From: Synechococcaceae cyanobacterium
Lineage (GTDB): Bacteria; Cyanobacteriota; Cyanobacteriia; PCC-6307; Cyanobiaceae
NCBI GenBank assembly: GCA_947378425.1
Contig: CANCJV010000003.1
Coordinates: 1-64,000 of the forward strand
Direction: 5' to 3'
DNA length: 64,000 bases
A program made the translations under genes and the position numbers. Below the pieces are notes generated by a model, which was not told where the DNA came from, did no database searches, and saw only the letters and a list, made by a program, of their open reading frames with translations. Positions within the stretch are counted from its first letter, which is position 1. Every line of letters begins with the position of its first letter. Shown in pieces: positions 1 to 64,000 of this stretch.

Positions 1-73
1 CCTGGTTAAGAAGCTGATCAGCCGTTCTCAGCTTGCGGATGATCTGTTCGGGGCTGTGGCGTTTGCGTTTCAT
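1..73 (-). CDS. IS3-family transposase OrfA, N-terminus only (partial)
   Basis: The first 24 residues are visible and begin MKRKRHSPEQIIRKLR, the typical start of the helix-turn-helix OrfA protein of IS3-family elements. OrfA binds the element ends and, through programmed frameshifting with OrfB, forms the active transposase. A good ribosome binding site (GGAGAAG) precedes the ATG. The rest of the gene lies outside the window, so intactness cannot be judged. Confidence 0.75.
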   Translation of the reverse strand, partial: MKRKRHSPEQIIRKLRTADQLLNQ

Positions 74-148
74 GGGGCTTCTCCTGGCCAAGTCTGGCCG
101 ATAGGGAAGCTCTCATAAGGACTGGTTCAGTTTTTGGGGCCCACGTCA
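1..148 (-). mobile_element. Left end of an IS3-family insertion sequence
   Basis: The stretch reads on the minus strand as the terminal part of an IS3-family element. The outer end at about 148 begins TGACGTGGGCCCC followed by an A-run and ACTGAACCAG, which resembles IS3-family terminal repeats. A transposase orfA start lies about 75 bases inside. The element leaves the window at position 1, so its other end and target duplication are not visible. It adjoins the broken integrase gene on its right. Confidence 0.7.
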
Positions 149-363
149 AGGGATCATTGCCCAGGACCTTTCCCGTAGACCCCAATACGGACATCCACTA
201 CTGTGTTGTCTCGTCCAGGGGGGAACCGCATCCGACCAGCAAAGGACTTGCCACCCCCTCTGCTGATGGGTTCTACCACTAAGAACAACGAGTCCCCACA
301 AGATGGTTTCTGCCTTTTGTCCGTTGCTTTGTAAGCACGAATCTGCGAGTCAGTGAGAGGCAT
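149..363 (-). pseudogene. Truncated tyrosine integrase (DUF4102 N-terminal domain)
   Basis: Starting at MPLTDSQIRAYK the fragment covers the N-terminal DUF4102-type domain of a P4-like phage/island integrase. It ends with the block YGKGPGQ, which also occurs in the complete integrase at 24604-25836. The codon that is Trp in the complete gene is TGA here (154-156), and homology stops a few bases later at the IS3-family end. No catalytic domain (R, HxxR, Y) remains, so the protein cannot recombine. It presumably belonged to a second element inserted next to the first, because it has its own arm-type repeats and lies beside a tRNA-end copy. Identification of the family is firm; the order of the two lesions is unknown. 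Confidence 0.8.
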
Positions 364-370
364 TTCAGGT

Positions 371-433
371 TTCCACCCACACAGATTATATCCACCCACA
401 TAACCCCTATTTCCACCGACATTTTCACCCACA
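371..433. repeat. Four arm-type repeats upstream of the broken integrase
   Basis: Four copies of a TTCCACCCA-like word start at 371, 390, 411 and 424 (spacing 19, 21 and 13). They begin 8 bases upstream of the integrase start codon. Such short direct repeats beside an integrase are typical arm-type binding sites. The intact integrase at the other end has four repeats of a different word with spacing 19, 22 and 12. Confidence 0.55.
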
Positions 434-943
434 CATTTTCAGGACATCCTGGTGTTTTCAGAAACCAATCAGGACCGTAAAATGACGAAAGTCCCAATCC
501 TGGAAGGGAAGTGGGACTTCGGGAGACCTCTTGGGAAGTACTCAGAACGGAGAGGGTGTCCTCTTCAGGGAGACCCAGAAGGACTGCGCTGGACCACTTT
601 TGCCAGTTAAGACCCCTGTGACACCAACATTTACACCAACACTTTGAGCGGTCTGTAGCGGACCGCATCGGACCAGTTGAAACGATTTCGCTTCCGTCGA
701 TTTCAGGGTGCCTCACCCGCCTCAACACACCACCCCTCCCGAACCACCCACCGAGAACCCCACCGACCTCCCTTCCGATTCGGATGCCCTGGCGCATCAG
801 ACCCTGATGAATCGGGCAGGTCGGCAGGGTGACGCAGCGCCTGCCGACCTCATAACGGAAGTGCTGGCAGGTCATGCAGACCCTTGAGGAGCGGGCAAGG
901 TCTTGCAGACGGGTAAAATCGTTGTTGCAAATTCAACAAATCC
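434..943. other. Intergenic stretch with attachment-site copy and a coding remnant
   Basis: No convincing complete gene is present. It contains the 13-bp copy of the tRNA-Ser end (546-558). Further right, a plus-strand open stretch of about 65 codons ends at 887 and finishes with DLITEVLAGHAD. That peptide resembles NLMAKVLTGHTD encoded at about 2476-2511, so both may be remnants of one gene family. Confidence 0.5.
546..558. repeat. Attachment-site core copy, distal (att)
   Basis: The 13-mer AACGGAGAGGGTG is identical to the sequence at 26020-26032, which spans the 3' end of tRNA-Ser. It lies about 183 bases upstream of the broken integrase, the same distance as between the intact integrase and the tRNA end. 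This supports its reading as the far end of the island. Confidence 0.55.
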
Positions 944-1696
944 GTGAACCAGATTCGCAGTTCACTCTCCAAGGTTCCAGAAGTCACACTGGCATTCTGG
1001 GTGATCAAAATTCTCGCCACCACGGTCGGTGAAACAGCAGCAGATTTCTTGAATGAGAACCTGGGTATAGGTCTGCCCAAAACCTCCCTAATCATGCTTG
1101 CTCTGCTTGCTGGAGCACTCACCTATCAGTTGCTTCTCAAGGAATATATCGCCTCTGCCTATTGGTTGGTTATCGTCTTCATAAGCGTTGTCGGAACACT
1201 CATCACAGACAACCTGACAGATGGTTTGGGGATTCCCTTACTCAATAGCAGCATTGCTTTCCTGGTTGCTCTTGTAGTCGTCTTCATTGGATGGCATCGG
1301 CAGGAGGGCACGATTTCCATTCACTCAATTACCACTTTTCCCAGAGAAATCTTTTACTGGTTGGCGGTTCTGTTCACCTTTGCGCTTGGAACGGCAACTG
1401 GCGATCTGTTTGCCGAAAGTTTTGAACTGGGTTACCTGAATTCGGGACTTATATTCCTTGGCATCATTGGGATAATTGCTCTTCTCTACCGTTTTGGGAC
1501 GATCAAGGAAAACATTGCCTTTTGGTTGGCATACATATTGACAAGACCGCTAGGGGCATCCTTTGGTGACTTGCTTTCCCAGGCGAAAAGTGAAGGTGGA
1601 TTGGGTTTTGGTGCTACTGCAACAACGATTGCTTTCATCATCGCAATCGCCATAGCAGTAAGCATGAGCAAAGCAGATCCAGTAGTCGAGGAGTAA
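944..1696 (+). CDS. DUF347/COG4705-like membrane protein
   Basis: This 250-residue protein has about eight hydrophobic segments arranged as four similar units. Each unit has a motif of the type T-x-G-D/E-x-x-x-D, for example TTVGETAADFL near residue 27 and ATGDLF near 151. Repeats of this sort define the DUF347 proteins (COG4705), multi-pass inner-membrane proteins of unknown biochemical role. The start is GTG, with no strong ribosome binding site. It stands alone on the plus strand ahead of a DedA-family gene. Family membership comes from the repeat pattern; no function is claimed. Confidence 0.75.
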   Translation: MNQIRSSLSKVPEVTLAFWVIKILATTVGETAADFLNENLGIGLPKTSLIMLALLAGALTYQLLLKEYIASAYWLVIVFISVVGTLITDNLTDGLGIPLLNSSIAFLVALVVVFIGWHRQEGTISIHSITTFPREIFYWLAVLFTFALGTATGDLFAESFELGYLNSGLIFLGIIGIIALLYRFGTIKENIAFWLAYILTRPLGASFGDLLSQAKSEGGLGFGATATTIAFIIAIAIAVSMSKADPVVEE

Positions 1697-1827
1697 CGAG
1701 AAAACTATGCACTCACGCATCCGTCTGGAAATAAGACCAGAAGGAACCAGCAAAGTTTCGCCGTTCATAAGTTCCAAACACCTACCATCCGCTAGGATGT
1801 GTCCCAGAAATGAACAGAGGGAATTAA

Positions 1828-2433
1828 ATGCTTGAGTTTATCGGCAATCTCGTCAGCAATGGTGGGTATGTAGGGGTGTTTTTTGCAATGCTGATCGAAA
1901 ACTTCCTACAGTTCATCCCTTCGGAAGCAATTATGCCGCTGGCAGGTTTTCTAGTCGCCCAAGGTAAACTTGGTTTTATTCAAACCTGTATTGCGGGAAC
2001 ACTGGGAACAATTCTAGGAACTCTACCTTGGTACGGTATGGGCAGGATGGTCAACGAAGAGAAGATGGAGCACTTTGTAGAACGCCGCGGAACCTGGTTT
2101 GGAGTGACCAAAGGGAAACTGAAAAAATCAAGAGTCTGGTTTCAAAAATATGGAAATGCGATTGTATTCTGGGGGCGTCTCGTGCCAATTCTCCGAACCC
2201 TAATTTCAATTCCAGCGGGAATTGAAATGATGTCATTCAGACCATTCCTCTTATGGACTGCGCTGGGAAGTTTATTATGGAATATTTTCTTGACAACATC
2301 AGGATATTTTCTTGGCAAGAATTGGGAGCAAGTTCACAGCGCAATGAAACCGATTACAGTCTTAATCGCATTCGGGTTTATAGCACTAATAGTGGCAGTT
2401 GTTGGCAAAGGGAGGTCCAAGTCAAATGCCTAA
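1828..2433 (+). CDS. DedA/VTT-family membrane protein
   Basis: The 201-residue protein shows the DedA pattern: an N-terminal membrane segment with a membrane-embedded acidic residue (FFAMLIENFLQFIPSEAIMPLAGF), a G-rich central region (GTLGTILGTLPWYGMGR), the conserved block FWGRLVPILRTLISIPAG with its essential-type Arg residues, and a C-terminal hydrophobic helix. DedA proteins are inner-membrane transporters of the VTT superfamily, several of which recycle undecaprenyl phosphate or move lipids. The substrate cannot be told from sequence. A purine-rich stretch (AGAGGGAATTAA) lies before the ATG. Core-type DedA genes exist in cyanobacteria, so this one may be an accessory copy. Confidence 0.85.
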   Translation: MLEFIGNLVSNGGYVGVFFAMLIENFLQFIPSEAIMPLAGFLVAQGKLGFIQTCIAGTLGTILGTLPWYGMGRMVNEEKMEHFVERRGTWFGVTKGKLKKSRVWFQKYGNAIVFWGRLVPILRTLISIPAGIEMMSFRPFLLWTALGSLLWNIFLTTSGYFLGKNWEQVHSAMKPITVLIAFGFIALIVAVVGKGRSKSNA

Positions 2434-2680
2434 CTTGGAATAAAAAGTAGAAAAAACTTATGGCAGCAAACCTGCTTGCAACCTCATGGCGAAAGTGTTG
2501 ACTGGTCATACAGATCGATTTCAAGGCAGTTCCTACGACCATCTGCGAGCACTGCGGGATGGAGGTCAAGGGCAACCAATGGACTTTCAAGCAGCACCAG
2601 CAGAGCAAGCGGTGTCAGAAAGCACAGTCAAAGAAGCAAGCAGAATCTTGAATGGAAATCCTGAAACTGGAGGATGTTCA

Positions 2681-3013
2681 GTGCCTTATCTGTTCTCCTA
2701 CGGAACCCTGCAACAAGAAGAAGTTCAACTCAGCACCTTTGACAGAAAACTCAAAGGGGCACCAGATACTTTGATTGGATATATTATCGCAGAGGTTAGA
2801 ATTGAAGATCCAGGGGTAGTTGAAACAAGCGGCAAAGAGTTTCACCCGATTGCACGAAAAACAGGTGCATTTAACCACCGTATTCCAGGCACTGCCTTTG
2901 AGGTCACAGAAGAAGAACTGAAACACTCCGACAGTTATGAGGTTGATGCCTATAGGCGTGTTGAGACGGCGCTTGCCTCTGGGAAAAGTGCTTGGGTGTA
3001 TGTTGAGGCGTGA
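2681..3013 (+). CDS. Gamma-glutamylcyclotransferase-fold (AIG2-like) protein
   Basis: A GTG start preceded by GGAGGA with correct spacing gives a 110-residue protein beginning VPYLFSYGTLQ. The YGTL motif forms the phosphate-loop-like entry of GGCT-fold proteins. The later segment GTAFEVTEEELKHSDSYE ending in YRR matches the family's region carrying the catalytic-type acidic residue. GGCT/AIG2-like enzymes release 5-oxoproline from gamma-glutamyl amines or peptides; the substrate here is unknown. The reading frame is open further upstream (to 2486), but that part has no GGCT similarity and looks like remnant sequence. The stop overlaps the next start. Confidence 0.75.
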   Translation: MPYLFSYGTLQQEEVQLSTFDRKLKGAPDTLIGYIIAEVRIEDPGVVETSGKEFHPIARKTGAFNHRIPGTAFEVTEEELKHSDSYEVDAYRRVETALASGKSAWVYVEA

Positions 3014-3192
3014 TGGAGAACCTGAATTGGGGATACATCCAACTGGGACTAGTTGCCCTTGCCTTTGGTGGTCTACAGATCTGGTGGATTAGCAGTGTCT
3101 TTTGGAGGCGTGATTTGGCAAGACCAAAAAGCGGTGGGGAGTTCCGCAAGACCTTGGAGCGGATCTGGTCGAAGGGGCAGCGAACGCCATAG
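3013..3192 (+). CDS. Small single-pass membrane protein, unknown
   Basis: A 59-residue product starts at the ATG overlapping the stop of the GGCT-like gene, which suggests translational coupling. It has one hydrophobic segment (about residues 9-31, rich in Leu, Ile and Trp) followed by a basic tail. No family is recognised. Confidence 0.5.
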   Translation: MENLNWGYIQLGLVALAFGGLQIWWISSVFWRRDLARPKSGGEFRKTLERIWSKGQRTP

Positions 3193-3269
3193 GGGGGCAG
3201 TGGTGCCGTCGCTACGAGAACAGCAGTAACGATGCACCCAGTGCATAACGGGCAAAACCCAGTCCCAGA

Positions 3270-5360
3270 GTGCAGAATGGGCATAAGCGACCCGTCCCAG
3301 TGCCCGACTCAGAGACCCTCCCCACCATCCAGAGCGACGACGAAGACCTGGGGGATCTGCTACTGGAGGTGCTCCCTGGTGACGGGACGACCATCGGGAA
3401 CCTTTCAGCACGGGAAGCACTGAGCAGGGCAGCAGAGCGGCAGGTCAGTGAGGAGGAGTACACAACAGTCAAAAACCACCTGGTGAGTCTCGGTCTGATT
3501 CTCAAGGGGCAGGGTCGTGGTGGATCCGTTCGCTTGGCGGAAGCGACCGAGGGCGGCAGTCGCTACACAGCACCTTCAGCAGCAACCACGCCCCGAAGGT
3601 CTTCACCCAGCAAGGGAACTGCCGAACCTGATTTCCAGATTGGGCAGAAACTGACCCTCTCCCAACTGGAGTCATTTCTCTGGAAGAGTGCCGACATCCT
3701 GCGGGGAAGCATGGATGCCTCGGAGTTCAAGGACTACATCTTCGGGATGCTTTTCCTGAAGCGTCTGTCCGATGCCTATGAAGAGGCACGGGAGGGTGTG
3801 ATCAAGTACTACCTGGACAAGGGCAAGACCCAGGAGCAGGCAGAGGCACTGGCAGAGGACAAGGACGAATACGACAAGACCTTCTATGTGCCTGAAAAAG
3901 GGCGATGGAAAAACCTCAAGGATCTCAAGCACGACATCGGTGCTGAGATGAACAAGGCAACCGAAGCGATTGAGGAACAGAACCCAACACTTGAGGGGGT
4001 GCTAGTTTCCATTGACTTCAACATCAAGAACAAACTTAATGACAGCAAACTCAGGGATCTACTCTCCCACTACTCCAAGTTCCGCCTGAGATCAGAGGAC
4101 TTTGAGCGTCCTGATCTTTTGGGCGCTGCCTATGAGTACCTTATCAAGATGTTCGCTGATTCAGCGGGCAAGAAGGGTGGTGAGTTCTACACCCCTGTTG
4201 AAGTTGTTCGGTTGCTTGTTGCTCTACTGCGACCACGAGCAGGAATGAGAATTCTGGACCCCACCTGCGGTTCTGGAGGAATGTTCATCGGAATCAGGAA
4301 CTACCTGGAAAGTCATGGGGAGAATCCAGCGAACCTCCAGTTGTTTGGGCAGGAGATGAACCTGAGCACCTGGGCGATCTGCAAACTGAACATGTTCCTT
4401 CATGGCGTCTTCAGTGCAGATATTCGCAAAGGTGACACGATCACTGATCCTCAGCATGTACTCAACGGTGTTTTGATGCTGTTTGATCGGGTGATTGCTA
4501 ACCCTCCCTTCTCCCTGAAGAACTGGGGTCGGGAATCTGCTGAGCACGATGGTTATGGACGGTTCCGCTTTGGAATTCCACCCAAGGACGCTGGTGATCT
4601 TGCATTTGTTCAGCACATGATCGCCTCACTCAATCAAGAGGGCATGATGGGTGTGGTGGTTCCTCATGGGGTTCTGTTCCGTGGTGGTCAAGAAGGAGAG
4701 ATCCGTAAGGGCATCCTTGAGGACGACTTGGTGGAAGCAGTCATTGGTCTGCCTTCAGGGTTGTTCTACGGCACTGGTATTCCTGCAGCACTGCTGATCA
4801 TCAATAAAAACAAAATTGCTGAGCGTCGTGGGAAAGTGCTTTTCATCAACGCTGAACTGGACTACCAGGAAGGCAAGAATCAAAACATCCTGAGAGACCA
4901 GGACATTGAGAAGGTGGTGGGATGCTTTGACGCCTTCAACGAAATCAAGCGGTTCTCAAGGGTGGTGCCGCTGGAAGAGATACGAGAGAATGGGCACAAT
5001 CTGAACATTCGGCGTTATGCAGACACCTCACCACCACCTGAACCCTTTGATGTCCGCGGCATTCTTCATGGAGGGGTGCCGATCAAGGAAGTTCGGAGTG
5101 ATTACATCCAGGAGATCCTTGAAGGGTTTGATGTGAGCGTGGTCCTGTTGCCGAAGGATGGGGAGTATCTGAAGTTTCGGGATGATATTCAGGAGAAGTC
5201 GCAGATCCGTCAGCATCTGGGGGACACATCTGATGCCGTGATTCAGCAGTTTGAGCGGTGGTGGGATAAGTACGGAGTCTCACTCGCTCAGATTGATGCT
5301 GAGGTCAAGGAAGCAGAGGCAGTGATGCACGGGTTCCTGAAGGAGTTGGGATATGAATGA
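3270..5360 (+). CDS. hsdM: Type I restriction-modification DNA methyltransferase subunit
   Basis: HsdM forms the M2S modification core and, with HsdR, the restriction complex, methylating adenine in the bipartite site chosen by HsdS. Residues about 20-95 look like a winged-helix extension, seen in some HsdM proteins. The usual N-terminal helical domain starts near [19 protein letters not shown]. The SAM-binding motif [13 protein letters not shown] and the catalytic motif ANPPFS of N6-adenine methylases are both intact. At 696 residues it is longer than typical HsdM because of the extension. The start is uncertain: GTG at 3270 or GTG at 3300, neither with a clear ribosome binding site. The stop overlaps hsdS by 8 bases, indicating an operon. 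Confidence 0.95.
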
Positions 5361-6576
5361 CTGGAAGGAGTTGCCCCTCGGAGATGTCGCGGACCCCAAT
5401 GACCGCTATTCATTTAGCGGAGGACCATTTGGTTCCAATCTAAAAAGTGAAGAATACACAGAACGCGGGGTCAGGATCATTCAACTTCAGAATATAGGAG
5501 ACGGGATTTTCAGGGATGACTACAAGATATACACAAGCGAGGATAAGGCGGACGAGTTATTCTCTTGCAATATCTACCCAGGAGAGATTATTCTATCAAA
5601 GATGGGCGATCCAGTCGCAAGAGCGACGCTCATCCCCGACACAGACGAGCGATACCTCATGGCATCCGACGGAATCAGATTGAAAGTTGATCAGACAAGG
5701 TTTGACTCCACTTTTATCTTGAATGCAATCAACTCACCCCAGTTTCGGGGAACCGCCGAAGCAGTAAGCGTAGGAAGCACAAGAAAACGAATTGGACTGA
5801 CAACTCTGAAGGGACTGACAATATCTGCTCCCCCACTCCCCGAGCAGAAGAAGATCGCCGAGATACTCTCTGGGATTGACAGAAGCATTGAGGCAAGGCG
5901 GTCATCAATTCAGAAGGCAGTCAGCATTATGAATGCAATGAAGGAGGACTTGATGGCAGGGGCAGAAGAGTGGGAAGAGCACGAACTTGGCGAGTTGCTC
6001 GCTTTTAGAAATGGTCTCAATACGGAAAAAGAGAATTTTGGACAAGGAGTACCATTTGTTTCGTACAAGAATGTTTATTCAGGCGGGATAGTGACAGCAA
6101 AGAACTTGACACAGAAGGTTTCACTCTCGGCGGGTGAAGAAGAGCGATTCTCCCTAAGATCAGGCGACATCCTTTTTACAAGAACTTCCGAGACGCCTGA
6201 AGAGATTGGGTTTTCATGCGTGTTTGATGACACACATGGAAGTGCCGTCTTCAATGGTTTTTGCATAAGGGGGAGACCCCTGGAAGAAGGAAAACTAACG
6301 CCTGACTTCGCCTCTTTCGCGCTTAGATCGGAATCCGTGCTATCTCAGATGAGATTCTTGTGTAAATACACAACAAGGGCGGGGATCAGTGCAGAGTCGC
6401 TTTCCAAGGTAAGAGTCCGCATCCCAAACCCGAAGACCCAGCAACAACTGGCGGATTCTTTGATTGCAGTCAGGGAATATTGTTCAGTCCAAGGCGAATC
6501 TGTACGCCATCTAATTGATATCAAGAAATCAGTTTCTTCAGACCTCCTCTCAGGACGCAAGAGGGTCAGCATCTAA
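5353..6576 (+). CDS. hsdS: Type I restriction-modification specificity subunit
   Basis: HsdS recognises the two half-sites of a type I target. The 407-residue protein has the standard two target-recognition domains. The first (about 1-150) is followed by the conserved helical spacer [17 protein letters not shown]. The second (about 200-370) is followed by [15 protein letters not shown] and a closing helix. The gene overlaps hsdM by 8 bases, and hsdR starts 2 bases after its stop. No frameshift or internal inverted repeats for HsdS shuffling are apparent, so a single fixed specificity is expected. The recognised sequence cannot be predicted here. Confidence 0.93.
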
Positions 6577-6578
6577 CA

Positions 6579-9548
6579 ATGGAAGGTGACGAGCGGAAAC
6601 TGGTTGAACTCCCCGCCCTTGAACAACTCAAGAGTCTGGGATGGTCTCATCTGGATGGCACCACGCTCGTTCCAGGCACCTCAAATCACCGCTCATCACT
6701 CAAGGATGTGGTCCTCACTCCAAACCTTGAGCAGGCAATCCAACGCATCAACCCCTGGATCAACGAAGACAATCTCCGCAAGGTCGTCCGAGAAGTCTCC
6801 ATAATTCAGACCGCCACGCTGATGGAGGCAAACCAGTGGTTCTGGGAACGCCTTACCCAGTACTCCAGCGTGGATCAGGACCTGGGCAGTGGTCGTCGTG
6901 GTCAGACACTGAAACTGATTGACTTTGACCAACCAGAGAACAACGAGTTCCTCTGCGTTGATCAGTTCAAGATCCAGGGTCCAACCCAGAACATCATTCC
7001 TGACATCCTGCTTTTCGTGAATGGATTGCCGTTGGGTGTGATGGAGTGCAAGTCGCCCTTCGTAACTGATCCAATGGCAGAGGGCATCAATCAACTACGC
7101 CGCTACGCCAACCTCAGGAATCCAAGCGATACAGAAGGATGCGAGAAACTATTGCACTATAACCAAGTGATGATTTCTACCCACAGAGATGGGGCAAGAG
7201 TTGGGACAATTTCATCGCTTGCTGAGCACTACCTTGAATGGAAAGATCCCTATCCGCTCACGAAAGAGGATGTGGGTAAAAATGCAACGCCTCAAAATCT
7301 CCTGATCCAAGGTTTGTTGCATCCAAGGAACTTCCTGGACATCATCCAGAACTTCACAGTCTTTGAGACCGATAGCGGTCGCACGATCAAGAAGATCGCC
7401 CGCTACCAGCAGTTCAGAGCAGTTCATAAAACCCTGAAACGCCTCAAAACGAAGGGAAGTCGCAAGAATAAAGGTGGGGTGATCTGGCATACACAGGGAT
7501 CGGGTAAATCCCTGACCATGGTCTTCCTCACCCTAAAGATCCGTAGGGATTCACTGCTACGAGACTACAAACTGGTTTTCCTGACGGACCGTACCCAACT
7601 GGATGGACAACTGACCGCCACCTTCCGAAGGGCACAAGGGGAAACCGTCCTTCATGCCACATCGGTCAGTCATCTAAAGGAACTGCTCGCCAAGGATGCT
7701 TCTGATCTGGTCACCGCCACGATCCAGAAACTGCAGGAGGGTGACTTCGGGTTCGCCTGCCTGAATGACTCTGATCGGATCATCGTGCTGGCGGACGAGG
7801 CACACCGCACTCAGTACGGGACATTGGGTGCCGCCATCAACACTGCTCTGCCCAATGCCCCCAAAATTGCCTTTACAGGCACACCTCTGATCATCAGCGA
7901 GAAGACCACAGGAGAGTTCGGGTCCTACATAGACACCTACACCATTGAGCAGGCAGTCGCAGATGGTGCCACCTGCCAGATTCTCTACGAAGGAAGGGAG
8001 GTAAGCACCAAGGTCACTGGTGATTCGCTGGATGCCCTGTTTGATCGCTACTTCCAGGACAGGACCCCAGAAGAAAAGTCAGCGATCAAGAAGAAGTACG
8101 GCACGGAAAGGGCAGTCCTGGAAGCACCTCAACGCCTTGAATGGGTGGGACTGGATCTGGTCGGGCACTACCGCAGCACGATTCTGCCCAATGGGTTCAA
8201 GGGGATTCTGGTAACCAGTAGCAGGGAAGCAGCGGTCACCTACAAGCAAAAACTGGATCAGATCCCAGGAGCACCAGAGTCAGCAGTGGTGATTTCAGGC
8301 GATCACAACGACCCACCCCACATCTCTAAATGGACCAATCCTGCCGATCACAAGAAGGCGATTGAGAACTTCAAGAAACCGCTCAGCGAGCACCCACTTT
8401 CGCTGCTGATCGTCAAGGACATGCTGCTAACGGGGTTTGATGCCCCCATTTGTCAGGTCATGTATCTGGACCGCAAACTGACCGATCACAACCTCTTGCA
8501 AGCAATCGCACGGGTGAATCGGACTGCCGCCAATAAGTTCTGCGGGTACATCGTGGATTACTACGGTTTGACCGACTATCTGGCGGATGCTCTCAAGGTC
8601 TTCTCCTCCTCTGATGTTCAAGGTGCTCTCAAGAACCTCAAGGACGAGATCCCGAAATTGCAAGCAGCACACAACAGAGTCAAGCAGCATCTGAAGAAAA
8701 CTGACCTACAGGACATTGATGCCTGTATTGAACTGCTGGAGGACGAACTCAAGCGTCAGCGGTTTGAGATGGACTTTCGGACCTTCGCCAAGCAGGTGGA
8801 GATTGTTTTACCAGATCCAGCAGCGAACCCTTTTCTTGCTGACCTCAAAGCACTGGGGAAGGTGGTGATCGGATGCAGGAACCGCTATCGGGATGAACAG
8901 TTGAATCTCGTTGGGTGCGGCGAGAAGGTCCGAAAACTCATAGAGGATCATGTGCGTGCCACAGGAGTGGATCCACGAGTACCACCCACCAAACTCTTTG
9001 ATGTGGAGTTTGAGCAGGTCCTTGCCGCACAGACCAGCGATAGGGCAAAGGCGTCCGAGATAGAACACGCCACCAAGGCGGTTCTCAAGGTCAAGATGGA
9101 CGATGACCCCGAGTACTACCAGTCTCTGGCGCTACGTCTGGAGGAGATCATCCAGAAATACCAGCAGAAGTGGAAGGAACTGGTTCAGCAACTCCTCCTG
9201 TTCCGTGACGACATGGAGGAGGAGAGGAGCAAGAAGGCGCGTGAACTCGGATTGAACCAGACCGAATTTGCCTTCCACGGGGTGCTGATGGCAGAGATCA
9301 TCAAGGCATCAGGCGATGACTCCATGGACGAGGAGACCCATCAACGGGTGCTGAACCTGACCAAGGAACTGGTCGCCAAGTTTCAGGAGGCAACCCAGAT
9401 CGTCGGGTCCTTTGAGAAGTGGGATGAGATTGCCCAAATCAAAAAGCAGATCAAGCGGGCAATTCTGGATCAACCGTTCGGGGATAAGGCACTGGTGGAT
9501 GCGGTGACGGAGCGATTGATGGATCTGGGTAAAAGGCACTTCCGATGA
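6579..9548 (+). CDS. hsdR: Type I restriction endonuclease subunit (translocase/nuclease)
   Basis: HsdR supplies ATP-driven DNA translocation and cleavage. The PD-(D/E)XK nuclease site is visible as D142 and E156-C157-K158. The helicase domain has Walker A HTQGSGKSLTM, the DEAH-type box LADEAHRTQ and motif III FTGTP. Motif VI-like ARVNRTA lies further on, and the long C-terminal helical region that docks to the methylase follows. All key motifs are intact at 989 residues, within the normal range, so an active restriction system is likely. It starts just after hsdS and ends in a 4-base overlap with the metallopeptidase gene. Confidence 0.95.
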   Translation: MEGDERKLVELPALEQLKSLGWSHLDGTTLVPGTSNHRSSLKDVVLTPNLEQAIQRINPWINEDNLRKVVREVSIIQTATLMEANQWFWERLTQYSSVDQDLGSGRRGQTLKLIDFDQPENNEFLCVDQFKIQGPTQNIIPDILLFVNGLPLGVMECKSPFVTDPMAEGINQLRRYANLRNPSDTEGCEKLLHYNQVMISTHRDGARVGTISSLAEHYLEWKDPYPLTKEDVGKNATPQNLLIQGLLHPRNFLDIIQNFTVFETDSGRTIKKIARYQQFRAVHKTLKRLKTKGSRKNKGGVIWHTQGSGKSLTMVFLTLKIRRDSLLRDYKLVFLTDRTQLDGQLTATFRRAQGETVLHATSVSHLKELLAKDASDLVTATIQKLQEGDFGFACLNDSDRIIVLADEAHRTQYGTLGAAINTALPNAPKIAFTGTPLIISEKTTGEFGSYIDTYTIEQAVADGATCQILYEGREVSTKVTGDSLDALFDRYFQDRTPEEKSAIKKKYGTERAVLEAPQRLEWVGLDLVGHYRSTILPNGFKGILVTSSREAAVTYKQKLDQIPGAPESAVVISGDHNDPPHISKWTNPADHKKAIENFKKPLSEHPLSLLIVKDMLLTGFDAPICQVMYLDRKLTDHNLLQAIARVNRTAANKFCGYIVDYYGLTDYLADALKVFSSSDVQGALKNLKDEIPKLQAAHNRVKQHLKKTDLQDIDACIELLEDELKRQRFEMDFRTFAKQVEIVLPDPAANPFLADLKALGKVVIGCRNRYRDEQLNLVGCGEKVRKLIEDHVRATGVDPRVPPTKLFDVEFEQVLAAQTSDRAKASEIEHATKAVLKVKMDDDPEYYQSLALRLEEIIQKYQQKWKELVQQLLLFRDDMEEERSKKARELGLNQTEFAFHGVLMAEIIKASGDDSMDEETHQRVLNLTKELVAKFQEATQIVGSFEKWDEIAQIKKQIKRAILDQPFGDKALVDAVTERLMDLGKRHFR

Positions 9549-10306
9549 CCGCCATCCCCGAAGAGATATTGGGTCTGCGTGTGGAGGTGGTCCGCTCTAT
9601 CAGGCGAACTGCGGGTCTACACATCGTGGGAACTGATCTGCAGGTCCGTGTACCTGAGCACCTGGGGGATGAGCGTGTGGCAGAGATCCTCAAGCAGAAG
9701 CGTCCATGGATCAGGTCCAAGGTTGCTGAACTCAGTTCCGTTCCTACTCATCGTTCCAAGGAATTGGTCAGTGGGGAGTCCTTCCCGTACCTGGGACGGA
9801 ACTACCGTCTCAAGGTTCAGGAGGGTCATCAGGTAGGGGTGTGCCTTTCGGGGGGATACCTCAAGGCAACCATCCGACCCAGTGAGCAGGGTGAGTATCG
9901 GACGCAAAGGATTCAGCAGTACCTGCAGAACTGGTATCGGAACCGAGCACAGGAACGCCTGACCCAGAAGGCGGAACGCTATGCCCAGCAGATCGGGGTG
10001 TCACCTTCAGCAGTCAGCGTTCGGAATTTCAGGTCTCGTTGGGGGTCCTGCGACAAGAAGGGACAGGTGGTCTTCAACTGGAACATCATCAAGGCACCTC
10101 ATGCTATTGCTGACTATGTGGTGATTCATGAGTTGTGCCACCTGATCCATCCGAACCACTCTAAACAGTTTTGGAAGTTAGTCGGTTTGCATGACAGCAC
10201 CTACCCTGAGCGCAGGAAATGGTTGAAAATACATGGCAGATCTCTGCTGTCAGATACTACAAACACCAATCATTCAAGAGAGAGCGAACCAGATGGAAAG
10301 AATTGA
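9545..10306 (+). CDS. YgjP-like (DUF45) zinc metallopeptidase
   Basis: The 253-residue protein has the DUF45/YgjP layout: an N-terminal beta-rich part, the signature RNFRSRWGSCDKKGQVVFNWN and the zinc motif HELCH at residues 195-199, followed by HPNHSKQFW with the expected further ligand. Members are SprT-like metal proteases. Homologues are often encoded immediately after hsdR in type I systems, but their contribution to restriction is not established. The ATG overlaps the hsdR stop (ATGA), so it belongs to the hsd operon. All three zinc-ligand positions appear present. Confidence 0.9.
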   Translation: MTAIPEEILGLRVEVVRSIRRTAGLHIVGTDLQVRVPEHLGDERVAEILKQKRPWIRSKVAELSSVPTHRSKELVSGESFPYLGRNYRLKVQEGHQVGVCLSGGYLKATIRPSEQGEYRTQRIQQYLQNWYRNRAQERLTQKAERYAQQIGVSPSAVSVRNFRSRWGSCDKKGQVVFNWNIIKAPHAIADYVVIHELCHLIHPNHSKQFWKLVGLHDSTYPERRKWLKIHGRSLLSDTTNTNHSRESEPDGKN

Positions 10307-10505
10307 AAGAACAAGGCGACCAAGGAAATGCCCAAATTGTGGACATAGCATAGTCGGCAAAATCTTGTATGGAATGCCAGGTTTTTCAAATGAACTCGAG
10401 GAATCTATCGAGAAGGGAGAAGTGATTCTGGGAGGTTGCTGCGTGGGAATGGATGATCCCGCCTGGCAGTGCTCTAAATGCGAACAACAAATATGGAAAA
10501 AGTAG
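10293..10505 (+). CDS. Small zinc-ribbon protein, unknown
   Basis: The 70-residue product starts at the ATG at 10293, preceded by GAGAGAGCG, inside the end of the metallopeptidase gene. It has two CxxC knuckles, CPNCGH near the start and CSKCE near the end, enough for one zinc ribbon, with a GEVILGGCCVGMDDP segment between them. It is probably translated from the hsd operon. Function unknown; DNA or RNA binding would be usual for zinc ribbons. Confidence 0.65.
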   Translation: MERIERTRRPRKCPNCGHSIVGKILYGMPGFSNELEESIEKGEVILGGCCVGMDDPAWQCSKCEQQIWKK

Positions 10506-10737
10506 GGCAGACACCGACAGGAACGCACTGCAAAGGTGATGGAAGCGGTTCTCTGGTGATTGAGACACGATGAACCACCTACCATTGCCGCCAGTACATT
10601 CATCTATGTCTATAGAAAAGCACCCTGGAATTTACTTTAAATGCTGCGGATTCGCTTCATGAAGACTGTGATCTACAAAACTTGAATGAACCAGTCAATG
10701 ACTAAAGTTGTTATGTCTGCTCATGAGGGGACAAGGC

Positions 10738-11658
10738 ATGAATGATGTACCGCAATTTGATGCCCTATTGCTCCCACTGCTTCAAGTAATGTCAGAAGGC
10801 AATGAGATGACACTAAAGCAAATGCATGATGCAGTTGCAAATCGCCTATTGCTTTCAGAGGATGTCCTGACAAAGCGCCTACCCAGTGGAATACAGACCA
10901 CTTTTGATAACAGGATGGGATGGGCGCGAACATACTTATATAAAGCAGGATTGATAAATCGACCACGGAGAGCAACCTACATTATTTCTTCGATCGGCAA
11001 AGAACTTCTTGCCAACGCTCCAGCGAAAATAGATACAGATTTCTTGCGCAAATATCAAACATTCAACGATTTTCTCCCAGCACATGTTCCAGGAGAACCT
11101 CCGAAAGACCATTCACATGTTAATCCGAAAGTCCTAACTCCTGAGGAGCAAATAGAAAGTGGATTTCGTCAAATTCATCGCGATCTAACTCAAGATTTGC
11201 TGGAGAGAATCAAGCAACTGACGCCAGAAGGTTTTGAGCAATTGGTTCTCCGCTTATTGGTTGGGATGGGATATGGTGGATCCTTGGCAGATGTACAAGG
11301 TGTTGCAAGAGGATCGGATGGTGGTGTAGATGGCGTCATTAATCAGGACCACCTTGGGTTGGATCGTATCTACATCCAAGCAAAATGCTGGGAGGGATCT
11401 GTTGGTAGACCAGTTATCCAGGGTTTTGTTGGTGCTCTATCGGGAGTCGGCGCACCCAAAGGAGTTCTCATGACAACCTCTAGTTTTGCTCAACCCGCAC
11501 AGGAGTATGCAAGGACACTGACTGATCGACGAATTGTTCTTGTTGATGGAAAGCGCATGGTTGAACTTATGGCACGGCATAAAGTTGGTGTATCCACGAA
11601 GCAAGCATATGAAATACAACGCATGGACGAGGACTTCTTCCTGGAGTTAGAGAATTAA
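10738..11658 (+). CDS. mrr: Mrr-type restriction endonuclease (type IV-like)
   Basis: The 306-residue protein carries an N-terminal Mrr_N winged-helix domain (about 1-95), a linker and a C-terminal Mrr catalytic domain (about 165-290). The nuclease signature is intact: D198 in GSDGGVDGVI and Q214-A215-K216, followed by GFVGALSGVGAPKGVLMTTSSF. Mrr enzymes cleave modified DNA or respond to foreign methylation. Next to a type I system, it may restrict phages with different methylation. The chosen ATG has a GAGGGGAC ribosome binding site; an upstream ATG at 10708 is less likely. The next gene follows after 3 bases. Confidence 0.92.
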   Translation: MNDVPQFDALLLPLLQVMSEGNEMTLKQMHDAVANRLLLSEDVLTKRLPSGIQTTFDNRMGWARTYLYKAGLINRPRRATYIISSIGKELLANAPAKIDTDFLRKYQTFNDFLPAHVPGEPPKDHSHVNPKVLTPEEQIESGFRQIHRDLTQDLLERIKQLTPEGFEQLVLRLLVGMGYGGSLADVQGVARGSDGGVDGVINQDHLGLDRIYIQAKCWEGSVGRPVIQGFVGALSGVGAPKGVLMTTSSFAQPAQEYARTLTDRRIVLVDGKRMVELMARHKVGVSTKQAYEIQRMDEDFFLELEN

Positions 11659-11661
11659 AAG

Positions 11662-12168
11662 TTGGCAAAGGGGAATGTAGCAAAGGAAAAAAGCACTCGT
11701 GGAAATGCAAGTCAGTTTTTCATTGCTGGCGAACTCTGCAGGCGTGGATATTCAGCAGTTACAACCCTGGGCAATACGCCAAACACAGATATTCTTTGCA
11801 GCAATATTGAAGGGACAAGATTTGTTCACATCCAGGTGAAGACTTTTGTCCCAGGCAGTCGCACCTGCTTTGTAGGGAAGAAGGCAGAGAATCCATATCA
11901 AGAAAACTTCTTCTGGGTTTTGGGCGGCATCCCTGCACCTGACTCACAAAGCAGTTTCCAGTACTTTATTATTCCTGCAACAGTAATGTCTCTGAATATC
12001 AAAGAGGCGCACTGCCAATGGATGTCAACTCCAGGCAAGAACGGTAGAGCGCACGAAGACAGTGCGAGCAGAGTGGTAGTCCTCCCTCCTGCCAGATCAT
12101 TCAATGGATGGGATGTGACTGAATATGAAAACAGATGGGATCTAATAGAAGAAAAACTTGTTGACTGA
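11662..12168 (+). CDS. Putative PD-(D/E)XK-fold nuclease, unknown family
   Basis: A 168-residue protein translated from a TTG start 3 bases after the Mrr gene. It shows the pattern E24, D43 and Q58-V59-K60 (NTDILCS then VHIQVKTF), the arrangement of Holliday-resolvase or restriction-type nuclease folds. I do not recognise a named family. The tight spacing to mrr suggests one transcript and a joint role in DNA defence, which is an inference. The stop is followed at once by the antisense remnant of an XRE regulator. Confidence 0.7.
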   Translation: MAKGNVAKEKSTRGNASQFFIAGELCRRGYSAVTTLGNTPNTDILCSNIEGTRFVHIQVKTFVPGSRTCFVGKKAENPYQENFFWVLGGIPAPDSQSSFQYFIIPATVMSLNIKEAHCQWMSTPGKNGRAHEDSASRVVVLPPARSFNGWDVTEYENRWDLIEEKLVD

Positions 12169-12171
12169 TTA

Positions 12172-12300
12172 CCCTCGACCACCTCCAATAAATCCTCAAT
12201 CCCCACATCCAGTACCGTCACAATCTTCCCTGCAAGGTCTGGCGATAGTGCTGTTGCTGCCTTGTCGTCGTTTCGTGCTAAGCGTGTGATGGTCGTTTCG
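12172..12300 (-). pseudogene. 3' fragment of an XRE-type regulator
   Basis: Read on the minus strand, this segment encodes TTITRLARNDDK and then DLAGKIVTVLDVGIEDLLEVVEG. This closely parallels the C-terminal half of the regulator at 13050-13301. There is no start codon or N-terminal half, and the in-frame stop is lost, so it is a remnant. Together with the intact gene it forms direct repeats bracketing the membrane-protein gene. Confidence 0.75.
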
Positions 12301-12348
12301 CCAAGTACAGCGATAGCACAGCATAATCAGATGAATCTCAAATATAAT

Positions 12349-13053
12349 TCACCGACTCTGAACCAAAGCAACCGCCCTAGAAAGGGTGAGTCCCATAATG
12401 TCGTAAATCATAAATCCATGGGCAAGGATGAGGATTCTTGCTCTCGCCGAGTTGCCCTTAATGCCGCTAATAGATGCAGAGAAGACCGAAGAGAAAGAGG
12501 CAACAAAATAATCAATCGGGCGCGGATGCCCACCTTCACAATCCAGGCGAAAAAACAGGCGGTTACTTGCGCGAGCGATAACATCCAGGCGCCAATAGAT
12601 CCAACCCCATATCATTAGTGAATAGGGCAGGAAGAAGAGAAGTTGCGTTATCAGCAAGTATCGCGGGGTCACCGAATCAAACACCAGTATATTCAATCCA
12701 ATTAATTGGATGGTCATCCTGATGACGAGATATCCCCCCAGAATGTCCAGATACCTTCTGCCCCAAACAGGGCGCCTGCCGCAGAACAAAATAAAGAGAA
12801 GAGAAAAGAAGGTCGCTGGTGCGGCAACAAGGATTGTGCGGTGAACGATGAACGAGTCAAAGTCAGCAAAAACACCAATCGCCCCATGAAGGTCAGAGAG
12901 GGAATGGATATCAACATAAAAGAGATAGACCTGAAGCAAGAGCAGGGTAGAGATAACAAGGAAGAGCAGGATCTCCCACTGATTAGACAAAAAACGGCGC
13001 ATCAATGAGCACCGACCAAAGGCGCTGGTTCCGAACTCTGATTTCACTGTCAT
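12349..13053 (-). CDS. Membrane protein with channel-like pore region, unknown
   Basis: The 234-residue protein has about five hydrophobic segments (near 27-50, 68-90, 103-124, 132-155 and 206-230). Between the last two lies a re-entrant-like stretch at 181-200. This final part can be laid on a K+ channel pore: DYFVASFSSVFSASIS then NSARARILILAHG and a closing helix ending LSRAVAL. The positions that would hold the selectivity filter GYGD are Ser/Ala-rich instead. The alignment is by eye against the canonical channel at 35557-36276 of this window. If it is a pore, it would not be a standard K+ channel. The ATG overlaps the stop of the XRE regulator gene, so the two are co-translated. Confidence 0.7.
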   Translation of the reverse strand: MTVKSEFGTSAFGRCSLMRRFLSNQWEILLFLVISTLLLLQVYLFYVDIHSLSDLHGAIGVFADFDSFIVHRTILVAAPATFFSLLFILFCGRRPVWGRRYLDILGGYLVIRMTIQLIGLNILVFDSVTPRYLLITQLLFFLPYSLMIWGWIYWRLDVIARASNRLFFRLDCEGGHPRPIDYFVASFSSVFSASISGIKGNSARARILILAHGFMIYDIMGLTLSRAVALVQSR

Positions 13054-13301
13054 CCGTCAATCACTTCCAATAAATCCTCAACCCCACAATCCAGCACCGT
13101 CACGATCTTCCCCGCCAGATCCAACGACAGTGCTGATGCCCCTTTGTCATCAGTCCTCGCCAATCTAGTGATCGTGGTCGCCGCCACTCCTGCTTGAACC
13201 GCCAGCGAGTTCATCGTGATCGCTTTCTCCCCTGCCTCAGCACGACGGAGGTTTGCCTTGGCGAGTGCCTTTGCCAGAGTCAGTCGGACTTGCTTTGCCA
13301 T
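13050..13301 (-). CDS. XRE/Cro-type helix-turn-helix regulator
   Basis: The 83-residue protein starts MAKQVRLTLAKALAKANL and contains a Cro/C1-type helix-turn-helix (TMNSLAVQAGVAATTITRLARTDD), with a C-terminal part ending VLDCGVEDLLEVIDG typical of small COG3655-like regulators. It is first in a two-gene minus-strand operon with the channel-like membrane protein, joined by an ATGA overlap. Autoregulation of the pair would be expected. A degenerate copy of its 3' half lies beyond the partner gene. Confidence 0.85.
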   Translation of the reverse strand: MAKQVRLTLAKALAKANLRRAEAGEKAITMNSLAVQAGVAATTITRLARTDDKGASALSLDLAGKIVTVLDCGVEDLLEVIDG

Positions 13302-13369
13302 AAGGACACAATACCTCAAGTGTCCAGGCACTTTAAACCAGCACCTAAGCACAGCAACCCAGTGCCCTG

Positions 13370-13378
13370 TGCTATGAT
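13370..13378 (+). promoter_or_regulatory. Extended -10 promoter element, copy 1
   Basis: TGCTATGAT fits an extended -10 box (TGn plus TATGAT), 35 bases before the ATG of the following gene. Matching elements occur at 13791 and 14912. A CAGTGCCC word just upstream is also found upstream of copy 2. No good -35 box is seen. Confidence 0.5.
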
Positions 13379-13412
13379 TACTTCGTCCCTGAATCCCAAA
13401 GAGGATCAGACC

Positions 13413-13712
13413 ATGACCACCGACTTCTCCACTGTTGACCTGGCGACTCTCAACATCGCCCGTGAGGTTGTCGTCACCGCCCTTCGCAACCATGTGTGCC
13501 AGTGGGAACAGCAGTCCGCTGATGCCGTTGCAGATGGTCGCCTCTCCAGTGCCGTGATGATGGAGCACTGGGCATTCGCCGCCGATCTCCTTGCTGGGGT
13601 TGCCAGCGGTGAGATCACCCGCCTGTTCATTCAGGTGCTGGACTCCCGACTGGGCAATGAGGTCGGCACTGAGAAGGCGCCTACAGCACAGGAGGAACTG
13701 GTTGTCGCCTGA
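13413..13712 (+). CDS. Small protein of unknown function, paralogue A
   Basis: A 99-residue acidic, helical-looking protein with ATG start and GAGGA ribosome binding site. The core (DLATLNIAREVVVTAL, then CQWEQQSADAVADGRLSSAVM and WAFAADLLAGVAS) is repeated in the next gene, so the two are tandem paralogues. I do not recognise a family. It has its own extended -10 promoter. The array continues to a Rad52-like gene. Confidence 0.65.
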   Translation: MTTDFSTVDLATLNIAREVVVTALRNHVCQWEQQSADAVADGRLSSAVMMEHWAFAADLLAGVASGEITRLFIQVLDSRLGNEVGTEKAPTAQEELVVA

Positions 13713-13790
13713 TTGACGCAGATGCAGGAGGGGCAATCCCGTCTCTCCTCCTCAAAAATCAGTGCCCAGCACCGCATCCCGCTGAAAACA

Positions 13791-13799
13791 TGCTATTAT
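13791..13799 (+). promoter_or_regulatory. Extended -10 promoter element, copy 2
   Basis: TGCTATTAT lies 79 bases before the ATG of paralogue B and matches the elements at 13370 and 14912. The longer leader contains no recognised structure. Confidence 0.45.
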
Positions 13800-13877
13800 T
13801 TCAGTGTTGAGGGGCAAAGAGGTTCATTAGAAACCCGCCTCTCTCAACCCTTCCACCAGCAACCCACAGAGGTTCCA

Positions 13878-14171
13878 ATGATCCACTCCGAACTCAACCA
13901 CCTGGATCTGGCGACCATCAACGCCGTTCAGACCGTTCTCACAACCGCCATTGAAAATCAGATCTGCCAGTGGGAGCAGGACTGTTCAGATGCCATTGCG
14001 GATGGTCGCCTTTCAAATGCCGTAATGGTCAAGGAATGGGCATTCGCCGCTCAACTGCTCCGCAGTCTCGCTTCCTCAGAACTCAGCACCCTCTTCGGGA
14101 AGGTGTTGGATGTGCAGTTCTCCTCAATGCCACCACTGGAGGACATTGAAGTGCTGGCAGAGGTCGCCTGA
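13878..14171 (+). CDS. Small protein of unknown function, paralogue B
   Basis: A 97-residue protein with ATG start after CAGAGGTTCCA. It shares with paralogue A the blocks DLATINAVQTVLTTAI, CQWEQDCSDAIADGRLSNAVM and WAFAAQLL. The two probably arose by tandem duplication and then diverged, keeping separate promoters. No family or fold is recognised; both look all-alpha. A strong hairpin follows the stop codon. Confidence 0.65.
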   Translation: MIHSELNHLDLATINAVQTVLTTAIENQICQWEQDCSDAIADGRLSNAVMVKEWAFAAQLLRSLASSELSTLFGKVLDVQFSSMPPLEDIEVLAEVA

Positions 14172-14182
14172 GATTTCACTGA

Positions 14183-14209
14183 CTGGAGGGGACGCCCAAA
14201 CCCCTCCAG
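14183..14209 (+). terminator. Hairpin after paralogue B
   Basis: CTGGAGGGG (14183-14191) pairs perfectly with CCCCTCCAG (14201-14209) around a 9-base loop, 11 bases after the stop codon. No T-run follows, so it may be a cyanobacterial-style terminator or an mRNA 3'-end stabiliser. Confidence 0.5.
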
Positions 14210-14245
14210 CATCCTCACCCTGAAACCCATTCAAGAGGTTCAACG

Positions 14246-14308
14246 ATGCGATTCCTGATCTCCTCTGCTGGCGGTATTCTCTGCCACAATCCACCCAGTC
14301 CCCCCTGA
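14246..14308 (+). CDS. Possible 20-residue leader peptide
   Basis: A tiny frame beginning MRFLISSAGG has an AAGAGG ribosome binding site like those of the neighbouring genes and ends 5 bases before the next ATG. The length and position suggest a translated leader, but coding cannot be shown. Confidence 0.2.
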   Translation: MRFLISSAGGILCHNPPSPP

Positions 14309-14313
14309 AGCAA

Positions 14314-14511
14314 ATGGTCAAAGATCACCCCGATGCTCCCAAGCAGTTCGGCATCCGTATCTCTGATGAGGTGATGGAACTGGTTGCCGAGATTCAGGAG
14401 CATCGCAAACAGATTCAACAACCCATCACCCTTGCCGCCATCGTGGAAGACGCTCTTGAGGCGTATTACGACCTGTTGGTGGAGCAGGGGGCAATCAATG
14501 ACAAGCAATGA
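14314..14511 (+). CDS. Small protein, possibly ribbon-helix-helix, unknown
   Basis: The 65-residue product starts MVKDHPDAPKQFGIRISDEVM. The FGIRISDEVMELVAEIQ segment followed by a second helix with LAAIVEDALEAYYDLL is compatible with a CopG-like ribbon-helix-helix DNA-binding fold, judged by pattern only. Its stop overlaps the next start (ATGA), so the two genes are coupled. Confidence 0.55.
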   Translation: MVKDHPDAPKQFGIRISDEVMELVAEIQEHRKQIQQPITLAAIVEDALEAYYDLLVEQGAINDKQ

Positions 14512-14891
14512 CCCCACTACCCCCTGGTGCCTTGGAGCACCTTCTCAAGACCCTTCCGCCTGAACGACAAGACCCGTTCCCCCATCTGGAGCACCTCAGT
14601 CCTGATCAACTGCTTCAACGGCGAGTTGAGGTAACAGGGCAGATCAAGTATCTGGAGCAGGAACGCCAAACGATTGATGCCGACCTTCAGAGTATTTTCT
14701 CTGACTCCGAACTCCGCTGTGGTGTTCGTGCCCCTGGTGGATGGGTTCTGAAGCAACGCTCCCGATCCAGTTGGGAATATCCATCCCAACTGCGGGACGC
14801 CATCAAGACCCTCCAGACCCAGGCACAAAAGGATGGAAGCGCCCAACGCCTTACGAGCACCCACCTTGTTCTGACTCAAGAGAGCGCCTAA
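14508..14891 (+). CDS. Hypothetical protein in Rad52-like gene array
   Basis: A 127-residue protein with a predicted coiled segment (QLLQRRVEVTGQIKYLEQERQTIDADLQSIF) followed by a small basic region with RAPGGWVLKQRSRSSWEYPSQL. It is translationally coupled to the preceding small gene. No family recognised. Its position just upstream of a Rad52-like annealing gene hints at a DNA-metabolism role, which is only contextual. Confidence 0.6.
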   Translation: MTPLPPGALEHLLKTLPPERQDPFPHLEHLSPDQLLQRRVEVTGQIKYLEQERQTIDADLQSIFSDSELRCGVRAPGGWVLKQRSRSSWEYPSQLRDAIKTLQTQAQKDGSAQRLTSTHLVLTQESA

Positions 14892-14911
14892 CTTCCTAAA
14901 AGCAGCGTTTG

Positions 14912-14920
14912 ATGCTAGTA
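14912..14920 (+). promoter_or_regulatory. Extended -10 promoter element, copy 3
   Basis: TGCTAGTAT followed by TACTTCGG lies 32 bases before the Rad52-like gene. Copy 1 is also followed by TACTTCG, so similarity extends past the -10 box. Confidence 0.5.
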
Positions 14921-14951
14921 TTACTTCGGCAATCCACAGAGATTCAGTCTA

Positions 14952-15368
14952 ATGCAAACGATTTCCAGCAACGTCACTCAGGCAACTGCCACCAAGTTCG
15001 CTCTGAGACCCACTGCCGAAACCTTGGCGGATCTTTCCCGCCCGATTGATCCTCGCCATCTCAAGACCAGAAAGCAGGGCACCGCCACCCTGACCTATTG
15101 CCCCTGGAATACCATTGCCCGCCATCTTCACCACCGTGCTCCTGGTTGGTGCTGGGAGGTTCAGAGCGTTCAGGAGGTTGGTGGTGCCGTGGTGGTCACT
15201 GGTCGCCTGACCATTCCCACCGCTGATGGCGACCTGCTCCACTACTCGGCAGTTGCTTCGGAACCACTGGAGTCAGCATCCAAGGCACCTGCTGCTGAGG
15301 TTGCTGCGTCGGGGTGCCTCAGGAGGGCGGCGGCATTGGCGGGGTTGGGTCTGGAGTTGTGGGGGTGA
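14952..15368 (+). CDS. Rad52-like single-strand annealing protein (putative)
   Basis: The 138-residue protein has the layout of small Rad52/Sak-type annealing proteins: a Trp-containing segment before a beta sheet (CPWNTIARHLHHRAPGWCWEV), a beta hairpin with GGAVVVTGRLTIPTADGDLL, and a closing helix GCLRRAAALAGLGLELWG resembling the conserved R-A-A-x-x-x-G-L-G end. Phage and island Rad52-like proteins anneal complementary single strands in recombination. The assignment rests on pattern recognition, and the protein is shorter than many members. It has its own promoter and ends before a hairpin. Confidence 0.6.
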   Translation: MQTISSNVTQATATKFALRPTAETLADLSRPIDPRHLKTRKQGTATLTYCPWNTIARHLHHRAPGWCWEVQSVQEVGGAVVVTGRLTIPTADGDLLHYSAVASEPLESASKAPAAEVAASGCLRRAAALAGLGLELWG

Positions 15369-15373
15369 GGTGG

Positions 15374-15409
15374 TCCTGGATTTCCTTTAGGCAGGACAAG
15401 AATCCAGGA
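15374..15409 (+). terminator. Inverted repeat after the Rad52-like gene
   Basis: TCCTGGATT (15374-15382) is complementary to AATCCAGGA (15401-15409) with an 18-base loop, a few bases after the stop. No T-run follows. It probably separates this array from the giant RTX gene. The rest of the gap up to 15657 shows nothing further. Confidence 0.4.
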
Positions 15410-15657
15410 ACCCACCGCAAACCGATGGCGTACGGGACTCCATCAGCAAATTTTTTAGCACAGAGATGCACTATTTCTTCTCAGCGCATAAGGAGGGTTA
15501 GTCACTTATGCAAATCCTGCATAAACCGTCGACAGACGACCGATAACGCCCTTTGCCCTCTTGCGATCGGTTAGGATAAAAGTGAAGAAAAACGAAAGGT
15601 TAGTCAAGATTTGTTCTTGGGTCTCCTTCGTGCCAATCCCCTGCAGAGAAGGTTCGC

Positions 15658-18600
15658 GTGGCAATCACCAGCACCCCCAGCGACCTTCTCACAGCACTGC
15701 TGCCCGAATGGCAACTGTTGCTTCAGCAGTGGTCGTCCAGTGGTCGTCTGACTGCTGCTGCCCAGGAGGCACTGCTTCTCAATGGGAAACCGCAGGCACT
15801 GACAGACCTCGTGACCCAGTGGACAGCAGGAGACTTTTCAGGGATACCTCCGATCGTTCTGCTCTCTGGAGCGGAGATGAATGGGGCGATGGGTGCTTAT
15901 GCCATCAGTACAGGGAGTATTTACCTGAATGTCGACTGGTTGGCGACGGCAACGAAGGATCAGGTGTTTGCAGTTCTTACTGAAGAACTGGGTCACTATC
16001 TCGATTCCGCACTCAATCAAAAAGATACAGCAGGTGATGAAGGTGAATTTTTTGCTCGCTTGCTTGGTTGGTCAACGCTGAGTGATGCAGAGAAAGCAGC
16101 ATTGCGGTCTCAGATTGATGCTGGAGTTGTGCTGAGCGGCGGCATTCAAGTCACAGTTGAGAATGCCGTTGCTCCCTTGATTAGGGGCAATAGTTTTTAT
16201 CAGCGTGTGCTTGGACCAACTTGGACGAGTGCTGAGGCGAACTCCGTGACAATAGGAGGGCACTTAGCGACAGTTAATAGCGCCTCCGAAAATCAATGGT
16301 TGTTTAACAACTCATTATTAGGTTGGATTGGGTATACAGACCAAGCAGTTGAAGGGCAGTGGCGTTGGATCAGTGGAGAGGTATCTACATACTCAAACTG
16401 GTCTCCCAATAATCCCGATAACGGTGGGGGTATTGAAAACTATGCATACATTGATGGGGGCGCTGGCATTTGGAATGACATACCGAACGACTACTGGAAC
16501 TATATTCCAGGGACTAGTCCAACAATGATGGGTATTTCAGAAATCCCCCTTCAACTCACCATAACCCGCCAAGGAGAAGTCAAAGAAGGTGCTGGTCTCT
16601 TCACTACATCCATAAACCTCTTTGCAGGGAGCACGACCTCGGGCAACCTTGCTGATGGTGCTCAGGTCTGGTGGAATGTCACAGGAATCACTGCCGACGA
16701 TTTAACGGCAGGTGCTCTGAGTGGCACAGGGACGATTCAGAACGGCAAACTTGATATTCAGCATTCTCTCAAAGTTGATCCTGATTCAGGAGAATCTTTT
16801 GAAGTCTCTGTGTTCTCTGATGCAGGGTTGACACAGCAGATTGGAACTACAAGTTCAGTATTGGTCCAGGAAGCGAAGTCTGTTATTAGGGGAAATAGTT
16901 TTTATCAAGTTGTTGCTGGACCAACGTGGGATGATGCTGAATCAAGTGCCATCGACAAAGGAGGACATCTTGTTACTCTCAACGATACGGCGGAAGATTC
17001 ATACATTTTCAACTCATTCATCAAAGCATCGGTTGCGCCCACTGATTACTCGGATCACTTGTGGATAGGTCTTCGGGATGTTGTGACAGAGGGTGCATAC
17101 ACTTGGAGCAGTGGGGAGAGCGTTTCGTATTTGAACATTGATCCCATTAACTACGTTCCAAATCTTCAGTTTATAGAAGTTAAGCAGGATTGGGTTTTGT
17201 ACTGGGGACAAAGTGGTACTTGGGATACACAAGAAGTTTTGGGATACCCTCTGACTGGAAGAAATGGTATCGCTGAAATCCCCCTTCAACTCTCCATAAC
17301 CCGCCAAGGAGAAGTCAAAGAAGGTGCTGGACTCTTCACCACATCCATCAATCTTTCTGCAGGCACTGAAGCATCAGGCAACCTTGCAGATGGTTCTCAG
17401 GTCTGGTGGAATGTCACAGGCATCACTGCAGATGATTTGGCATCAGGTGCTTTGAGTGGCACTGGGACGATTCAGAACGGCAAACTTGATATTCAGCATT
17501 CTTTAAAAGTTGATCCTGATTCTGGGGAATCGTTTGATGTCTTTGTGTTCTCTGATGCAGGGTTGACACAGCAGATTGGAACTACAAGTTCAGTTTTGGT
17601 CCAGGAAGCGAAGTCTGTGATTAGAGCAAATAGTCTTTATACAGTTGACAATGGTCCTTCTTGGACGGAGGCAGAGGCAAATGCTGTGGTACTTGGCGGG
17701 CACCTGGTATCGGTACAAGATGCAGAAGAGAACCTCTTTATCGGGTCGATAATTCTCGCTACCGGAACAGAAAGTGTTACGTACTGGATAGGTCTGACAG
17801 ATTCAGCAGTTGAGGGCGAATGGAAATGGTCATCGGGCGAAAGTCTCACATATACAAACTGGAGTCCTGGCGAACCAAATGCTTTTGACCAAGTAGCAGG
17901 ACCAGAGGACTATGCCGCTCTTTATGCCACCACCACCCCTTCTTGGTTTGACATTTCTAACGGAAATGAATATTTTCGGGGGAGAGGATTTCAGAGTATT
18001 GGAATCGCTGAGATTCCCCTACAACTCTCCATAACCCGCCAAGGAGAAGTCAAAGAAGGTGCTGGACTCTTCACCACATCCATCAATCTTTCTGCAGGCA
18101 CTGAAGCATCAGGCAACCTTGCAGATGGTTCTCAGGTCTGGTGGAGTGTCACAGGCATCACAGCAGATGATCTGGTCACAGGTGCCCTGAGTGGCACAGG
18201 GACGATTCAGAACGGCAAACTTGATATTCAGCATTCTCTCAAAGTTGATCCTGATTCAGGAGAATCTTTTGAAGTCTCTGTGTTCTCTGATGCAGGGTTG
18301 ACACAGCAGATTGGATTGAAATCAGTAGCAGCAATTATTGATGGCAACAATGCGCCAACCGATATTGCCTCCTCCTCTATAAACTTTAACGAGAACATTG
18401 CTGCCAACTCTCCAGTAGCGACATTCACAACCACTGATCCCGATGTCGGCAATACCTTCACTTACTCATTGGTAGCAGGCATTGGATCAACCGATAACAG
18501 TGCTTTCACTATCAGCGGCAACCAACTGCTGATTAATACCTCTCCCAACTTTGAGGCAAAATCTTCCTACTCAGTTCGTCTCCGTTCTGCCGATCAAGGT

Positions 18601-20232
18601 GGTCTCTTTACAGAGAAGGTATTCACTTATGTAGTTAATGACCTCAACGAGGCACCAACCGATATTGCCTCTTCCTCCAGCAACTTTAACGAGAACATCG
18701 CTGCCAACTCTCCAGTAGCAACGTTCACGACCACTGATCCCGATGTTGGCAATACCTTCACCTATTCCCTAGTAACAGGGACTGGATCGACCGACAATAG
18801 TGCCTTCACAATCAGCGGCAATCAACTGCTGATTTCTGCTTCACCCAATTTCGAAGCGAAATCCTCGTATTCTATTCGTCTCCGTTCTGCCGATCAGGGC
18901 GCTCTATTTACAGAAAAGGTGTTCACCTATGGAGTCAACAATCTCAATGAAGCGCCAACCGATATCACCTCTTCCTCTATAAACTTTAACGAAAACATTG
19001 CTGCCAACTCTCCAGTCGCAACATTTACAACCACTGATCCTGATGCCACCAATACCTTCACTTACTCCCTGGTTACGGGCATCGGTTCAACCGACAATAG
19101 TTCCTTCACAATCAGCGGCAATCAACTGCTGATTAGTGCCTCTCCAAACTTTGAGGCAAAATCTTCTTATTCAATTCGTCTCCGTTCTGCGGATCAAGGT
19201 GCTCTCTTTACGGAGAAGGTATTCACCTATGGAGTCAACAACCTCCAAGAAGGTCCGGCACAGTTCAACCTGAAGGGTGATGGAACCTGCAATCTCAACC
19301 AAACACTCACCTGCTTGCTGGCACAACCAGACCCTGATGGACTCAAGGCAGCAACCACATATGCCTACAAATGGGAGTCCTCCACTACTGGTTCATCTGC
19401 CTGGACTGCTTTGACTGGTACAGCATCGACTTATGCTCTCCAATCCACTGATACCAACAAATATGTCAGATGCACAGTCTCATACACCGATGCCTTAAAT
19501 CTTGCGACATCGGTTGTCACTTCTAACATTCATATTGTTGGTGGTACTACTGGATCAAATACACTGGTTGGCGGCACTGGCGTTGACATAGAAGATGGTG
19601 GTGCAGGCAATGATGTCCTGCAATCTGGTGCCGGGGATGACTTTGTTGGGGGTGGAATCGGGGACGATACTTTCACCGCAACCACTGGTGATGGAAATGA
19701 TTTCTGTGATGGTGGCGCTGGCATCGATACAGTCAACTTCAACCTGTCTACCAGTTCAGTTACTGTTGATTTGCTGACTGGTACGGCAGTAGGTGTTAGC
19801 AACGGTACTGATAAGTTGGTCAATATTGAAAATATTGTTGGTTCGACTCTGAATGACTCACTGATTGGCAATAATTCTGTTAATACCTTCAGGGGCAATG
19901 GTGGTGCCGACACCTTCTCATTCCTGAATAAGCAAACCGCTGGCGCATCAACCTCGGATCATATTACGGACTTCAGTGCTGATGACAAGATTCTTGTCTC
20001 TAAGTCGGCATTTGGAATTACGGCATCTGTTGTCACTTTTGCCACAGCATCTACTCCCGCATCGCTTACAGCAGGTCTTGCCACAGCATCCCTGTTTGTC
20101 TATGACAGCACCAATGGCAACCTCTATTGGAATCAAAACGGAACTGCAGCAGGTGCTGGGACGGGTGGTGTCTTTGCAGTTCTGGACAACAGATTTGGAC
20201 TCACGGCATCTAATATTAATTTAGTTGCTTAA
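15658..20232 (+). CDS. Giant C-type-lectin / cadherin / RTX surface protein
   Basis: A 1524-residue protein from a GTG start with AGAAGG before it. Residues 1-165 are an N-terminal domain with TEELGHYLDSALN, seen in large cyanobacterial RTX proteins. Three C-type-lectin-like domains begin near 175, 410 and 655 (each with GGHL, WIG or WIGL and WSPG or similar). Each is followed by a nearly identical module of about 110 residues. Three cadherin-like repeats of exactly 100 residues start near 899, 999 and 1099 (NFNENIAANSPVATF). An Ig-like Cys-containing domain, Gly/Asp RTX calcium-binding repeats near 1317 and a terminal DTFSF-type region follow. No N-terminal signal peptide is seen, so export by a type I secretion system through the C-terminus is likely. 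An adhesive or sugar-binding surface role is inferred; no exporter genes are nearby. Confidence 0.85.
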   Translation: MAITSTPSDLLTALLPEWQLLLQQWSSSGRLTAAAQEALLLNGKPQALTDLVTQWTAGDFSGIPPIVLLSGAEMNGAMGAYAISTGSIYLNVDWLATATKDQVFAVLTEELGHYLDSALNQKDTAGDEGEFFARLLGWSTLSDAEKAALRSQIDAGVVLSGGIQVTVENAVAPLIRGNSFYQRVLGPTWTSAEANSVTIGGHLATVNSASENQWLFNNSLLGWIGYTDQAVEGQWRWISGEVSTYSNWSPNNPDNGGGIENYAYIDGGAGIWNDIPNDYWNYIPGTSPTMMGISEIPLQLTITRQGEVKEGAGLFTTSINLFAGSTTSGNLADGAQVWWNVTGITADDLTAGALSGTGTIQNGKLDIQHSLKVDPDSGESFEVSVFSDAGLTQQIGTTSSVLVQEAKSVIRGNSFYQVVAGPTWDDAESSAIDKGGHLVTLNDTAEDSYIFNSFIKASVAPTDYSDHLWIGLRDVVTEGAYTWSSGESVSYLNIDPINYVPNLQFIEVKQDWVLYWGQSGTWDTQEVLGYPLTGRNGIAEIPLQLSITRQGEVKEGAGLFTTSINLSAGTEASGNLADGSQVWWNVTGITADDLASGALSGTGTIQNGKLDIQHSLKVDPDSGESFDVFVFSDAGLTQQIGTTSSVLVQEAKSVIRANSLYTVDNGPSWTEAEANAVVLGGHLVSVQDAEENLFIGSIILATGTESVTYWIGLTDSAVEGEWKWSSGESLTYTNWSPGEPNAFDQVAGPEDYAALYATTTPSWFDISNGNEYFRGRGFQSIGIAEIPLQLSITRQGEVKEGAGLFTTSINLSAGTEASGNLADGSQVWWSVTGITADDLVTGALSGTGTIQNGKLDIQHSLKVDPDSGESFEVSVFSDAGLTQQIGLKSVAAIIDGNNAPTDIASSSINFNENIAANSPVATFTTTDPDVGNTFTYSLVAGIGSTDNSAFTISGNQLLINTSPNFEAKSSYSVRLRSADQGGLFTEKVFTYVVNDLNEAPTDIASSSSNFNENIAANSPVATFTTTDPDVGNTFTYSLVTGTGSTDNSAFTISGNQLLISASPNFEAKSSYSIRLRSADQGALFTEKVFTYGVNNLNEAPTDITSSSINFNENIAANSPVATFTTTDPDATNTFTYSLVTGIGSTDNSSFTISGNQLLISASPNFEAKSSYSIRLRSADQGALFTEKVFTYGVNNLQEGPAQFNLKGDGTCNLNQTLTCLLAQPDPDGLKAATTYAYKWESSTTGSSAWTALTGTASTYALQSTDTNKYVRCTVSYTDALNLATSVVTSNIHIVGGTTGSNTLVGGTGVDIEDGGAGNDVLQSGAGDDFVGGGIGDDTFTATTGDGNDFCDGGAGIDTVNFNLSTSSVTVDLLTGTAVGVSNGTDKLVNIENIVGSTLNDSLIGNNSVNTFRGNGGADTFSFLNKQTAGASTSDHITDFSADDKILVSKSAFGITASVVTFATASTPASLTAGLATASLFVYDSTNGNLYWNQNGTAAGAGTGGVFAVLDNRFGLTASNINLVA
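16538..18316 (+). repeat. Three near-identical internal gene modules
   Basis: Segments of about 310-340 bases starting near 16538, 17272 and 18007 are almost the same at DNA level, each encoding ITRQGEVKEGAGLFTTSI onward to VFSDAGLTQQIG. The high DNA identity implies recent duplication or gene conversion and could allow domain-number variation by recombination. Confidence 0.8.
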
Positions 20233-20623
20233 ACACTGGACCTGTCGTTCCGATGCCTGTGATGCTTCTAGGAGCGCCTATGTTGTGTCCTTTCCCCGTT
20301 GTGCCTGAATGCCACCGATCCTTCTTGTATGCCTCTCCAAGGGCAGGATTTAACGCGCTGATTAGGTTGCCAAAGTTCTTGTGATTCATACACTCTATAC
20401 TCCCCTTCTTGGCGCAGGTAAACACCCACGAATGCTGTTTAATATTCCAGAGCAATGCTCCCTTCCTGTGAGTTCTCTTGCCTTCTGTGCGTCCCAGAGG
20501 TCCACAGAAGGGACATATGAAAACCCACTTCTTAGTGCTTCCATATTGAATCATTTCTTTACTGTTGCCAAGATAGTGTTCAAGTAGTATCAGGCGATAC
20601 TTCGCATCTATTGGTGATTCCAT
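20216..20623 (-). CDS. Phage-like zinc-finger protein, unknown
   Basis: The 135-residue protein has a four-Cys zinc-binding arrangement (CPFCGPLGR, later CAKKGSIEC) separated by a basic stretch GKRTHRKGALLWN. It continues with an FGNLISALNPALGEAY segment. The layout resembles the zinc-binding N-terminus of phage primase-type proteins, but no catalytic domain follows, so the name is not claimed. Its end overlaps the end of the RTX gene tail to tail by 17 bases. Confidence 0.6.
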   Translation of the reverse strand: MESPIDAKYRLILLEHYLGNSKEMIQYGSTKKWVFICPFCGPLGRTEGKRTHRKGALLWNIKQHSWVFTCAKKGSIECMNHKNFGNLISALNPALGEAYKKDRWHSGTTGKGHNIGAPRSITGIGTTGPVFKQLN

Positions 20624-21090
20624 AATAACTCTATTTTGATTTTATTAATAAACTCTTTGTCGTTATTGTAGGATACTTCTTCCAATAAGTCAACTTGACA
20701 GAATATGATTTTGTTGCTAGAATAGGTTTGTCTCCGATAAAGATAAGGACTAAGCACTTAAAGAACTCTAAGGTTGCTGGGTTCTTAAAGTAGACTTGTA
20801 AATGTTATAAATAACTACGTAGTAGTTTGATGGGATTGTGAGGTTTCTATGAGACCCCACTACTGCAATCCACTTTCTTAAGATAAAACAAAAGAGACGC
20901 CGAAGGCAATGTCCGAAGGACATTCCACTGAATCAACATTAAGTCCCAAATGAAAACACAATATAAACATAGTTGCTTCTCTTAAGTCTTCTTCCACGTT
21001 GCAACCTAATCCTGCAGAACATCAGGTCCTCGTTGCTGATCACAAGAACAATAGGCAGTACTAAATACCTATACACCTACCTATGACCCA
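20624..21090. other. AT-rich gene-less stretch with RNA hairpins
   Basis: No open frame of note. It is clearly AT-rich. It contains a compound stem-loop at 20833-20871 and a 7-bp hairpin with loop GAA at 20908-20924 (AATGTCC / GGACATT). It lies between a minus-strand gene and the plus-strand small-gene cluster, so it probably holds divergent promoters. Confidence 0.5.
20833..20871 (+). other. Compound stem-loop, candidate structured RNA
   Basis: Pairing runs GGATT/AATCC, then GTG/CAC, then GGTTTC/GAGACC (one G-U pair) around a 3-base loop, with a 6-base bulge on one side. It could be an untranslated-region element, a terminator or a small RNA. The fold was worked out by eye. Confidence 0.3.
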
Positions 21091-21291
21091 ATGAGAGATC
21101 AATCAAATGCCATTCGAGAACAAGTTTCTTTCAAGCAACGTGAGGACCATATCCGTCAAACCTGGATGTTCCTTTGCAAGCACTACAAACTCAATAAGTC
21201 AGATCTGGTTAAGTTCCTAATCAAAAAAGAAGAATATTTTCTTCGTAGACCAGAAGGAGTTTTATCGGGCAATGTTCACGACTGGATGTGA
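21091..21291 (+). CDS. Small hypothetical protein
   Basis: A 66-residue charged protein starting MRDQSNAIREQVSF with a helical central part (YKLNKSDLVKFLIKKEEYFL). No family recognised. It opens a tightly packed run of four small genes ending at 21856, separated from the next start by one base, which suggests a single phage-type operon. Confidence 0.5.
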   Translation: MRDQSNAIREQVSFKQREDHIRQTWMFLCKHYKLNKSDLVKFLIKKEEYFLRRPEGVLSGNVHDWM

Positions 21292-21292
21292 T

Positions 21293-21496
21293 ATGAACTC
21301 TAGTCTCCATCAGGTCCAGTGCCGAATTATCTTTCTACAACAGCAACTGGATTCACTGGATCACTATCTGCCTGAGACTTACCAGTTCATTATGAATGAA
21401 ATGGATACTCAGCAACGGAATCTGATGGAACTCAAGATTCAGTCCTACTACCAGCAGCAATCTAATGAACAACAAGACCAAGCAACTGATACGTGA
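21293..21496 (+). CDS. Small hypothetical protein, helical
   Basis: A 67-residue Gln-rich protein (MNSSLHQVQCRIIFLQQQL) likely to form helical hairpins or a coiled coil. It starts one base after the preceding stop. Its 3' end overlaps the following small gene in another frame. Function unknown. Confidence 0.45.
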   Translation: MNSSLHQVQCRIIFLQQQLDSLDHYLPETYQFIMNEMDTQQRNLMELKIQSYYQQQSNEQQDQATDT

Positions 21497-21617
21497 TATT
21501 CAAACTAAGACAATAAGTCCGATTACTGGTTTAAGAGAATTTGCAAATGAGGAAGCAGTGATCGACTATGCCATCAAGACCATTTATGACCTAATGAAAA
21601 AGCAGCGACTCTTATGA
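21465..21617 (+). CDS. 50-residue hypothetical protein in overlapping cluster
   Basis: A short frame beginning MNNKTKQLIRDIQTK and ending DLMKKQRLL overlaps the previous gene by 32 bases. Its TGA overlaps the start of the next gene (ATGA). The coupling at both ends makes translation plausible despite the length. No family recognised. Confidence 0.45.
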   Translation: MNNKTKQLIRDIQTKTISPITGLREFANEEAVIDYAIKTIYDLMKKQRLL

Positions 21618-21856
21618 AAATATCACAAAATCCAATCACCATTACCTTAACACCTAAGCAATCGGCAAAGATCCGCTTGATGCAGCGTTCAATTTCAGAA
21701 CCAACCACCTATCATAAGGTTCTTGATGGTCTGATTGATGTAGGATTTGCATCTGCTCTCAAGATCCTTTATGAAGATGGTCAATTGAATCAACGAGACT
21801 ATCAGGCAGGACTTAATCAATTGCCCGATTATCTTCGTGGGTCAATTGGCAACTGA
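21614..21856 (+). CDS. Small hypothetical protein
   Basis: An 80-residue protein starting MKISQNPITITLTPKQSAKIRLMQ. The beta-strand-like start followed by helices (TYHKVLDGLIDVGFASAL) recalls ribbon-helix-helix regulators, a weak resemblance only. It is the last member of the overlapping small-gene run. Confidence 0.5.
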   Translation: MKISQNPITITLTPKQSAKIRLMQRSISEPTTYHKVLDGLIDVGFASALKILYEDGQLNQRDYQAGLNQLPDYLRGSIGN

Positions 21857-21922
21857 AATTCATTGGGTCCTTGGAGTCTACAAAGTGTTACCCTTGCCTT
21901 CAAAAAATTCCGCCAGGTAACT

Positions 21923-22852
21923 TTACTGCATATAGGTCGATTGGATTTCCTCCACCATTGTCCTGAATCCTGCCATTTCTGAATCCCATTTCTCAACTGC
22001 TTTCTCAAGTCTGTCTTTCAGTTGATAGCGATCAGTTCTTGATTCAGTTAAATTGAAGTCACGGGCAATCTTCAGGCAATAGGCACGACCATATTTCTTC
22101 CAGAAGACACCATCCACTTTTCCTGCCAGATTCTGGAAGAATCCAGTGAAAGTTGCTCTGGGTCCCTCAATCAAATCAGCAGCACTACCAATCTCAAACT
22201 TTGATTTGAGTTCTTCTGGAGCATTGATGACGACAGGACCCAGTAGGCACATCAGTTCATCATCAATCTCTTCGGCAAGTGCTTTGCGTACTCCTGCCTT
22301 GACCTCTGCCTGCCTGAGACCACCCTTGCCTTCACGGATCTCTGTCCCGTACTGGAGAGCAACCTCCTTAAGGTCACGCAGCAGTTCTTGATGCTGCTCT
22401 GGAGTCAGGTCTTCTTTGAGCACAAGGGTCAGGGGCATCTCCTGCTCAATACCTGACCTCTTGAGGCGGTATGCCTTCGTCCAGTCCAATAGAGCACGAC
22501 TGGATGCTTTGGCAGTCACCAGATCCTTTGTGGCAAGTGCTGCCGTTAGTTCCTCATCGCTCATCACCACCAGGGCATAGAGCGCCGTATAAGACGCAGG
22601 TAGAAGGTCCTTGATGGGAACCAAACGCTGGTCCTTATGAATGGACACCAACTTGTCCCAGACCTTTGGGTGAAGGTCCTGTTCCTGCTGAAACGTCCGG
22701 ATGGTGCCCCTGTCCCATTCAGAATTAGCAGCAGCAACCAACCCAGCAGTCACCAAGACCTCAGCAGCACCCTTGCCGAACCGATCCTTGGATCCAGGTG
22801 GTGCGGACAGGTGGCGGGCAACGGCAGTAGGCAGGACGGCGGATTCTGTCAT
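21923..22852 (-). CDS. Hypothetical island protein, helical, possible DNA binding
   Basis: A 309-residue soluble, mostly helical protein with no recognised family. The segment WDKLVSIHKDQRLVPIKDLLPASYTALYALVVM resembles the helical pattern of phage or plasmid regulators that follow ParB-like helix-turn-helix units. It starts MTESAVLPTAVARHL. It is divergently transcribed from the 209-residue hypothetical gene across a repeat-rich 220-base gap. Confidence 0.6.
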   Translation of the reverse strand: MTESAVLPTAVARHLSAPPGSKDRFGKGAAEVLVTAGLVAAANSEWDRGTIRTFQQEQDLHPKVWDKLVSIHKDQRLVPIKDLLPASYTALYALVVMSDEELTAALATKDLVTAKASSRALLDWTKAYRLKRSGIEQEMPLTLVLKEDLTPEQHQELLRDLKEVALQYGTEIREGKGGLRQAEVKAGVRKALAEEIDDELMCLLGPVVINAPEELKSKFEIGSAADLIEGPRATFTGFFQNLAGKVDGVFWKKYGRAYCLKIARDFNLTESRTDRYQLKDRLEKAVEKWDSEMAGFRTMVEEIQSTYMQ

Positions 22853-23072
22853 TGCCTGAATCTAGCACGGGAACGCGCAGAGCACGTGCCAGGCATCAAG
22901 GTGGCACAGCGTGGGCAATGGGAATGCGCAGAGGATGTCATACTTAGTTCATCAAGGGCGAAACGCCTTGATGCCACAACTGAATACTCCTCAACCCTGA
23001 CGGGTCACCTCTTGACCAGACATTCCCTCCCTGGTCGCTCTGACTAACCAGTCAAAAAGCAATTCGCAAATC
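22853..23072. promoter_or_regulatory. Divergent intergenic region with repeats
   Basis: The word GGGAAYGCGCAGAG occurs at 22869-22882 and 22920-22933, 51 bases apart. CATCAAGG occurs at 22894-22901 and 22950-22957 and inverted at 22966-22973, the last two forming a hairpin. A perfect GGCATCAAGG/CCTTGATGCC pair joins 22892 and 22966. The layout suggests operators shared by the two divergent genes. Confidence 0.4.
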
Positions 23073-23702
23073 TTGCTTTTTGAAAACTTGAAATCCACCA
23101 CTCCACGCTCACATCATTCCATAATCCAACATTATTTGAGTACTCCACGACTGATTAGTAAGTCCTGCATATCCATTGAGAACTATGTCCGCGAAAGTCG
23201 AATGCATTTTGTTTCTCTGTATAATAATCGTTCTTACGATACACGCATTCATCACATCCTGGAACTTCCGCGCAAGAATTTCATGGTTAAGGAGCGTTGC
23301 AAACTTTCTAATTACGGAGACCTTAAAAATATATTTGTCGTCGAGCAGGGATACTGGCGGGTTGCTGTAAATAAGTTTATTTCTGAGAATCGTCTCGATT
23401 TTACCATCTCTGTTGCTGCTGCATATCAGAACAATATTGGGCATGTCTATCGATTTCTTCCAGGCGCGATTCAGCACGACCTTTGTTCAACGTTTGGAAA
23501 AGAAACATATTTGAACTGGAAAAAGTTGGTGCTTGGTGACATTGAATCTTTGCACCATCTCGTCAAGGTTGCCCGTCAGAAGATCACCCGCGTGATTCCA
23601 TCTGTAACGTGTTCCGATCGTTCTGTCAGGTTGTGTGAGCGACTCGGATTGCCTGTGGAACAAGGTCTCGCTTTTCTTGTTCCCGAAACCAATGATACCT
23701 AA
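23073..23702 (+). CDS. Hypothetical protein
   Basis: A 209-residue basic protein, lower in GC than its neighbours, with no recognised family or membrane segment. Its C-terminal part includes DRSVRLCERLGLPVEQGLAF, which could be a small helical domain. The start is uncertain; an ATG at 23202 is an alternative. It faces the 309-residue hypothetical gene. Confidence 0.45.
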   Translation: MLFENLKSTTPRSHHSIIQHYLSTPRLISKSCISIENYVRESRMHFVSLYNNRSYDTRIHHILELPRKNFMVKERCKLSNYGDLKNIFVVEQGYWRVAVNKFISENRLDFTISVAAAYQNNIGHVYRFLPGAIQHDLCSTFGKETYLNWKKLVLGDIESLHHLVKVARQKITRVIPSVTCSDRSVRLCERLGLPVEQGLAFLVPETNDT

Positions 23703-23957
23703 AAGGTGAGCACACCTGCTTTTAATGCCACTTCCTACTTGCTTTCCTGTCGGTTTTTCTTGTCTCTTGATGGCAGATATCGAATGTCTCCTTGTCGAAA
23801 ACTTTAGCGACTAATTATTGAGTGGAATCTGTTCACGCTTCTCCTTGCAGGTCGATCCTTCAATAGGCAATCAGCGACTGCCTCTAAACCTGCCGCTCCC
23901 CCGAACAGAAGACGCCCAAGGGTCACTGGGCAAACCCACATTATCCTTATTAATCTA

Positions 23958-24296
23958 ATGACATCTTTCGCTTTCACGATTCAGCAGATCGATTTCCTTA
24001 CCCAGATGCCCGAGAACAACTTTATGGGTGATCAGTTGGTCAATTCACGCCTTCAGGCGGAGTGGACCAATGAGGTTATTGTTATTGACGATGACATTCT
24101 ACTTGAAGAACTTCTTGCTGAACTGCTTAACTATATTGAGGATACATCTGGAATGCTGGTGCGACACGCAGTCGTCCTATGTGACGAATGCAAGATTAAC
24201 GATTCATCCTTTACATATGTATCGCAATTCCCGTCCTTGAGTGGCGCGTATCCGCCGGGTTGGGTTTGGACCCGTATGGTCACTCTTGCAAAGTGA
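23958..24296 (+). CDS. Hypothetical acidic protein
   Basis: A 112-residue acidic protein starting MTSFAFTIQQIDFL, with a Cys pair in VVLCDECKI and a C-terminal YPPGWVWTRM. No family recognised. The preceding 255 bases hold no evident gene. Confidence 0.45.
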   Translation: MTSFAFTIQQIDFLTQMPENNFMGDQLVNSRLQAEWTNEVIVIDDDILLEELLAELLNYIEDTSGMLVRHAVVLCDECKINDSSFTYVSQFPSLSGAYPPGWVWTRMVTLAK

Positions 24297-24396
24297 CTTT
24301 CATAGTGCATTCCACAAGAAGGGACCACTCTCCAAATAAGTACTAAAGACTCGAAAGCACACATCAAATTGAACCACATTTACGACATTACCTACA

Positions 24397-24594
24397 ATGA
24401 GTAATCTTAATCATAAACTGCTTCGCTTGCCTCAAGTCAGATCAGTTACTGGACTCTCCAAGTCCACCATCTACGCCCGCATCTCAGAGGGGACCTTTCC
24501 CAAGCAAGTCCCACTCGGACCACGACTTGTAGTCTGGATTGAGTCTGATATTCAAAACTGGATCGCTGAGCAGGTTTCAGCATCACGGGGGTAA
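24397..24594 (+). CDS. AlpA-family regulator / excisionase-like protein
   Basis: The 65-residue protein matches the AlpA/MerR-like winged helix-turn-helix pattern: RLPQVRSVTGLSKSTIYARISEGTFPKQVPLGPRLVVW then ESDIQNWI. Such proteins switch on the integrase or act in excision of P4-like islands. It lies tail to tail with the integrase, 9 bases apart, as expected for an element's control module. Confidence 0.88.
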   Translation: MSNLNHKLLRLPQVRSVTGLSKSTIYARISEGTFPKQVPLGPRLVVWIESDIQNWIAEQVSASRG

Positions 24595-24603
24595 TACCTT
24601 TTT

Positions 24604-25836
24604 TTATGGTTGCAAACCATTTTCCAAAAGCAGATCACCCCAGCGGTTCATAAAGACAATCCGTTCATCTAGGAATTGCGCTTTGTCATATGCCTGACGA
24701 ACCTTGCCAGGCGGTTTGTGCCCCATCTGCAGATCAATGACGTGGAAGGGGGTCTTCAGTATGTCCTGCCCGTGTGTCAACGCCATATGCCTGACACCGT
24801 GTGCAACGAATTTGCCTTGGTATCCCATCCGCTTGATCAGGTGGTTGGGTGTCTCCAACGCAATGTGATCTGTGCCCTTACCCCTGGAACTTTGAAAGAT
24901 GTAGGGGGAATGCCCTGTTATCGGTCTGAGGAACTCCAGGACATCGATCAAGGGTTGTGACAAAGGGATCAAGTGGTCTTGCCTCGTCGCATTCCGCCCT
25001 TTCATCCTTCTGGCAGGAATGGTCCAAATTCCTTGTTTCCAATCAATCTCTGACCATTCACCAGGCACAGCAGCACCAACCCGCATAAAGGTCAGTAGCA
25101 GCACCTTCACAGAAGCGAGGACAATCAGATCTCCATTGCCCTTGTTGCTGGAGAGGTCCGCCAGGAACCCAGGTACATCGTTCCACTCAAGCGACGGGTG
25201 ACTCTGAGTGACGTGACCTGAGTGGGCGTGTCTGGAACTCCTGGCGGGGTTGGGGTCAGGGATCCATTCGTGGTCAATGGCATAGGAGAAGACCTGCCTG
25301 AGCACCCCAAACACCTTGTCGGACTGGTTGCGGGCACCCCTTGCTTCAATGGTTCGCTTGAAGTCCAGACATTCACTGCGGGTTATTGCCCTGATCGACC
25401 GCTTGCCAAAAACTGGCAGGATTTGGTTATCCAACTTGTTCTTGTAGTCCTTGAGCGTGGTGGCAGCGAGTTTGCTGCTGGTGCTCGCCAACCATTCCTC
25501 TGCCGCCTTCTGGAACGTCACAGCACCCACACGCTGGACGGTCTGGCGCTGCTCTGCCTTCAATGCTCTGGGGTCTACTCCCTGGCGCCGCAGCACTTCC
25601 AGTCGTGCCCGCTCCTCCCGTGCCTCCTTGAGGGTCCACTGACCTGGACCCTTGCCATAGGGACCAATCTGGTAGTCACGCTGCTTGCCCTCTTTCCCAG
25701 GAGGGAAGCGATGACGCCAGACGAAATAGCGCCCGCTATTGGGGTAGACCTCGACTAAAAGGGCATCGCCAACAGAAACCTTGTATTTCTTTGACTGGGG
25801 TTTGAGTGCCCTCAGATCGCTGTCAGTGAAAGGCAT
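24604..25836 (-). CDS. int: Tyrosine integrase of the genomic island (P4-type)
   Basis: The 410-residue protein begins MPFTDSDLRALKPQSKKYK, the DUF4102 N-terminal arm-binding domain. A SAM-like core-binding domain (FQKAAEEWLASTSSKLAATTLKDYKN) and the catalytic domain follow. Catalytic residues are visible: Arg in TFMRVGAAVPGEW, the H-x-x-R motif in HGVRHMALTHG, the GH in MGHKPPG and the likely nucleophile Tyr in RQAYDKAQF. It catalyses site-specific insertion and excision at the tRNA-Ser end located 184 bases upstream. The frame is open to 26169 through the tRNA, but only the ATG at 25836 makes sense. Four arm-type repeats precede it. Confidence 0.95.
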   Translation of the reverse strand: MPFTDSDLRALKPQSKKYKVSVGDALLVEVYPNSGRYFVWRHRFPPGKEGKQRDYQIGPYGKGPGQWTLKEAREERARLEVLRRQGVDPRALKAEQRQTVQRVGAVTFQKAAEEWLASTSSKLAATTLKDYKNKLDNQILPVFGKRSIRAITRSECLDFKRTIEARGARNQSDKVFGVLRQVFSYAIDHEWIPDPNPARSSRHAHSGHVTQSHPSLEWNDVPGFLADLSSNKGNGDLIVLASVKVLLLTFMRVGAAVPGEWSEIDWKQGIWTIPARRMKGRNATRQDHLIPLSQPLIDVLEFLRPITGHSPYIFQSSRGKGTDHIALETPNHLIKRMGYQGKFVAHGVRHMALTHGQDILKTPFHVIDLQMGHKPPGKVRQAYDKAQFLDERIVFMNRWGDLLLENGLQP

Positions 25837-25844
25837 TTGAGAAA

Positions 25845-25906
25845 TACCCCAACACTCAAATCCTACCCCAACACGGGAGGGTGCGTACCCCAGCAAATAC
25901 CCCAAC
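25845..25906. repeat. Four arm-type repeats upstream of the integrase
   Basis: TACCCCAAC-like words start at 25845, 25864, 25886 and 25898 (spacing 19, 22 and 12), beginning 9 bases before the integrase start. Number and spacing match the repeats before the broken integrase, but the word differs. Confidence 0.6.
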
Positions 25907-26019
25907 TGCTTTTTATGACCACCCTGGTCTTGGGTGGTTTTCCCTGGACCACCTACCCGTCGAAACCCCAGATACAGCAAAGGATCTGGACGAACCAGAC
26001 CCTTTGAGAACCCTTCAAC

Positions 26020-26032
26020 AACGGAGAGGGTG
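26020..26032. repeat. Attachment-site core in the tRNA-Ser 3' end (att)
   Basis: The 13-mer AACGGAGAGGGTG overlaps the last bases of tRNA-Ser and is repeated at 546-558. Integration here preserves the tRNA gene. Confidence 0.6.
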
Positions 26033-26106
26033 GGATTCGAACCCACGGAAGGTTTCCCTTCAAACGATTTCGAGTCGTTCGCTTTCGACCACTCAGCCAC
26101 CTCTCC
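26022..26106 (-). tRNA. tRNA-Ser (anticodon CGA)
   Basis: An 85-base class II tRNA with the acceptor stem GGAGAGG/CCTCTCC and discriminator G. It has a D arm, anticodon loop CTCGAAA with anticodon CGA, a long variable arm with GGAAACC pairing, and the T arm GTGGGTTCGAATCCCAC. The long variable arm and G73 identify serine. CCA is not encoded. Its 3' end is the island's attachment site. Confidence 0.97.
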
Positions 26107-26181
26107 AGATCGCCCAGCCAGAGCGTTTGCCAGGGGACTGGCAGCTGCTCCGGCAGTAAACCATGGCACTTTACGGATCGG

Positions 26182-28215
26182 TCAGCCCCCGTAGGCCAGC
26201 AGCGATCCACTGCTGCCGGTGGCTTGCCAGGGGGGAGTCGGCGATCCTGCTCCTCCGGTTGGACCGCTCCACCAGAGCCAGCGGGGCGGCGGACCTGCCT
26301 GCTGAAGCTGCCTCTGATCCACGGGTCGTGGCCGAAAGCCAAGCCAGACCGCCTCGGGTCGGCGCTCCCCACTGTGCCGCCAGGCCCACAGCGCCTGCCG
26401 ATCAGGCAACAGCAACCATTGGTGCCCGCCTACCTGCAGCATCAGGCCATGGCTGTCCATCGACAGGGCCCGCACCTCCAGACCTGTACTGGTGAGTCGC
26501 TCGCCGGCAGCCAGGGGGATGCTGCCATCTCCGTAGGCCAGCACCAGGGGTGCCAGGCGCTGCCAGCAGTCCGGTTCAGCTGGGGCCACCGGATCGAGCA
26601 ACAGCAACCAGTCGAAGCGGCTGACGCCAAGACCCTGGGCCAGTTGGCCCACCTGGCGGCAGCTGTAGGGATCGCTGCGATTGCCGATCAGAGCCGCCCG
26701 GCCGTGATGGCGGGCGATCAACAGATCCCGGCTGCCACTGGTATGGCCATGGGCATCGCCCTGGTGAACCAGCAGCAGCTGATCGGATCCCAGCACCAGC
26801 AGGTGGCTCACCATCGTCAGCACCAGTCCGGCCAGGGCCAGTCGCCGCCAGATCCGCGTCAATCCAGGTAGCACCAGGCCCAGCAAGGCCAGGGCGAACA
26901 GGGCCAGCAGCACCGGTTGCGGCCGCCCCAGTTGCCACTGAGCCAGGGGCAAGGCTGCAAACCCCTTAGCGATCGCCAGCAGCAGATGCGCCACCGGATC
27001 CACCGGCAGCAGGAGGGGATGGAGCAAGGCAGGCACCAGCAGCGCCACCAGGGCCAGACCCATCGCCGCCAGCGTCAACGGTGTGAGTAGGGGGGCGGCC
27101 GCCAGGTTGGCCGGCACGGCATAGGCGGGCACCACCCCAAAGTGCAGCAACTGCAGCGGCAAGGTCCAGATCGTTGCGGCGATCGGCACCGCCAGGGCTG
27201 CCGCCAACGTCTCGCACCAGCGTCGACGATGCCCCTCCTGTGTCGGCGTCAGCCAGCCCCTGAGCCGCTGCTCCAGAGGCGTCGCTGAAACCAGCAACCC
27301 GGCGGTGGCCGCCACCGACAACTGGAAGCCCACATCGCTCAGCCAGAGTCGATTCCAGGTCAGCATCACCACCACGACGGCCGCCAGCAGCCCCAGGGGC
27401 CTGGTCCTTCGGCCGAACTCCAGGGCCAGCAGGGCGGCAGCACCCATCAGGACGGCCCTCACGACCGAGCCCTGGGCCCCCGCCAACAGCAGAAACAGCA
27501 GCATCGCTCCACCCGCCAGCAGCAGCCGCAGGGCCCGTCCCAGCGGCCGGGCGATGGCGGTGACCAGACCCAGCAGCACGGTGAGATGGAAGCCGGAGGC
27601 GGCCAACGCATGGGAGAGGCCTGCGGCCCGGAAGGCATCGCGCAGCTCCATCGGTAACGGCACCACCGCACTGCCGAGCACCAGGGCAGCCAGCAGGCCG
27701 CCCCGCTCAGGACCGGCAGCCTGGATCAGCCGTGCGGCGATGGTTCGGCGCAGATCTACCACCGGCGTCGGCGGCCGCTCGAGCACCTGGAACTGTTCGA
27801 CCTTCAGGCGGCTCCAGCTCTGCTGCCGGGCCAGCCGTTCCGCCGGACCTGACAACAGAGGATGGGGGGCTGGTGTGGGCCTGCGCAGACTGCCGTTAAC
27901 CCGCAGCAGCCAACCCTGGCGCAGGTTGGGGCAGGGATCGAAATCCAGTTCACTGCGGCCTCCAGCCGTCTCGAGCAGGACCCGACAGGTGGTACTCCCT
28001 GCTTCGGCCCCCTTGTGCAGCTGCGCCGGCCTTGGATCTTCCAGCAAGGTCCCGAGCAACACGGCGGCGACTGGCCCATCGCCCTGGCCCAGCAAGCGCA
28101 CCGGATCGTGGGGGCCAGGCTCTGGGGGGCGCAGCAGGTTGACCAGGAACAGGCCGCTCAGCAGCAAGGTCAGCGCCGCCATGGCCAGGCGCCTGAGGTG
28201 ATCAGTGGACCCCAT
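26182..28215 (-). CDS. comEC: ComEC/Rec2-family competence protein
   Basis: ComEC forms the inner-membrane channel that takes up single-stranded DNA in natural transformation. The 677-residue protein shows an N-terminal hydrophobic region, the Competence core with LSHALAASGFHLTVLLGLV near residue 210, many membrane segments, and a C-terminal metallo-beta-lactamase-like region. The last part (SHLLVLGSDQLLLVHQGDAHG onward) lacks an obvious HxHxDH zinc motif, which is common in cyanobacterial forms. It starts MGSTDHLRRL, and an alternative start cannot be excluded. It sits next to the tRNA-Ser. Confidence 0.88.
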   Translation of the reverse strand: MGSTDHLRRLAMAALTLLLSGLFLVNLLRPPEPGPHDPVRLLGQGDGPVAAVLLGTLLEDPRPAQLHKGAEAGSTTCRVLLETAGGRSELDFDPCPNLRQGWLLRVNGSLRRPTPAPHPLLSGPAERLARQQSWSRLKVEQFQVLERPPTPVVDLRRTIAARLIQAAGPERGGLLAALVLGSAVVPLPMELRDAFRAAGLSHALAASGFHLTVLLGLVTAIARPLGRALRLLLAGGAMLLFLLLAGAQGSVVRAVLMGAAALLALEFGRRTRPLGLLAAVVVVMLTWNRLWLSDVGFQLSVAATAGLLVSATPLEQRLRGWLTPTQEGHRRRWCETLAAALAVPIAATIWTLPLQLLHFGVVPAYAVPANLAAAPLLTPLTLAAMGLALVALLVPALLHPLLLPVDPVAHLLLAIAKGFAALPLAQWQLGRPQPVLLALFALALLGLVLPGLTRIWRRLALAGLVLTMVSHLLVLGSDQLLLVHQGDAHGHTSGSRDLLIARHHGRAALIGNRSDPYSCRQVGQLAQGLGVSRFDWLLLLDPVAPAEPDCWQRLAPLVLAYGDGSIPLAAGERLTSTGLEVRALSMDSHGLMLQVGGHQWLLLPDRQALWAWRHSGERRPEAVWLGFRPRPVDQRQLQQAGPPPRWLWWSGPTGGAGSPTPPWQATGSSGSLLAYGG

Positions 28216-28446
28216 CGACCGGCAGGCAACACCTCGGAAGGATTCCCGGCGATGTCCCAGCTCGAAGCCGGAACCCTCGAATGCACGGACCAGCTCACTT
28301 CAATCCGGGTTCTGCATGCCATTCGTCGGCCGGGATTCAGGCGGCCTGTCATGGGGTGATCGGCTGCTCGTGGGCTGATCCACCACCGACAACAAGGACC
28401 AGAATGCTGGCTGGCATTGCCCTGGCGCTCCCTGCTCCCTGCATCC

Positions 28447-30456
28447 ATGTCTGCTGATCTCAGCGAGGCCCGCTCAGCGCTCGGCTGCGGTGAACTGGAC
28501 CAGGCCCAGGCCCTGCTGGAGCAGTTGCTCCAGCAGCATCCAGGCGATGCTGACGTGCTCGAACGTCTGGCGGTCGTGTGGTGCAGGCGCGGCGATCTGG
28601 CCTGCGGTGAGGAGCTCCTGCAACGAGCGTTGACCGCTCAGCCGGATCACGGCGCCTCCCTCAACAGCCTGGGTGCCGTTCTGCAGCATCAGGGCCGCCT
28701 GCCGCAGGCCCGTACCGTGCTCGAGCGGGCCGTCGCCCTGCAGCCAGAAGTGGCCGACAGCTGGTGCAATCTCGGCATCGTGCTGCAGGGCCTGCAGCTG
28801 TATGGCCCAGCGCTGGAGGCCCTGGGGCGGGCGCTGCAGCTCCAGCCCGGTCATGCCCTCGCTCTGCGAGCGTGTGTGCATGGGTTACAGCGTCAGGGCC
28901 GGGCCAGCGAGGCGATCACCCTGCTGCAGGCCGCTGCCGGCGCCGATCCAGCCCAATGGAATGCGCTGGTCGATCTCGGCAATGGGCTCTTTCTCGCCGG
29001 CCAGTACCGGTCCGCAGCCAGGGCCTACGAGACGGCGCTGGCGGGCTGTGGTGAGACGGCTGAGTTGCTCGCCAACCTCGGCGCCACCCAGTTGGCCCTC
29101 GAGCTGCCCCAGCTTGCCCTCGCCAGCCTGCAACGGGCGTTGCAGCTGCGGCCAGCCTATGCGGAGGCCCTGGCCAATCTCTCGGTGGCACTGAGGCTGG
29201 TGGGCCATCCTGCCGAGGCCCTGTTGCCCTGCGATCAGGCACTGGCCCTGCGGCCGGACTTTGCCCCCGCCCAGATCGCCCGTTCCCAGGCTCTGCGGGA
29301 GTTGCAACGGCCCCAGGAGGCCCTGGCCGCCCTGGCCAGCGCCCGGCTTCTTCGTCCGGACGACAGCGCCTTGCTGGCCGATCTGGCCCTGGCCTACCAG
29401 GAGAGTGACCGGCTGGTGGAAGCCCTGGAGTGCTTCGAGGCGGCGGTTGCCGAACAGCCCGACAACGCCGACATCCTGGCCAACCGCGGCATTTGCCGCC
29501 TGTTGGCCAGCGACCAGCGCCAGGGCTGGGACGACTACGAAGCCCGCTTTCAGCGCCGGCAGCCGGTCATCCCCCTGGTCCGGCCGGCCAGTCCGCGTTG
29601 GCGAGGCGGACCGATCACCGCTGGACCCTTGCTGCTGGTGGGGGAACAGGGTCTGGGGGACATGCTGCAGTTCGTGCGCTATGCCCCCAGGCTGAAAGCA
29701 TTGGCCGGACGTGTTGCCCTGTGCCTGAGCGAGCCCCTGGTGGAGCTCGTGGCCACCGCCGGCATCGCCGACTTTGTCTGGACGCCGGAGCAGGCCGCCG
29801 AGCATCGGGGTCCCTGGCTGCCGTTGCTGTCGGTGTTTCAGGCCCTGGGCGCCAGCCCCGAGACACTGCCTGCGGCTGTTCCCTACCTGCAGGTGTCGCG
29901 GCAGCGGATCGACTCCTGGCGGCAGCGGATCAACGGGGGCAGCGGCCTGGTGATCGGTCTGGGCTGGCAGGGCAATCCGGAGGCGGAAACCGGCGCCGTG
30001 CGCGGCCGTTCCCTGCCCCTGGCCCTGCTGGAGCCCCTCAGCCATTGGCCCCAGGTGCAATTTCTGTCACTGCAGAAAGGTCCGGGTGCTGAGCAACTGG
30101 CCAGCTGCCCCTTCCGTGAGCGGTTCTGCCCGGCCCAGGAGCAGGTCGATGCGGCCTGGTCTTTTCTCGACACCGCTGCCCTGGCCAGTTGTTGTGATCT
30201 GATCATCAGCAGCGACAGCGCCCTGGCCCATCTGGCCGGTGCCCTGGGCCTGCCGGTCTGGCTGTTGCTCAAGCAGGGGCCGGACTGGCGCTGGGGACTC
30301 GACGGTGACAGCAGCCCCTGGTACCCCTCCATGCGTCTGTTCCGTCAGCGCTGTGCGGGCGATTGGCCCGAGGTGATCGAGCGGCTGGCTGCGGAGCTGG
30401 CCCGCCAACTGCCCCACCTGGAGGAGCTCAACGCCAGCCGGTGGCAGCCGTTATGA
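28447..30456 (+). CDS. TPR protein with GT9-like C-terminal domain, copy 1
   Basis: Starting at MSADLSEARSAL the 669-residue protein has about ten 34-residue tetratricopeptide repeats (to about residue 350). A C-terminal domain follows with LLLVGEQGLGDMLQFVRYAP, GWQGNPEAE, SLQKGPGAEQL and SSDSALAHLAGALGLPVWLLL. These blocks match the heptosyltransferase-like (GT9) end found in cyanobacterial TPR proteins. Such proteins may glycosylate surface structures or serve as scaffolds; activity is not shown. Its stop overlaps the start of a homologous gene (ATGA). Confidence 0.85.
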   Translation: MSADLSEARSALGCGELDQAQALLEQLLQQHPGDADVLERLAVVWCRRGDLACGEELLQRALTAQPDHGASLNSLGAVLQHQGRLPQARTVLERAVALQPEVADSWCNLGIVLQGLQLYGPALEALGRALQLQPGHALALRACVHGLQRQGRASEAITLLQAAAGADPAQWNALVDLGNGLFLAGQYRSAARAYETALAGCGETAELLANLGATQLALELPQLALASLQRALQLRPAYAEALANLSVALRLVGHPAEALLPCDQALALRPDFAPAQIARSQALRELQRPQEALAALASARLLRPDDSALLADLALAYQESDRLVEALECFEAAVAEQPDNADILANRGICRLLASDQRQGWDDYEARFQRRQPVIPLVRPASPRWRGGPITAGPLLLVGEQGLGDMLQFVRYAPRLKALAGRVALCLSEPLVELVATAGIADFVWTPEQAAEHRGPWLPLLSVFQALGASPETLPAAVPYLQVSRQRIDSWRQRINGGSGLVIGLGWQGNPEAETGAVRGRSLPLALLEPLSHWPQVQFLSLQKGPGAEQLASCPFRERFCPAQEQVDAAWSFLDTAALASCCDLIISSDSALAHLAGALGLPVWLLLKQGPDWRWGLDGDSSPWYPSMRLFRQRCAGDWPEVIERLAAELARQLPHLEELNASRWQPL

Positions 30457-32192
30457 ACACGGCGCTCAGCATCGCCCGACGCGCCCTCGACAACGGTGAC
30501 CTGGAACTGGCTGAAACCAGCCTGCGCCAATGGCTGCACCAGAGTCCCGCCGATGCCGATGCCTTGGAGCGACTGGCCCTGGTCCAGGCCCGTCGCGGCG
30601 ATCTTGAGGCGGCCCTGCCGCTGCTGCACGCCGCCCTGGGAATCAATCCCGACCATCGACAGGCGCTGATCAACCTCGGCGCCATGCTTGCCAACCTCGG
30701 CCGACCCGACGAGGCCTGTCCCTGGCTGGAGCGGGCCGTGAGCCTGTATCCCGACCGCGCCGATGGCTGGGGCAATCTCGCCGTCGTGTTGCACCAGCTC
30801 CAGCAGAGTGCAGCAGCTCTGACGGCTCTGGACAAGGCCTTGGCCCTCCAGGGCGGTGATCGTCGCCTCCTGCGCCTGCAGTCCCTGCTGCTGGTGGAGT
30901 TGGGACGGCCCAGTGAAGCGATCACCCTGCTGCGCCAGGCCGCGCCAGCCGATCCCAGCCTCTGGCAGGAACTGGTGGATCTCGGCATCCGACTCCATGA
31001 CCTGGGCCTTACGGATCTGGGGATCTCGGCTCTGCAACAGGGGCTCGTTGGCCGTCCTGACGATGCCAGGGCCTGGTTGAACCATGGTGCCCTGCTGTCC
31101 CTGCAGGGCCGGCTGGAGGAGGCCCTGAGCAGCTTTGCCCAGGCGTTGGCCCTGGATTCGCAGGGGGCGGATGCCCACCTGTTCCTCGGCATCGCTCGCC
31201 TGCTGACCAGTCACCAGAGCCTCGGCTGGGATGACTTCGAATGGCGTGAGCGCGTCGACGCCTCCATGGCCCCGCTGGTGACACCCCCCGGCCCGCGCTG
31301 GCGGCTGGAGGAACAGGAGGAGCCGGTCCAACACCTGCTGCTCATCGGTGAACAGGGCCTGGGCGATGTTATGCAGTTCGTGCGCTATGCCCCCAGCTTT
31401 CGCCCCCATGCCCGCAGGATCTCGCTGTGCGTCCAGGAGCCGTTGGCGGGGCTGATCGCCAGCTCCGGCCTTGCCGATGCCGTTGTCTCAGCGCAGCAGG
31501 CCGCCGAACATCAGGGCCCCTGGCTGCCCCTGCTCTCCAGTTGTCACGCCCTGGCCCAGCCCCCCGCTGCCCTTGAAACTCCCAGTCCTTACCTCAGGGT
31601 TGAAGGCGAGCGCCTGGAGCAGTGGCGCCGGCGGCTGGCGTCAGGGACGCAGGCGCCAGGGTCGCAGGAGCTCCTGGTGGGGTTGCACTGGCAGGGCAAT
31701 CCCACGGCTGAATTGCGCGATGGCGCCCGTGGGCGCTCCTTGCCCCTGGCCCTGCTGGCACCTCTGGCTGGGATTGAAGGCCTGCGTCTGCTGTCGCTGC
31801 AGAAGGGGCCCGGGGCTGAGCAACTCGCCTGCTGTTCCTTTCGCTCCGCTTTTCATCCCGCCCAAGCTGCCGTGGATGATGCCTGGGATTTCCTTGACAC
31901 GGCCGCCATTGCCCGTTGCTGTGATCTGATCGTCAGCGCTGACAGTGGTCTGGTCCACCTGGCCGGCGGTCTGGGGCTGCCGGTCTGGTTGTTGTTGCAG
32001 CGGGTGCCCGACTGGCGTTGGGGACTCGACGGTGAGGACAGCCACTGGTATCCGTCCCTGCGCCTGTTCCGCCAGCGCCGATCGGGCGACTGGCCCGAGT
32101 TGATCACGCGTCTGGTCGATCGCCTCCGGGGCGAAGTGCCCCGGCTGCTTGCTGCCAGAAACCGCAGAAGCAGCGAGCCCGTGGGTTCGTGA
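30453..32192 (+). CDS. TPR protein with GT9-like C-terminal domain, copy 2
   Basis: The 579-residue protein starts MNTALSIARRAL and has fewer TPR units than copy 1 but the same C-terminal domain (LLLIGEQGLGDVMQFVRYAP, HWQGNPTAE, SLQKGPGAEQL, SADSGLVHLAGGLGLPVWLLL). The two genes are tandem duplicates, translationally coupled, differing mainly in repeat number. A shared pathway, probably cell-surface glycan related, is inferred from the domain. Confidence 0.85.
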   Translation: MNTALSIARRALDNGDLELAETSLRQWLHQSPADADALERLALVQARRGDLEAALPLLHAALGINPDHRQALINLGAMLANLGRPDEACPWLERAVSLYPDRADGWGNLAVVLHQLQQSAAALTALDKALALQGGDRRLLRLQSLLLVELGRPSEAITLLRQAAPADPSLWQELVDLGIRLHDLGLTDLGISALQQGLVGRPDDARAWLNHGALLSLQGRLEEALSSFAQALALDSQGADAHLFLGIARLLTSHQSLGWDDFEWRERVDASMAPLVTPPGPRWRLEEQEEPVQHLLLIGEQGLGDVMQFVRYAPSFRPHARRISLCVQEPLAGLIASSGLADAVVSAQQAAEHQGPWLPLLSSCHALAQPPAALETPSPYLRVEGERLEQWRRRLASGTQAPGSQELLVGLHWQGNPTAELRDGARGRSLPLALLAPLAGIEGLRLLSLQKGPGAEQLACCSFRSAFHPAQAAVDDAWDFLDTAAIARCCDLIVSADSGLVHLAGGLGLPVWLLLQRVPDWRWGLDGEDSHWYPSLRLFRQRRSGDWPELITRLVDRLRGEVPRLLAARNRRSSEPVGS

Positions 32193-32215
32193 GCCATGGG
32201 CGGAGCCTGGTCGAT

Positions 32216-32404
32216 TCAGAAGGAGGGCAGGGCCAGGAACAGCTCACACAACTGCTGGCTGGGCATCGTCTGGCCCAGCAAGGGAGCCACCAACGCCGCC
32301 ACGGGTCGCAGTCGGCAGGGCCAGATCGCCCGCTCCGCCAGTCGCCCGGCCTGAAAACTCCCCAGCAGCAAGAGCGAAAGCAGAAGCAGGGTTCGCCGCT
32401 TCAC
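32216..32404 (-). CDS. Small secreted protein (putative)
   Basis: A 62-residue frame from a GTG start has a classic signal sequence: basic MKRRT, a run of Leu, then a small-residue region. The remaining part is short, with two Cys. No ribosome binding site is clear and no family is recognised. Confidence 0.35.
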   Translation of the reverse strand: MKRRTLLLLSLLLLGSFQAGRLAERAIWPCRLRPVAALVAPLLGQTMPSQQLCELFLALPSF

Positions 32405-32889
32405 AGCTGCTGCACTTTGTTCAATGGACTGATTCCGATCAAGCAGACACCGATCATGTGATCATGACGATTCAAGGGATGTGGGTTTCTTGACCACCTG
32501 ATCAATGGCAACTTGCTTGGTCAGATTGCCAATGATCGATCACACCCGGGAGGGATCGGTGCTGAAATCGGCATGATTGGGATGGGACACGGTGATGTGA
32601 ATCACGCAACGATCCCCACTGACTTCGGTGGAGCTCCTGCATGATCGCAAGAAAAATCCAAATCAGTTGATCGGGATGATCAAGCGTGTGCGCGGCTCAA
32701 TCTCTTCGGCTATATTGACGTCAAATTTCCAGAAGTATTGTTAGATTGATGACTCAATCAGGCTGGCAGCCCGCCTAGACATCAACCTTGACGAAAGCTT
32801 CGAGATGGCGACGTCCACAACCCCAGATCAAGGCGCAAGTTGCATCCAATCGCTCATCCATTTCAGCAAAGCCGGCGGGTTTGCGCCAT
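32405..32889. other. Gene-less stretch before glyQ 3' end
   Basis: No supported gene. It is AT-richer than the flanks and contains TTGACG at about 32715, a possible -35 box, followed by AT-rich sequence and a nine-codon frame starting at 32748. Confidence 0.4.
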
Positions 32890-33813
32890 TCAGGCGGTGG
32901 CAGCCAGCAATGCGGGTTGGCCCTGTTGCCAAAGGGCCCGTTGCTGATCGCTCAGCAGCGGAAAACCGAGAGCCTGGCGTTCGGCCAGCCAGGCTTCGGC
33001 CACCTGCTTGGCCAGATGGCGAATGCGAGCAATGGTGGCGGTGCGCTCGGTGACTGAAATCACGCCGCGGGCCTCGAGCAGATTGAAGGTGTGGCTGCAC
33101 TTCAGGACGAAATCCAGGGCAGGTGCCGGCAAGGCCTGGGTAATCAGGTCGGCGGCTTCGGCCTCGTAGATGGCAAACAATTGCTGTAAGCGCTTGGGAT
33201 TGGCTGCTTCAAAGTTGTAAGTGCACTGACCCTTTTCAAAGGGCAACCAGATGTCGCCATAGCTGCGCTCGCCATTCCAGCTCAGATCCCAGATGCTCTC
33301 CACATCCTGCAGATACATGGCGAGGCGCTCAAGGCCATAGGTGATCTCAATGGAGACTGGCCGGCAATCAAGCCCGCCACACTGCTGGAAATAGGTGAAC
33401 TGGGTGACCTCCATGCCATCAAGCCACACCTCCCAGCCCACACCCCATGCTCCCAGGGTCGGCGATTCCCAGTTGTCTTCCACAAAGCGAATGTCGTGAT
33501 CTGACTGGCGAATGCCCAGGGCCTCCAGGGAGGCCAGATAAGTCTCCTGGATGCCGTTGGGTGAGGGCTTGATCAGCACCTGGTATTGAAAATAGTGCTG
33601 GGCCCGATTGGGATTGTCGCCGTAGCGGCCATCGCTGGGGCGCCTGCAGGGCTCCGGGTAGGCCACGGCCCAGGGTTCCGGCCCAATGGCACGCAGCACG
33701 GTGTGCGGACTCATGGTGCCGGCCCCCTTTTCGGTGTCGTAGGGCTGCAACACCAGGCAGCCCTGATCCGCCCAGAACCGATTGAGACCGCTGATGATGT
33801 CCTGGAAGTGCAT
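32890..33813 (-). CDS. glyQ: Glycyl-tRNA synthetase alpha subunit
   Basis: GlyQ is the catalytic subunit of the bacterial alpha2beta2 glycyl-tRNA synthetase and charges tRNA-Gly in the cytosol. The 307-residue protein begins [26 protein letters not shown]. It has the class II motif blocks [28 protein letters not shown] and [14 protein letters not shown], then [13 protein letters not shown]. Length and motifs are normal. The partner glyS is not in the window. Confidence 0.97.
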
Positions 33814-33931
33814 CGGTTCCTGAACGGATGATTGGACGACAGACCGAGGAGTTTACGTTGCGTTGCCAGAGCCGCCGTGCGATGCCCAGAGCGAGCCGGG
33901 GCGGGCCAGCCCGCTCGGACCCGTGGTCTGG

Positions 33932-34684
33932 TCAGCGAGGTTGAATCAGTCTGCGGAGGGGATTGACGTCAAAAAGGTTGAAGGGGACATAGGTGGAGAT
34001 GGCGATAGTCAGAATCAGAAACGGGGGCGATATAAAGAGGACATCGCCAATCAGGCCCACAGCAATTGTGAGTAGGCTTTTGCTGAGAGCGGTACCACAG
34101 AGAATGTGCAGCTCCTTGCGTTTTTCAATACTCTGCCCCAGCTGCCTTTTTTCGATGATGGCGAGAATGGCAAGAATCAGATAGAGAATGCTGATCAATA
34201 CAAAAACCGTGAACCGTGCAACGGCTAGGTATTTTCTCTCCCGGGAAATGTCCTCGCCGATGTGAAGGATCAGCTCCACTGCGTAGTGGTTGACAAGGTA
34301 ATAGAAGGGTGAGACCAAGCTGCTGACAAACAGCAGCCACCCTGTTGTGATCGCAAACATGCGCAGCTTGAGGGCATCGGCCAGCAAGGCCTTGTGATAG
34401 GCCCAGACATCATAGATAATGGTAAAAATAGCAAAATAACCAATGATGATCACGGCGATAGCATTGGCAAGATCGCCTGGCGGATAGTGATGGGTTTCAC
34501 CCGCTGAAAGATTGTCGAGAATGATGATCGGCAGCTCAATCACCAGGAGAGTGAGGACGATTGCATACGTTGCATCGATCAGCCCAATCCAGTTTTCACC
34601 CCTAGCCTTACCAACGATTCGTGATGGGATCATCGGCTCTGAAGGTGTAGTCGTATGAGTGGCGAGGGTATCAGAGCGCCCCAC
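33932..34684 (-). CDS. TMEM175-like (DUF1211) membrane protein
   Basis: The protein has about six hydrophobic segments in 250 residues. The first carries ENWIGLIDATYAIVLTLLVIELP, the TMEM175/DUF1211 signature in which a Phe-Ser-Asp-like motif lines the pore. Bacterial members conduct K+ and related cations. Here the motif is degenerate (GLIDATYA) and apparently single, so conductance is uncertain. A start at 34633 (MIPSRIVGK) is an alternative to the upstream ATG. Confidence 0.65.
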   Translation of the reverse strand: MGRSDTLATHTTTPSEPMIPSRIVGKARGENWIGLIDATYAIVLTLLVIELPIIILDNLSAGETHHYPPGDLANAIAVIIIGYFAIFTIIYDVWAYHKALLADALKLRMFAITTGWLLFVSSLVSPFYYLVNHYAVELILHIGEDISRERKYLAVARFTVFVLISILYLILAILAIIEKRQLGQSIEKRKELHILCGTALSKSLLTIAVGLIGDVLFISPPFLILTIAISTYVPFNLFDVNPLRRLIQPR

Positions 34685-35556
34685 TCGATCGTCTGCTCAA
34701 GCTGGACTTGGCAACTCCAGGCGTAAGGCTCCGTTTCCCGCGCCAACACGCTTCATCTCCGTCCATCCACAGAGATGCATGCCAATCGCGGCCAAGTCAA
34801 AGGCTCAACGATGCTCTGCTGCAGGCATTCGGGCCCGATGCACCAGCCTGTTGTTGCCGGGCGGAATGAGGGAGTCGAGGCATGAGGCATGGCAGCTGAT
34901 GAAATCAGGGCTCAAGTGGTGAGTATTCGGCTGATTTGTGTCTGAAAGGTGCAGATTGCTGTCGCGATGCCTGTCGTCAGCTCGGCTCCAACTGGAAAGG
35001 ATGCATGCTTTCGGTGCTGATCTTTGTATCGATCAGTCCCTCCCTTAGCCATCGATTCTGCTCCCTCCTCGTAAGGCCTGCCGTGTTGATCGAATCCCTC
35101 GGGGTAGCTCCGGCTCCCCACCGGCTGCTTGAGGGGCCTGTCAAGCTGTTCGCACTCTTCCCATGCCATTCCAGATTGGATCGATCTGGTAGCGCAGCTT
35201 GCCGCTCTAAAACGGGGCGGCCATGTTCGCCCGATGGCGGCGGCGTCGTTTGAACGATCAGCCCAGCCCCTGCAGCTCACGCATCACCTCGGAAGCGAAT
35301 GCAGGCATTGGCTGCATCCATTTCAGGCACCACCCCTGCAGCTCGCTCGAGGATCTGTAACCATGAACAACCATGCAAGCTCCTGCCTCGGCGCAACGAA
35401 CCACAGGCCTTTGCGGGCGGCTGGGGGGCCTGGTTCAAGACGAAGACGCTGACTGCAGCTCCTGAATCCAGCACCGGCCCATGCTGGCAAACTCGGTCGC
35501 AGCCACTGCTGATCTTGCCAAGCCGTGAACCGATTCCGTCACCCTGCGGACCATCC
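34685..35556. other. Gene-less stretch of about 870 bases
   Basis: Open frames here have no recognisable protein pattern and lie on both strands without coding bias. No RNA gene or strong terminator was seen. It may hold decayed sequence plus the promoter of the K+ channel gene. Confidence 0.4.
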
Positions 35557-36276
35557 ATGCAGCGACCTTTTTTTTATCGGCGACTGCTGATCTCGTGCAT
35601 CGCCCTGATGGTCTGTTTTGGCCTTCCGGTGCCATGGAGTCGGCTGGCCTCGATCGGTTATCTGCTTTTAGGGTCAGTCCTGATTCAGGGATTGGCTCTG
35701 GAACCTCCCGAGTCCGTAACCAGACCCGCACCTTTGCGCTCCTACAGGATGCTCGGCATCGCTGCCATCGGTTTCTGGCTGCTCTGGACCCTGACGCCCG
35801 TGGAGATGCGCAACACCGGAATACCAGTGATCTTGCTGTGGACCATCTTCGGGGGCTGGAGTGCCATTCGGCTGATCAGGCGACTGGCAGCGGAGTGCAA
35901 GGTGAATGGAACCGTGCTGCAGGGGGCTCTGGCGGGATACCTGATGCTCGGACTGGCCAGCGGCCTGCTGTTCTGTTGCCTGGAAACCATCCAGCCGGAC
36001 AGCTTCCGGGGCATTGACATCGGTACCGAGGCGGCCGACCTGAATCACTCGGTGTGGGGTCTGAACTTTGCGCAGTTGAACTACTTTGCCTTCGTCAGCC
36101 TGACCACCATGGGTTATGGCGATGTTGTGCCGCTGACAGCGCCAGCCAGCATGATCTGTGTGATGGTCGCCGTGACTGGAACCTTCTACATCGCTGCCGT
36201 CATGGGCATCCTGATCAGCCGGCTCACGATTCAGGAAACCGAGCAGGCCCGCAATCCTGATCGAAAGCGCGATTGA
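35557..36276 (+). CDS. Two-pore-helix type K+ channel
   Basis: The 239-residue membrane protein has several N-terminal hydrophobic segments and a C-terminal pore unit. The filter T184-M185-G186-Y187-G188-D189 (SLTTMGYGDVVPLT) is followed by the last helix ending ILISRL. This is the canonical K+ selectivity sequence. No cytosolic RCK or voltage-sensor pattern is visible. It starts at MQRPFFYRR; the frame is open upstream but without similarity. Role: K+ flux across the plasma membrane. Confidence 0.85.
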   Translation: MQRPFFYRRLLISCIALMVCFGLPVPWSRLASIGYLLLGSVLIQGLALEPPESVTRPAPLRSYRMLGIAAIGFWLLWTLTPVEMRNTGIPVILLWTIFGGWSAIRLIRRLAAECKVNGTVLQGALAGYLMLGLASGLLFCCLETIQPDSFRGIDIGTEAADLNHSVWGLNFAQLNYFAFVSLTTMGYGDVVPLTAPASMICVMVAVTGTFYIAAVMGILISRLTIQETEQARNPDRKRD

Positions 36277-36310
36277 CCCCTTGAATCGCTTTTCACCGGT
36301 ACGACCTCGT

Positions 36311-36592
36311 TCAGCCTCGTTCAGGCGGTCGGCGACGAATGGGAGGTCGATGTTGCCTTGGCCGGCGAGGTCGGTGGTAGTCGGGGTCGGGGATGGAGGC
36401 CTGCAGCGCCGTGACCGTGCTGAGGGCAAGGCCGGACAGCCCCCCCGAAAAAGCCAGCAAGACCAGCTGCCAGAGAGCCCGCGCCGGCGTCAGCGGTGTC
36501 GCCGTGCGCGCGATGGCCGCCTGCAGCAGCAGCGCCAGTGCCGCCCCCAGCAACGCTCCGCCCAGCAGGGCCGCCAGAACGCGGTGGTTCAT
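36311..36592 (-). CDS. Small membrane protein after the RND pump gene
   Basis: A 93-residue protein with two hydrophobic segments (about 6-28 and 40-62) and a basic Arg/Pro-rich tail. Its ATG overlaps the stop of the RND transporter gene, so it is likely co-translated with the pump. No family recognised. Confidence 0.55.
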   Translation of the reverse strand: MNHRVLAALLGGALLGAALALLLQAAIARTATPLTPARALWQLVLLAFSGGLSGLALSTVTALQASIPDPDYHRPRRPRQHRPPIRRRPPERG

Positions 36593-39500
36593 GGGCCGGG
36601 CTCCGGCGCGGCGGAAACCCGCTCGGACAATCCGGATGAACCAGGTGCGGAACCACCCCCGAGCCAGTTCTTCATCACGACATAGAACACCGGCACCACA
36701 AACAGACTCAACAAGGTGGCCGCCAGCAGGCCACCGAAGACCACCGTGCCCAGAGATGTCTGGCTGCGGGCGCCGGCACCGCTGGCGAGCACCAGGGGCA
36801 GGAAGCCGAACAGCGACGAGATCGCCGTCATCACGATCGGTCGCAGCCTCGAGCGCGAGGCCTCGCGGGCCGCCTCCAGGGCCGCCAGCCCCTCAGCCAG
36901 CCTCTGGTTGGCCAGATCCACGATCAGAATTCCGTTCTTGGCGGCCAGGCCGATCAGCATCACCAGCCCCACCTGGGCATAGATGTTCAGCACCTCTCCC
37001 CGCAGGCTGAGGAACAGCAGCGCCCCGAGCATGGCGGCGGGAACTGTCATCAGGATGATCATCGGATCGCTGAGGCTCTCGTACTGACCCGCCAGCACCA
37101 GATACACCACCAGGATGCCCATCGCGAAGATGACGATCGCCAGCGAGCCGGCCTTCACCTCCTCCCGCGACAGACCGGTCCAGTCGGAGCTGATGCCGCT
37201 CACCCCCAGCTGATCGAACACCTTCTGGATGGCGGCGATCGCCTGGCCGGAGCTGCGGCCGGCCGCCGCCTCACCCTCAACCTTGATCGAGCGATAGAGG
37301 TTGAAGTGGGGAATCACCGCCGGACCGGTGGAGGGACCGATGTGGATGAACTCCGACAGGGGCACCGGCTGGCCCTTGGCACTGTTCACATAGAGATCCT
37401 CCAGTCGCTGGGGGGTGGCGCGGTAGGGAGCGTCCGCCTGCACGAACACCCGCCGCACCCGGCCCTCCTGGAAGGTGTCGTTGATGTAGGCGCCGCCGAA
37501 GTTGAGGCTGAGCGTCTGCATCGCCTGGCCGAAGTCGATGCCCAGTGAGGCCAGGCGGGCGCGATCCACCGTGATCTGCAGCTGGGGGGCCTCGGGGCTG
37601 AACTGGGTGAACACCCCCTTCAGCTCGGGCTGGGCATTGGCGTTCTGGATCAACCGGCCGGCGGCGTTGAAGAACTGCGGCAGCGACAGGCCGCCGCCGC
37701 TGCGATCCAGCAACTGGAACTCGAAGCCGCCGGCATTGCCGTAACCGGGAATCGAGGGGGGCTGGATGGCGATCACCCGGGCCTGCCGCAGGCTGGCGAA
37801 GCGGCGGTTCAGCCGCGCCACGATCGCCTCCATCGACTGATCCGGCGCGCTGCGCTCCTGCCAGTTGGTGGTGCCGAAGAAGAACAGGCCGCGGTTCGGG
37901 GCATTGCCGCTGAGGCTGGCGCCGCTGAACACAGCCGCCGCCGTGATCGCTTTTTCCTCCGCCAGAATCGCCGCTACCTGCCGATTGATCGTGGCGGTGA
38001 TTGCATCGGAGCTGCCCTCCGGAGCCTGGACGATGCCGATGGCATAGCCCTGGTCCTCCACCGGCACGAAGCCGGAGGGAATGGCGTTGAAGGCCACCGC
38101 GGTGAGCAGGATGCCGCCGAGCAGGGTCGCCATCACCGGGCCCCGATGGCGCAGCACGCCGCCCAGGGCCCTGTCGTAGGCCCGTTCCGCCCGCTCGTAG
38201 AAGCCATTGAAAGCCTGGAAGATCCAGGGGGTGAACCAGCCGGCACCCACGCCGATGCCGCTGAACATCAGCACCACAGCCGGGCTGGTCAGCCCCGCGA
38301 ACAGCAGGGCAGCCGCAGCCCCGGCACCGCAGGCTGGCAGCAGCAGCGGCCGGCCACTGAGCTGGCTCAGGCCATAGCCCAGCAGCGCGGCCAGGCTCAG
38401 CATCCCCAGGGCTGCTAGCACGCCGCCGCCACTGACCAGCAGGCCGTAGAGAAAGCCCAGCAGGGCGCCGGCGATGGCATAGACGCGGCGGCTGGGCTCC
38501 GGGTCCTGGCGGGAGAGCAGCAGGGCCGAGAGCATCGGCGAGAAGGTGAGGGCGTTGAAGGTGGAGATGGCGATCGCGAACAGGATCGTGGCGGCGAACT
38601 GCCGATAGATCGTGCCGGTGGCGCCGGGAAAGAACAGCACCGGCAGAAACACCGCCAACAGCACCAGCGAGGTGGCCAGCACCGCCCCGAACAGCTCCTC
38701 CATCGTCGCCTTGGCGGCCTGCAGACCGGTGAGCCCCTCAGCCCGTCGCGTCGCGGTGCCCTCAATCACCGTGATCGCGTCATCGACCACAAGCCCGGTG
38801 GCCAGCACCAGGCCGAACAGGGTGAGCTGGTTGAGGCTGAAGCCGAACACCTTCACGAAGGCGAAGGTGCCCACCAGCGCCACGGGAATCGCGATCGCCG
38901 GCACCAGCGTCGCCTTCCAGTCCTGCAGGAACAGGAACAGGATCAGCACCACCAGCACCACCGCATCGCGCAGCGAATTGCTGACTCCCTTGATCGAGGC
39001 GCTGATGAAATCGGTGACGTCGTAGATCTTCTCGAGCTTCATCCCCGGCGGCAGGCTCGCCTGGAAGTCCGCCAGCACCTGCTCCACTCCCTCGGACACC
39101 TCCAGGGCATTGCTGCCGCTGAGCTGATAGATGGCCAGGCCCACCGAGGGGACGCCGCGCAGATCGGTGGCGCTGATGTCGTAGCTCTCGCCGCCGAGGC
39201 TGACGCGGCCCACATCCCGTAGCCGCACCAGGGCACCATCGCCGGTGTTGCGCAGGATCAGATTCTCGAAATCCTCGTTCTGCAGCAGCCGGCCCTGCAG
39301 CTGCACCGAGAAGGTGTAGGGCTGGCCCTGGGGCGCCGGCGCTCCGCCGACACGTCCGGCCGGCACCAGGCGGTTCTGGCTTTGCAGGGCCGCCACCACA
39401 TCGGCGGCACTGAGGTGTTGCTGGGTGAGGCGGTCGGGATCGAGCCACACCCGGATCGCCAGACGGCGGTTGCCGAAATAGGTGATCTCACCGACGCCCC

Positions 39501-40020
39501 GCACCCGCCTGACCTGATCGGTGAGCCCCTGATCGAGCTTGCCGCTGAGGGTCTCGACGCTGTAGGGATGGGCCGCATCGGTGCTGACCAGGTTGTAGAC
39601 GAGCAGCATCGAGTTGGAGGCCTGGCTGACCGTCACCCCCGTCTGGCGCACTTCGGCCGGCAGCTGTGGTTCGGCCAGCGCCACCCGGTTCTGCACGTTC
39701 ACCTGGTTGATGGCGCCATCGGTGCCGCTGGCGAAGGCGATGCTGATGGCGCTGGTGCCATCGGCGGCACTGGTGGAGGTGATGAACTCCATGTTTTCCA
39801 CCCCGTTGATCTGCTGCTCGAGCACCGCGGTGACCCCCTCCTCGACGCTGAGCGCATCGGCGCCGGGGTAGCGCGCGCTCACCTGCACCGTCGGCGGGGC
39901 GATATCGGGCAGGTTCTCGATCGGCAGGATCGGCAGGGCGATCAGGCCGGCGATCACGATCAGCAGGCTGCAGACCGTGGTCAGCACCGGCCTGAGGATG
40001 AAGCGGTTGGAGGCGGACAT
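36589..40020 (-). CDS. RND-family (HAE1) multidrug efflux transporter
   Basis: The 1143-residue protein is an AcrB-type proton-driven pump. Visible features include the N-terminal helix, porter domains (PTVQVSARYPGADALSVEEGV), GLVVDDAITVIEG with the paired Asp residues of TM4, and GLAAKNGILIVDLA with the conserved Lys-Asn. It is about 100 residues longer than usual. The extra part (near residues 505-605) adds several hydrophobic segments after TM6. It follows the adaptor gene by 14 bases in one operon. Substrate unknown; an outer-membrane channel would come from elsewhere. Confidence 0.95.
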   Translation of the reverse strand: MSASNRFILRPVLTTVCSLLIVIAGLIALPILPIENLPDIAPPTVQVSARYPGADALSVEEGVTAVLEQQINGVENMEFITSTSAADGTSAISIAFASGTDGAINQVNVQNRVALAEPQLPAEVRQTGVTVSQASNSMLLVYNLVSTDAAHPYSVETLSGKLDQGLTDQVRRVRGVGEITYFGNRRLAIRVWLDPDRLTQQHLSAADVVAALQSQNRLVPAGRVGGAPAPQGQPYTFSVQLQGRLLQNEDFENLILRNTGDGALVRLRDVGRVSLGGESYDISATDLRGVPSVGLAIYQLSGSNALEVSEGVEQVLADFQASLPPGMKLEKIYDVTDFISASIKGVSNSLRDAVVLVVLILFLFLQDWKATLVPAIAIPVALVGTFAFVKVFGFSLNQLTLFGLVLATGLVVDDAITVIEGTATRRAEGLTGLQAAKATMEELFGAVLATSLVLLAVFLPVLFFPGATGTIYRQFAATILFAIAISTFNALTFSPMLSALLLSRQDPEPSRRVYAIAGALLGFLYGLLVSGGGVLAALGMLSLAALLGYGLSQLSGRPLLLPACGAGAAAALLFAGLTSPAVVLMFSGIGVGAGWFTPWIFQAFNGFYERAERAYDRALGGVLRHRGPVMATLLGGILLTAVAFNAIPSGFVPVEDQGYAIGIVQAPEGSSDAITATINRQVAAILAEEKAITAAAVFSGASLSGNAPNRGLFFFGTTNWQERSAPDQSMEAIVARLNRRFASLRQARVIAIQPPSIPGYGNAGGFEFQLLDRSGGGLSLPQFFNAAGRLIQNANAQPELKGVFTQFSPEAPQLQITVDRARLASLGIDFGQAMQTLSLNFGGAYINDTFQEGRVRRVFVQADAPYRATPQRLEDLYVNSAKGQPVPLSEFIHIGPSTGPAVIPHFNLYRSIKVEGEAAAGRSSGQAIAAIQKVFDQLGVSGISSDWTGLSREEVKAGSLAIVIFAMGILVVYLVLAGQYESLSDPMIILMTVPAAMLGALLFLSLRGEVLNIYAQVGLVMLIGLAAKNGILIVDLANQRLAEGLAALEAAREASRSRLRPIVMTAISSLFGFLPLVLASGAGARSQTSLGTVVFGGLLAATLLSLFVVPVFYVVMKNWLGGGSAPGSSGLSERVSAAPEPGP

Positions 40021-40034
40021 CGGCGTGCCTCTTC

Positions 40035-41171
40035 CTAACGCGAGGACCCGGCCGCCGCCGGAGCCGTCGATCCGAGCGCTGCCGTGGCCAGCTGCACCGG
40101 CAGGCCATGGCGCAGGCTGAGCAGGTTGCTGCTGATCAGCTGGGCACCGGCATCCAGGCCGCTGAGCACCGGGTACTGGCCATCCTGCAGGGGACCGAGC
40201 TGCACCCGGGTCTGCAGGGCGAAGCGGCTGGTGGGCGGCAGGCGGCGCAACCGCTCCATCGGCGCCTGGCCGGGATCGCGCTCCAGCTCCTGCAGCCTGC
40301 CGAGGCGATAGACATAGCTCTGGCCGGAGGACTGGATCACAGCACCCACCGGCACCGACAGCTGGTCGCGGCTGTCGAGCACCAGGCGGGTACGCACCCG
40401 CAGACCATTGCGCAGGTTGCCATCCCTGTTGTTGAAGGCGGCCTTCACCAGCAGCACCTGGTTGCCGACATTGATGCTGGGATCGATCGAATCGACCACG
40501 CCGCGTGCCAGGGGCTGGCTGCTGCCGGGATCCTCCAGGATCACCGTCTGGCCCGGCCGCACCCGGTTGCGCAGGCGGGCCGGCATCTCGATGCGGGCCG
40601 TGAGCTCGCCGTTGCGGATCACGGTGGTGAACGGGTCTCCGGCCCGGATCACGTCCCCCAGCTTGACCGTGACGTCGCCGATCACACCGTCGCTGGGGGA
40701 GCGCAGGTCGCGGAAGGCGAGGTCCGCCTGGCGGGCCTTCAGGTTGGCGGAGGTCTCGATGTAGGCCTGGCGCAGCTCATCGCGCTGCAGGGCGCTGGCG
40801 GCCCCCACTCGCGCCAGGTAGGCGAAGCGCTGGTAGTTGAGCCGGTCCTTGGCCTGGGCTGAGCGCAGGCTCATCAACTCCGCCTGCAGCTGGGCCTGAT
40901 CCAGCACCACCAGCAGCTGGCCCTGGCGCACCCGATCTCCCTGGCGGATGCGCAACGCCTGGATCCGGCCGCCGGCCTGGGCAGCCAGTTGAACCGCCTC
41001 CACCGCATCAAGGGTGCTGATCGTGGCCACCTCCTGGCGGAAGTGGGAGGGGCGGACTTCGATCGTGTCCACGGCCAGGGGCTGGACAGCCTCCGGGCTG
41101 GTGGGACTGCAGCCCGTCAGCAGGGTCATACCGCAGAGGGCGACCGCAGCAAGGTCGCGCCGAAGAGGCAT
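40035..41171 (-). CDS. RND efflux periplasmic adaptor (membrane fusion) lipoprotein
   Basis: The 378-residue protein starts with a lipoprotein signal (LLTGCS, lipobox Cys). It has the biotinyl-lipoyl half motifs (QAGGRIQALRIRQGDRVRQGQLLVVLD), an alpha-helical hairpin (QAELMSLRSAQAKDRLNYQRF), then DLRSPSDGVIGDVTVKLGD and beta-barrel regions. It bridges the inner-membrane pump to the outer-membrane channel and is the first gene of the pump operon. Confidence 0.93.
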   Translation of the reverse strand: MPLRRDLAAVALCGMTLLTGCSPTSPEAVQPLAVDTIEVRPSHFRQEVATISTLDAVEAVQLAAQAGGRIQALRIRQGDRVRQGQLLVVLDQAQLQAELMSLRSAQAKDRLNYQRFAYLARVGAASALQRDELRQAYIETSANLKARQADLAFRDLRSPSDGVIGDVTVKLGDVIRAGDPFTTVIRNGELTARIEMPARLRNRVRPGQTVILEDPGSSQPLARGVVDSIDPSINVGNQVLLVKAAFNNRDGNLRNGLRVRTRLVLDSRDQLSVPVGAVIQSSGQSYVYRLGRLQELERDPGQAPMERLRRLPPTSRFALQTRVQLGPLQDGQYPVLSGLDAGAQLISSNLLSLRHGLPVQLATAALGSTAPAAAGSSR

Positions 41172-41308
41172 GAACGGGCAACAGCAGGGCCTCTCTTATA
41201 CGTCGCTGGCCGGTTATCTGGGCGCAGTGCGAACTTTTGCCGACTTCGCGCAGCGGATCGCGGCAATCCCTCCGGCTCCACCGCGTTCCGCGCCCTTGGT
41301 GCCGGTGA

Positions 41309-41647
41309 TGGCCGCTGCTGCGCCTGTCCCTCACGATCCGCCTGGAAGCCGACCTTGAGCAGCAGCTGGAGTGCACCCAAACCGCTCGCTGGCGTGGAGC
41401 GAGCGTCAGGGATGGCCTGCGCCGTCAGTTGACTCTGATGCGTTTTGAGGGGCTCCATCGCCAGGCCCCCTGTCGCAGCGAAGCGGCCAGTGGGCTCTCC
41501 GAGGTCGGTGGGGTTGTCGCCAGCACCCGAGCGCTGGCCATGTCTTGGCTGACGCGATCCCGGCTGATCGGGCTTCCCGCCCAAACCTCCAGCTCCAGCC
41601 CCGGCACCAGCATCGGCGACGCAGCCGGTCTGATCGTCATCACCTGA
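41309..41647 (+). other. Possible orphan coding remnant
   Basis: A plus-strand frame open from a TGA at about 41306 to a TGA at 41645 encodes about 112 residues with core-like GC3-rich codon use (IRLEADLEQQLECTQTARW, RDGLRRQLTLMRFEGL, TSSSSPGTS then LIVIT). It lacks a good start and I recognise no family. The rest of the 710-base gap (41172-41883) shows nothing. Confidence 0.35.
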
Positions 41648-41883
41648 TCCAGCAAGCATTCGTGGTCAGTGATCTCCTGTTGATCGCCTCGGGCTTGGCC
41701 AGCAGGCGCTGCATCGACGGGTCACCCCTTCCAGCAGCAACAGCGACACGCTCAACCCAGCCATCACCTGCTGGACATCGGCTGTCGGTCAGTCCGTGAC
41801 GCCAACCACGAATGAACCTTGCCAGGCCTGGCGGCTCCCAGCCCTGGAAACCTTCTCAGGGACTGGGATCTCGCTTGGACTTA

Positions 41884-44271
41884 TCACCCCTGCGGCTTGG
41901 CCAGCGGCAGCAGGCACTTGTCGGAATCGCACCCCGCCGGGCCGGCTTCCACCAGTTCGCCCCGGTCGTAGCGGCGCAAGGCCTCAAAGAAATCGGCCGT
42001 CTGCCGACGGGCCAACACCTCTGCCGACAACTGGGCATAGGTGGCCGCATCGATCGGTTCAAACGGCAACCTGGGGAAGGTGGCGTTGGCATCGAAGCGG
42101 GCGAGCAGGGCAGCGGAGATATAGCCCTGACCGTTGTCAATGGCGCGATGAATCGCATCAGCCAGCGGCTCGATTTCATGCTCGCGGAACTCCACCGTGG
42201 CCGAGGTGTTGTGGGCTGTGTAGTGCTGCTGCACCTGCATGTAGAAGTCAAACTGGGCCAGGGCGGAGAAGTTGTTGATCTCCACCTTGTCGGCACCGGG
42301 AATGGTGGCCCAGCTCACCTCAGTGGGAATCTCCACCAGCCATTCCGTGCAGCGCGGATCAAAGGGATCATCGAGCAGGCGCCCCTGTTCGTCCTTGTCG
42401 GACTGGCTGGGCACGATCGTGTAGCCGTAATCCATGCAGGCCAGCGCCACCGGATCGTTCTTGCGGAAGGTGATGCGGCGGATGAAGCGCTGAGCTTTGG
42501 GGGGATGCCAGCCGGGGCTGGCGCCGGTGAGCAGGCTCTTGGTCCCGGCCGGTTGCACGGTGGTGCAGCGGTTGGGGCGGCGGATGCCATGGCGATCGCA
42601 GTACTCGCCCACCGCCCGGTTGACGATCTCTTTCCAGCGGCTGAGGTAACGGGCCTCTTCCGCCCGGAAGGCCCGCCCTTCTTCGCTGTCGGGTCGGCCC
42701 GCCTCCCACCACTGCAGCCAGGGGGTGCCGAAGGCATGCACGAAGAAGTCGAACAGGCCGGTGAAGCTGACGCCCACGATCGGATCCCAGGCCCGACTCT
42801 GGCGATAGCGCTCCACCTCAAAGCGATGGTTGAGCAGGCAGGCCACGGCGATGCCACCGGCACTGAAGGCCTCCTCCTGGGCCTGGTAATCGTGGGGATC
42901 AATCTGATTGAGATGGATTTCAGCCAGGTTGCAGTGGAAATCGGCGCCGAGGATTTCGCCACAGGGATTGAGGCCATAGCGGCCAAGCCGATGCTCCAGC
43001 TCGGCCGCTTCGATGCCCGGATGGTGCAGTTGCAGCCAGCGGCCGGCTTCCTGGCGGCCCTGGTCGCAGTAGATGCCGATGAACTCCTCGCGCAGCTCGC
43101 GGCTGGGCAGCAGATCGGCATTGGAGCGGGCGATCGCCTCGGGGGCGAACTGGATGGCCCCTTCGCCGGACTGGAACTGTTTGTTGACCGCCGCCAGCAC
43201 CACCTCGCGGCTGGGACGGCTGTGGAACACCCGGGTGTGGTTGGCCATGCGCAAGGCATCGCGTTCGGGATCGATGCGCCAGTTGCCCTCGCTGTCCTGC
43301 TGCCAGAGGTTGTCCTTGGCCCTGGAGGCTTCGAGATCGTCGGCGGCGAATTGGCGCATGCCGGCACTGCGGCGGATGTTGCCGGCCACGATCGTCACCG
43401 CCGCCTCATCGATCAGCAGACAGCATTCCACCGAGGTGAGCTGACGGCCGCGGGCGTGATTGAGCAGCTGGGCCACCCGGCCGTAGAGATCCTTGAGCTT
43501 GACCGGATTGGCCATGCCGCCGAATCCCTTGAGGCTCTCCCCCACCGGCCGCACATCGGCCAGGTCCACCTGGATGTGGATGGGGCCGCTGAAGCCGGGA
43601 TCGCTGCAGAGTTGCAGCAGCAGCCGGTAGCTCTCCACCCAGCCGCCGCGGGTGTCGCCCACCTTGATGCGCACCCGGTGGTCGTCGATGCTGTGGCTGG
43701 TGTTGTCCTGACGCCGCTCGGCCGGGGTGATGCCGATGTCGCTGATCACCTCGACGACCAGCTCGTTGCGCACCGCCGGCAGCCGCTCGATCAGATGGGG
43801 TTCGATGATGGCGCCGGTGCCGCAGCCCATCATCGCCAGATCCATCATCAGGGCGAAGGCTTCCCAGTCCACCAGGTTGGTGGAGGTGCAGTTGTAGGCC
43901 CCGGAAAAGTTTTCGGGCCGCTCGATCCAGTCGGTGCCGCCGATCCACAGCCAGCGGCCCGAGGGCAGAGCCTTCTGCTGCTGCTGCATACGGCGCAGCA
44001 GGCTGACTTCGGCATCGCTGAGATGGCCCAATTGCCGCAGGCCCTCAAGGTTGCGTTCGGCCACTTCATGCCAGCTCTCGCGCCCCGTGGCGGTCTTGCG
44101 GCTGTAAGTGCGATAGAAGACCGGGTTGGCGGCCGGCGCTGTGGCCGGGAAGCTGTCGGCACTGTGACTGGCCCCGTTGCCCGCCGCAGTGACCAGGCCG
44201 GCTTTGAGCGGCGGCACGTTGGCGGCGGCATCGCTCGGGGTGGCCTGGGGACGCTGGGCGGAAACGGTCAC
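41884..44271 (-). CDS. nrdJ: Adenosylcobalamin-dependent ribonucleoside-triphosphate reductase
   Basis: Class II ribonucleotide reductase makes deoxynucleotides in the cytosol without oxygen demand, using B12. The 795-residue protein shows the N-terminal active-site Cys region (FSGAYNCTSTN), the radical loop with GLNPCGEI, QPAGTKSLLTGASPGWHPP, and a C-terminal redox Cys pair region (GCDSDKCLLPL). The size suits the monomeric RtpR type. No intein is present. Unicellular marine and freshwater picocyanobacteria use this class. No B12 riboswitch is evident in the 94-base gap upstream. Confidence 0.93.
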   Translation of the reverse strand: MTVSAQRPQATPSDAAANVPPLKAGLVTAAGNGASHSADSFPATAPAANPVFYRTYSRKTATGRESWHEVAERNLEGLRQLGHLSDAEVSLLRRMQQQQKALPSGRWLWIGGTDWIERPENFSGAYNCTSTNLVDWEAFALMMDLAMMGCGTGAIIEPHLIERLPAVRNELVVEVISDIGITPAERRQDNTSHSIDDHRVRIKVGDTRGGWVESYRLLLQLCSDPGFSGPIHIQVDLADVRPVGESLKGFGGMANPVKLKDLYGRVAQLLNHARGRQLTSVECCLLIDEAAVTIVAGNIRRSAGMRQFAADDLEASRAKDNLWQQDSEGNWRIDPERDALRMANHTRVFHSRPSREVVLAAVNKQFQSGEGAIQFAPEAIARSNADLLPSRELREEFIGIYCDQGRQEAGRWLQLHHPGIEAAELEHRLGRYGLNPCGEILGADFHCNLAEIHLNQIDPHDYQAQEEAFSAGGIAVACLLNHRFEVERYRQSRAWDPIVGVSFTGLFDFFVHAFGTPWLQWWEAGRPDSEEGRAFRAEEARYLSRWKEIVNRAVGEYCDRHGIRRPNRCTTVQPAGTKSLLTGASPGWHPPKAQRFIRRITFRKNDPVALACMDYGYTIVPSQSDKDEQGRLLDDPFDPRCTEWLVEIPTEVSWATIPGADKVEINNFSALAQFDFYMQVQQHYTAHNTSATVEFREHEIEPLADAIHRAIDNGQGYISAALLARFDANATFPRLPFEPIDAATYAQLSAEVLARRQTADFFEALRRYDRGELVEAGPAGCDSDKCLLPLAKPQG

Positions 44272-44365
44272 GGGTCACAACACCACTGACCTGAAACCCT
44301 ACCGACCACCAGGGGTGGTGTCGAGTGTTCGGCCGGGCACCCAGATGTGGATCAGCGGCTGCAAC

Positions 44366-44992
44366 TCAGTCACCCAGGCCCGGCTGGTCTGCCAGCGCAG
44401 GCTCAAGTTGCACCTGCAGCACGTTGTTGGTCAGGACGAACAACACGTACTGGGAGATCAAGGCGATCAGGTCCAGCAGATCCCGGGCCGGCAGCGACCG
44501 GCCGTACTGCGCCCAGGCGGCGGCCGACACCGTGCGCCGATTCACCATCTCATCGGTCAGCTCGAGCAGGGCCCGCTCCCGCTCGCCGAAGCCGTCGTGA
44601 GTGCCGCCGCGGATCGCGGCCAGTTCGGCGTCGTTGATGCCGAACTCCCGCCCCACCGTCACATGGTGCTTCCAGACGTAGTCGCTGGCGTAGAGGCAGC
44701 CCATGCGCAGGATCACCAGCTCCTGTTCCCGTACGGACAGGGCCATGGACGACTTGGCGCTCACCCACCACTCCAGGAAGGGCCCCAGCAACTGGGGGCT
44801 GTACAGCAGCTCGCCCAGAACGTTGCAGGGAAAACCCTCCCCCTTGAGTCCCGCGCCGGGGATGCGCTCCAGCGTGGCCAGCATCGTGGCGCTCAGGTCG
44901 CTGCAGGGCAGGGGCGTGAGCCTGGGGGCCGGTTCATTGGGGTGGAGCGCCGGTGCTCCTTCAGGCCAGCGGGCGGGGGTTGAAGCCGTCAT
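44366..44992 (-). CDS. Carboxymuconolactone decarboxylase/AhpD-like protein
   Basis: The 208-residue helical protein has the CMD-family core SVREQELVILRMGCLYASDYVWKHHVTVGREFGI. This has a single Cys and a HH pair where AhpD enzymes have CxxC-x3-H, so it belongs to the non-redox subgroup. A second helical half (LLELTDEMVNRRTVS) follows. It lies 94 bases upstream of nrdJ on the same strand. Substrate unknown. Confidence 0.82.
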   Translation of the reverse strand: MTASTPARWPEGAPALHPNEPAPRLTPLPCSDLSATMLATLERIPGAGLKGEGFPCNVLGELLYSPQLLGPFLEWWVSAKSSMALSVREQELVILRMGCLYASDYVWKHHVTVGREFGINDAELAAIRGGTHDGFGERERALLELTDEMVNRRTVSAAAWAQYGRSLPARDLLDLIALISQYVLFVLTNNVLQVQLEPALADQPGLGD

Positions 44993-45158
44993 CGGGGTTG
45001 GGGCAGAGGAGGGAGGCAGGGCCAGGGGTGTGGTTCAGGCATCTGGGGCCGCAGCTCCGGAAGCCACAGCGGCTGAAGCCGCGACGCCGGCTGGTGATCC
45101 GTGGCAATCAGAATCGCCTGAGGAATCGACCAACGGTCAGTCCTTGCCTTCAGCCAGG

Positions 45159-45440
45159 TCACGCCTGAGTGCCTCCGGAGCCGGCGAACCCGCCGCCGGG
45201 ATCTAAGAGTTTGTTGCCGAAAAAGCAGCTGCCCGCCGCCAGAGCGATCAGATTGCCCTCATCGATGGTGCTCAGCAGCTCCAGTTCGCCGCTGCGATCG
45301 GCCTCACTGGCCCTGGCATGCCAGCCGGCCGTGAACGAGCAGGGCACGGTGACGATGGCGCGAATGCTCTGATCGAGCAGGGTCTGCAGCAGTTGCCGGT
45401 CCGTGGATAACGGCCGCTCTGGTGGGGCTGGTGGGGACAC
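45159..45440 (-). pseudogene. N-terminal fragment of a TPP-dependent (sulfo/phosphono-pyruvate) decarboxylase
   Basis: Residues of the form LLQTLLDQSIRAIVTVPCSFTAGW and STIDEGNLIALAAG match the start of the thiamin-diphosphate-binding domain of phosphono/sulfopyruvate decarboxylase-like proteins. They include the Glu that activates TPP. Similarity stops after about 75 residues and the frame soon ends. It is probably a decayed remnant. Confidence 0.5.
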
Positions 45441-45742
45441 CGCTCGGCAGAGAAGCGGGACGGGGCGTCACTCTGCCCCCGATCTCACAGGTGTGCTGTC
45501 GCGGTGACTGTGCTGTGGCTTTGCAAGGGGTCCACCGTCCTGGTCGCTGCACTTGCTGGGCGCCTCGGCACTGCTTATGCCTCCGCAGCCAGGCCCAGGG
45601 CTGACAGACGCTGTCGCGGCAGTTGCGTCGCTTGAGGGACGCTGCAGCAGCTCCTGCACAGAGCCGGGATGGTCCAGGCGGCGGCGAGCGCGAATGTTGG
45701 CCCCTGGGCGAGGCTGGAGGTGTGGCAGCAGCAGCAGCGGCG
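45441..45742. other. Gene-less stretch before methyltransferase gene
   Basis: About 300 bases with no supported gene. It separates the divergent decarboxylase remnant and the methyltransferase gene and presumably contains promoters; none is clear. Confidence 0.4.
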
Positions 45743-46438
45743 ATGGAGCGGATCTGTGAACCGGAGCTGATGGACGATCCCGATCAGGCCCGCATCTACG
45801 CCGAGGCCGATTTCGCCGCCAGCGATGCGGTCCTGGTGGAGCGCATCGTCGCCCTGGCGGCTCCCGAGGGGCTGGGCCCCCGGGTGGTGGATCTGGGCTG
45901 CGGCCCCGGCAATATCACCCTGCGGCTGGCGGAGCGCTGCCCCGCCAGCGAGCTGATCGGTCTCGATGGCGCCGCGGCGATGCTGGCCATCGCCGAGCAG
46001 CGGCGAGCAGCCGCTCCGGAACGCTGGCCGCACCTGCGCTTTCGCGGCCTGCGCCTGCCGCTTGGTGCAGCCGATCTGGCCGGTCTGGCTGGTAGCTGCA
46101 GCGCCATCGTCAGCAACAGCCTGTTGCATCACCTCCACGATCCGGCGGTGCTGTGGCTGGCCGTGCAGCGGCTGGCGGCCCCGGGGGCCCTGGTGCACAT
46201 CCACGATCTGCGCCGGCCGGAGGATCCGGCGGCTCTCGAGGCCCTGGTGCAGTGCCATGCCAGCGACTGTGACCCCCTGCTGCGCCGCGATTACACCGCC
46301 TCGCTGCGGGCTGCCTTCCGGGTCGAGGAGGTGCGCCAGCAACTGCGCCGGGCCGCCCTGGAGGGCTCTGGTCTGCTGGGGCTGCGGGTTGAGGCCCGGG
46401 AGGATCGCTATCTGGAGGTGCAGGGGCGGCTGGCCTGA
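45743..46438 (+). CDS. Class I SAM-dependent methyltransferase
   Basis: Starting at [15 protein letters not shown], the 231-residue protein has motif [21 protein letters not shown], the acidic residue in [26 protein letters not shown] (motif IV-like) and a [12 protein letters not shown] motif. This is the pattern of small-molecule methyltransferases. The substrate is unknown. The frame is open further upstream, but similarity starts here. It precedes prfC by 30 bases and may share its transcript. Confidence 0.85.
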
Positions 46439-46467
46439 GGCCCCGGCCCACCTGTCAGGCTGGCCCG

Positions 46468-48153
46468 ATGACCAGCGCTTCGACCCCCGGCGGCTCCGGC
46501 CCCAACACCGTGCAGGCCCCTGATCCCGGCGCCGAACTGGCGCACCTGGCCCTGGTGGCGGCCGTGGCGCGGCGCCGTAACTTCGCGATCATTTCTCACC
46601 CGGATGCCGGCAAGACCACCCTCACCGAGAAGCTGCTGCTCTACGGCGGGGCGATTCAGCAGGCCGGGGCGGTGAAGGCCAAGGGCGAACAGCGCAAGGT
46701 CACCTCCGACTGGATGGAGCTGGAGAAACAGCGGGGGATCTCGATCACCTCGACGGTGTTGCAGTTCGACTACGCCGGCAGCACCATCAACCTGCTGGAC
46801 ACGCCCGGCCACCAGGACTTTTCCGAGGACACCTACCGCACCCTGGCGGCTGCCGACAACGCGGTGATGCTCGAAGACGCCGCCAAGGGCCTTGAGCCCC
46901 AGACGCGCAAGTTGTTCGAGGTCTGCCGGATGCGCAAGATCCCGATCTTCACCTTCATCAACAAGATGGACCGGCCGGGCCGCGAGCCGCTGGAGCTGTT
47001 GGATGAGATCGAAAAGGAGCTGGGCCTGGCCTGCTGGCCGGTGAACTGGCCGATCGGCAGCGGTGATCGCTTCCGCGGTGTGATCGATCGGCGCAGTCAG
47101 GAGGTGATTCTGTTTGAGCGGGCCGAGCGAGGCCGCCAGAGCGCCGAGAAGCGCCTGGCCGCCACCGCCCCCGAACTGGCCGATCTGGTGGAACCGGAGC
47201 TGCTGGCGCAGGCGCTGGAGGAATTGGAGCTGCTCGATGGGGCCGGTGCCGACCTCGACCTGGAGCTGGTGCATGCCGGTGAACTCTCGCCGGTCTTCTT
47301 CGGCTCGGCCATGACCAACTTCGGCGTGCGTCCCTTCCTCGATGCCTTTCTGGACCTGGCTCAGAAACCCACCGCCCGCACCAGCAGCGAGGGGGAGGTG
47401 GATCCGTTGCGGCCGGAGTTCAGCGGGTTCGTGTTCAAGCTCCAGGCCAACATGGATCCGCGTCATCGCGACCGGGTCGCCTTCGTGCGGGTGTGTTCCG
47501 GCAAGTTCGAGAAGGACATGACGGTGCGCCATGCCCGCAGCGGCCGCAGCATTCGGCTCTCGCGGCCTCAGAAGCTGTTCGGCCAGGAGCGGGAGGTGGT
47601 GGAGGATGCCTATCCCGGCGATGTGATCGGCCTCAACAACCCCGGCATGTTCGCGATCGGGGACACGCTCTACACCGGCACCCGGGTTGAATATGAGGGG
47701 ATTCCCTGCTTCAGTCCCGAAATCTTCGCCTGGTTGCGCAATCCCAATCCCTCAGCGTTCAAAAGCTTCCGCAAAGGGGTGAATGAACTGCGCGAAGAGG
47801 GCGCTGTGCAAGTGCTCTATGACACCGATGCCAGCAAACGAGATCCGATCCTGGCGGCGGTGGGTCAGCTGCAGCTGGAGGTGGTGCAGTACCGGCTCGA
47901 AAACGAATATGGGGTCAAGACCCGGATCGAGCCGATGGAGTTCACGGTGGCCCGCTGGGTCACCGGCGGCTGGCCGGCGCTGGAGCAGGTGGGGCGCATC
48001 TTCAACTGCAAGATCGTGCGCGATCCCTGGGACCGGCCGGTGCTGCTGTTCCGCAACGACTGGAACCTCAATCAACTGCGCGATGACCATCCCGAGCTGG
48101 AGCTCTCTGCCGTGGCGCCGGTGGTCAGCGGCGTCGAGCCGATCGCCCTCTGA
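46468..48153 (+). CDS. prfC: Peptide chain release factor 3
   Basis: RF3 is the GTPase that removes RF1/RF2 from ribosomes after peptide release. GTPase motifs are intact: G1 [13 protein letters not shown]2 region [12 protein letters not shown]3 DTPGHQDF and G4 NKMDR. Domains II and III follow, including [25 protein letters not shown], and the sequence ends [10 protein letters not shown]. Length 561 is slightly above the usual 530 because of an N-terminal extension. Confidence 0.96.
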
Positions 48154-48248
48154 GGTTGGGTCCTTGGCCTCGGACCCCGGTGCCGGCGGGCCACGGAAGC
48201 GCCCCGACCGGGCCAGAATGCACGCAACATTTCGTCACGCTGCAACCC

Positions 48249-48530
48249 ATGGTGCCCGTGATGTCCGCCCAGCCGTCCCCTGGTAATTCCAGTTCGACGC
48301 CCCTCTGGCTGGTGCGTCCCCGCAGCGATGGCGGCAGTGACTACGCCAGTTTCATGCCTGCCCTGGCGGCCCCGGCCGGCACCCTGGTCGAAATCCGGCT
48401 CGGCAGCCACCTACCTCCCCAGATGCCCCTGCTCAAGCGGCGCCTGAAGCTGGCGCCTGCCGAAGCTGAAGCCTGCCGCTGCCGCCTGCAGCAGGAGGAC
48501 GGTTATCAGCGCAGTGAACCACTCTTTTAG
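48249..48530 (+). CDS. Conserved-looking small cyanobacterial hypothetical protein
   Basis: A 93-residue protein starting MVPVMSAQP, with LWLVRPRSDGGSDYASFMPAL and a basic end (LLKRRLKLAPAEAEACRCRL). I recognise no function. It sits between prfC and the CPP1-like gene on the same strand. The start could also be the second ATG at 48261. Confidence 0.6.
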   Translation: MVPVMSAQPSPGNSSSTPLWLVRPRSDGGSDYASFMPALAAPAGTLVEIRLGSHLPPQMPLLKRRLKLAPAEAEACRCRLQQEDGYQRSEPLF

Positions 48531-48554
48531 CCCGTTCTCGGTACGCTCGATGGC

Positions 48555-49256
48555 ATGAACCACGGCAACGATCCGGCTTCCGATTCCTCCGGCCCCACCG
48601 GGCACAGCTCCGGCACGCCCTACCAGCGTCTGGGGGTTGAGCCCGACGCCTCCTTCGATCTGATTCAGGCCCGTCGGGACGCCCTGCTGGCCGACGTCGC
48701 GGATGATCCCATGGCCCGATCCCGCATTGATGCCGCCTACGACGCCATCCTGATGGACCGGCTCAAGGAACGGCAGCAGGGACGGGTCAGCACGGCGGCT
48801 CGCAGTGCCTCCCAGCGCGAGCAGGTGCAGCCGCCGCCCAGTCGGCCGGCCCTCAGCGCCCTGCCGCGTCTGCCCCAGATCCAGGCCCCAAAACTCGGCC
48901 GAGCGAACCTGTCCCTGCCGGACCTGGCCCTGGCCCACGGCCGTGAGTTCTGGCTGCCCCTCGGGGTGAGTGGTGGCCTGCTGATCCTGCTGTTTGCGGT
49001 TCCCTCGGCTCCAGCCCAGCTTCTGCTGGCCCTGGCCACCCTGGTGACCGTGTATTCCCTGCAGCGACGCAACGGTCGCTTCCTGCAGGCCATTGGCTGG
49101 AGCTTTGCTCTATTGACGCTCGGCCTGGTGCTGGGTGGACTGCTGCTGGCGGCGATCAACCCGGCGCTGCCCCTGGGTCTGCCGATCGGGCCGGATCAGG
49201 TGCAGAGCCTGCCAGCCCTGTTGCTGTTGCTGCTCGGCGGTCTGCTGATCGCCTAG
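48555..49256 (+). CDS. CPP1-like (DUF3353) J-domain-like membrane protein
   Basis: The 233-residue protein begins with a J-like domain (TPYQRLGVEPDASFDLIQARRDALLADVADDP ... SRIDAAYDAILMDRLKERQQG). The HPD motif of true J proteins is missing. Several C-terminal hydrophobic segments follow. This is the layout of CPP1, a chaperone-like protein that in plants stabilises protochlorophyllide oxidoreductase. A role in thylakoid or pigment assembly is inferred from the family. Confidence 0.85.
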   Translation: MNHGNDPASDSSGPTGHSSGTPYQRLGVEPDASFDLIQARRDALLADVADDPMARSRIDAAYDAILMDRLKERQQGRVSTAARSASQREQVQPPPSRPALSALPRLPQIQAPKLGRANLSLPDLALAHGREFWLPLGVSGGLLILLFAVPSAPAQLLLALATLVTVYSLQRRNGRFLQAIGWSFALLTLGLVLGGLLLAAINPALPLGLPIGPDQVQSLPALLLLLLGGLLIA

Positions 49257-49268
49257 GCCGGCTGAACC

Positions 49269-50183
49269 TCAGGCCGGCTCCAGTTCGCGGATGAGCTCCT
49301 GCAGTTCATCGGCTTCGACCTGATAGACGGCGCTGCAGAAATGGCAGATCAGTTCAGCCTGGCCGTCCTCGCGCAGCATGGCTGTGAGTTCATCGCGGCC
49401 CAGGAGCTTCAGGGCCCCCACACTGCGGCTGCGGCTGCAGGGGCAGTGGAAGCGAACCGGCGTGATGCTGGCCCGATCCTGCAGGGGCTGGGGATCGAGG
49501 TCGGGGAAGATGTCCTCGAGCAGCGCCTGCAGCTGGTTGGCGTGGGCGGCCAGAAGCTGGCTGAAACCGCTGATCTCCCGGCAGCGCTCCTCCAGCAGGG
49601 CCACCAGAGCCGGTTCCCGGGCCGCCTTGGGCAGCACCTGCACCAGCACCCCGCCGCTGCAGCGCACCCCCCGGCTTTCGATCTGCTCACCGACGAACAC
49701 GGCCGATGGGGTCTGTTCGGAGTGCAGCAGGTAGGAGGCCACGTCATCGCCGATGCCGCCGCTCACCAGCTCGACCGTGCTGCTGAACGGTTCGCCTTCG
49801 CCCAGGTCGCGCACCACATGCAGATAACCGGTGCCGGTGGCCTGCTTCAGATCGAAGTGGGCGACGCCATCGGCGCCCGTGACCAGAGGCAGCTCCAGGC
49901 CCGGGTTGCCCACGTGGCCCCGCACGCTGCCATCACGGCCAGCATCCACCATCAGGCCCCGCAGCGGGCCATCCGACTGGATGCGCAGATTCACCCGCCC
50001 ATGGGCCACCTTCATCGAGCTGGCCAGCAGCAGGCCGGCGGTCATGGCGCGTCCCAGCAGGGTGGTGGTCAGAAACGACAGCCCATGGCGCTGCCGGGCT
50101 TCCTCGCTGGTAGCCGTGGTGGTGACCGCCACCAGGCGGATGCCGCCTCCGGCAGCGGTGGCCCGCAACAGTTGATCGGCCAT
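49269..50183 (-). CDS. hslO: Hsp33 redox-regulated chaperone
   Basis: Hsp33 is a holdase activated by oxidative unfolding. The 304-residue protein has the N-terminal domain ([18 protein letters not shown] ... RQRHGLSF) and the zinc-binding C-terminus CPCSRSR ... CHFCSAVY with the four Cys ligands in CxC/CxxC form. The ATG at 50183 overlaps the stop of the upstream ABC ATPase gene by one base, so the two are co-transcribed. Confidence 0.95.
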
Positions 50184-50827
50184 CACCCCATCGCCATTGC
50201 CGGCATCGTAAGGAGCTGGCCCTGCTCGAGGCGCCAGGCCCGCTGCACGAGGCCGCGAAACAGTTCCGGTTCGTGCGTGACGATCAGCAGTACCCGCTCC
50301 CGCGCCAGTTGCTGCAGTAACTCCAGCACCTCATCGCGCACGCTCCAGTCCAGGCCGGCGGTGGGCTCATCGAGCAGTAGCACTCTGGGATCGCGCAGGA
50401 GCTGCACCGCCAGGGACAGCCGGCGCTGCTGGCCGCCACTGAGGCGCTCCGGGGCTTGTTGCAGCGAGATGTCCCCCAGACCCACCTGCTCGAGCACCCG
50501 GCTGGCCCGCTCGGAGTCGAAGCGCCGCTGGCCGAGTCGCAGTTCCTGGCCCACGCTCAATCCGAGAAAATGGCGCTCCGGGAACTGGAACACCAGGCCA
50601 CAGAGCCAGCGCCGCTGGCGGGCGGTGAGCGTTTCGCCATGCCAGAGGATGCGACCGCCGTCCGGTTCGACCAGGCCGCTGATCAGTTCCAACAAGGTGG
50701 TCTTACCGCTGCCACTGCGGCCGGCCACCAAGGCTGCCTCACCGCTGGGCAGCTTCAGCGACACCTCTCGCAACACCGGCGAGGTGGCCGTGGCCGGGTG
50801 ATACGAGAGAGCCTGCAACTCGAGCAT
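50183..50827 (-). CDS. ABC transporter ATP-binding protein
   Basis: A 214-residue ATPase with Walker [14 protein letters not shown], a Q-loop, the signature [14 protein letters not shown] and Walker [14 protein letters not shown] followed by the switch His in VTHEPE. It starts at [11 protein letters not shown] after a GGGGAG ribosome binding site. It resembles the energy-coupling (cobalt/vitamin type) or plastidial ABCI subgroup; no permease is adjacent, so its partner is unknown. It is first in an operon with hslO. Confidence 0.9.
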
Positions 50828-50926
50828 CTCCCCAGCATGAAGGCTGGCGGCCAGCCTGCAGCGCTCGGTTGTGCGCTCAGCGTGATTGCATGAGAGGCTC
50901 ACCCAGCCCGAGCCCTCGTCACCGCC

Positions 50927-51379
50927 ATGGAGGTCCGCTTTCGCGAAGTCGATCCGTTCAACTGCTGGATCTGGATGCGCTTCCTCGATGAGCCCGGTTC
51001 GACCGAGCGCGGCTATGTGGAGACCGCTTTCGACAGCTGGTTCTTCCTCGGCAAGCTGGGGGGCTTCAATGCCGAGAATCTGCAGGCCCACGAAGCGGGC
51101 GCCGAACTCAGCTGGATGGCCTGGGATGAGCAGCAGGCCGAGCGGGCCCTGCCCGCTCTGATGCACAACATGGGGCCGATGGAATACCTCGGGCACTGGG
51201 CCCGCTGCTGGCTGGATCTCGGCACCAGTGACGCCTTTGCCCTCGACGTGCTGATCAACACGCTGTCCCGCCTGGATCAGGACGTGCTGCTGATCGAGGA
51301 GTTGCTGATCGGCGGTCTCAACGAGGACTGGCCGATCGAGGAGGAGCCCGAGAGCCTGTTCCCCAGCTCCAGCGACTGA
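50927..51379 (+). CDS. DUF3531 family protein
   Basis: The 150-residue protein starts MEVRFREVDPFNCWIWMRF and has the conserved W- and F-rich pattern of DUF3531 (SWFFLGKLGGFNAENL, GPMEYLGHWARCWLDLGTSDAFALDVLIN). Members occur in cyanobacteria and plastids, with unknown function. It is 8 bases from rsmE and divergent from the ABC-hslO operon. Confidence 0.85.
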   Translation: MEVRFREVDPFNCWIWMRFLDEPGSTERGYVETAFDSWFFLGKLGGFNAENLQAHEAGAELSWMAWDEQQAERALPALMHNMGPMEYLGHWARCWLDLGTSDAFALDVLINTLSRLDQDVLLIEELLIGGLNEDWPIEEEPESLFPSSSD

Positions 51380-51387
51380 AGCGCCCC

Positions 51388-52179
51388 ATGACCAGGGAGT
51401 TGCGGCGGCTGCTGATCAGCCCCGAGCGCCTGCGGGCGGCCGGGGAGCAGCGGCTGGCGATCACCGAGGCCGAGGCCCATTACCTGCGCCGGGTGTTGCG
51501 GCTCGGCTGCGGCGATCCGGTGGCGGTGGTCGATGGTGCGGGTCAGCTGTGGACCGCCGAACTGGCGCCGGATGGGGCACTGCAGCTGCAGCAGCCCCTG
51601 GCCGAGCCCCTGCAGCGCTGTGGCCAGCTCAGCCCGGGGATCGAGCTGGCGATGGCCATGCCGCGCCGCGATGGCGAGTTGGTCTGGCGCATGGCCACCG
51701 AAATCGGCGTCGATCGCCTTCAACCCCTGAGTGCGGAGCGCACCCAGGGGAGCGACCAGGGGCAGCAGAAGTGGCCGCTGGAGCGCTGGCGCACGATCGT
51801 GCAGGAGGCCAGCGAGCAGTGCGAACGCCTGTGGTTGCCCCGGCTGCAGGCCCCCCGTAAGGCCCTTGAGCTGCTGGGGGTTCCGCCCGAGGGTCTGGGC
51901 CTGATCGCCACCACCCGCCGGCCGGGCCTGCCCCTGCTGGAAGAGCTGCTGGCGGCAGAGGCCCTGCCATCCCAGGCGCCCCAGGCGCTCTGTCTTGCCA
52001 TCGGCCCGGAGGGCGGCTGGACGGAGGCCGAGCTGGGGGCCGCTGAAGATGCCGGTTGGTGGGCGGTGTCGCTGGGGGAGCCGATCCTGCGCACCGCCAC
52101 AGCGGCGATTGCTGGGGTAAGCCGTCTGGCGAGCTGGCGGGAACTCAGCTGCGCATCATTCCCTTCGCCATCTCCTTGA
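51388..52179 (+). CDS. rsmE: 16S rRNA (uracil-1498-N3) methyltransferase
   Basis: RsmE methylates U1498 in the ribosomal decoding region. The 263-residue protein has an N-terminal PUA-like domain (AHYLRRVLRLGCGDPVAVVDG) and a SPOUT methyltransferase domain with EIGVDRLQPL, EASEQCERLWLP, AIGPEGGWTEAE and SLGEPILRTATAA forming the SAM knot. Length and motifs are normal. Its end overlaps the next, opposite gene by 35 bases. Confidence 0.94.
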   Translation: MTRELRRLLISPERLRAAGEQRLAITEAEAHYLRRVLRLGCGDPVAVVDGAGQLWTAELAPDGALQLQQPLAEPLQRCGQLSPGIELAMAMPRRDGELVWRMATEIGVDRLQPLSAERTQGSDQGQQKWPLERWRTIVQEASEQCERLWLPRLQAPRKALELLGVPPEGLGLIATTRRPGLPLLEELLAAEALPSQAPQALCLAIGPEGGWTEAELGAAEDAGWWAVSLGEPILRTATAAIAGVSRLASWRELSCASFPSPSP

Positions 52180-52552
52180 AGCCGGCCAGGTTGGCCCCGC
52201 CGATGCGGCGACTGATCGGCGTGGCACCGCCGGCGATGACACATTCGGGGGCGAAGGTGACCTTGCTGGGGGCCGGACGATCGGCCTGGGCTGCGGCCAG
52301 TTCCGCCGCCATCGCTTCGGCTGTGGTCAGGGAGGACACGGGCGCTGTGACCGGGGCTGCCTCGCTCGGGGCCGGCCCGCTCGGGGCTGCCAGGTTTCCT
52401 GTCGCCGGGATGGTGAGAACGGGCAGGCTGGCTGCGGCCGCTGGTGCTGTCGCTGTCTCCTCGTCCTCCAGGGGCCTGGTCGGGGCGACAATCACGGGCT
52501 GCTGCTGATCGGCGCCGCCGAGATTCAGGAAGAACTTGGGCTTGAACACCAT
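52145..52552 (-). CDS. Cyanobacterial hypothetical protein with conserved C-terminus
   Basis: A 135-residue protein starting MVFKPKFFLNLGG. The middle is Ala/Pro/Thr-rich and probably disordered. The C-terminus FAPECVIAGGATPISRRIGGANLAGFKEMAKGM looks conserved and compact. I recognise no function. The converging overlap with rsmE supports the C-terminal reading. Confidence 0.6.
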   Translation of the reverse strand: MVFKPKFFLNLGGADQQQPVIVAPTRPLEDEETATAPAAAASLPVLTIPATGNLAAPSGPAPSEAAPVTAPVSSLTTAEAMAAELAAAQADRPAPSKVTFAPECVIAGGATPISRRIGGANLAGFKEMAKGMMRS

Positions 52553-52646
52553 GGCGCCGCATCGAGAAGCGATGGCGCCATTATCCGGGCCCACACGCAC
52601 CTGAAGGGCTCCGTCTTAGATCAGTGCAACACGAGAAGCCCCCGAC

Positions 52647-53408
52647 GTGCTGCAACTGCCGCCCCAGGACAGCGTCCACTGGTTGACGGCCCTGCTGCTC
52701 AACGGTGGCCTGATCAGCCTGGCGCAACGGCTGCCCCTGCTCACCCGTGCCGGCTGGATCCATGCCGGCGTGCTGGGAACCCTGCTCTGGGGCACGCTGG
52801 GCTGGACTGGTTGGCTGGCGGTGGTGGCCTATCTGGCGCTGGGGTCCCTGGTCACCCGTCTGGGTTTTCGCCGCAAACAGAGCAGCGGCCTGGCGGAGGC
52901 CCGTGGCGGCCGGCGAGGGCCCGAGAATGTCTGGGGTTCGGCCCTGGTGGGCACGGTGCTGGCCCTGGCGACACCAGGGGCATCTCCGCTCTCGCAGCTG
53001 CTGCTGCTGCTGGGATTCGCCGCCAGTTTCGCTGCCAAGTTGGCGGACACCTTCGGCAGCGAGATCGGGAAGCGCTGGGGACGGCACACCGTGTTGATCA
53101 CCACCCTGCAGCCTGTGGCGCCGGGGACGGAGGGGGCGATCAGCCTGGAGGGGACCGCCGCCAGTCTGGCCGGCAGCGCCCTGATGGCCCTGGTGATGGG
53201 GGGCCTGGGCTTGATCAGCGGCTGGCAAGCCGAGCTGTGGGTGACCGTCGTGGGTCTGCTGGCCACCCTGCTGGAAAGCCTGATCGGCGCCACACTGCAG
53301 CGCCGCTGGCATTGGCTGAGCAACGAGCTGGTCAATGGCCTGCAGACGCTTCTGGCGGCCTTGCTGGCCATGACCCCGGCGGCCCTGGGCCTGATGTCCC
53401 TGGGCTGA
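52647..53408 (+). CDS. DUF92 family protein (VTE6-like phytyl-phosphate kinase)
   Basis: The 253-residue membrane protein has about six hydrophobic segments and the DUF92 signature AKLADTFGSEIGKRWGR followed by VAPGTEGAISLEGTAASLAGS. Plant VTE6 and cyanobacterial relatives phosphorylate phytyl phosphate for tocopherol and phylloquinone synthesis, so that role is likely but inferred. The start is GTG. Confidence 0.88.
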   Translation: MLQLPPQDSVHWLTALLLNGGLISLAQRLPLLTRAGWIHAGVLGTLLWGTLGWTGWLAVVAYLALGSLVTRLGFRRKQSSGLAEARGGRRGPENVWGSALVGTVLALATPGASPLSQLLLLLGFAASFAAKLADTFGSEIGKRWGRHTVLITTLQPVAPGTEGAISLEGTAASLAGSALMALVMGGLGLISGWQAELWVTVVGLLATLLESLIGATLQRRWHWLSNELVNGLQTLLAALLAMTPAALGLMSLG

Positions 53409-53442
53409 GACAGGGGCATCAGGCTGAGGTAGCCGACTGGAT

Positions 53443-54375
53443 TCATGCCTCTGTCTGAAGCGTGGCCACGGGCTGGATGGTGGAACCTGCCGCTTCGGAC
53501 CACTCACTGGCCTGCTGTTGCAGGCGGCTGAGTCCTGCCTGGTAGCGGCGCTGGGCCTGGCGCGGATGGAGGCCCAGCTCCTGGCCCAGTTCCACCCAGG
53601 TGGCTTCGGTGGTCAGATGGCCGATGATCAGGGCCTGCTCCAGCGGGGGCAAGGCGGCGAGCTGTTGGCGCAGCCATTGCCATTGGGCGCTGATCGGCCC
53701 TTCTCGCTCGGCCGGATCGGAGCCAGGCGCCGCTTCATCTTGGCCCGGATTGAGGCTGGCGGGATCGGCCAGGGTCTCCAGCAGGTTGGTGGCGGTCTGG
53801 TCAGCTCCAGCACCCTGGCGGCTGGGGGCATCGAGGCTGCGCATCTCCGTGACGTGATGCAGGCTCATCGCTTGCTGAAGTTTCAGCCCTTCGCATCCGA
53901 GGGATCGGGCCAGGGCACCAAAAGCCAGAGGGGGGCTCTGGCCCTGGCGGCAGCGTTCCTGCAGCACTGTGGCCTGGCGCCGCAGCTCCCAGAGCTCGCG
54001 GGGGATTTTCATCAGGCTCTGCCGATCCCTGAGTTCCTGCTGCATCGCCCCGCGGATGTAGGGCACAGCAAAACTGCTGAGGCTGCGTCCCTTGCTGGTC
54101 TGGAAGGCCTCGATCGCCCGCAGCAGGCCAAGGCTGCCCACCTGGCTGAGATCCTCGAAGGGCAGAGAGCCCGAGCGACTCATGCGGCCGGCAATGGCAT
54201 AGACCAAGGGCAGGTTGTCGCGCACCAGGGCATCGCGATGGCGCCGCCACATCACGGCATCGTCACTGCTGGCGAGTCTGGCCAGGGCGTCCCGGTTGCG
54301 CTGAGCGAGCGAGGGGGCGAATGCCTGCTCAGCAGCAGGCGCCTGGAAGTGGGTCCTTGGTGGTGAAGGGTGCAT
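53443..54375 (-). CDS. SigF-like (group 3) sigma factor
   Basis: The 310-residue protein has sigma region 2 (DNLPLVYAIAGRMSRSGSLPFEDLSQVGSLGLLRAIEAF then SSFAVPYIRGAMQQELRD), a short region 3, and region 4 with WVELGQELGLHPRQAQRRYQAGLSRL. It resembles cyanobacterial SigF rather than RpoD-type factors because region 1 is absent. SigF-type factors control motility/pili or stress genes in other cyanobacteria. The start at MHPSPPRT is preferred over one 7 codons upstream. Confidence 0.88.
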   Translation of the reverse strand: MHPSPPRTHFQAPAAEQAFAPSLAQRNRDALARLASSDDAVMWRRHRDALVRDNLPLVYAIAGRMSRSGSLPFEDLSQVGSLGLLRAIEAFQTSKGRSLSSFAVPYIRGAMQQELRDRQSLMKIPRELWELRRQATVLQERCRQGQSPPLAFGALARSLGCEGLKLQQAMSLHHVTEMRSLDAPSRQGAGADQTATNLLETLADPASLNPGQDEAAPGSDPAEREGPISAQWQWLRQQLAALPPLEQALIIGHLTTEATWVELGQELGLHPRQAQRRYQAGLSRLQQQASEWSEAAGSTIQPVATLQTEA

Positions 54376-54662
54376 GGCTCTGTGGCAATACGTCATGGCA
54401 ACTTGTCACCACTCGCATAATCCGTAATCGGTGGCCTTTGTGAATCGTTACAAGCGCCAGGAATTTCGTGTGAACTTATACTTATTTGCTAAATGCTTTT
54501 GCATTCGCTAACGAAAGCTTCCCGTCTGCTCCGCCAGTGGCTGCAAATCTGCTGCCATCAGTTTCCACCAGTGCACTACGTGGCAACGTGGATCCCTGTC
54601 ATCGTCAGGCCTTGGCTGGCGCTGGTGCCCATGGCCGCCCTGAACCGTTCGCCGGCGCACCG

Positions 54663-55340
54663 TCAGGCCGAGGGGCTGGCCAGCTCCAGCGCTTCCAGCT
54701 GGGCCCAGCGCAGCAGGGCCGGCCAGTGCTGCACCTTCTCGTAAACCAGGGCATGTCCCTCGCTGCTGAGATGCACGCCATCACTGTCGAGGCGTTGCAA
54801 CCAGCAGGGATCCGCCAGAAAGGTCTCGAGCAGGGGCAGGAAGGGCACATCAGCGTCGAGGCAGGCCTCCTCCAGCAGGGCCTCGTAGTGACGCACCGTC
54901 TCCAGCTGGTACCAGAGCACATCGGCCAGGGGCATCAGTGCGTCATCAACCGGGGTCAGTCCCAGCACCAGCACCGGTGCGATCTCCCGGGCCTGGCGCA
55001 ACAGCTGCTGCAGGCCGAACAGGAAGCCCTCGGGATCCAGTTGATGACGGCCGTCCGGCCGCCCCACCCGGGCGCTGTCATTCAGCCCCACCGCCAGCAG
55101 GATGCCCTGGGGGATCTGACGCCGCAGTTCACCCCGGCAGCCCACTTCAGCGGGCAGGCGAGCCGAGACCCGCTCCAGTCCATCGCCGCGAACGCCAAGG
55201 TTGTAGAGCACCGGTCCCTGAGGCAGGCCCATCCAATGGCGGCGCAGCCGTTCACACCAGCCGCCGTGTTCGGGATCCCCCCAGCCGTAGACGCTGCTGT
55301 CGCCCAGCACCACCAGTTTTCGGGGAATGGGCAGGGCCAT
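54663..55340 (-). CDS. SGNH/GDSL-type lipase or esterase
   Basis: The 225-residue protein starts MALPIPRKLVVLGDSSVYGWGD, block I with the catalytic Ser. Gly in LGVRGDGLERV, block III GLNDSARVG with Asn, and SDGVHLSSEGHALV with the catalytic Asp-x-x-His complete the SGNH set. It lacks a signal peptide, so it is probably cytosolic. Substrate unknown. Confidence 0.9.
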   Translation of the reverse strand: MALPIPRKLVVLGDSSVYGWGDPEHGGWCERLRRHWMGLPQGPVLYNLGVRGDGLERVSARLPAEVGCRGELRRQIPQGILLAVGLNDSARVGRPDGRHQLDPEGFLFGLQQLLRQAREIAPVLVLGLTPVDDALMPLADVLWYQLETVRHYEALLEEACLDADVPFLPLLETFLADPCWLQRLDSDGVHLSSEGHALVYEKVQHWPALLRWAQLEALELASPSA

Positions 55341-55442
55341 CGGTGCTGTCCTGTCCGGCGTGGTCCTGGCTGATCTTGCCTGAATGAACGGCCCCATGAT
55401 CCAGGGGGACTCTGCTTCGCTGCTGGCTGGGGCTCGGATCGA

Positions 55443-56675
55443 TCAGAGGGCTGCGTGGAAGCGCTCCAGGCGCTCCAGGCCATCCACGATGGTGGCGGGG
55501 GAGGCGGCGCAGGAGAGGCGAATGCAGCGATCGTCACCGAAGACCATCCCCGGAACCACCGCCAGTCCCACCTCATCGAGCAGCCGGTTGCAGAGGGTCA
55601 TCGAATCCAGGCCCCAGGCACTCACATCCGGGAAGGCATAGAAGGCACCTTCAGGAGCCAGCAGGCGGATGCCCTCCATCGCCATCAGCCCCTGACTGAG
55701 CAACGAACGACGCTGGTTGAAATGCTCCGCCATCGCCAGCACGCAATCGCGGGAGCCACTGATCGCGGCCAGGGCGCCGAACTGGGCGAAGCTGCAGACA
55801 TTGCTCGTGCTCTGGCTCTGCAGGGCACTGGCGGCGGCCACCACATGACGGGGGCCGGCCAGCCAGCCGATGCGCCAGCCGGTCATCGCCCAGCCCTTGG
55901 CGAAGCCGTTGACGATGAACACCCGCGAGGCCAGATCCGGCGCCACTGCCGCCAGGCTGTGATGGCTGTGGCCCGGAGCCAGCAGGTATTCGTAGATCTC
56001 ATCGCAGACCACCGCCACCTGGGGATGGCGGCGCAGCACGGCGGCGATCGCTTCCAGTTCGCCGCGGCTGAGCACCATGCCGGTGGGATTGGAGGGGGTG
56101 TTGAGCACCAGCAGACGACTGGCGGGGGTGATGGCGGCCTCCAGCTGCTCGGCCCGCAACCGGAAGCCGGTGGCGGCATCGCTGCCCAGAACGGTGACCC
56201 GCGCCCCCGCCAGGCCCGCCATCTCCGGATAGCTCAACCAGTAGGGCGAAGGCAGCAGCAGCTCATCCCCGGGATTGAGCAGAACCTGGAACAGGTTGTA
56301 GAGCGCCTGCTTGCCGCCATTGGTGATCAGCACCTGGTCGGCGGTTGTGGGCAGCCTGTTTTCGCTGCAGAGCTTGGCGGCGATGGCCTCACGCAGGGCC
56401 GGTTCTCCGGCAACCGGCCCGTAGCGGGTGTGACCGGCCTCCAGCGCCGCCGCCGCGGCGGCGCGAATGAAGGCGGGCGTGTCGAAATCCGGTTCACCGG
56501 CACTGAGGCTGCAGATGTTGCGGCCCTCGGCGCGCAGCTGCCTGGCCTTGGCGGTGATCGCCAGGGTGAGGGAGGGTTGCAGCTGCTGAGCCCTTGTGGC
56601 CAGGTTCAACAGTGGAGATGGGGTGCTGGGGGAGGACGGAGCTGCCGTCGTCACCGGTGTCAGCGGGGCCGGCAT
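55443..56675 (-). CDS. Class I/II PLP-dependent aminotransferase (aspartate-type)
   Basis: The 410-residue protein shows the fold-type I pattern: SLSAGEPDFDTP, GHTRYGPVAGEPALREAIA, ITNGGKQALYNLFQ, LNTPSNPTGMVLS and the PLP lysine in NGFAKGWAMTGWRIGWLAGP. It ends with DRCIRLSCAASPATIVDGLERL. This is typical of aspartate/prephenate aminotransferases in cyanobacteria. The N-terminus is a little longer than usual, so the start may be internal. Confidence 0.93.
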   Translation of the reverse strand: MPAPLTPVTTAAPSSPSTPSPLLNLATRAQQLQPSLTLAITAKARQLRAEGRNICSLSAGEPDFDTPAFIRAAAAAALEAGHTRYGPVAGEPALREAIAAKLCSENRLPTTADQVLITNGGKQALYNLFQVLLNPGDELLLPSPYWLSYPEMAGLAGARVTVLGSDAATGFRLRAEQLEAAITPASRLLVLNTPSNPTGMVLSRGELEAIAAVLRRHPQVAVVCDEIYEYLLAPGHSHHSLAAVAPDLASRVFIVNGFAKGWAMTGWRIGWLAGPRHVVAAASALQSQSTSNVCSFAQFGALAAISGSRDCVLAMAEHFNQRRSLLSQGLMAMEGIRLLAPEGAFYAFPDVSAWGLDSMTLCNRLLDEVGLAVVPGMVFGDDRCIRLSCAASPATIVDGLERLERFHAAL

Positions 56676-56905
56676 CGTGGCGGACTCGTCGCGTGGATCA
56701 CATTTTCATCCTGACGCACGGTTGAGCCGCCATAAGTTCAGGCGCGCAACAAATCAGCGGGCTGCCAGTCGCTGCGATCCTGCCGGAGGGATCCTGCTGC
56801 CCCCAACGCCTGGGAGCCGTCAGCCCGTGGCAGGCCACACAGACGACCTGTCCAACCCGCCCAGCCTGTCCAGAGCGACGGCCTGATCGCCCTGCCTGAC
56901 CTGCC

Positions 56906-57823
56906 TTGACCGCCATGTCCTCTGATCTCCCACCTGGTGCTGTTGGTCCAGAGCCCCCTCCTCTGGTGCCCTTGGGCACCCCTGCGGCCCTGGCTGAACT
57001 GGCGGCGGCCTGCGGCCGGTGCCACCGCTGCGATCTGGCCGCATCCCGCCAGCAGGTGGTCGTGGGCCGCGGCAACCCGGACGCCCGGCTGCTGTTGATC
57101 GGCGAGGCCCCCGGCGCCGAAGAGGACGCCAGCGGCCAGCCCTTCGTGGGCCGGGCCGGAAAACTGCTGGAGCAGCTACTGGCTGAGGCTGGCCTGGACA
57201 GCGATCGCGACCTGTACATCGCCAACGTGATCAAGTGCCGCCCACCGGGCAATCGCAAACCCAGTCGCGCTGAGATCGCCGCCTGCAGGCCCTGGCTGGC
57301 GCAGCAGCTCTGTCTGCAGCGGCCCCAGCTGATCGGGCTCCTGGGCGCCACGGCCCTTGAGGCGCTTCTGGGCCTCAAGGGCGGCATCACCAAGCTGCGG
57401 GGCCAGTGGCTGGAGCTGGTGGAGGGTTCGCTTCTGCCCACCCCGCAGCCTCTCAACTCAGCCCAGGCCACGCAACAAGAACCAACAGAATCTTCAGCAA
57501 CTTGCTCCATGACGCAGCCAACATATTCGTTAACAACGCAGCCAAAAACTCACACGACACCCGAGCGACAAGACCAGCCCCGATCCATGCATCTTCAAGG
57601 CTATCTGCCGAACCAGCGATCGAACAATCTTCCGTCGATCAACCGACAGACGATCAAGGCGCAGCCCATCAACCTGCAGGCCATCGCCTTGATGCCCCTG
57701 CTGCATCCTTCTTATCTGTTGCGCAATCCCTCCAACCAGGAAGGGAGCCCGAAATGGCACACCCTGCAGGACCTGAGGCTGCTGCGCCGCCGTGTGGATG
57801 AGCTGACGACCGGGCGGGAGTGA
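56906..57823 (+). CDS. Family-4 uracil-DNA glycosylase with inserted segment
   Basis: Family-4 UDGs excise uracil from DNA and carry a 4Fe-4S cluster. Cluster Cys residues are visible in CGRCHRCDL, IKCRPPGNR and ACRPWL. Motif A is LLLIGEAPGAEEDASGQPFVGRAG and motif B is MPLLHPSYLLRNP. Between LVEGS and ALMPLLHPSYL there is an extra stretch of about 85 residues, rich in Ser, Thr, Gln and Asn, absent from usual members and lower in GC. The total of 305 residues is therefore long. The insertion lies near the active site and may be a disordered loop. A start at 56915 is also possible. Confidence 0.9.
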   Translation: MTAMSSDLPPGAVGPEPPPLVPLGTPAALAELAAACGRCHRCDLAASRQQVVVGRGNPDARLLLIGEAPGAEEDASGQPFVGRAGKLLEQLLAEAGLDSDRDLYIANVIKCRPPGNRKPSRAEIAACRPWLAQQLCLQRPQLIGLLGATALEALLGLKGGITKLRGQWLELVEGSLLPTPQPLNSAQATQQEPTESSATCSMTQPTYSLTTQPKTHTTPERQDQPRSMHLQGYLPNQRSNNLPSINRQTIKAQPINLQAIALMPLLHPSYLLRNPSNQEGSPKWHTLQDLRLLRRRVDELTTGRE

Positions 57824-57853
57824 CCTTGGCGATCCTGTCCATGACCGTTGTGA

Positions 57854-58030
57854 TCATGGCGGCGCTGAGCGCAATAGATGCATGGTCTCTATCAGGCTGT
57901 TGTCGGTGTCGAGCGACATCACCACCGCGCTCTGGACATTGCGGCGTCAGATCACCATCACGTCCGCATCCGCCGCCACCCGGTCGAGTTGTGCCCTGAA
58001 GCACTCACGCACTTCCGAAAAGCTCACCAC
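57854..58030 (-). pseudogene. YefM/Phd-type antitoxin with in-frame stop
   Basis: From a GTG at 58030 the minus strand reads VSFSEVRECFRAQLDRVAADADVMVI, then TGA, then RRNVQSAVVMSLDTDNSLIETMHLLRS. Apart from the stop at the place of the usual Thr this matches YefM antitoxins closely. No YoeB toxin follows. It is a dead or orphaned antitoxin, unless the stop is an assembly error. Confidence 0.75.
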
Positions 58031-58160
58031 CTGCCTCGAATTGTCCAACCACTTTTACAACACTTTGCCGCGGTTGGCTGACCCCGGTATGGACTGTGAC
58101 TGCCGCCGGGTGGGTATTTTCCGCTTCCGCCTGATCATGAAGAGCTGAAAGTCATCAGGA

Positions 58161-58952
58161 TCAGGACCGCCTGACCCGATGCCGACGTCGGCGAAGGCTC
58201 AGCGAGTGATGGCGCAGGCGCTGCCAGCCCAGCTGCAGCTCCGCCAGCAGCGATTGCTTGCTGCCCGGGCGCCGGGCCAGGCCGGCGAAACCCAAGGCCA
58301 GGGCGAGGCTGGCCGCGGTGGTGCGGCCGATGTCGCCCAGCAGGGTCAAGGGACTGGTGGGCGGGGTGCTCGTGCGGGCGCGCTCGAGCCGGGCGGCGGC
58401 CTGATCCAGAAGGGACTCCACCCGTCGGCGCAGCAACGGCAGGGGCAGGCTGCGATCGGCCGCATCGAGGCGGGGCCCCTGCAAGGTGGCCAGGCCTTGC
58501 TCCAGCACCGGGATGCTGCTGCCGCTGGTCAGCACCTGGCGCATCTGCTGCAGCTGATCTGTGGCACGACGCAAGCCCCCGCTGGTCGCCATTACCTGAA
58601 GGTGTTGGCGTTGAAGACTGGCCGTGGCCAGGAGCGGAGCGAGGAGCAGGTAGCCCATCGCCACGGTCGCCGCCAGTTGGGCAGCAAGGCGACGGCGGTT
58701 CACCAGCAGCGCATCGCGGGCATCAAGGCTGGCGGCGACATGCAGCAGCACCAGGCCGATCAAAGGGAAGGGTGAGGCCTTGATCAACACACCCCCAACC
58801 TTGAGTTGCCAGGCGGCATCGAGCAGGCGGAGCGGCAGCAGCGAGGCCGACAGGATCGTGAGAAATAACACCATGAGCACCACCCCCGCCAAGGCGACGC
58901 CCCGAGCGGTGGAGGCGGGCAGCGATAGCGAAGGCTCGGAGCTGGCGGTCAT
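58161..58952 (-). CDS. Membrane protein, possibly HpsJ-like
   Basis: A 263-residue protein with four hydrophobic segments (near 20-45, 60-75, 88-112 and 228-245) and a central soluble helical region (LRRATDQLQQMRQVLTSGSSIPVLEQGL). The layout recalls cyanobacterial HpsJ-type proteins linked with polysaccharide or motility functions, a weak resemblance. It ends in an Arg-rich tail. Confidence 0.6.
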   Translation of the reverse strand: MTASSEPSLSLPASTARGVALAGVVLMVLFLTILSASLLPLRLLDAAWQLKVGGVLIKASPFPLIGLVLLHVAASLDARDALLVNRRRLAAQLAATVAMGYLLLAPLLATASLQRQHLQVMATSGGLRRATDQLQQMRQVLTSGSSIPVLEQGLATLQGPRLDAADRSLPLPLLRRRVESLLDQAAARLERARTSTPPTSPLTLLGDIGRTTAASLALALGFAGLARRPGSKQSLLAELQLGWQRLRHHSLSLRRRRHRVRRS

Positions 58953-59004
58953 CGCTTGGCGTCAGGGCAGGGATGAAAACCATGGACAAAACAGCTGACA
59001 AAAA

Positions 59005-59029
59005 AGCCCTTCTCAAGCAGAGAAGGGCT
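59005..59029 (-). terminator. Rho-independent terminator (minus strand)
   Basis: AGCCCTTCTC pairs perfectly with GAGAAGGGCT around a 5-base loop. On the minus strand it is followed by a T-run. It lies 23 bases beyond the stop codon of the PEP-CTERM remnant and would end its transcript. Confidence 0.85.
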
Positions 59030-59051
59030 GAGTGATTCAATGCGTCTCGAT

Positions 59052-59598
59052 TCAGGCCGGCGTCTTGATCCTGCTCCTCAGCCGACGACTCCAGCCGAAG
59101 GCCGCCCCGGCGCCGAAGAGAGGCAGGGGGCCTGGGACCGAGCCTTGACTCGTGTGGCGAAGGAAAGGGAGTTGCCAGGATCGTTACGTGGCTCATTGTT
59201 GTCAAATGAGCCATTTAACAACTCGGTACGAAACATTGATTTGTTTCCCAAGCGCAGAGAACTGGCAGACTTCACATAGTATATATTTACCCCAGTTGCC
59301 CGGCCTTCTGATACATCAAACCCAGTTCCAGCATTATGATTAGAATAGTCAAAAATGGCCAGCCACCAGGAGGCGTATTCGTTGTCGAGTTAATGGTCAG
59401 TGTAAGCCCAGATTTTTGATTGTGGGCATTGTCGATCCACCCATCAACGGTCCCCGTGACCGTTGATGGGTGGGTTGGAGTTCCAGTCCCTGAAAAACTG
59501 AATTTGAAGCTCAGCGCTGATGCGTCTCCGGCATGGAGGCAGGAGACCATCGCTGCGACAAGAGCGGCAGGGGCCACCGAGGCCTCAGTTAAACGCAT
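59052..59598 (-). pseudogene. PEP-CTERM sorting-domain protein, frameshifted twice
   Basis: The gene starts with a signal peptide (MRLTEASVAPAALVAAMVSC) and reads to GGWPF. It then shifts frame in a T homopolymer at about 59351-59355 and continues DYSNHNAGTGFDVSEGRATG to SFATRVKA. It shifts again to SVPGPLPLFGAGAAFGWSRR, LRSRIKTPA and stop. The last part is a textbook PEP-CTERM motif for exosortase sorting, with the Pro-rich signal, hydrophobic span and basic end. Each shift is explained by a single missing base. If genuine, the protein is lost. A terminator follows directly. Confidence 0.8.
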
Positions 59599-60061
59599 TG
59601 CAAACAGAAGAGAATCTGTTGCAAGATCGCTGCACCTGGGGGCGCTGATTGGCAGCCTGTGCCAGTGGGGCGATTGACCTCTCCGTGAATCCGTGGCCAG
59701 GATCCTCGCCAGTCCGTTACCGGGCGGAGGCTGCCCATGCAGCCGATCTCGGCATCACCCTGGGGCGCTGCCGGCAGCATTGGTTGGGCTGGTGAATCGT
59801 CATGGCTTGCTGAACCAATGGCTGAGCCAACGAGACGAGAATGGCTCGGTTGTTGGCTAGCGATTGGCGAGCCTCTGACGAAGCAGTCACTCAGGCCGGG
59901 GTGCCTGGCCAATCGCAGAGGCCGCCTCTGGCGGTTCAGGCTCGGATTCTTCCCTCCAACCGCCTGCGGCGCTGTCGCTCCCACGGCCGCAGGCGAACGA
60001 CGGCCTTGGCTGTAACTGTTGCACCTGTGTCCGTGGCGGCCGGGCCGGTTGGCCACCGGAC
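59599..60061. other. Gene-less stretch between PEP-CTERM remnant and toxin gene
   Basis: No supported gene. Open frames on either strand have no family pattern. Given the decayed neighbours it may be eroded coding sequence. Confidence 0.4.
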
Positions 60062-60478
60062 TCAGCCCATCAAAGGATTCACCACCTCCACACCGCCAAT
60101 CCTGCGCCCATGACTGAAATCTTCGGAGCAGAGAATGGCGCAACGGTTGCGGATCGCGGCCTCGGCGATCAGGGCATTGAACCAGCTGAGTTGCTCACGG
60201 ATCGCCAACTGTTGAGCATTGAGCACCAGATTGGCGTCGGTGCTGAGCACCTCAAAGCAGGCCAGGGCCTGTAGCAGAGCGGTGATCTGCTGTTCACCCA
60301 GGGGCGGCTGAAGTTTGCGGCTGGCGACTGAGCGCAGCTCGATCAACACCTGCGTGCTGATCACAATTTGATGCTCGGCAATGACCTCCGCCAGCCAAGA
60401 ACGCACCCGCTCGGACTTCGCCGGTTCCCGTTGATCGAGACGGTAGGCCCAGAGATTGGTGTCGATGAACACCCGCAT
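60062..60478 (-). CDS. PIN-domain toxin (VapC-type ribonuclease)
   Basis: The 138-residue protein starts MRVFIDTNLWAYRLDQ, with the first catalytic Asp in FIDTN. It continues with VISTQVLIELRSVA (conserved Glu) and CAILCSEDFSHGRR (Asp cluster). VapC toxins cut tRNA or other RNA and are held in check by a partner. Its start overlaps the stop of the antitoxin gene by one base, the usual VapBC arrangement. Confidence 0.9.
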   Translation of the reverse strand: MRVFIDTNLWAYRLDQREPAKSERVRSWLAEVIAEHQIVISTQVLIELRSVASRKLQPPLGEQQITALLQALACFEVLSTDANLVLNAQQLAIREQLSWFNALIAEAAIRNRCAILCSEDFSHGRRIGGVEVVNPLMG

Positions 60479-60714
60479 CAGGAGCGTTCGTGCAGCGACT
60501 CGCGGCTCCAGGGTTCCCGGCTAGCGCTGTGGCTGCCGCCAGCCACAGCTTCAAACTGTTCGAGGGCCTCCAGTCGGCGGCTGCGAGCGTCGACATAACG
60601 GCCGAGAAAATCCCGCACTAGGGCATTCACCGAGGTGTTCTCCTTCAGCGCCGCCTCCCTGGCCCGCTGTAGCAAAGCGTCGTCGATGGCGAGGGTGAGA
60701 CTGGCCTTTGCCAC
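60478..60714 (-). CDS. Ribbon-helix-helix antitoxin partner of PIN toxin
   Basis: The 78-residue protein has a ribbon-helix-helix start (AKASLTLAIDDALLQRAREAALKENTSVNALVRDFLGRYV) and a charged C-terminal tail that would wrap the toxin. It precedes the PIN gene in one operon and probably represses it together with the toxin. Confidence 0.87.
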   Translation of the reverse strand: MAKASLTLAIDDALLQRAREAALKENTSVNALVRDFLGRYVDARSRRLEALEQFEAVAGGSHSASREPWSRESLHERS

Positions 60715-60866
60715 AGGCTACACGGATCCCGTGGAGCACAGGTTGATCGAGGCCAGCAACCACCGCTGGAGGGGGTGCGTTGCGACCCCGTTGCTGCCCA
60801 GGCCGCCTCAATGAAGGCCGCTGAACTTAGCCGCTAGCCTGAACTAGGCCCCTTGAGAGCCAGGCG

Positions 60867-61100
60867 ATGCAGGTCAATCTTCACGACGCCAAGACCCATC
60901 TCTCGCGCTACGTGGATCGGGTCCTGGCCGGCGAGGAGGTGGTGATCGCCCGCGCCGGCAAGCCCTTGGCGCGACTGGTCCCGCTCGAAAGCCAGCCCGC
61001 GCTGCGCCGAGGTGGCTTCCTGAAAGGACAGGCCATCCTCACTGCCGATCTGAAGGCCGATTTTAAGTCTGAGATCGAGGAGATGTTCTATGGCAGCTGA
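60867..61100 (+). CDS. Phd/YefM-type antitoxin
   Basis: The 77-residue protein MQVNLHDAKTHLSRYVDRVLAGEEVVIARAGKPLARLVPL is a typical Phd-family antitoxin N-terminus for DNA binding and dimerisation. Its tail (ADFKSEIEEMFYG) binds the toxin. Its stop overlaps the start of a PIN toxin that carries an in-frame stop, so the antitoxin may be without an active partner. Confidence 0.9.
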   Translation: MQVNLHDAKTHLSRYVDRVLAGEEVVIARAGKPLARLVPLESQPALRRGGFLKGQAILTADLKADFKSEIEEMFYGS

Positions 61101-61494
61101 GCCTGATGGCCTGCTGGTGGATACGCACCTGCTGCTCTGGTCGGCCGCCATGCCTGAGCAACTCCTTGAAGCAGAAAGGATCTAGCTGGGGAGTTCCGAT
61201 CGGCCTCTGGTCTTCAGCGTGGTGAGCCTCTGGGAAGTGGCGATCAAGGCCTCCCTGGGTCGCGGCGATTTCCAGGTGAACCCGCTCGTCCTGCGCCTGG
61301 GTCTGCTGCAGGAGGGCTTCCGTGAGCTGCCGATCCAGGCCGAGCCTGTGCTGGCTGTGCAGCACCCTCCCTGGATTCATCGCGACCCTTTTGATCGGCT
61401 GCTGCTGGCCCAGGCCGCCCGGGAGCGGCTGAGCCTGCTCACAGCGGATCGCACTCTGCTGGGCTACGGCGAAGGGGTGAACTGGGTGGGGTGA
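61090..61494 (+). pseudogene. PIN-domain toxin with in-frame TAG
   Basis: The frame starts MAAEPDGLLVDTHLLLWSAA, with the catalytic Asp in VDTH. It meets TAG at 61183-61185 (codon 32) and continues in frame as SVVSLWEVAIKASLGRG, HRDPFDRLLLAQA and LLTADRTLLGYG to a normal end. Apart from the single codon it is a complete VapC of the Phd-linked subgroup. The mutation should abolish toxicity. Confidence 0.85.
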
Positions 61495-61751
61495 AGGTTG
61501 CGGAGAAGCCATATCTGGTACCTACACCAGGAGGTCTGGGGCCCGATCCATCCCCAGTCCACCCGTTCAACGGCCCACTTGGCAGTCCAGCCAATGGCCG
61601 CCTGAACTGGCGATTTCATTGCCATGTCGTTTTCGCCAGGGCCGCAGACTCTGGGCGGAGCGCACCGATCTCCCCGACTGGTCACCCCTGCGCAGCGAAC
61701 TGGAGCGCTTTCCGGCTGGGGAGGAGCCTGACCGGACGATCGGCGCCAGAG

Positions 61752-62252
61752 CTGTTGGTGGTCGACACCGCCGTGCTCATCGACTGTCGGCGGGATCAGC
61801 CCCAGGCCGTGACATTCCTGGAGGGGAGCGACCAGCCCCTGGCTCCATTCGTGAGCACGATCGCGGCGCTGGACGCCTGCGTGCGCGATGGCGAGGAACG
61901 GCAGCGTCTGGATGCCTTCGTGGCGGCCTTTGACGTGTTGGCGCTGGATCGCCAGTCGGCGCAGCGCGCCGGGATCTGGCGCTGGAAGTTTGGACCCAGC
62001 CACGGCACCGGCCTGGCGGATGTCCTGATCGCCGCCAGCGTCGAAGCTGCCGGCGCCACCCTGGTGAGGCTGGACCGGTGCCATTTCCCGATGCCGGCGG
62101 AGGTGCTGGTCTCCACGCCAAGGGCTGAACCCGGCCGCTGCCCACCTCCATCACGGCATCCGGGACTTCATCGGCGTCTTGACCAGAGATGCAGCGCACG
62201 CCGATCCATCGTTCCCACCCGCCGTGCCTCGCCAGTTTCCCTGCTGCTGTGA
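61752..62252 (+). CDS. PIN-domain protein (VapC-like), start uncertain
   Basis: The reading frame shows [44 protein letters not shown] and [34 protein letters not shown], a full PIN fold with the catalytic acidic residues. There is no ATG; TTG (61755) or GTG (61758) would serve. The Glu of the usual A/V-x-E-L segment is replaced by Asp (AALDA). The last 45 codons past CHFPM are outside the family and may be read-through after a lost stop. No antitoxin is certain upstream. Confidence 0.6.
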
Positions 62253-62281
62253 CAGGCTTTGGCCACGCGCCGCCCCCCGCG

Positions 62282-63532
62282 ATGACTGCCGCCCCCTCCC
62301 GCCTCGACACTGCCCCTGCCGCCAGTGCCGGCCTGCCGGAGTGGGCCAACGACCCCCGTTACGAAACGACGATCCGCCGCCGCCGGACCCGCAGCGTCCG
62401 GGTGGGGGACATCTGGATCGGCAGCGAGCATCCGGTGGTGGTGCAATCGATGATCAACGAGGACACCCTCGACATCGAAGGGGCCACCGCCGGCATCCGC
62501 CGCCTGCATGAGGCCGGTTGCGAGATCGTGCGTCTCACCGTGCCGTCCCTGGCCCATGCCAAGGCGGTGAAGGAGATCCGCCAGCGCCTCGAGGACAGCT
62601 ACCAGCCCGTGCCGCTGGTGGCGGACGTGCACCACAACGGCATGAAGATCGCCCTTGAGGTGGCCCAGCATGTCGACAAGGTGCGCATCAACCCGGGCCT
62701 GTTCGTCTTCGACAAACCTGACCAGGGCCGCAGTGAATTCACACAGGAGGAGTTCGCCGCCATCGGCGAGCGCATCGCCGCTACCTTCGAGCCCCTGGTG
62801 AGTCTGCTCAAGGAGCAGGACAAGGCCCTCCGCATCGGCGTCAACCACGGCTCCCTGGCGGAGCGGATGCTGTTCACCTACGGCGACACGCCCCTGGGCA
62901 TGGTGCAGTCGGCCCTGGAGTTCATCCGTATCTGCGATCGGCTCGACTTCCACAACATCGTCGTTTCGATGAAGGCCTCGCGCGCCCCGGTGATGCTGGC
63001 GGCCTACCGGATGATGGCCGATCGCCTGGACGCCGAGGGTTTCCCCTACCCGTTGCATCTGGGCGTCACCGAAGCGGGCGACGGCGACTACGGCCGCATC
63101 AAGAGCACCGCCGGCATCGCCACCCTGCTGTCGGAGGGCCTGGGCGACACGATCCGGGTTTCGCTCACTGAGGCCCCGGAGAAGGAGATCCCTGTCTGTT
63201 ACTCGATTTTGCAGGCCCTGGGCCTGCGCAAGACGATGGTGGAATACGTGGCCTGCCCCAGCTGTGGCCGCACCCTGTTCAACCTTGAGGAGGTGTTGCA
63301 TCAGGTGCGTGAGGCCACCGCCCACCTCACCGGCCTGGACATCGCTGTGATGGGCTGCATCGTCAATGGCCCCGGCGAGATGGCTGACGCTGATTACGGC
63401 TATGTGGGCAAAACCCCCGGCACCATCTCCCTTTACCGTGGCCGCGACGAAATTCGGCGCGTGCCGGAGGCCCAGGGTGTTGAGGCGCTGATCGCCCTGA
63501 TCAAGGACGATGGCCGTTGGCTGGATCCCTGA
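62282..63532 (+). CDS. ispG: 4-hydroxy-3-methylbut-2-enyl diphosphate synthase
   Basis: IspG (GcpE) carries out the 4Fe-4S-dependent reduction of MEcPP to HMBPP in the MEP isoprenoid pathway. The 416-residue protein starts [10 protein letters not shown]. It has [34 protein letters not shown] and the cluster Cys residues in [10 protein letters not shown] and [11 protein letters not shown]. In cyanobacteria electrons come from ferredoxin. An upstream in-frame ATG at 62189 is less likely. Confidence 0.97.
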
Positions 63533-63712
63533 GGCGGTTTCGCCGCGATTGAAGCGACGAATGCCCGTCTGGCCCGGGCTGCTGGTCGGCGGCCCAGTCC
63601 CCTGATGGGGTCGATCGGGAAACCGGCGCATCAGAAGGGGCCCAGGAGCGGGATCGGCCGGACCGGTGGCGCTAGTTTGGTTTGAACATTTTTCCTGTCG
63701 AGGGATCCCTGA

Positions 63713-64000
63713 ATGGGCAGCGGTCGCACCGGCCTGTTGGTTCTGGTTGGTCTGGGTGCCTGTGCCGCAACGGCCGTCCTGGCCAGGGACATGGTGATGG
63801 CACCGAATGGGGGGGCCTCGATCAGCGACAGCCCCAAGGAGGTGATGGATCAGGCCTGGCAAATTGTGTTTCGCGATTATCTCGATACCACCGGCAAATA
63901 CAACGTCGACCAATGGCGCAAACTGCGCCGTGACCTCCTGGCCAAGAGTTACGGCAGTCCGAAGGAAGCCTATGAGGCGATTCGCGGCATGCTCGGTACC
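63713..64000 (+). CDS. ctpA: Carboxyl-terminal processing protease, N-terminus (partial)
   Basis: The first 96 codons are visible: a signal sequence (MGSGRTGLLVLVGLGACAATAVLA) and the N-terminal region DQAWQIVFRDYLDTTGKYNVDQWRKL followed by SPKEAYEAIRGMLGT, typical of cyanobacterial CtpA. CtpA matures the photosystem II D1 protein in the thylakoid lumen; paralogues CtpB/C exist, so the exact member is uncertain. The PDZ and catalytic Ser/Lys regions lie beyond the window. Confidence 0.85.
   Translation, partial: MGSGRTGLLVLVGLGACAATAVLARDMVMAPNGGASISDSPKEVMDQAWQIVFRDYLDTTGKYNVDQWRKLRRDLLAKSYGSPKEAYEAIRGMLGT

Follow-up and report, generated by a model that had tools for sequence, protein, structure and literature searches.

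A low-complexity hairpin loop of variable length in a cyanobacterial family-4 uracil-DNA glycosylase, probably grown by in-frame tandem duplication

The 64,000-nucleotide stretch analysed here (hereafter the window) carries a uracil-DNA glycosylase (UDG) gene with a long low-complexity segment inside its catalytic domain, which raises the question of what this segment is, how it arose and whether the enzyme works with it. The gene lies on the forward strand at 56,915–57,823 and comprises 302 codons from an ATG picked by eye (56,915) plus a stop codon (57,821–57,823). Its frame is open from 56,900 to 57,820, so that the segment is in frame, as the original prediction had stated. The product was assigned to family 4 by TIGR00758 (171.4 bits; cut-off 125.3), together with PF03167 and the PDB match 1ui0. 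Cysteines C34, C37, C106 and C122, which we take to be the four residues holding the Fe-S cluster, are all present and at least 90% conserved in a 58-row alignment. Residues G61, E62, P64, G65, H262 and P263, belonging to what we take to be the family-4 motifs GExPG and HP(S/A), are invariant across the same rows, which were picked by script on the GE.PG, PFVG and HP motifs and are biased towards invariance. The HPS motif follows the segment within MPLLHPSY (57,692–57,715, forward strand). The Pfam match reaches as far as residue 191 of 305 and that of TIGR00758 as far as residue 170, with the HPS motif beyond both, which means that domain scans overlook the C-terminal part of this UDG gene.

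The segment comprises 94 codons between RGQW, ending at 57,409, and MPLLHPSY, and it is read as an expanded hairpin loop at 57,410–57,691 on the forward strand from the sequence, the relatives and the pLDDT profile of a structural model. The stretch rich in serine, threonine, glutamine and asparagine that had been predicted before MPLLHPSY (57,428–57,684) falls within these limits and is confirmed. These four residues make up 43% of the loop against 16% of the UDG core, and the predicted drop in GC is likewise present (0.56 versus 0.70), as is a drop in G on the coding strand (0.20 versus 0.35). A 464-kb genome sample (about 13% of the total, with about 6 kb counted twice through overlaps; 346 open reading frames picked by a crude script) contained five frames that reached at least 42% S/T/N/Q in their best 60-residue window, the UDG among them; the other four were one secretin, one Ig-like domain protein and two without a Pfam match. 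A genome-wide habit of such inserts was not supported by this sample and its crude frame picking. The 94-residue stretch is, therefore, real and unusual.

The structural model places the segment outside the enzyme core. In the AlphaFold model, 184 of 300 residues have a pLDDT of at least 90 and the UDG core is confident, while the block means of the loop are 36–53, and stretches below 50 are confined to model residues 177–246 (57,449–57,658). The strand at residues 57–61 leads into GEAPG and that at 256–260 into HPS, and the predicted unstructured loop joins at the start of the latter, in the turn leading into this last strand. The family-4 UDG of Thermus thermophilus (1ui0/1ui1) has the same core fold and motifs (1ui0: Z 30.7, rmsd 1.3, 188 residues, 48% identity), whereas the turn between the aligned stretches has 2 residues in 1ui0 (145–146) and 88 in the window enzyme (171–258). 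In the UDG fold the start of the last strand lies on the side away from DNA. The loop should, by this topology, lie on the opposite side of the sheet from the active site, which would account for its tolerance. UdgX carries an extra loop as well, located elsewhere than the one described here. UdgX of Mycobacterium smegmatis (PDB 6ail and others) belongs to the same superfamily and is a strong structural match; identity of the window enzyme with UdgX was rejected on TIGR03914 (143.1 bits against a cut-off of 189.95).

PF03167 was matched only once in the genome of the window, which is 98.6% complete, by the UDG gene itself; in the control of this search, 13 of 14 genomes gave a match. Since it provides the only such match, the enzyme presumably works with the loop in place. 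All 11 other loop-bearing genomes have a UDG gene, and nine of them lack a further match, while G014 gave a weak second match under the cut-off (genomes are designated by G and loci by L numbers).

The length of the turn was read in 37 of the 42 genus genomes searched; outside this tally stand G005, G016 and G023, which gave no match to the query of loop and C-terminal part, and G060 and G061, which were matched. In 25 of the 37 genomes the turn has 8 or 13 residues, and in the other 12 it is a long loop, with 32 residues in G032 and G021, 42 in G064, 52 in G018 and G036, 68 in G007, G024 and G020, 72 in G001, 92 in G028, 94 in the window and 113 in G014. A segment shared and conserved in all orthologues, against which the original prediction was to be checked, was thus not found among these genomes. 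In a wider alignment (the window plus 57 of 80 loci, the turn being parsed in 61 of the 80), 54 of 58 rows have a turn of 8–13 residues, and the four long rows are the window (94) and L031, L032 and L033 (92, 68 and 42), which carry the loops of G028, G007 and G064, respectively. A class-wide search matched 271 of 291 genomes, and loop lengths were taken from the genus genomes instead. In addition, G063 (L132) has a 13-residue turn, yet the N-terminal end of its open frame is occupied by an A/S/P-rich low-complexity stretch of about 60–70 residues. In G001 a second copy of the UDG gene, with a loop of 42 residues, was seen (L138, contig C67) and is outside every tally; this genome is listed as 83% complete and 3% contaminated, and the copy may come from another species.

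A tree of the UDG core without the loop was built from 39 rows, 37 of them from 36 genus genomes (G025 entered twice) and two others, with L033 and L035 removed because they duplicate G064 and G026, and L041 left out. The 12 loop-bearing genomes lie on one side of a branch whose support of 59/88 is not firm, and that side splits into three firm groups (2, 4 and 6 members), which contain loop-bearing rows exclusively. A single origin for all long loops is possible from this topology. The loops of different groups are dissimilar by eye, alignments having been made within each group only, and a few residues are common to all six long loops. Of the five relatives nearest to the window, four are separated from it by a core dS of 0.37–0.42, which, together with the 12 loop-bearing genomes, indicates that a loop at this site is older than this strain. 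The idea of a recent in-frame insertion is therefore supported only in part, although single repeat units may be young.

The long loops retain traces of how they were built. A fixed-lag self-match scan, run on each loop with 12 nt of upstream and 30 nt of downstream sequence and compared with 300 codon shuffles per loop, revealed degenerate tandem repeats beyond the shuffles in 9 of the 12 loops, that of the window included (per-loop P ≤ 0.023, uncorrected for the 12 tests). The best lags of these nine were 12, 15, 24/48 or 30 bp, all multiples of 3. No repeat above the shuffles was found in the three shortest loops (G064, P 0.17; G032, 0.83; G021, 0.71), so the first step of loop birth is not visible. 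The window loop gave its best self-match at lag 15 with a score of 19, against a shuffle mean of 9.5 (sd 1.3) and with none of 300 shuffles as high, while the best score in the UDG core was 10. This signal corresponds to four degenerate 15-bp direct units on the forward strand at 57,638–57,697 (INRQT, IKAQP, INLQA and IALMP). The last unit is the conserved strand preceding HPSY, so that the strand's own codons were apparently copied, a direction of copying that we infer. Two degenerate 24-bp units sharing an exact 10-mer (SMTQPTYS and LTTQPKTH; 57,506–57,553, forward strand) can also be read in the sequence, although this pair alone does not exceed the shuffles (lag 24, score 10).

Among the relatives, TRF was run on two loci and detected a 12-bp array in G014 (3.2–5.2 copies) and a 30-bp array in G001 (3.6 copies); on the window, at score 30, it returned no array within the loop, the units there being too diverged for TRF. 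The loops of 42, 52 and 72 residues fall in one firm group and differ by multiples of ten residues, a series in line with 30-bp units (unit counts of the 42- and 52-residue loops were read by eye). Repeat number differs between relatives, as expected of a loop grown from tandem repeats. Growth by tandem duplication is, on these sequence comparisons, well supported for the long loops. Separately, G001 has an 18-bp tandem array (4.2 copies, 96% matches; L007:1419–1504) where its UDG match ends on the 3' side.

Selection on the protein appears weak in the loop and strong in the core. With a Nei–Gojobori script, dN/dS was 0.13–0.26 in the core and 0.22–0.93 in the loop across 11 non-independent pairs with small codon counts. 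The loop exceeded the core in all 11 pairs, and its interval included 1 in 10 of them; the G036/G064 pair was core-like in its loop (0.22, interval 0.06–0.60). In the trio G007, G024 and G020, variable sites were spread evenly over the first, second and third codon positions of the loop (8, 5 and 7 in 68 codons), while those of the core fell mostly on third positions (20, 17 and 52 in 178 codons). Third positions were less variable in the loop than in the core (7/68 versus 52/178; Fisher P = 0.0015), and first and second positions were alike in both (P = 0.87). The low third-position variation of the trio loop is not predicted by plain neutrality.

One member of this trio looks like a mosaic in its UDG gene. 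The N-terminal core of G020 (L006) is closest to that of G028 (L002), at 0.92, while its C-terminal core is closest to that of G024 (L005), at 0.97 versus 0.81 over the first 201 nt of the core. The sequence upstream of the gene, with 96.5% identity to G028 and 88.1% to G024, agrees with such a mosaic. The point of recombination probably falls within the loop or close to it. The mosaic structure of G020 would account for the low third-position variation in part at most.

Taken together, we consider it probable that the window encodes a working family-4 UDG with a disordered hairpin loop that has been lengthened by in-frame tandem duplications and is little selected, the core being kept. In part of the genus, the hairpin turn leading into the final sheet strand would have grown from 8–13 to as many as 113 residues through repeated in-frame duplication of units of 12, 15, 24 and 30 bp. 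The duplication step was probably replication slippage or unequal recombination, with slippage as the presumed mutational step, and the duplicated units would then have been altered by point mutation, leaving a disordered and little-selected loop in a retained enzyme core. The tolerated loop of the original prediction is supported by the unstructured model, the hairpin-turn position and the intact core under purifying selection. The loop would be tolerated rather than needed, a lineage-specific and probably tolerated feature of an otherwise ordinary enzyme, and a function for it is not likely.

The main competitor of growth by duplication with little selection would be a sequence-tolerant disordered tether kept for its length, which might aid DNA retention and search or partner binding. 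Bacteria tend to delete useless DNA. A disordered tail that aids processivity is known from the glycosylase UNG2. In PMC9266487, a disordered tail is described as helping MPG to search for lesions, and another glycosylase is described as gaining processivity from one. The exclusively loop-bearing composition of the three firm tree groups and the basic charge of some loops (net +3 or +4 in G001, G018, G036 and G028) are consistent with a tether, as is the presence of a few residues common to all six long loops. However, net charge over all loops ranges from −3 to +4, the loops of the three groups (aligned within groups only) are unlike each other, dN/dS is near 1 in several pairs, and 25 of the 37 genus genomes do without a loop, so that such a tether is regarded as unlikely. 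Equally doubtful is the wider proposal that a tether in the middle of the cells' only UDG serves also as a recombination switch point shuffling enzyme halves between species.

An origin by in-frame insertion of foreign sequence fares worse. Rickettsia palindromic elements reside inside genes, and the lower GC and the shift in composition at the loop edges might be expected of a comparable mobile or palindromic element. The loop, however, has a single full DNA match in its genome (E up to 10), the next best being 19–28 bp long at E 0.44; its sole inverted repeat is one 10-nt pair 78 nt apart; neither a protein search of plasmids nor a DNA search of phages gave a match; and the relatives display graded, repeat-built lengths. 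An inserted element is hence very improbable. A mini-intein or its relic, the other suggestion of the original prediction, would be in frame and within a conserved domain, as the loop is. Inteins begin with Cys or Ser at the left edge, end in His-Asn followed by Cys, Ser or Thr at the right, and are longer than 32–52 residues. The loop instead begins with Leu and ends in ...IAL|M, without a Cys/Ser start or a His-Asn end; Pfam and NCBIfam scans return UDG families only; and the relatives include loops of 32–52 residues within a graded series built from tandem repeats. This suggestion was, therefore, discarded as the least probable of all.

A hidden overlapping gene was also tried and rejected, none of the five other frames being open in all four loops inspected: of the plus frames, frame 1 is open only in G007 and G020 and frame 2 only in G000; of the minus frames, frame 0 is open in the trio and not in G000, and frames 1 and 2 are open in none.

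Prokaryotic low-complexity regions are said to come from slippage and to be tied to recombination hotspots in PMC6821194, part of whose text names no family-4 UDG, and the region in the window differs in lying inside a catalytic domain and varying in length between species. The tails of eukaryotic DNA glycosylases are likewise unstructured and non-catalytic, and are mostly terminal according to part of PMC9266487, unlike the internal hairpin loop of this bacterial family-4 enzyme. No description of this loop was found among the literature matches listed, judged by titles and abstract openings. The 12 long loops and their short counterparts offer a natural series of 8–113 residues for one internal loop of one enzyme in one bacterial genus, in which most long forms still show their duplication units, and provide a clean test bed for the birth of low-complexity loops in bacterial enzymes and their effect on the working of a glycosylase.

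An RNA element was rejected as well, the sole Rfam match above the gathering threshold in the window being a tRNA at 26,022–26,106. Elsewhere in the window, an open reading frame of 1524 amino acids (15,658–20,232) contains three 300-bp tandem units with 83% matches at 18,355–19,252; by eye, these repeats are cadherin- or Ig-like and are accompanied by lectin-like and RTX-like segments, and the product is probably a surface or secreted protein.
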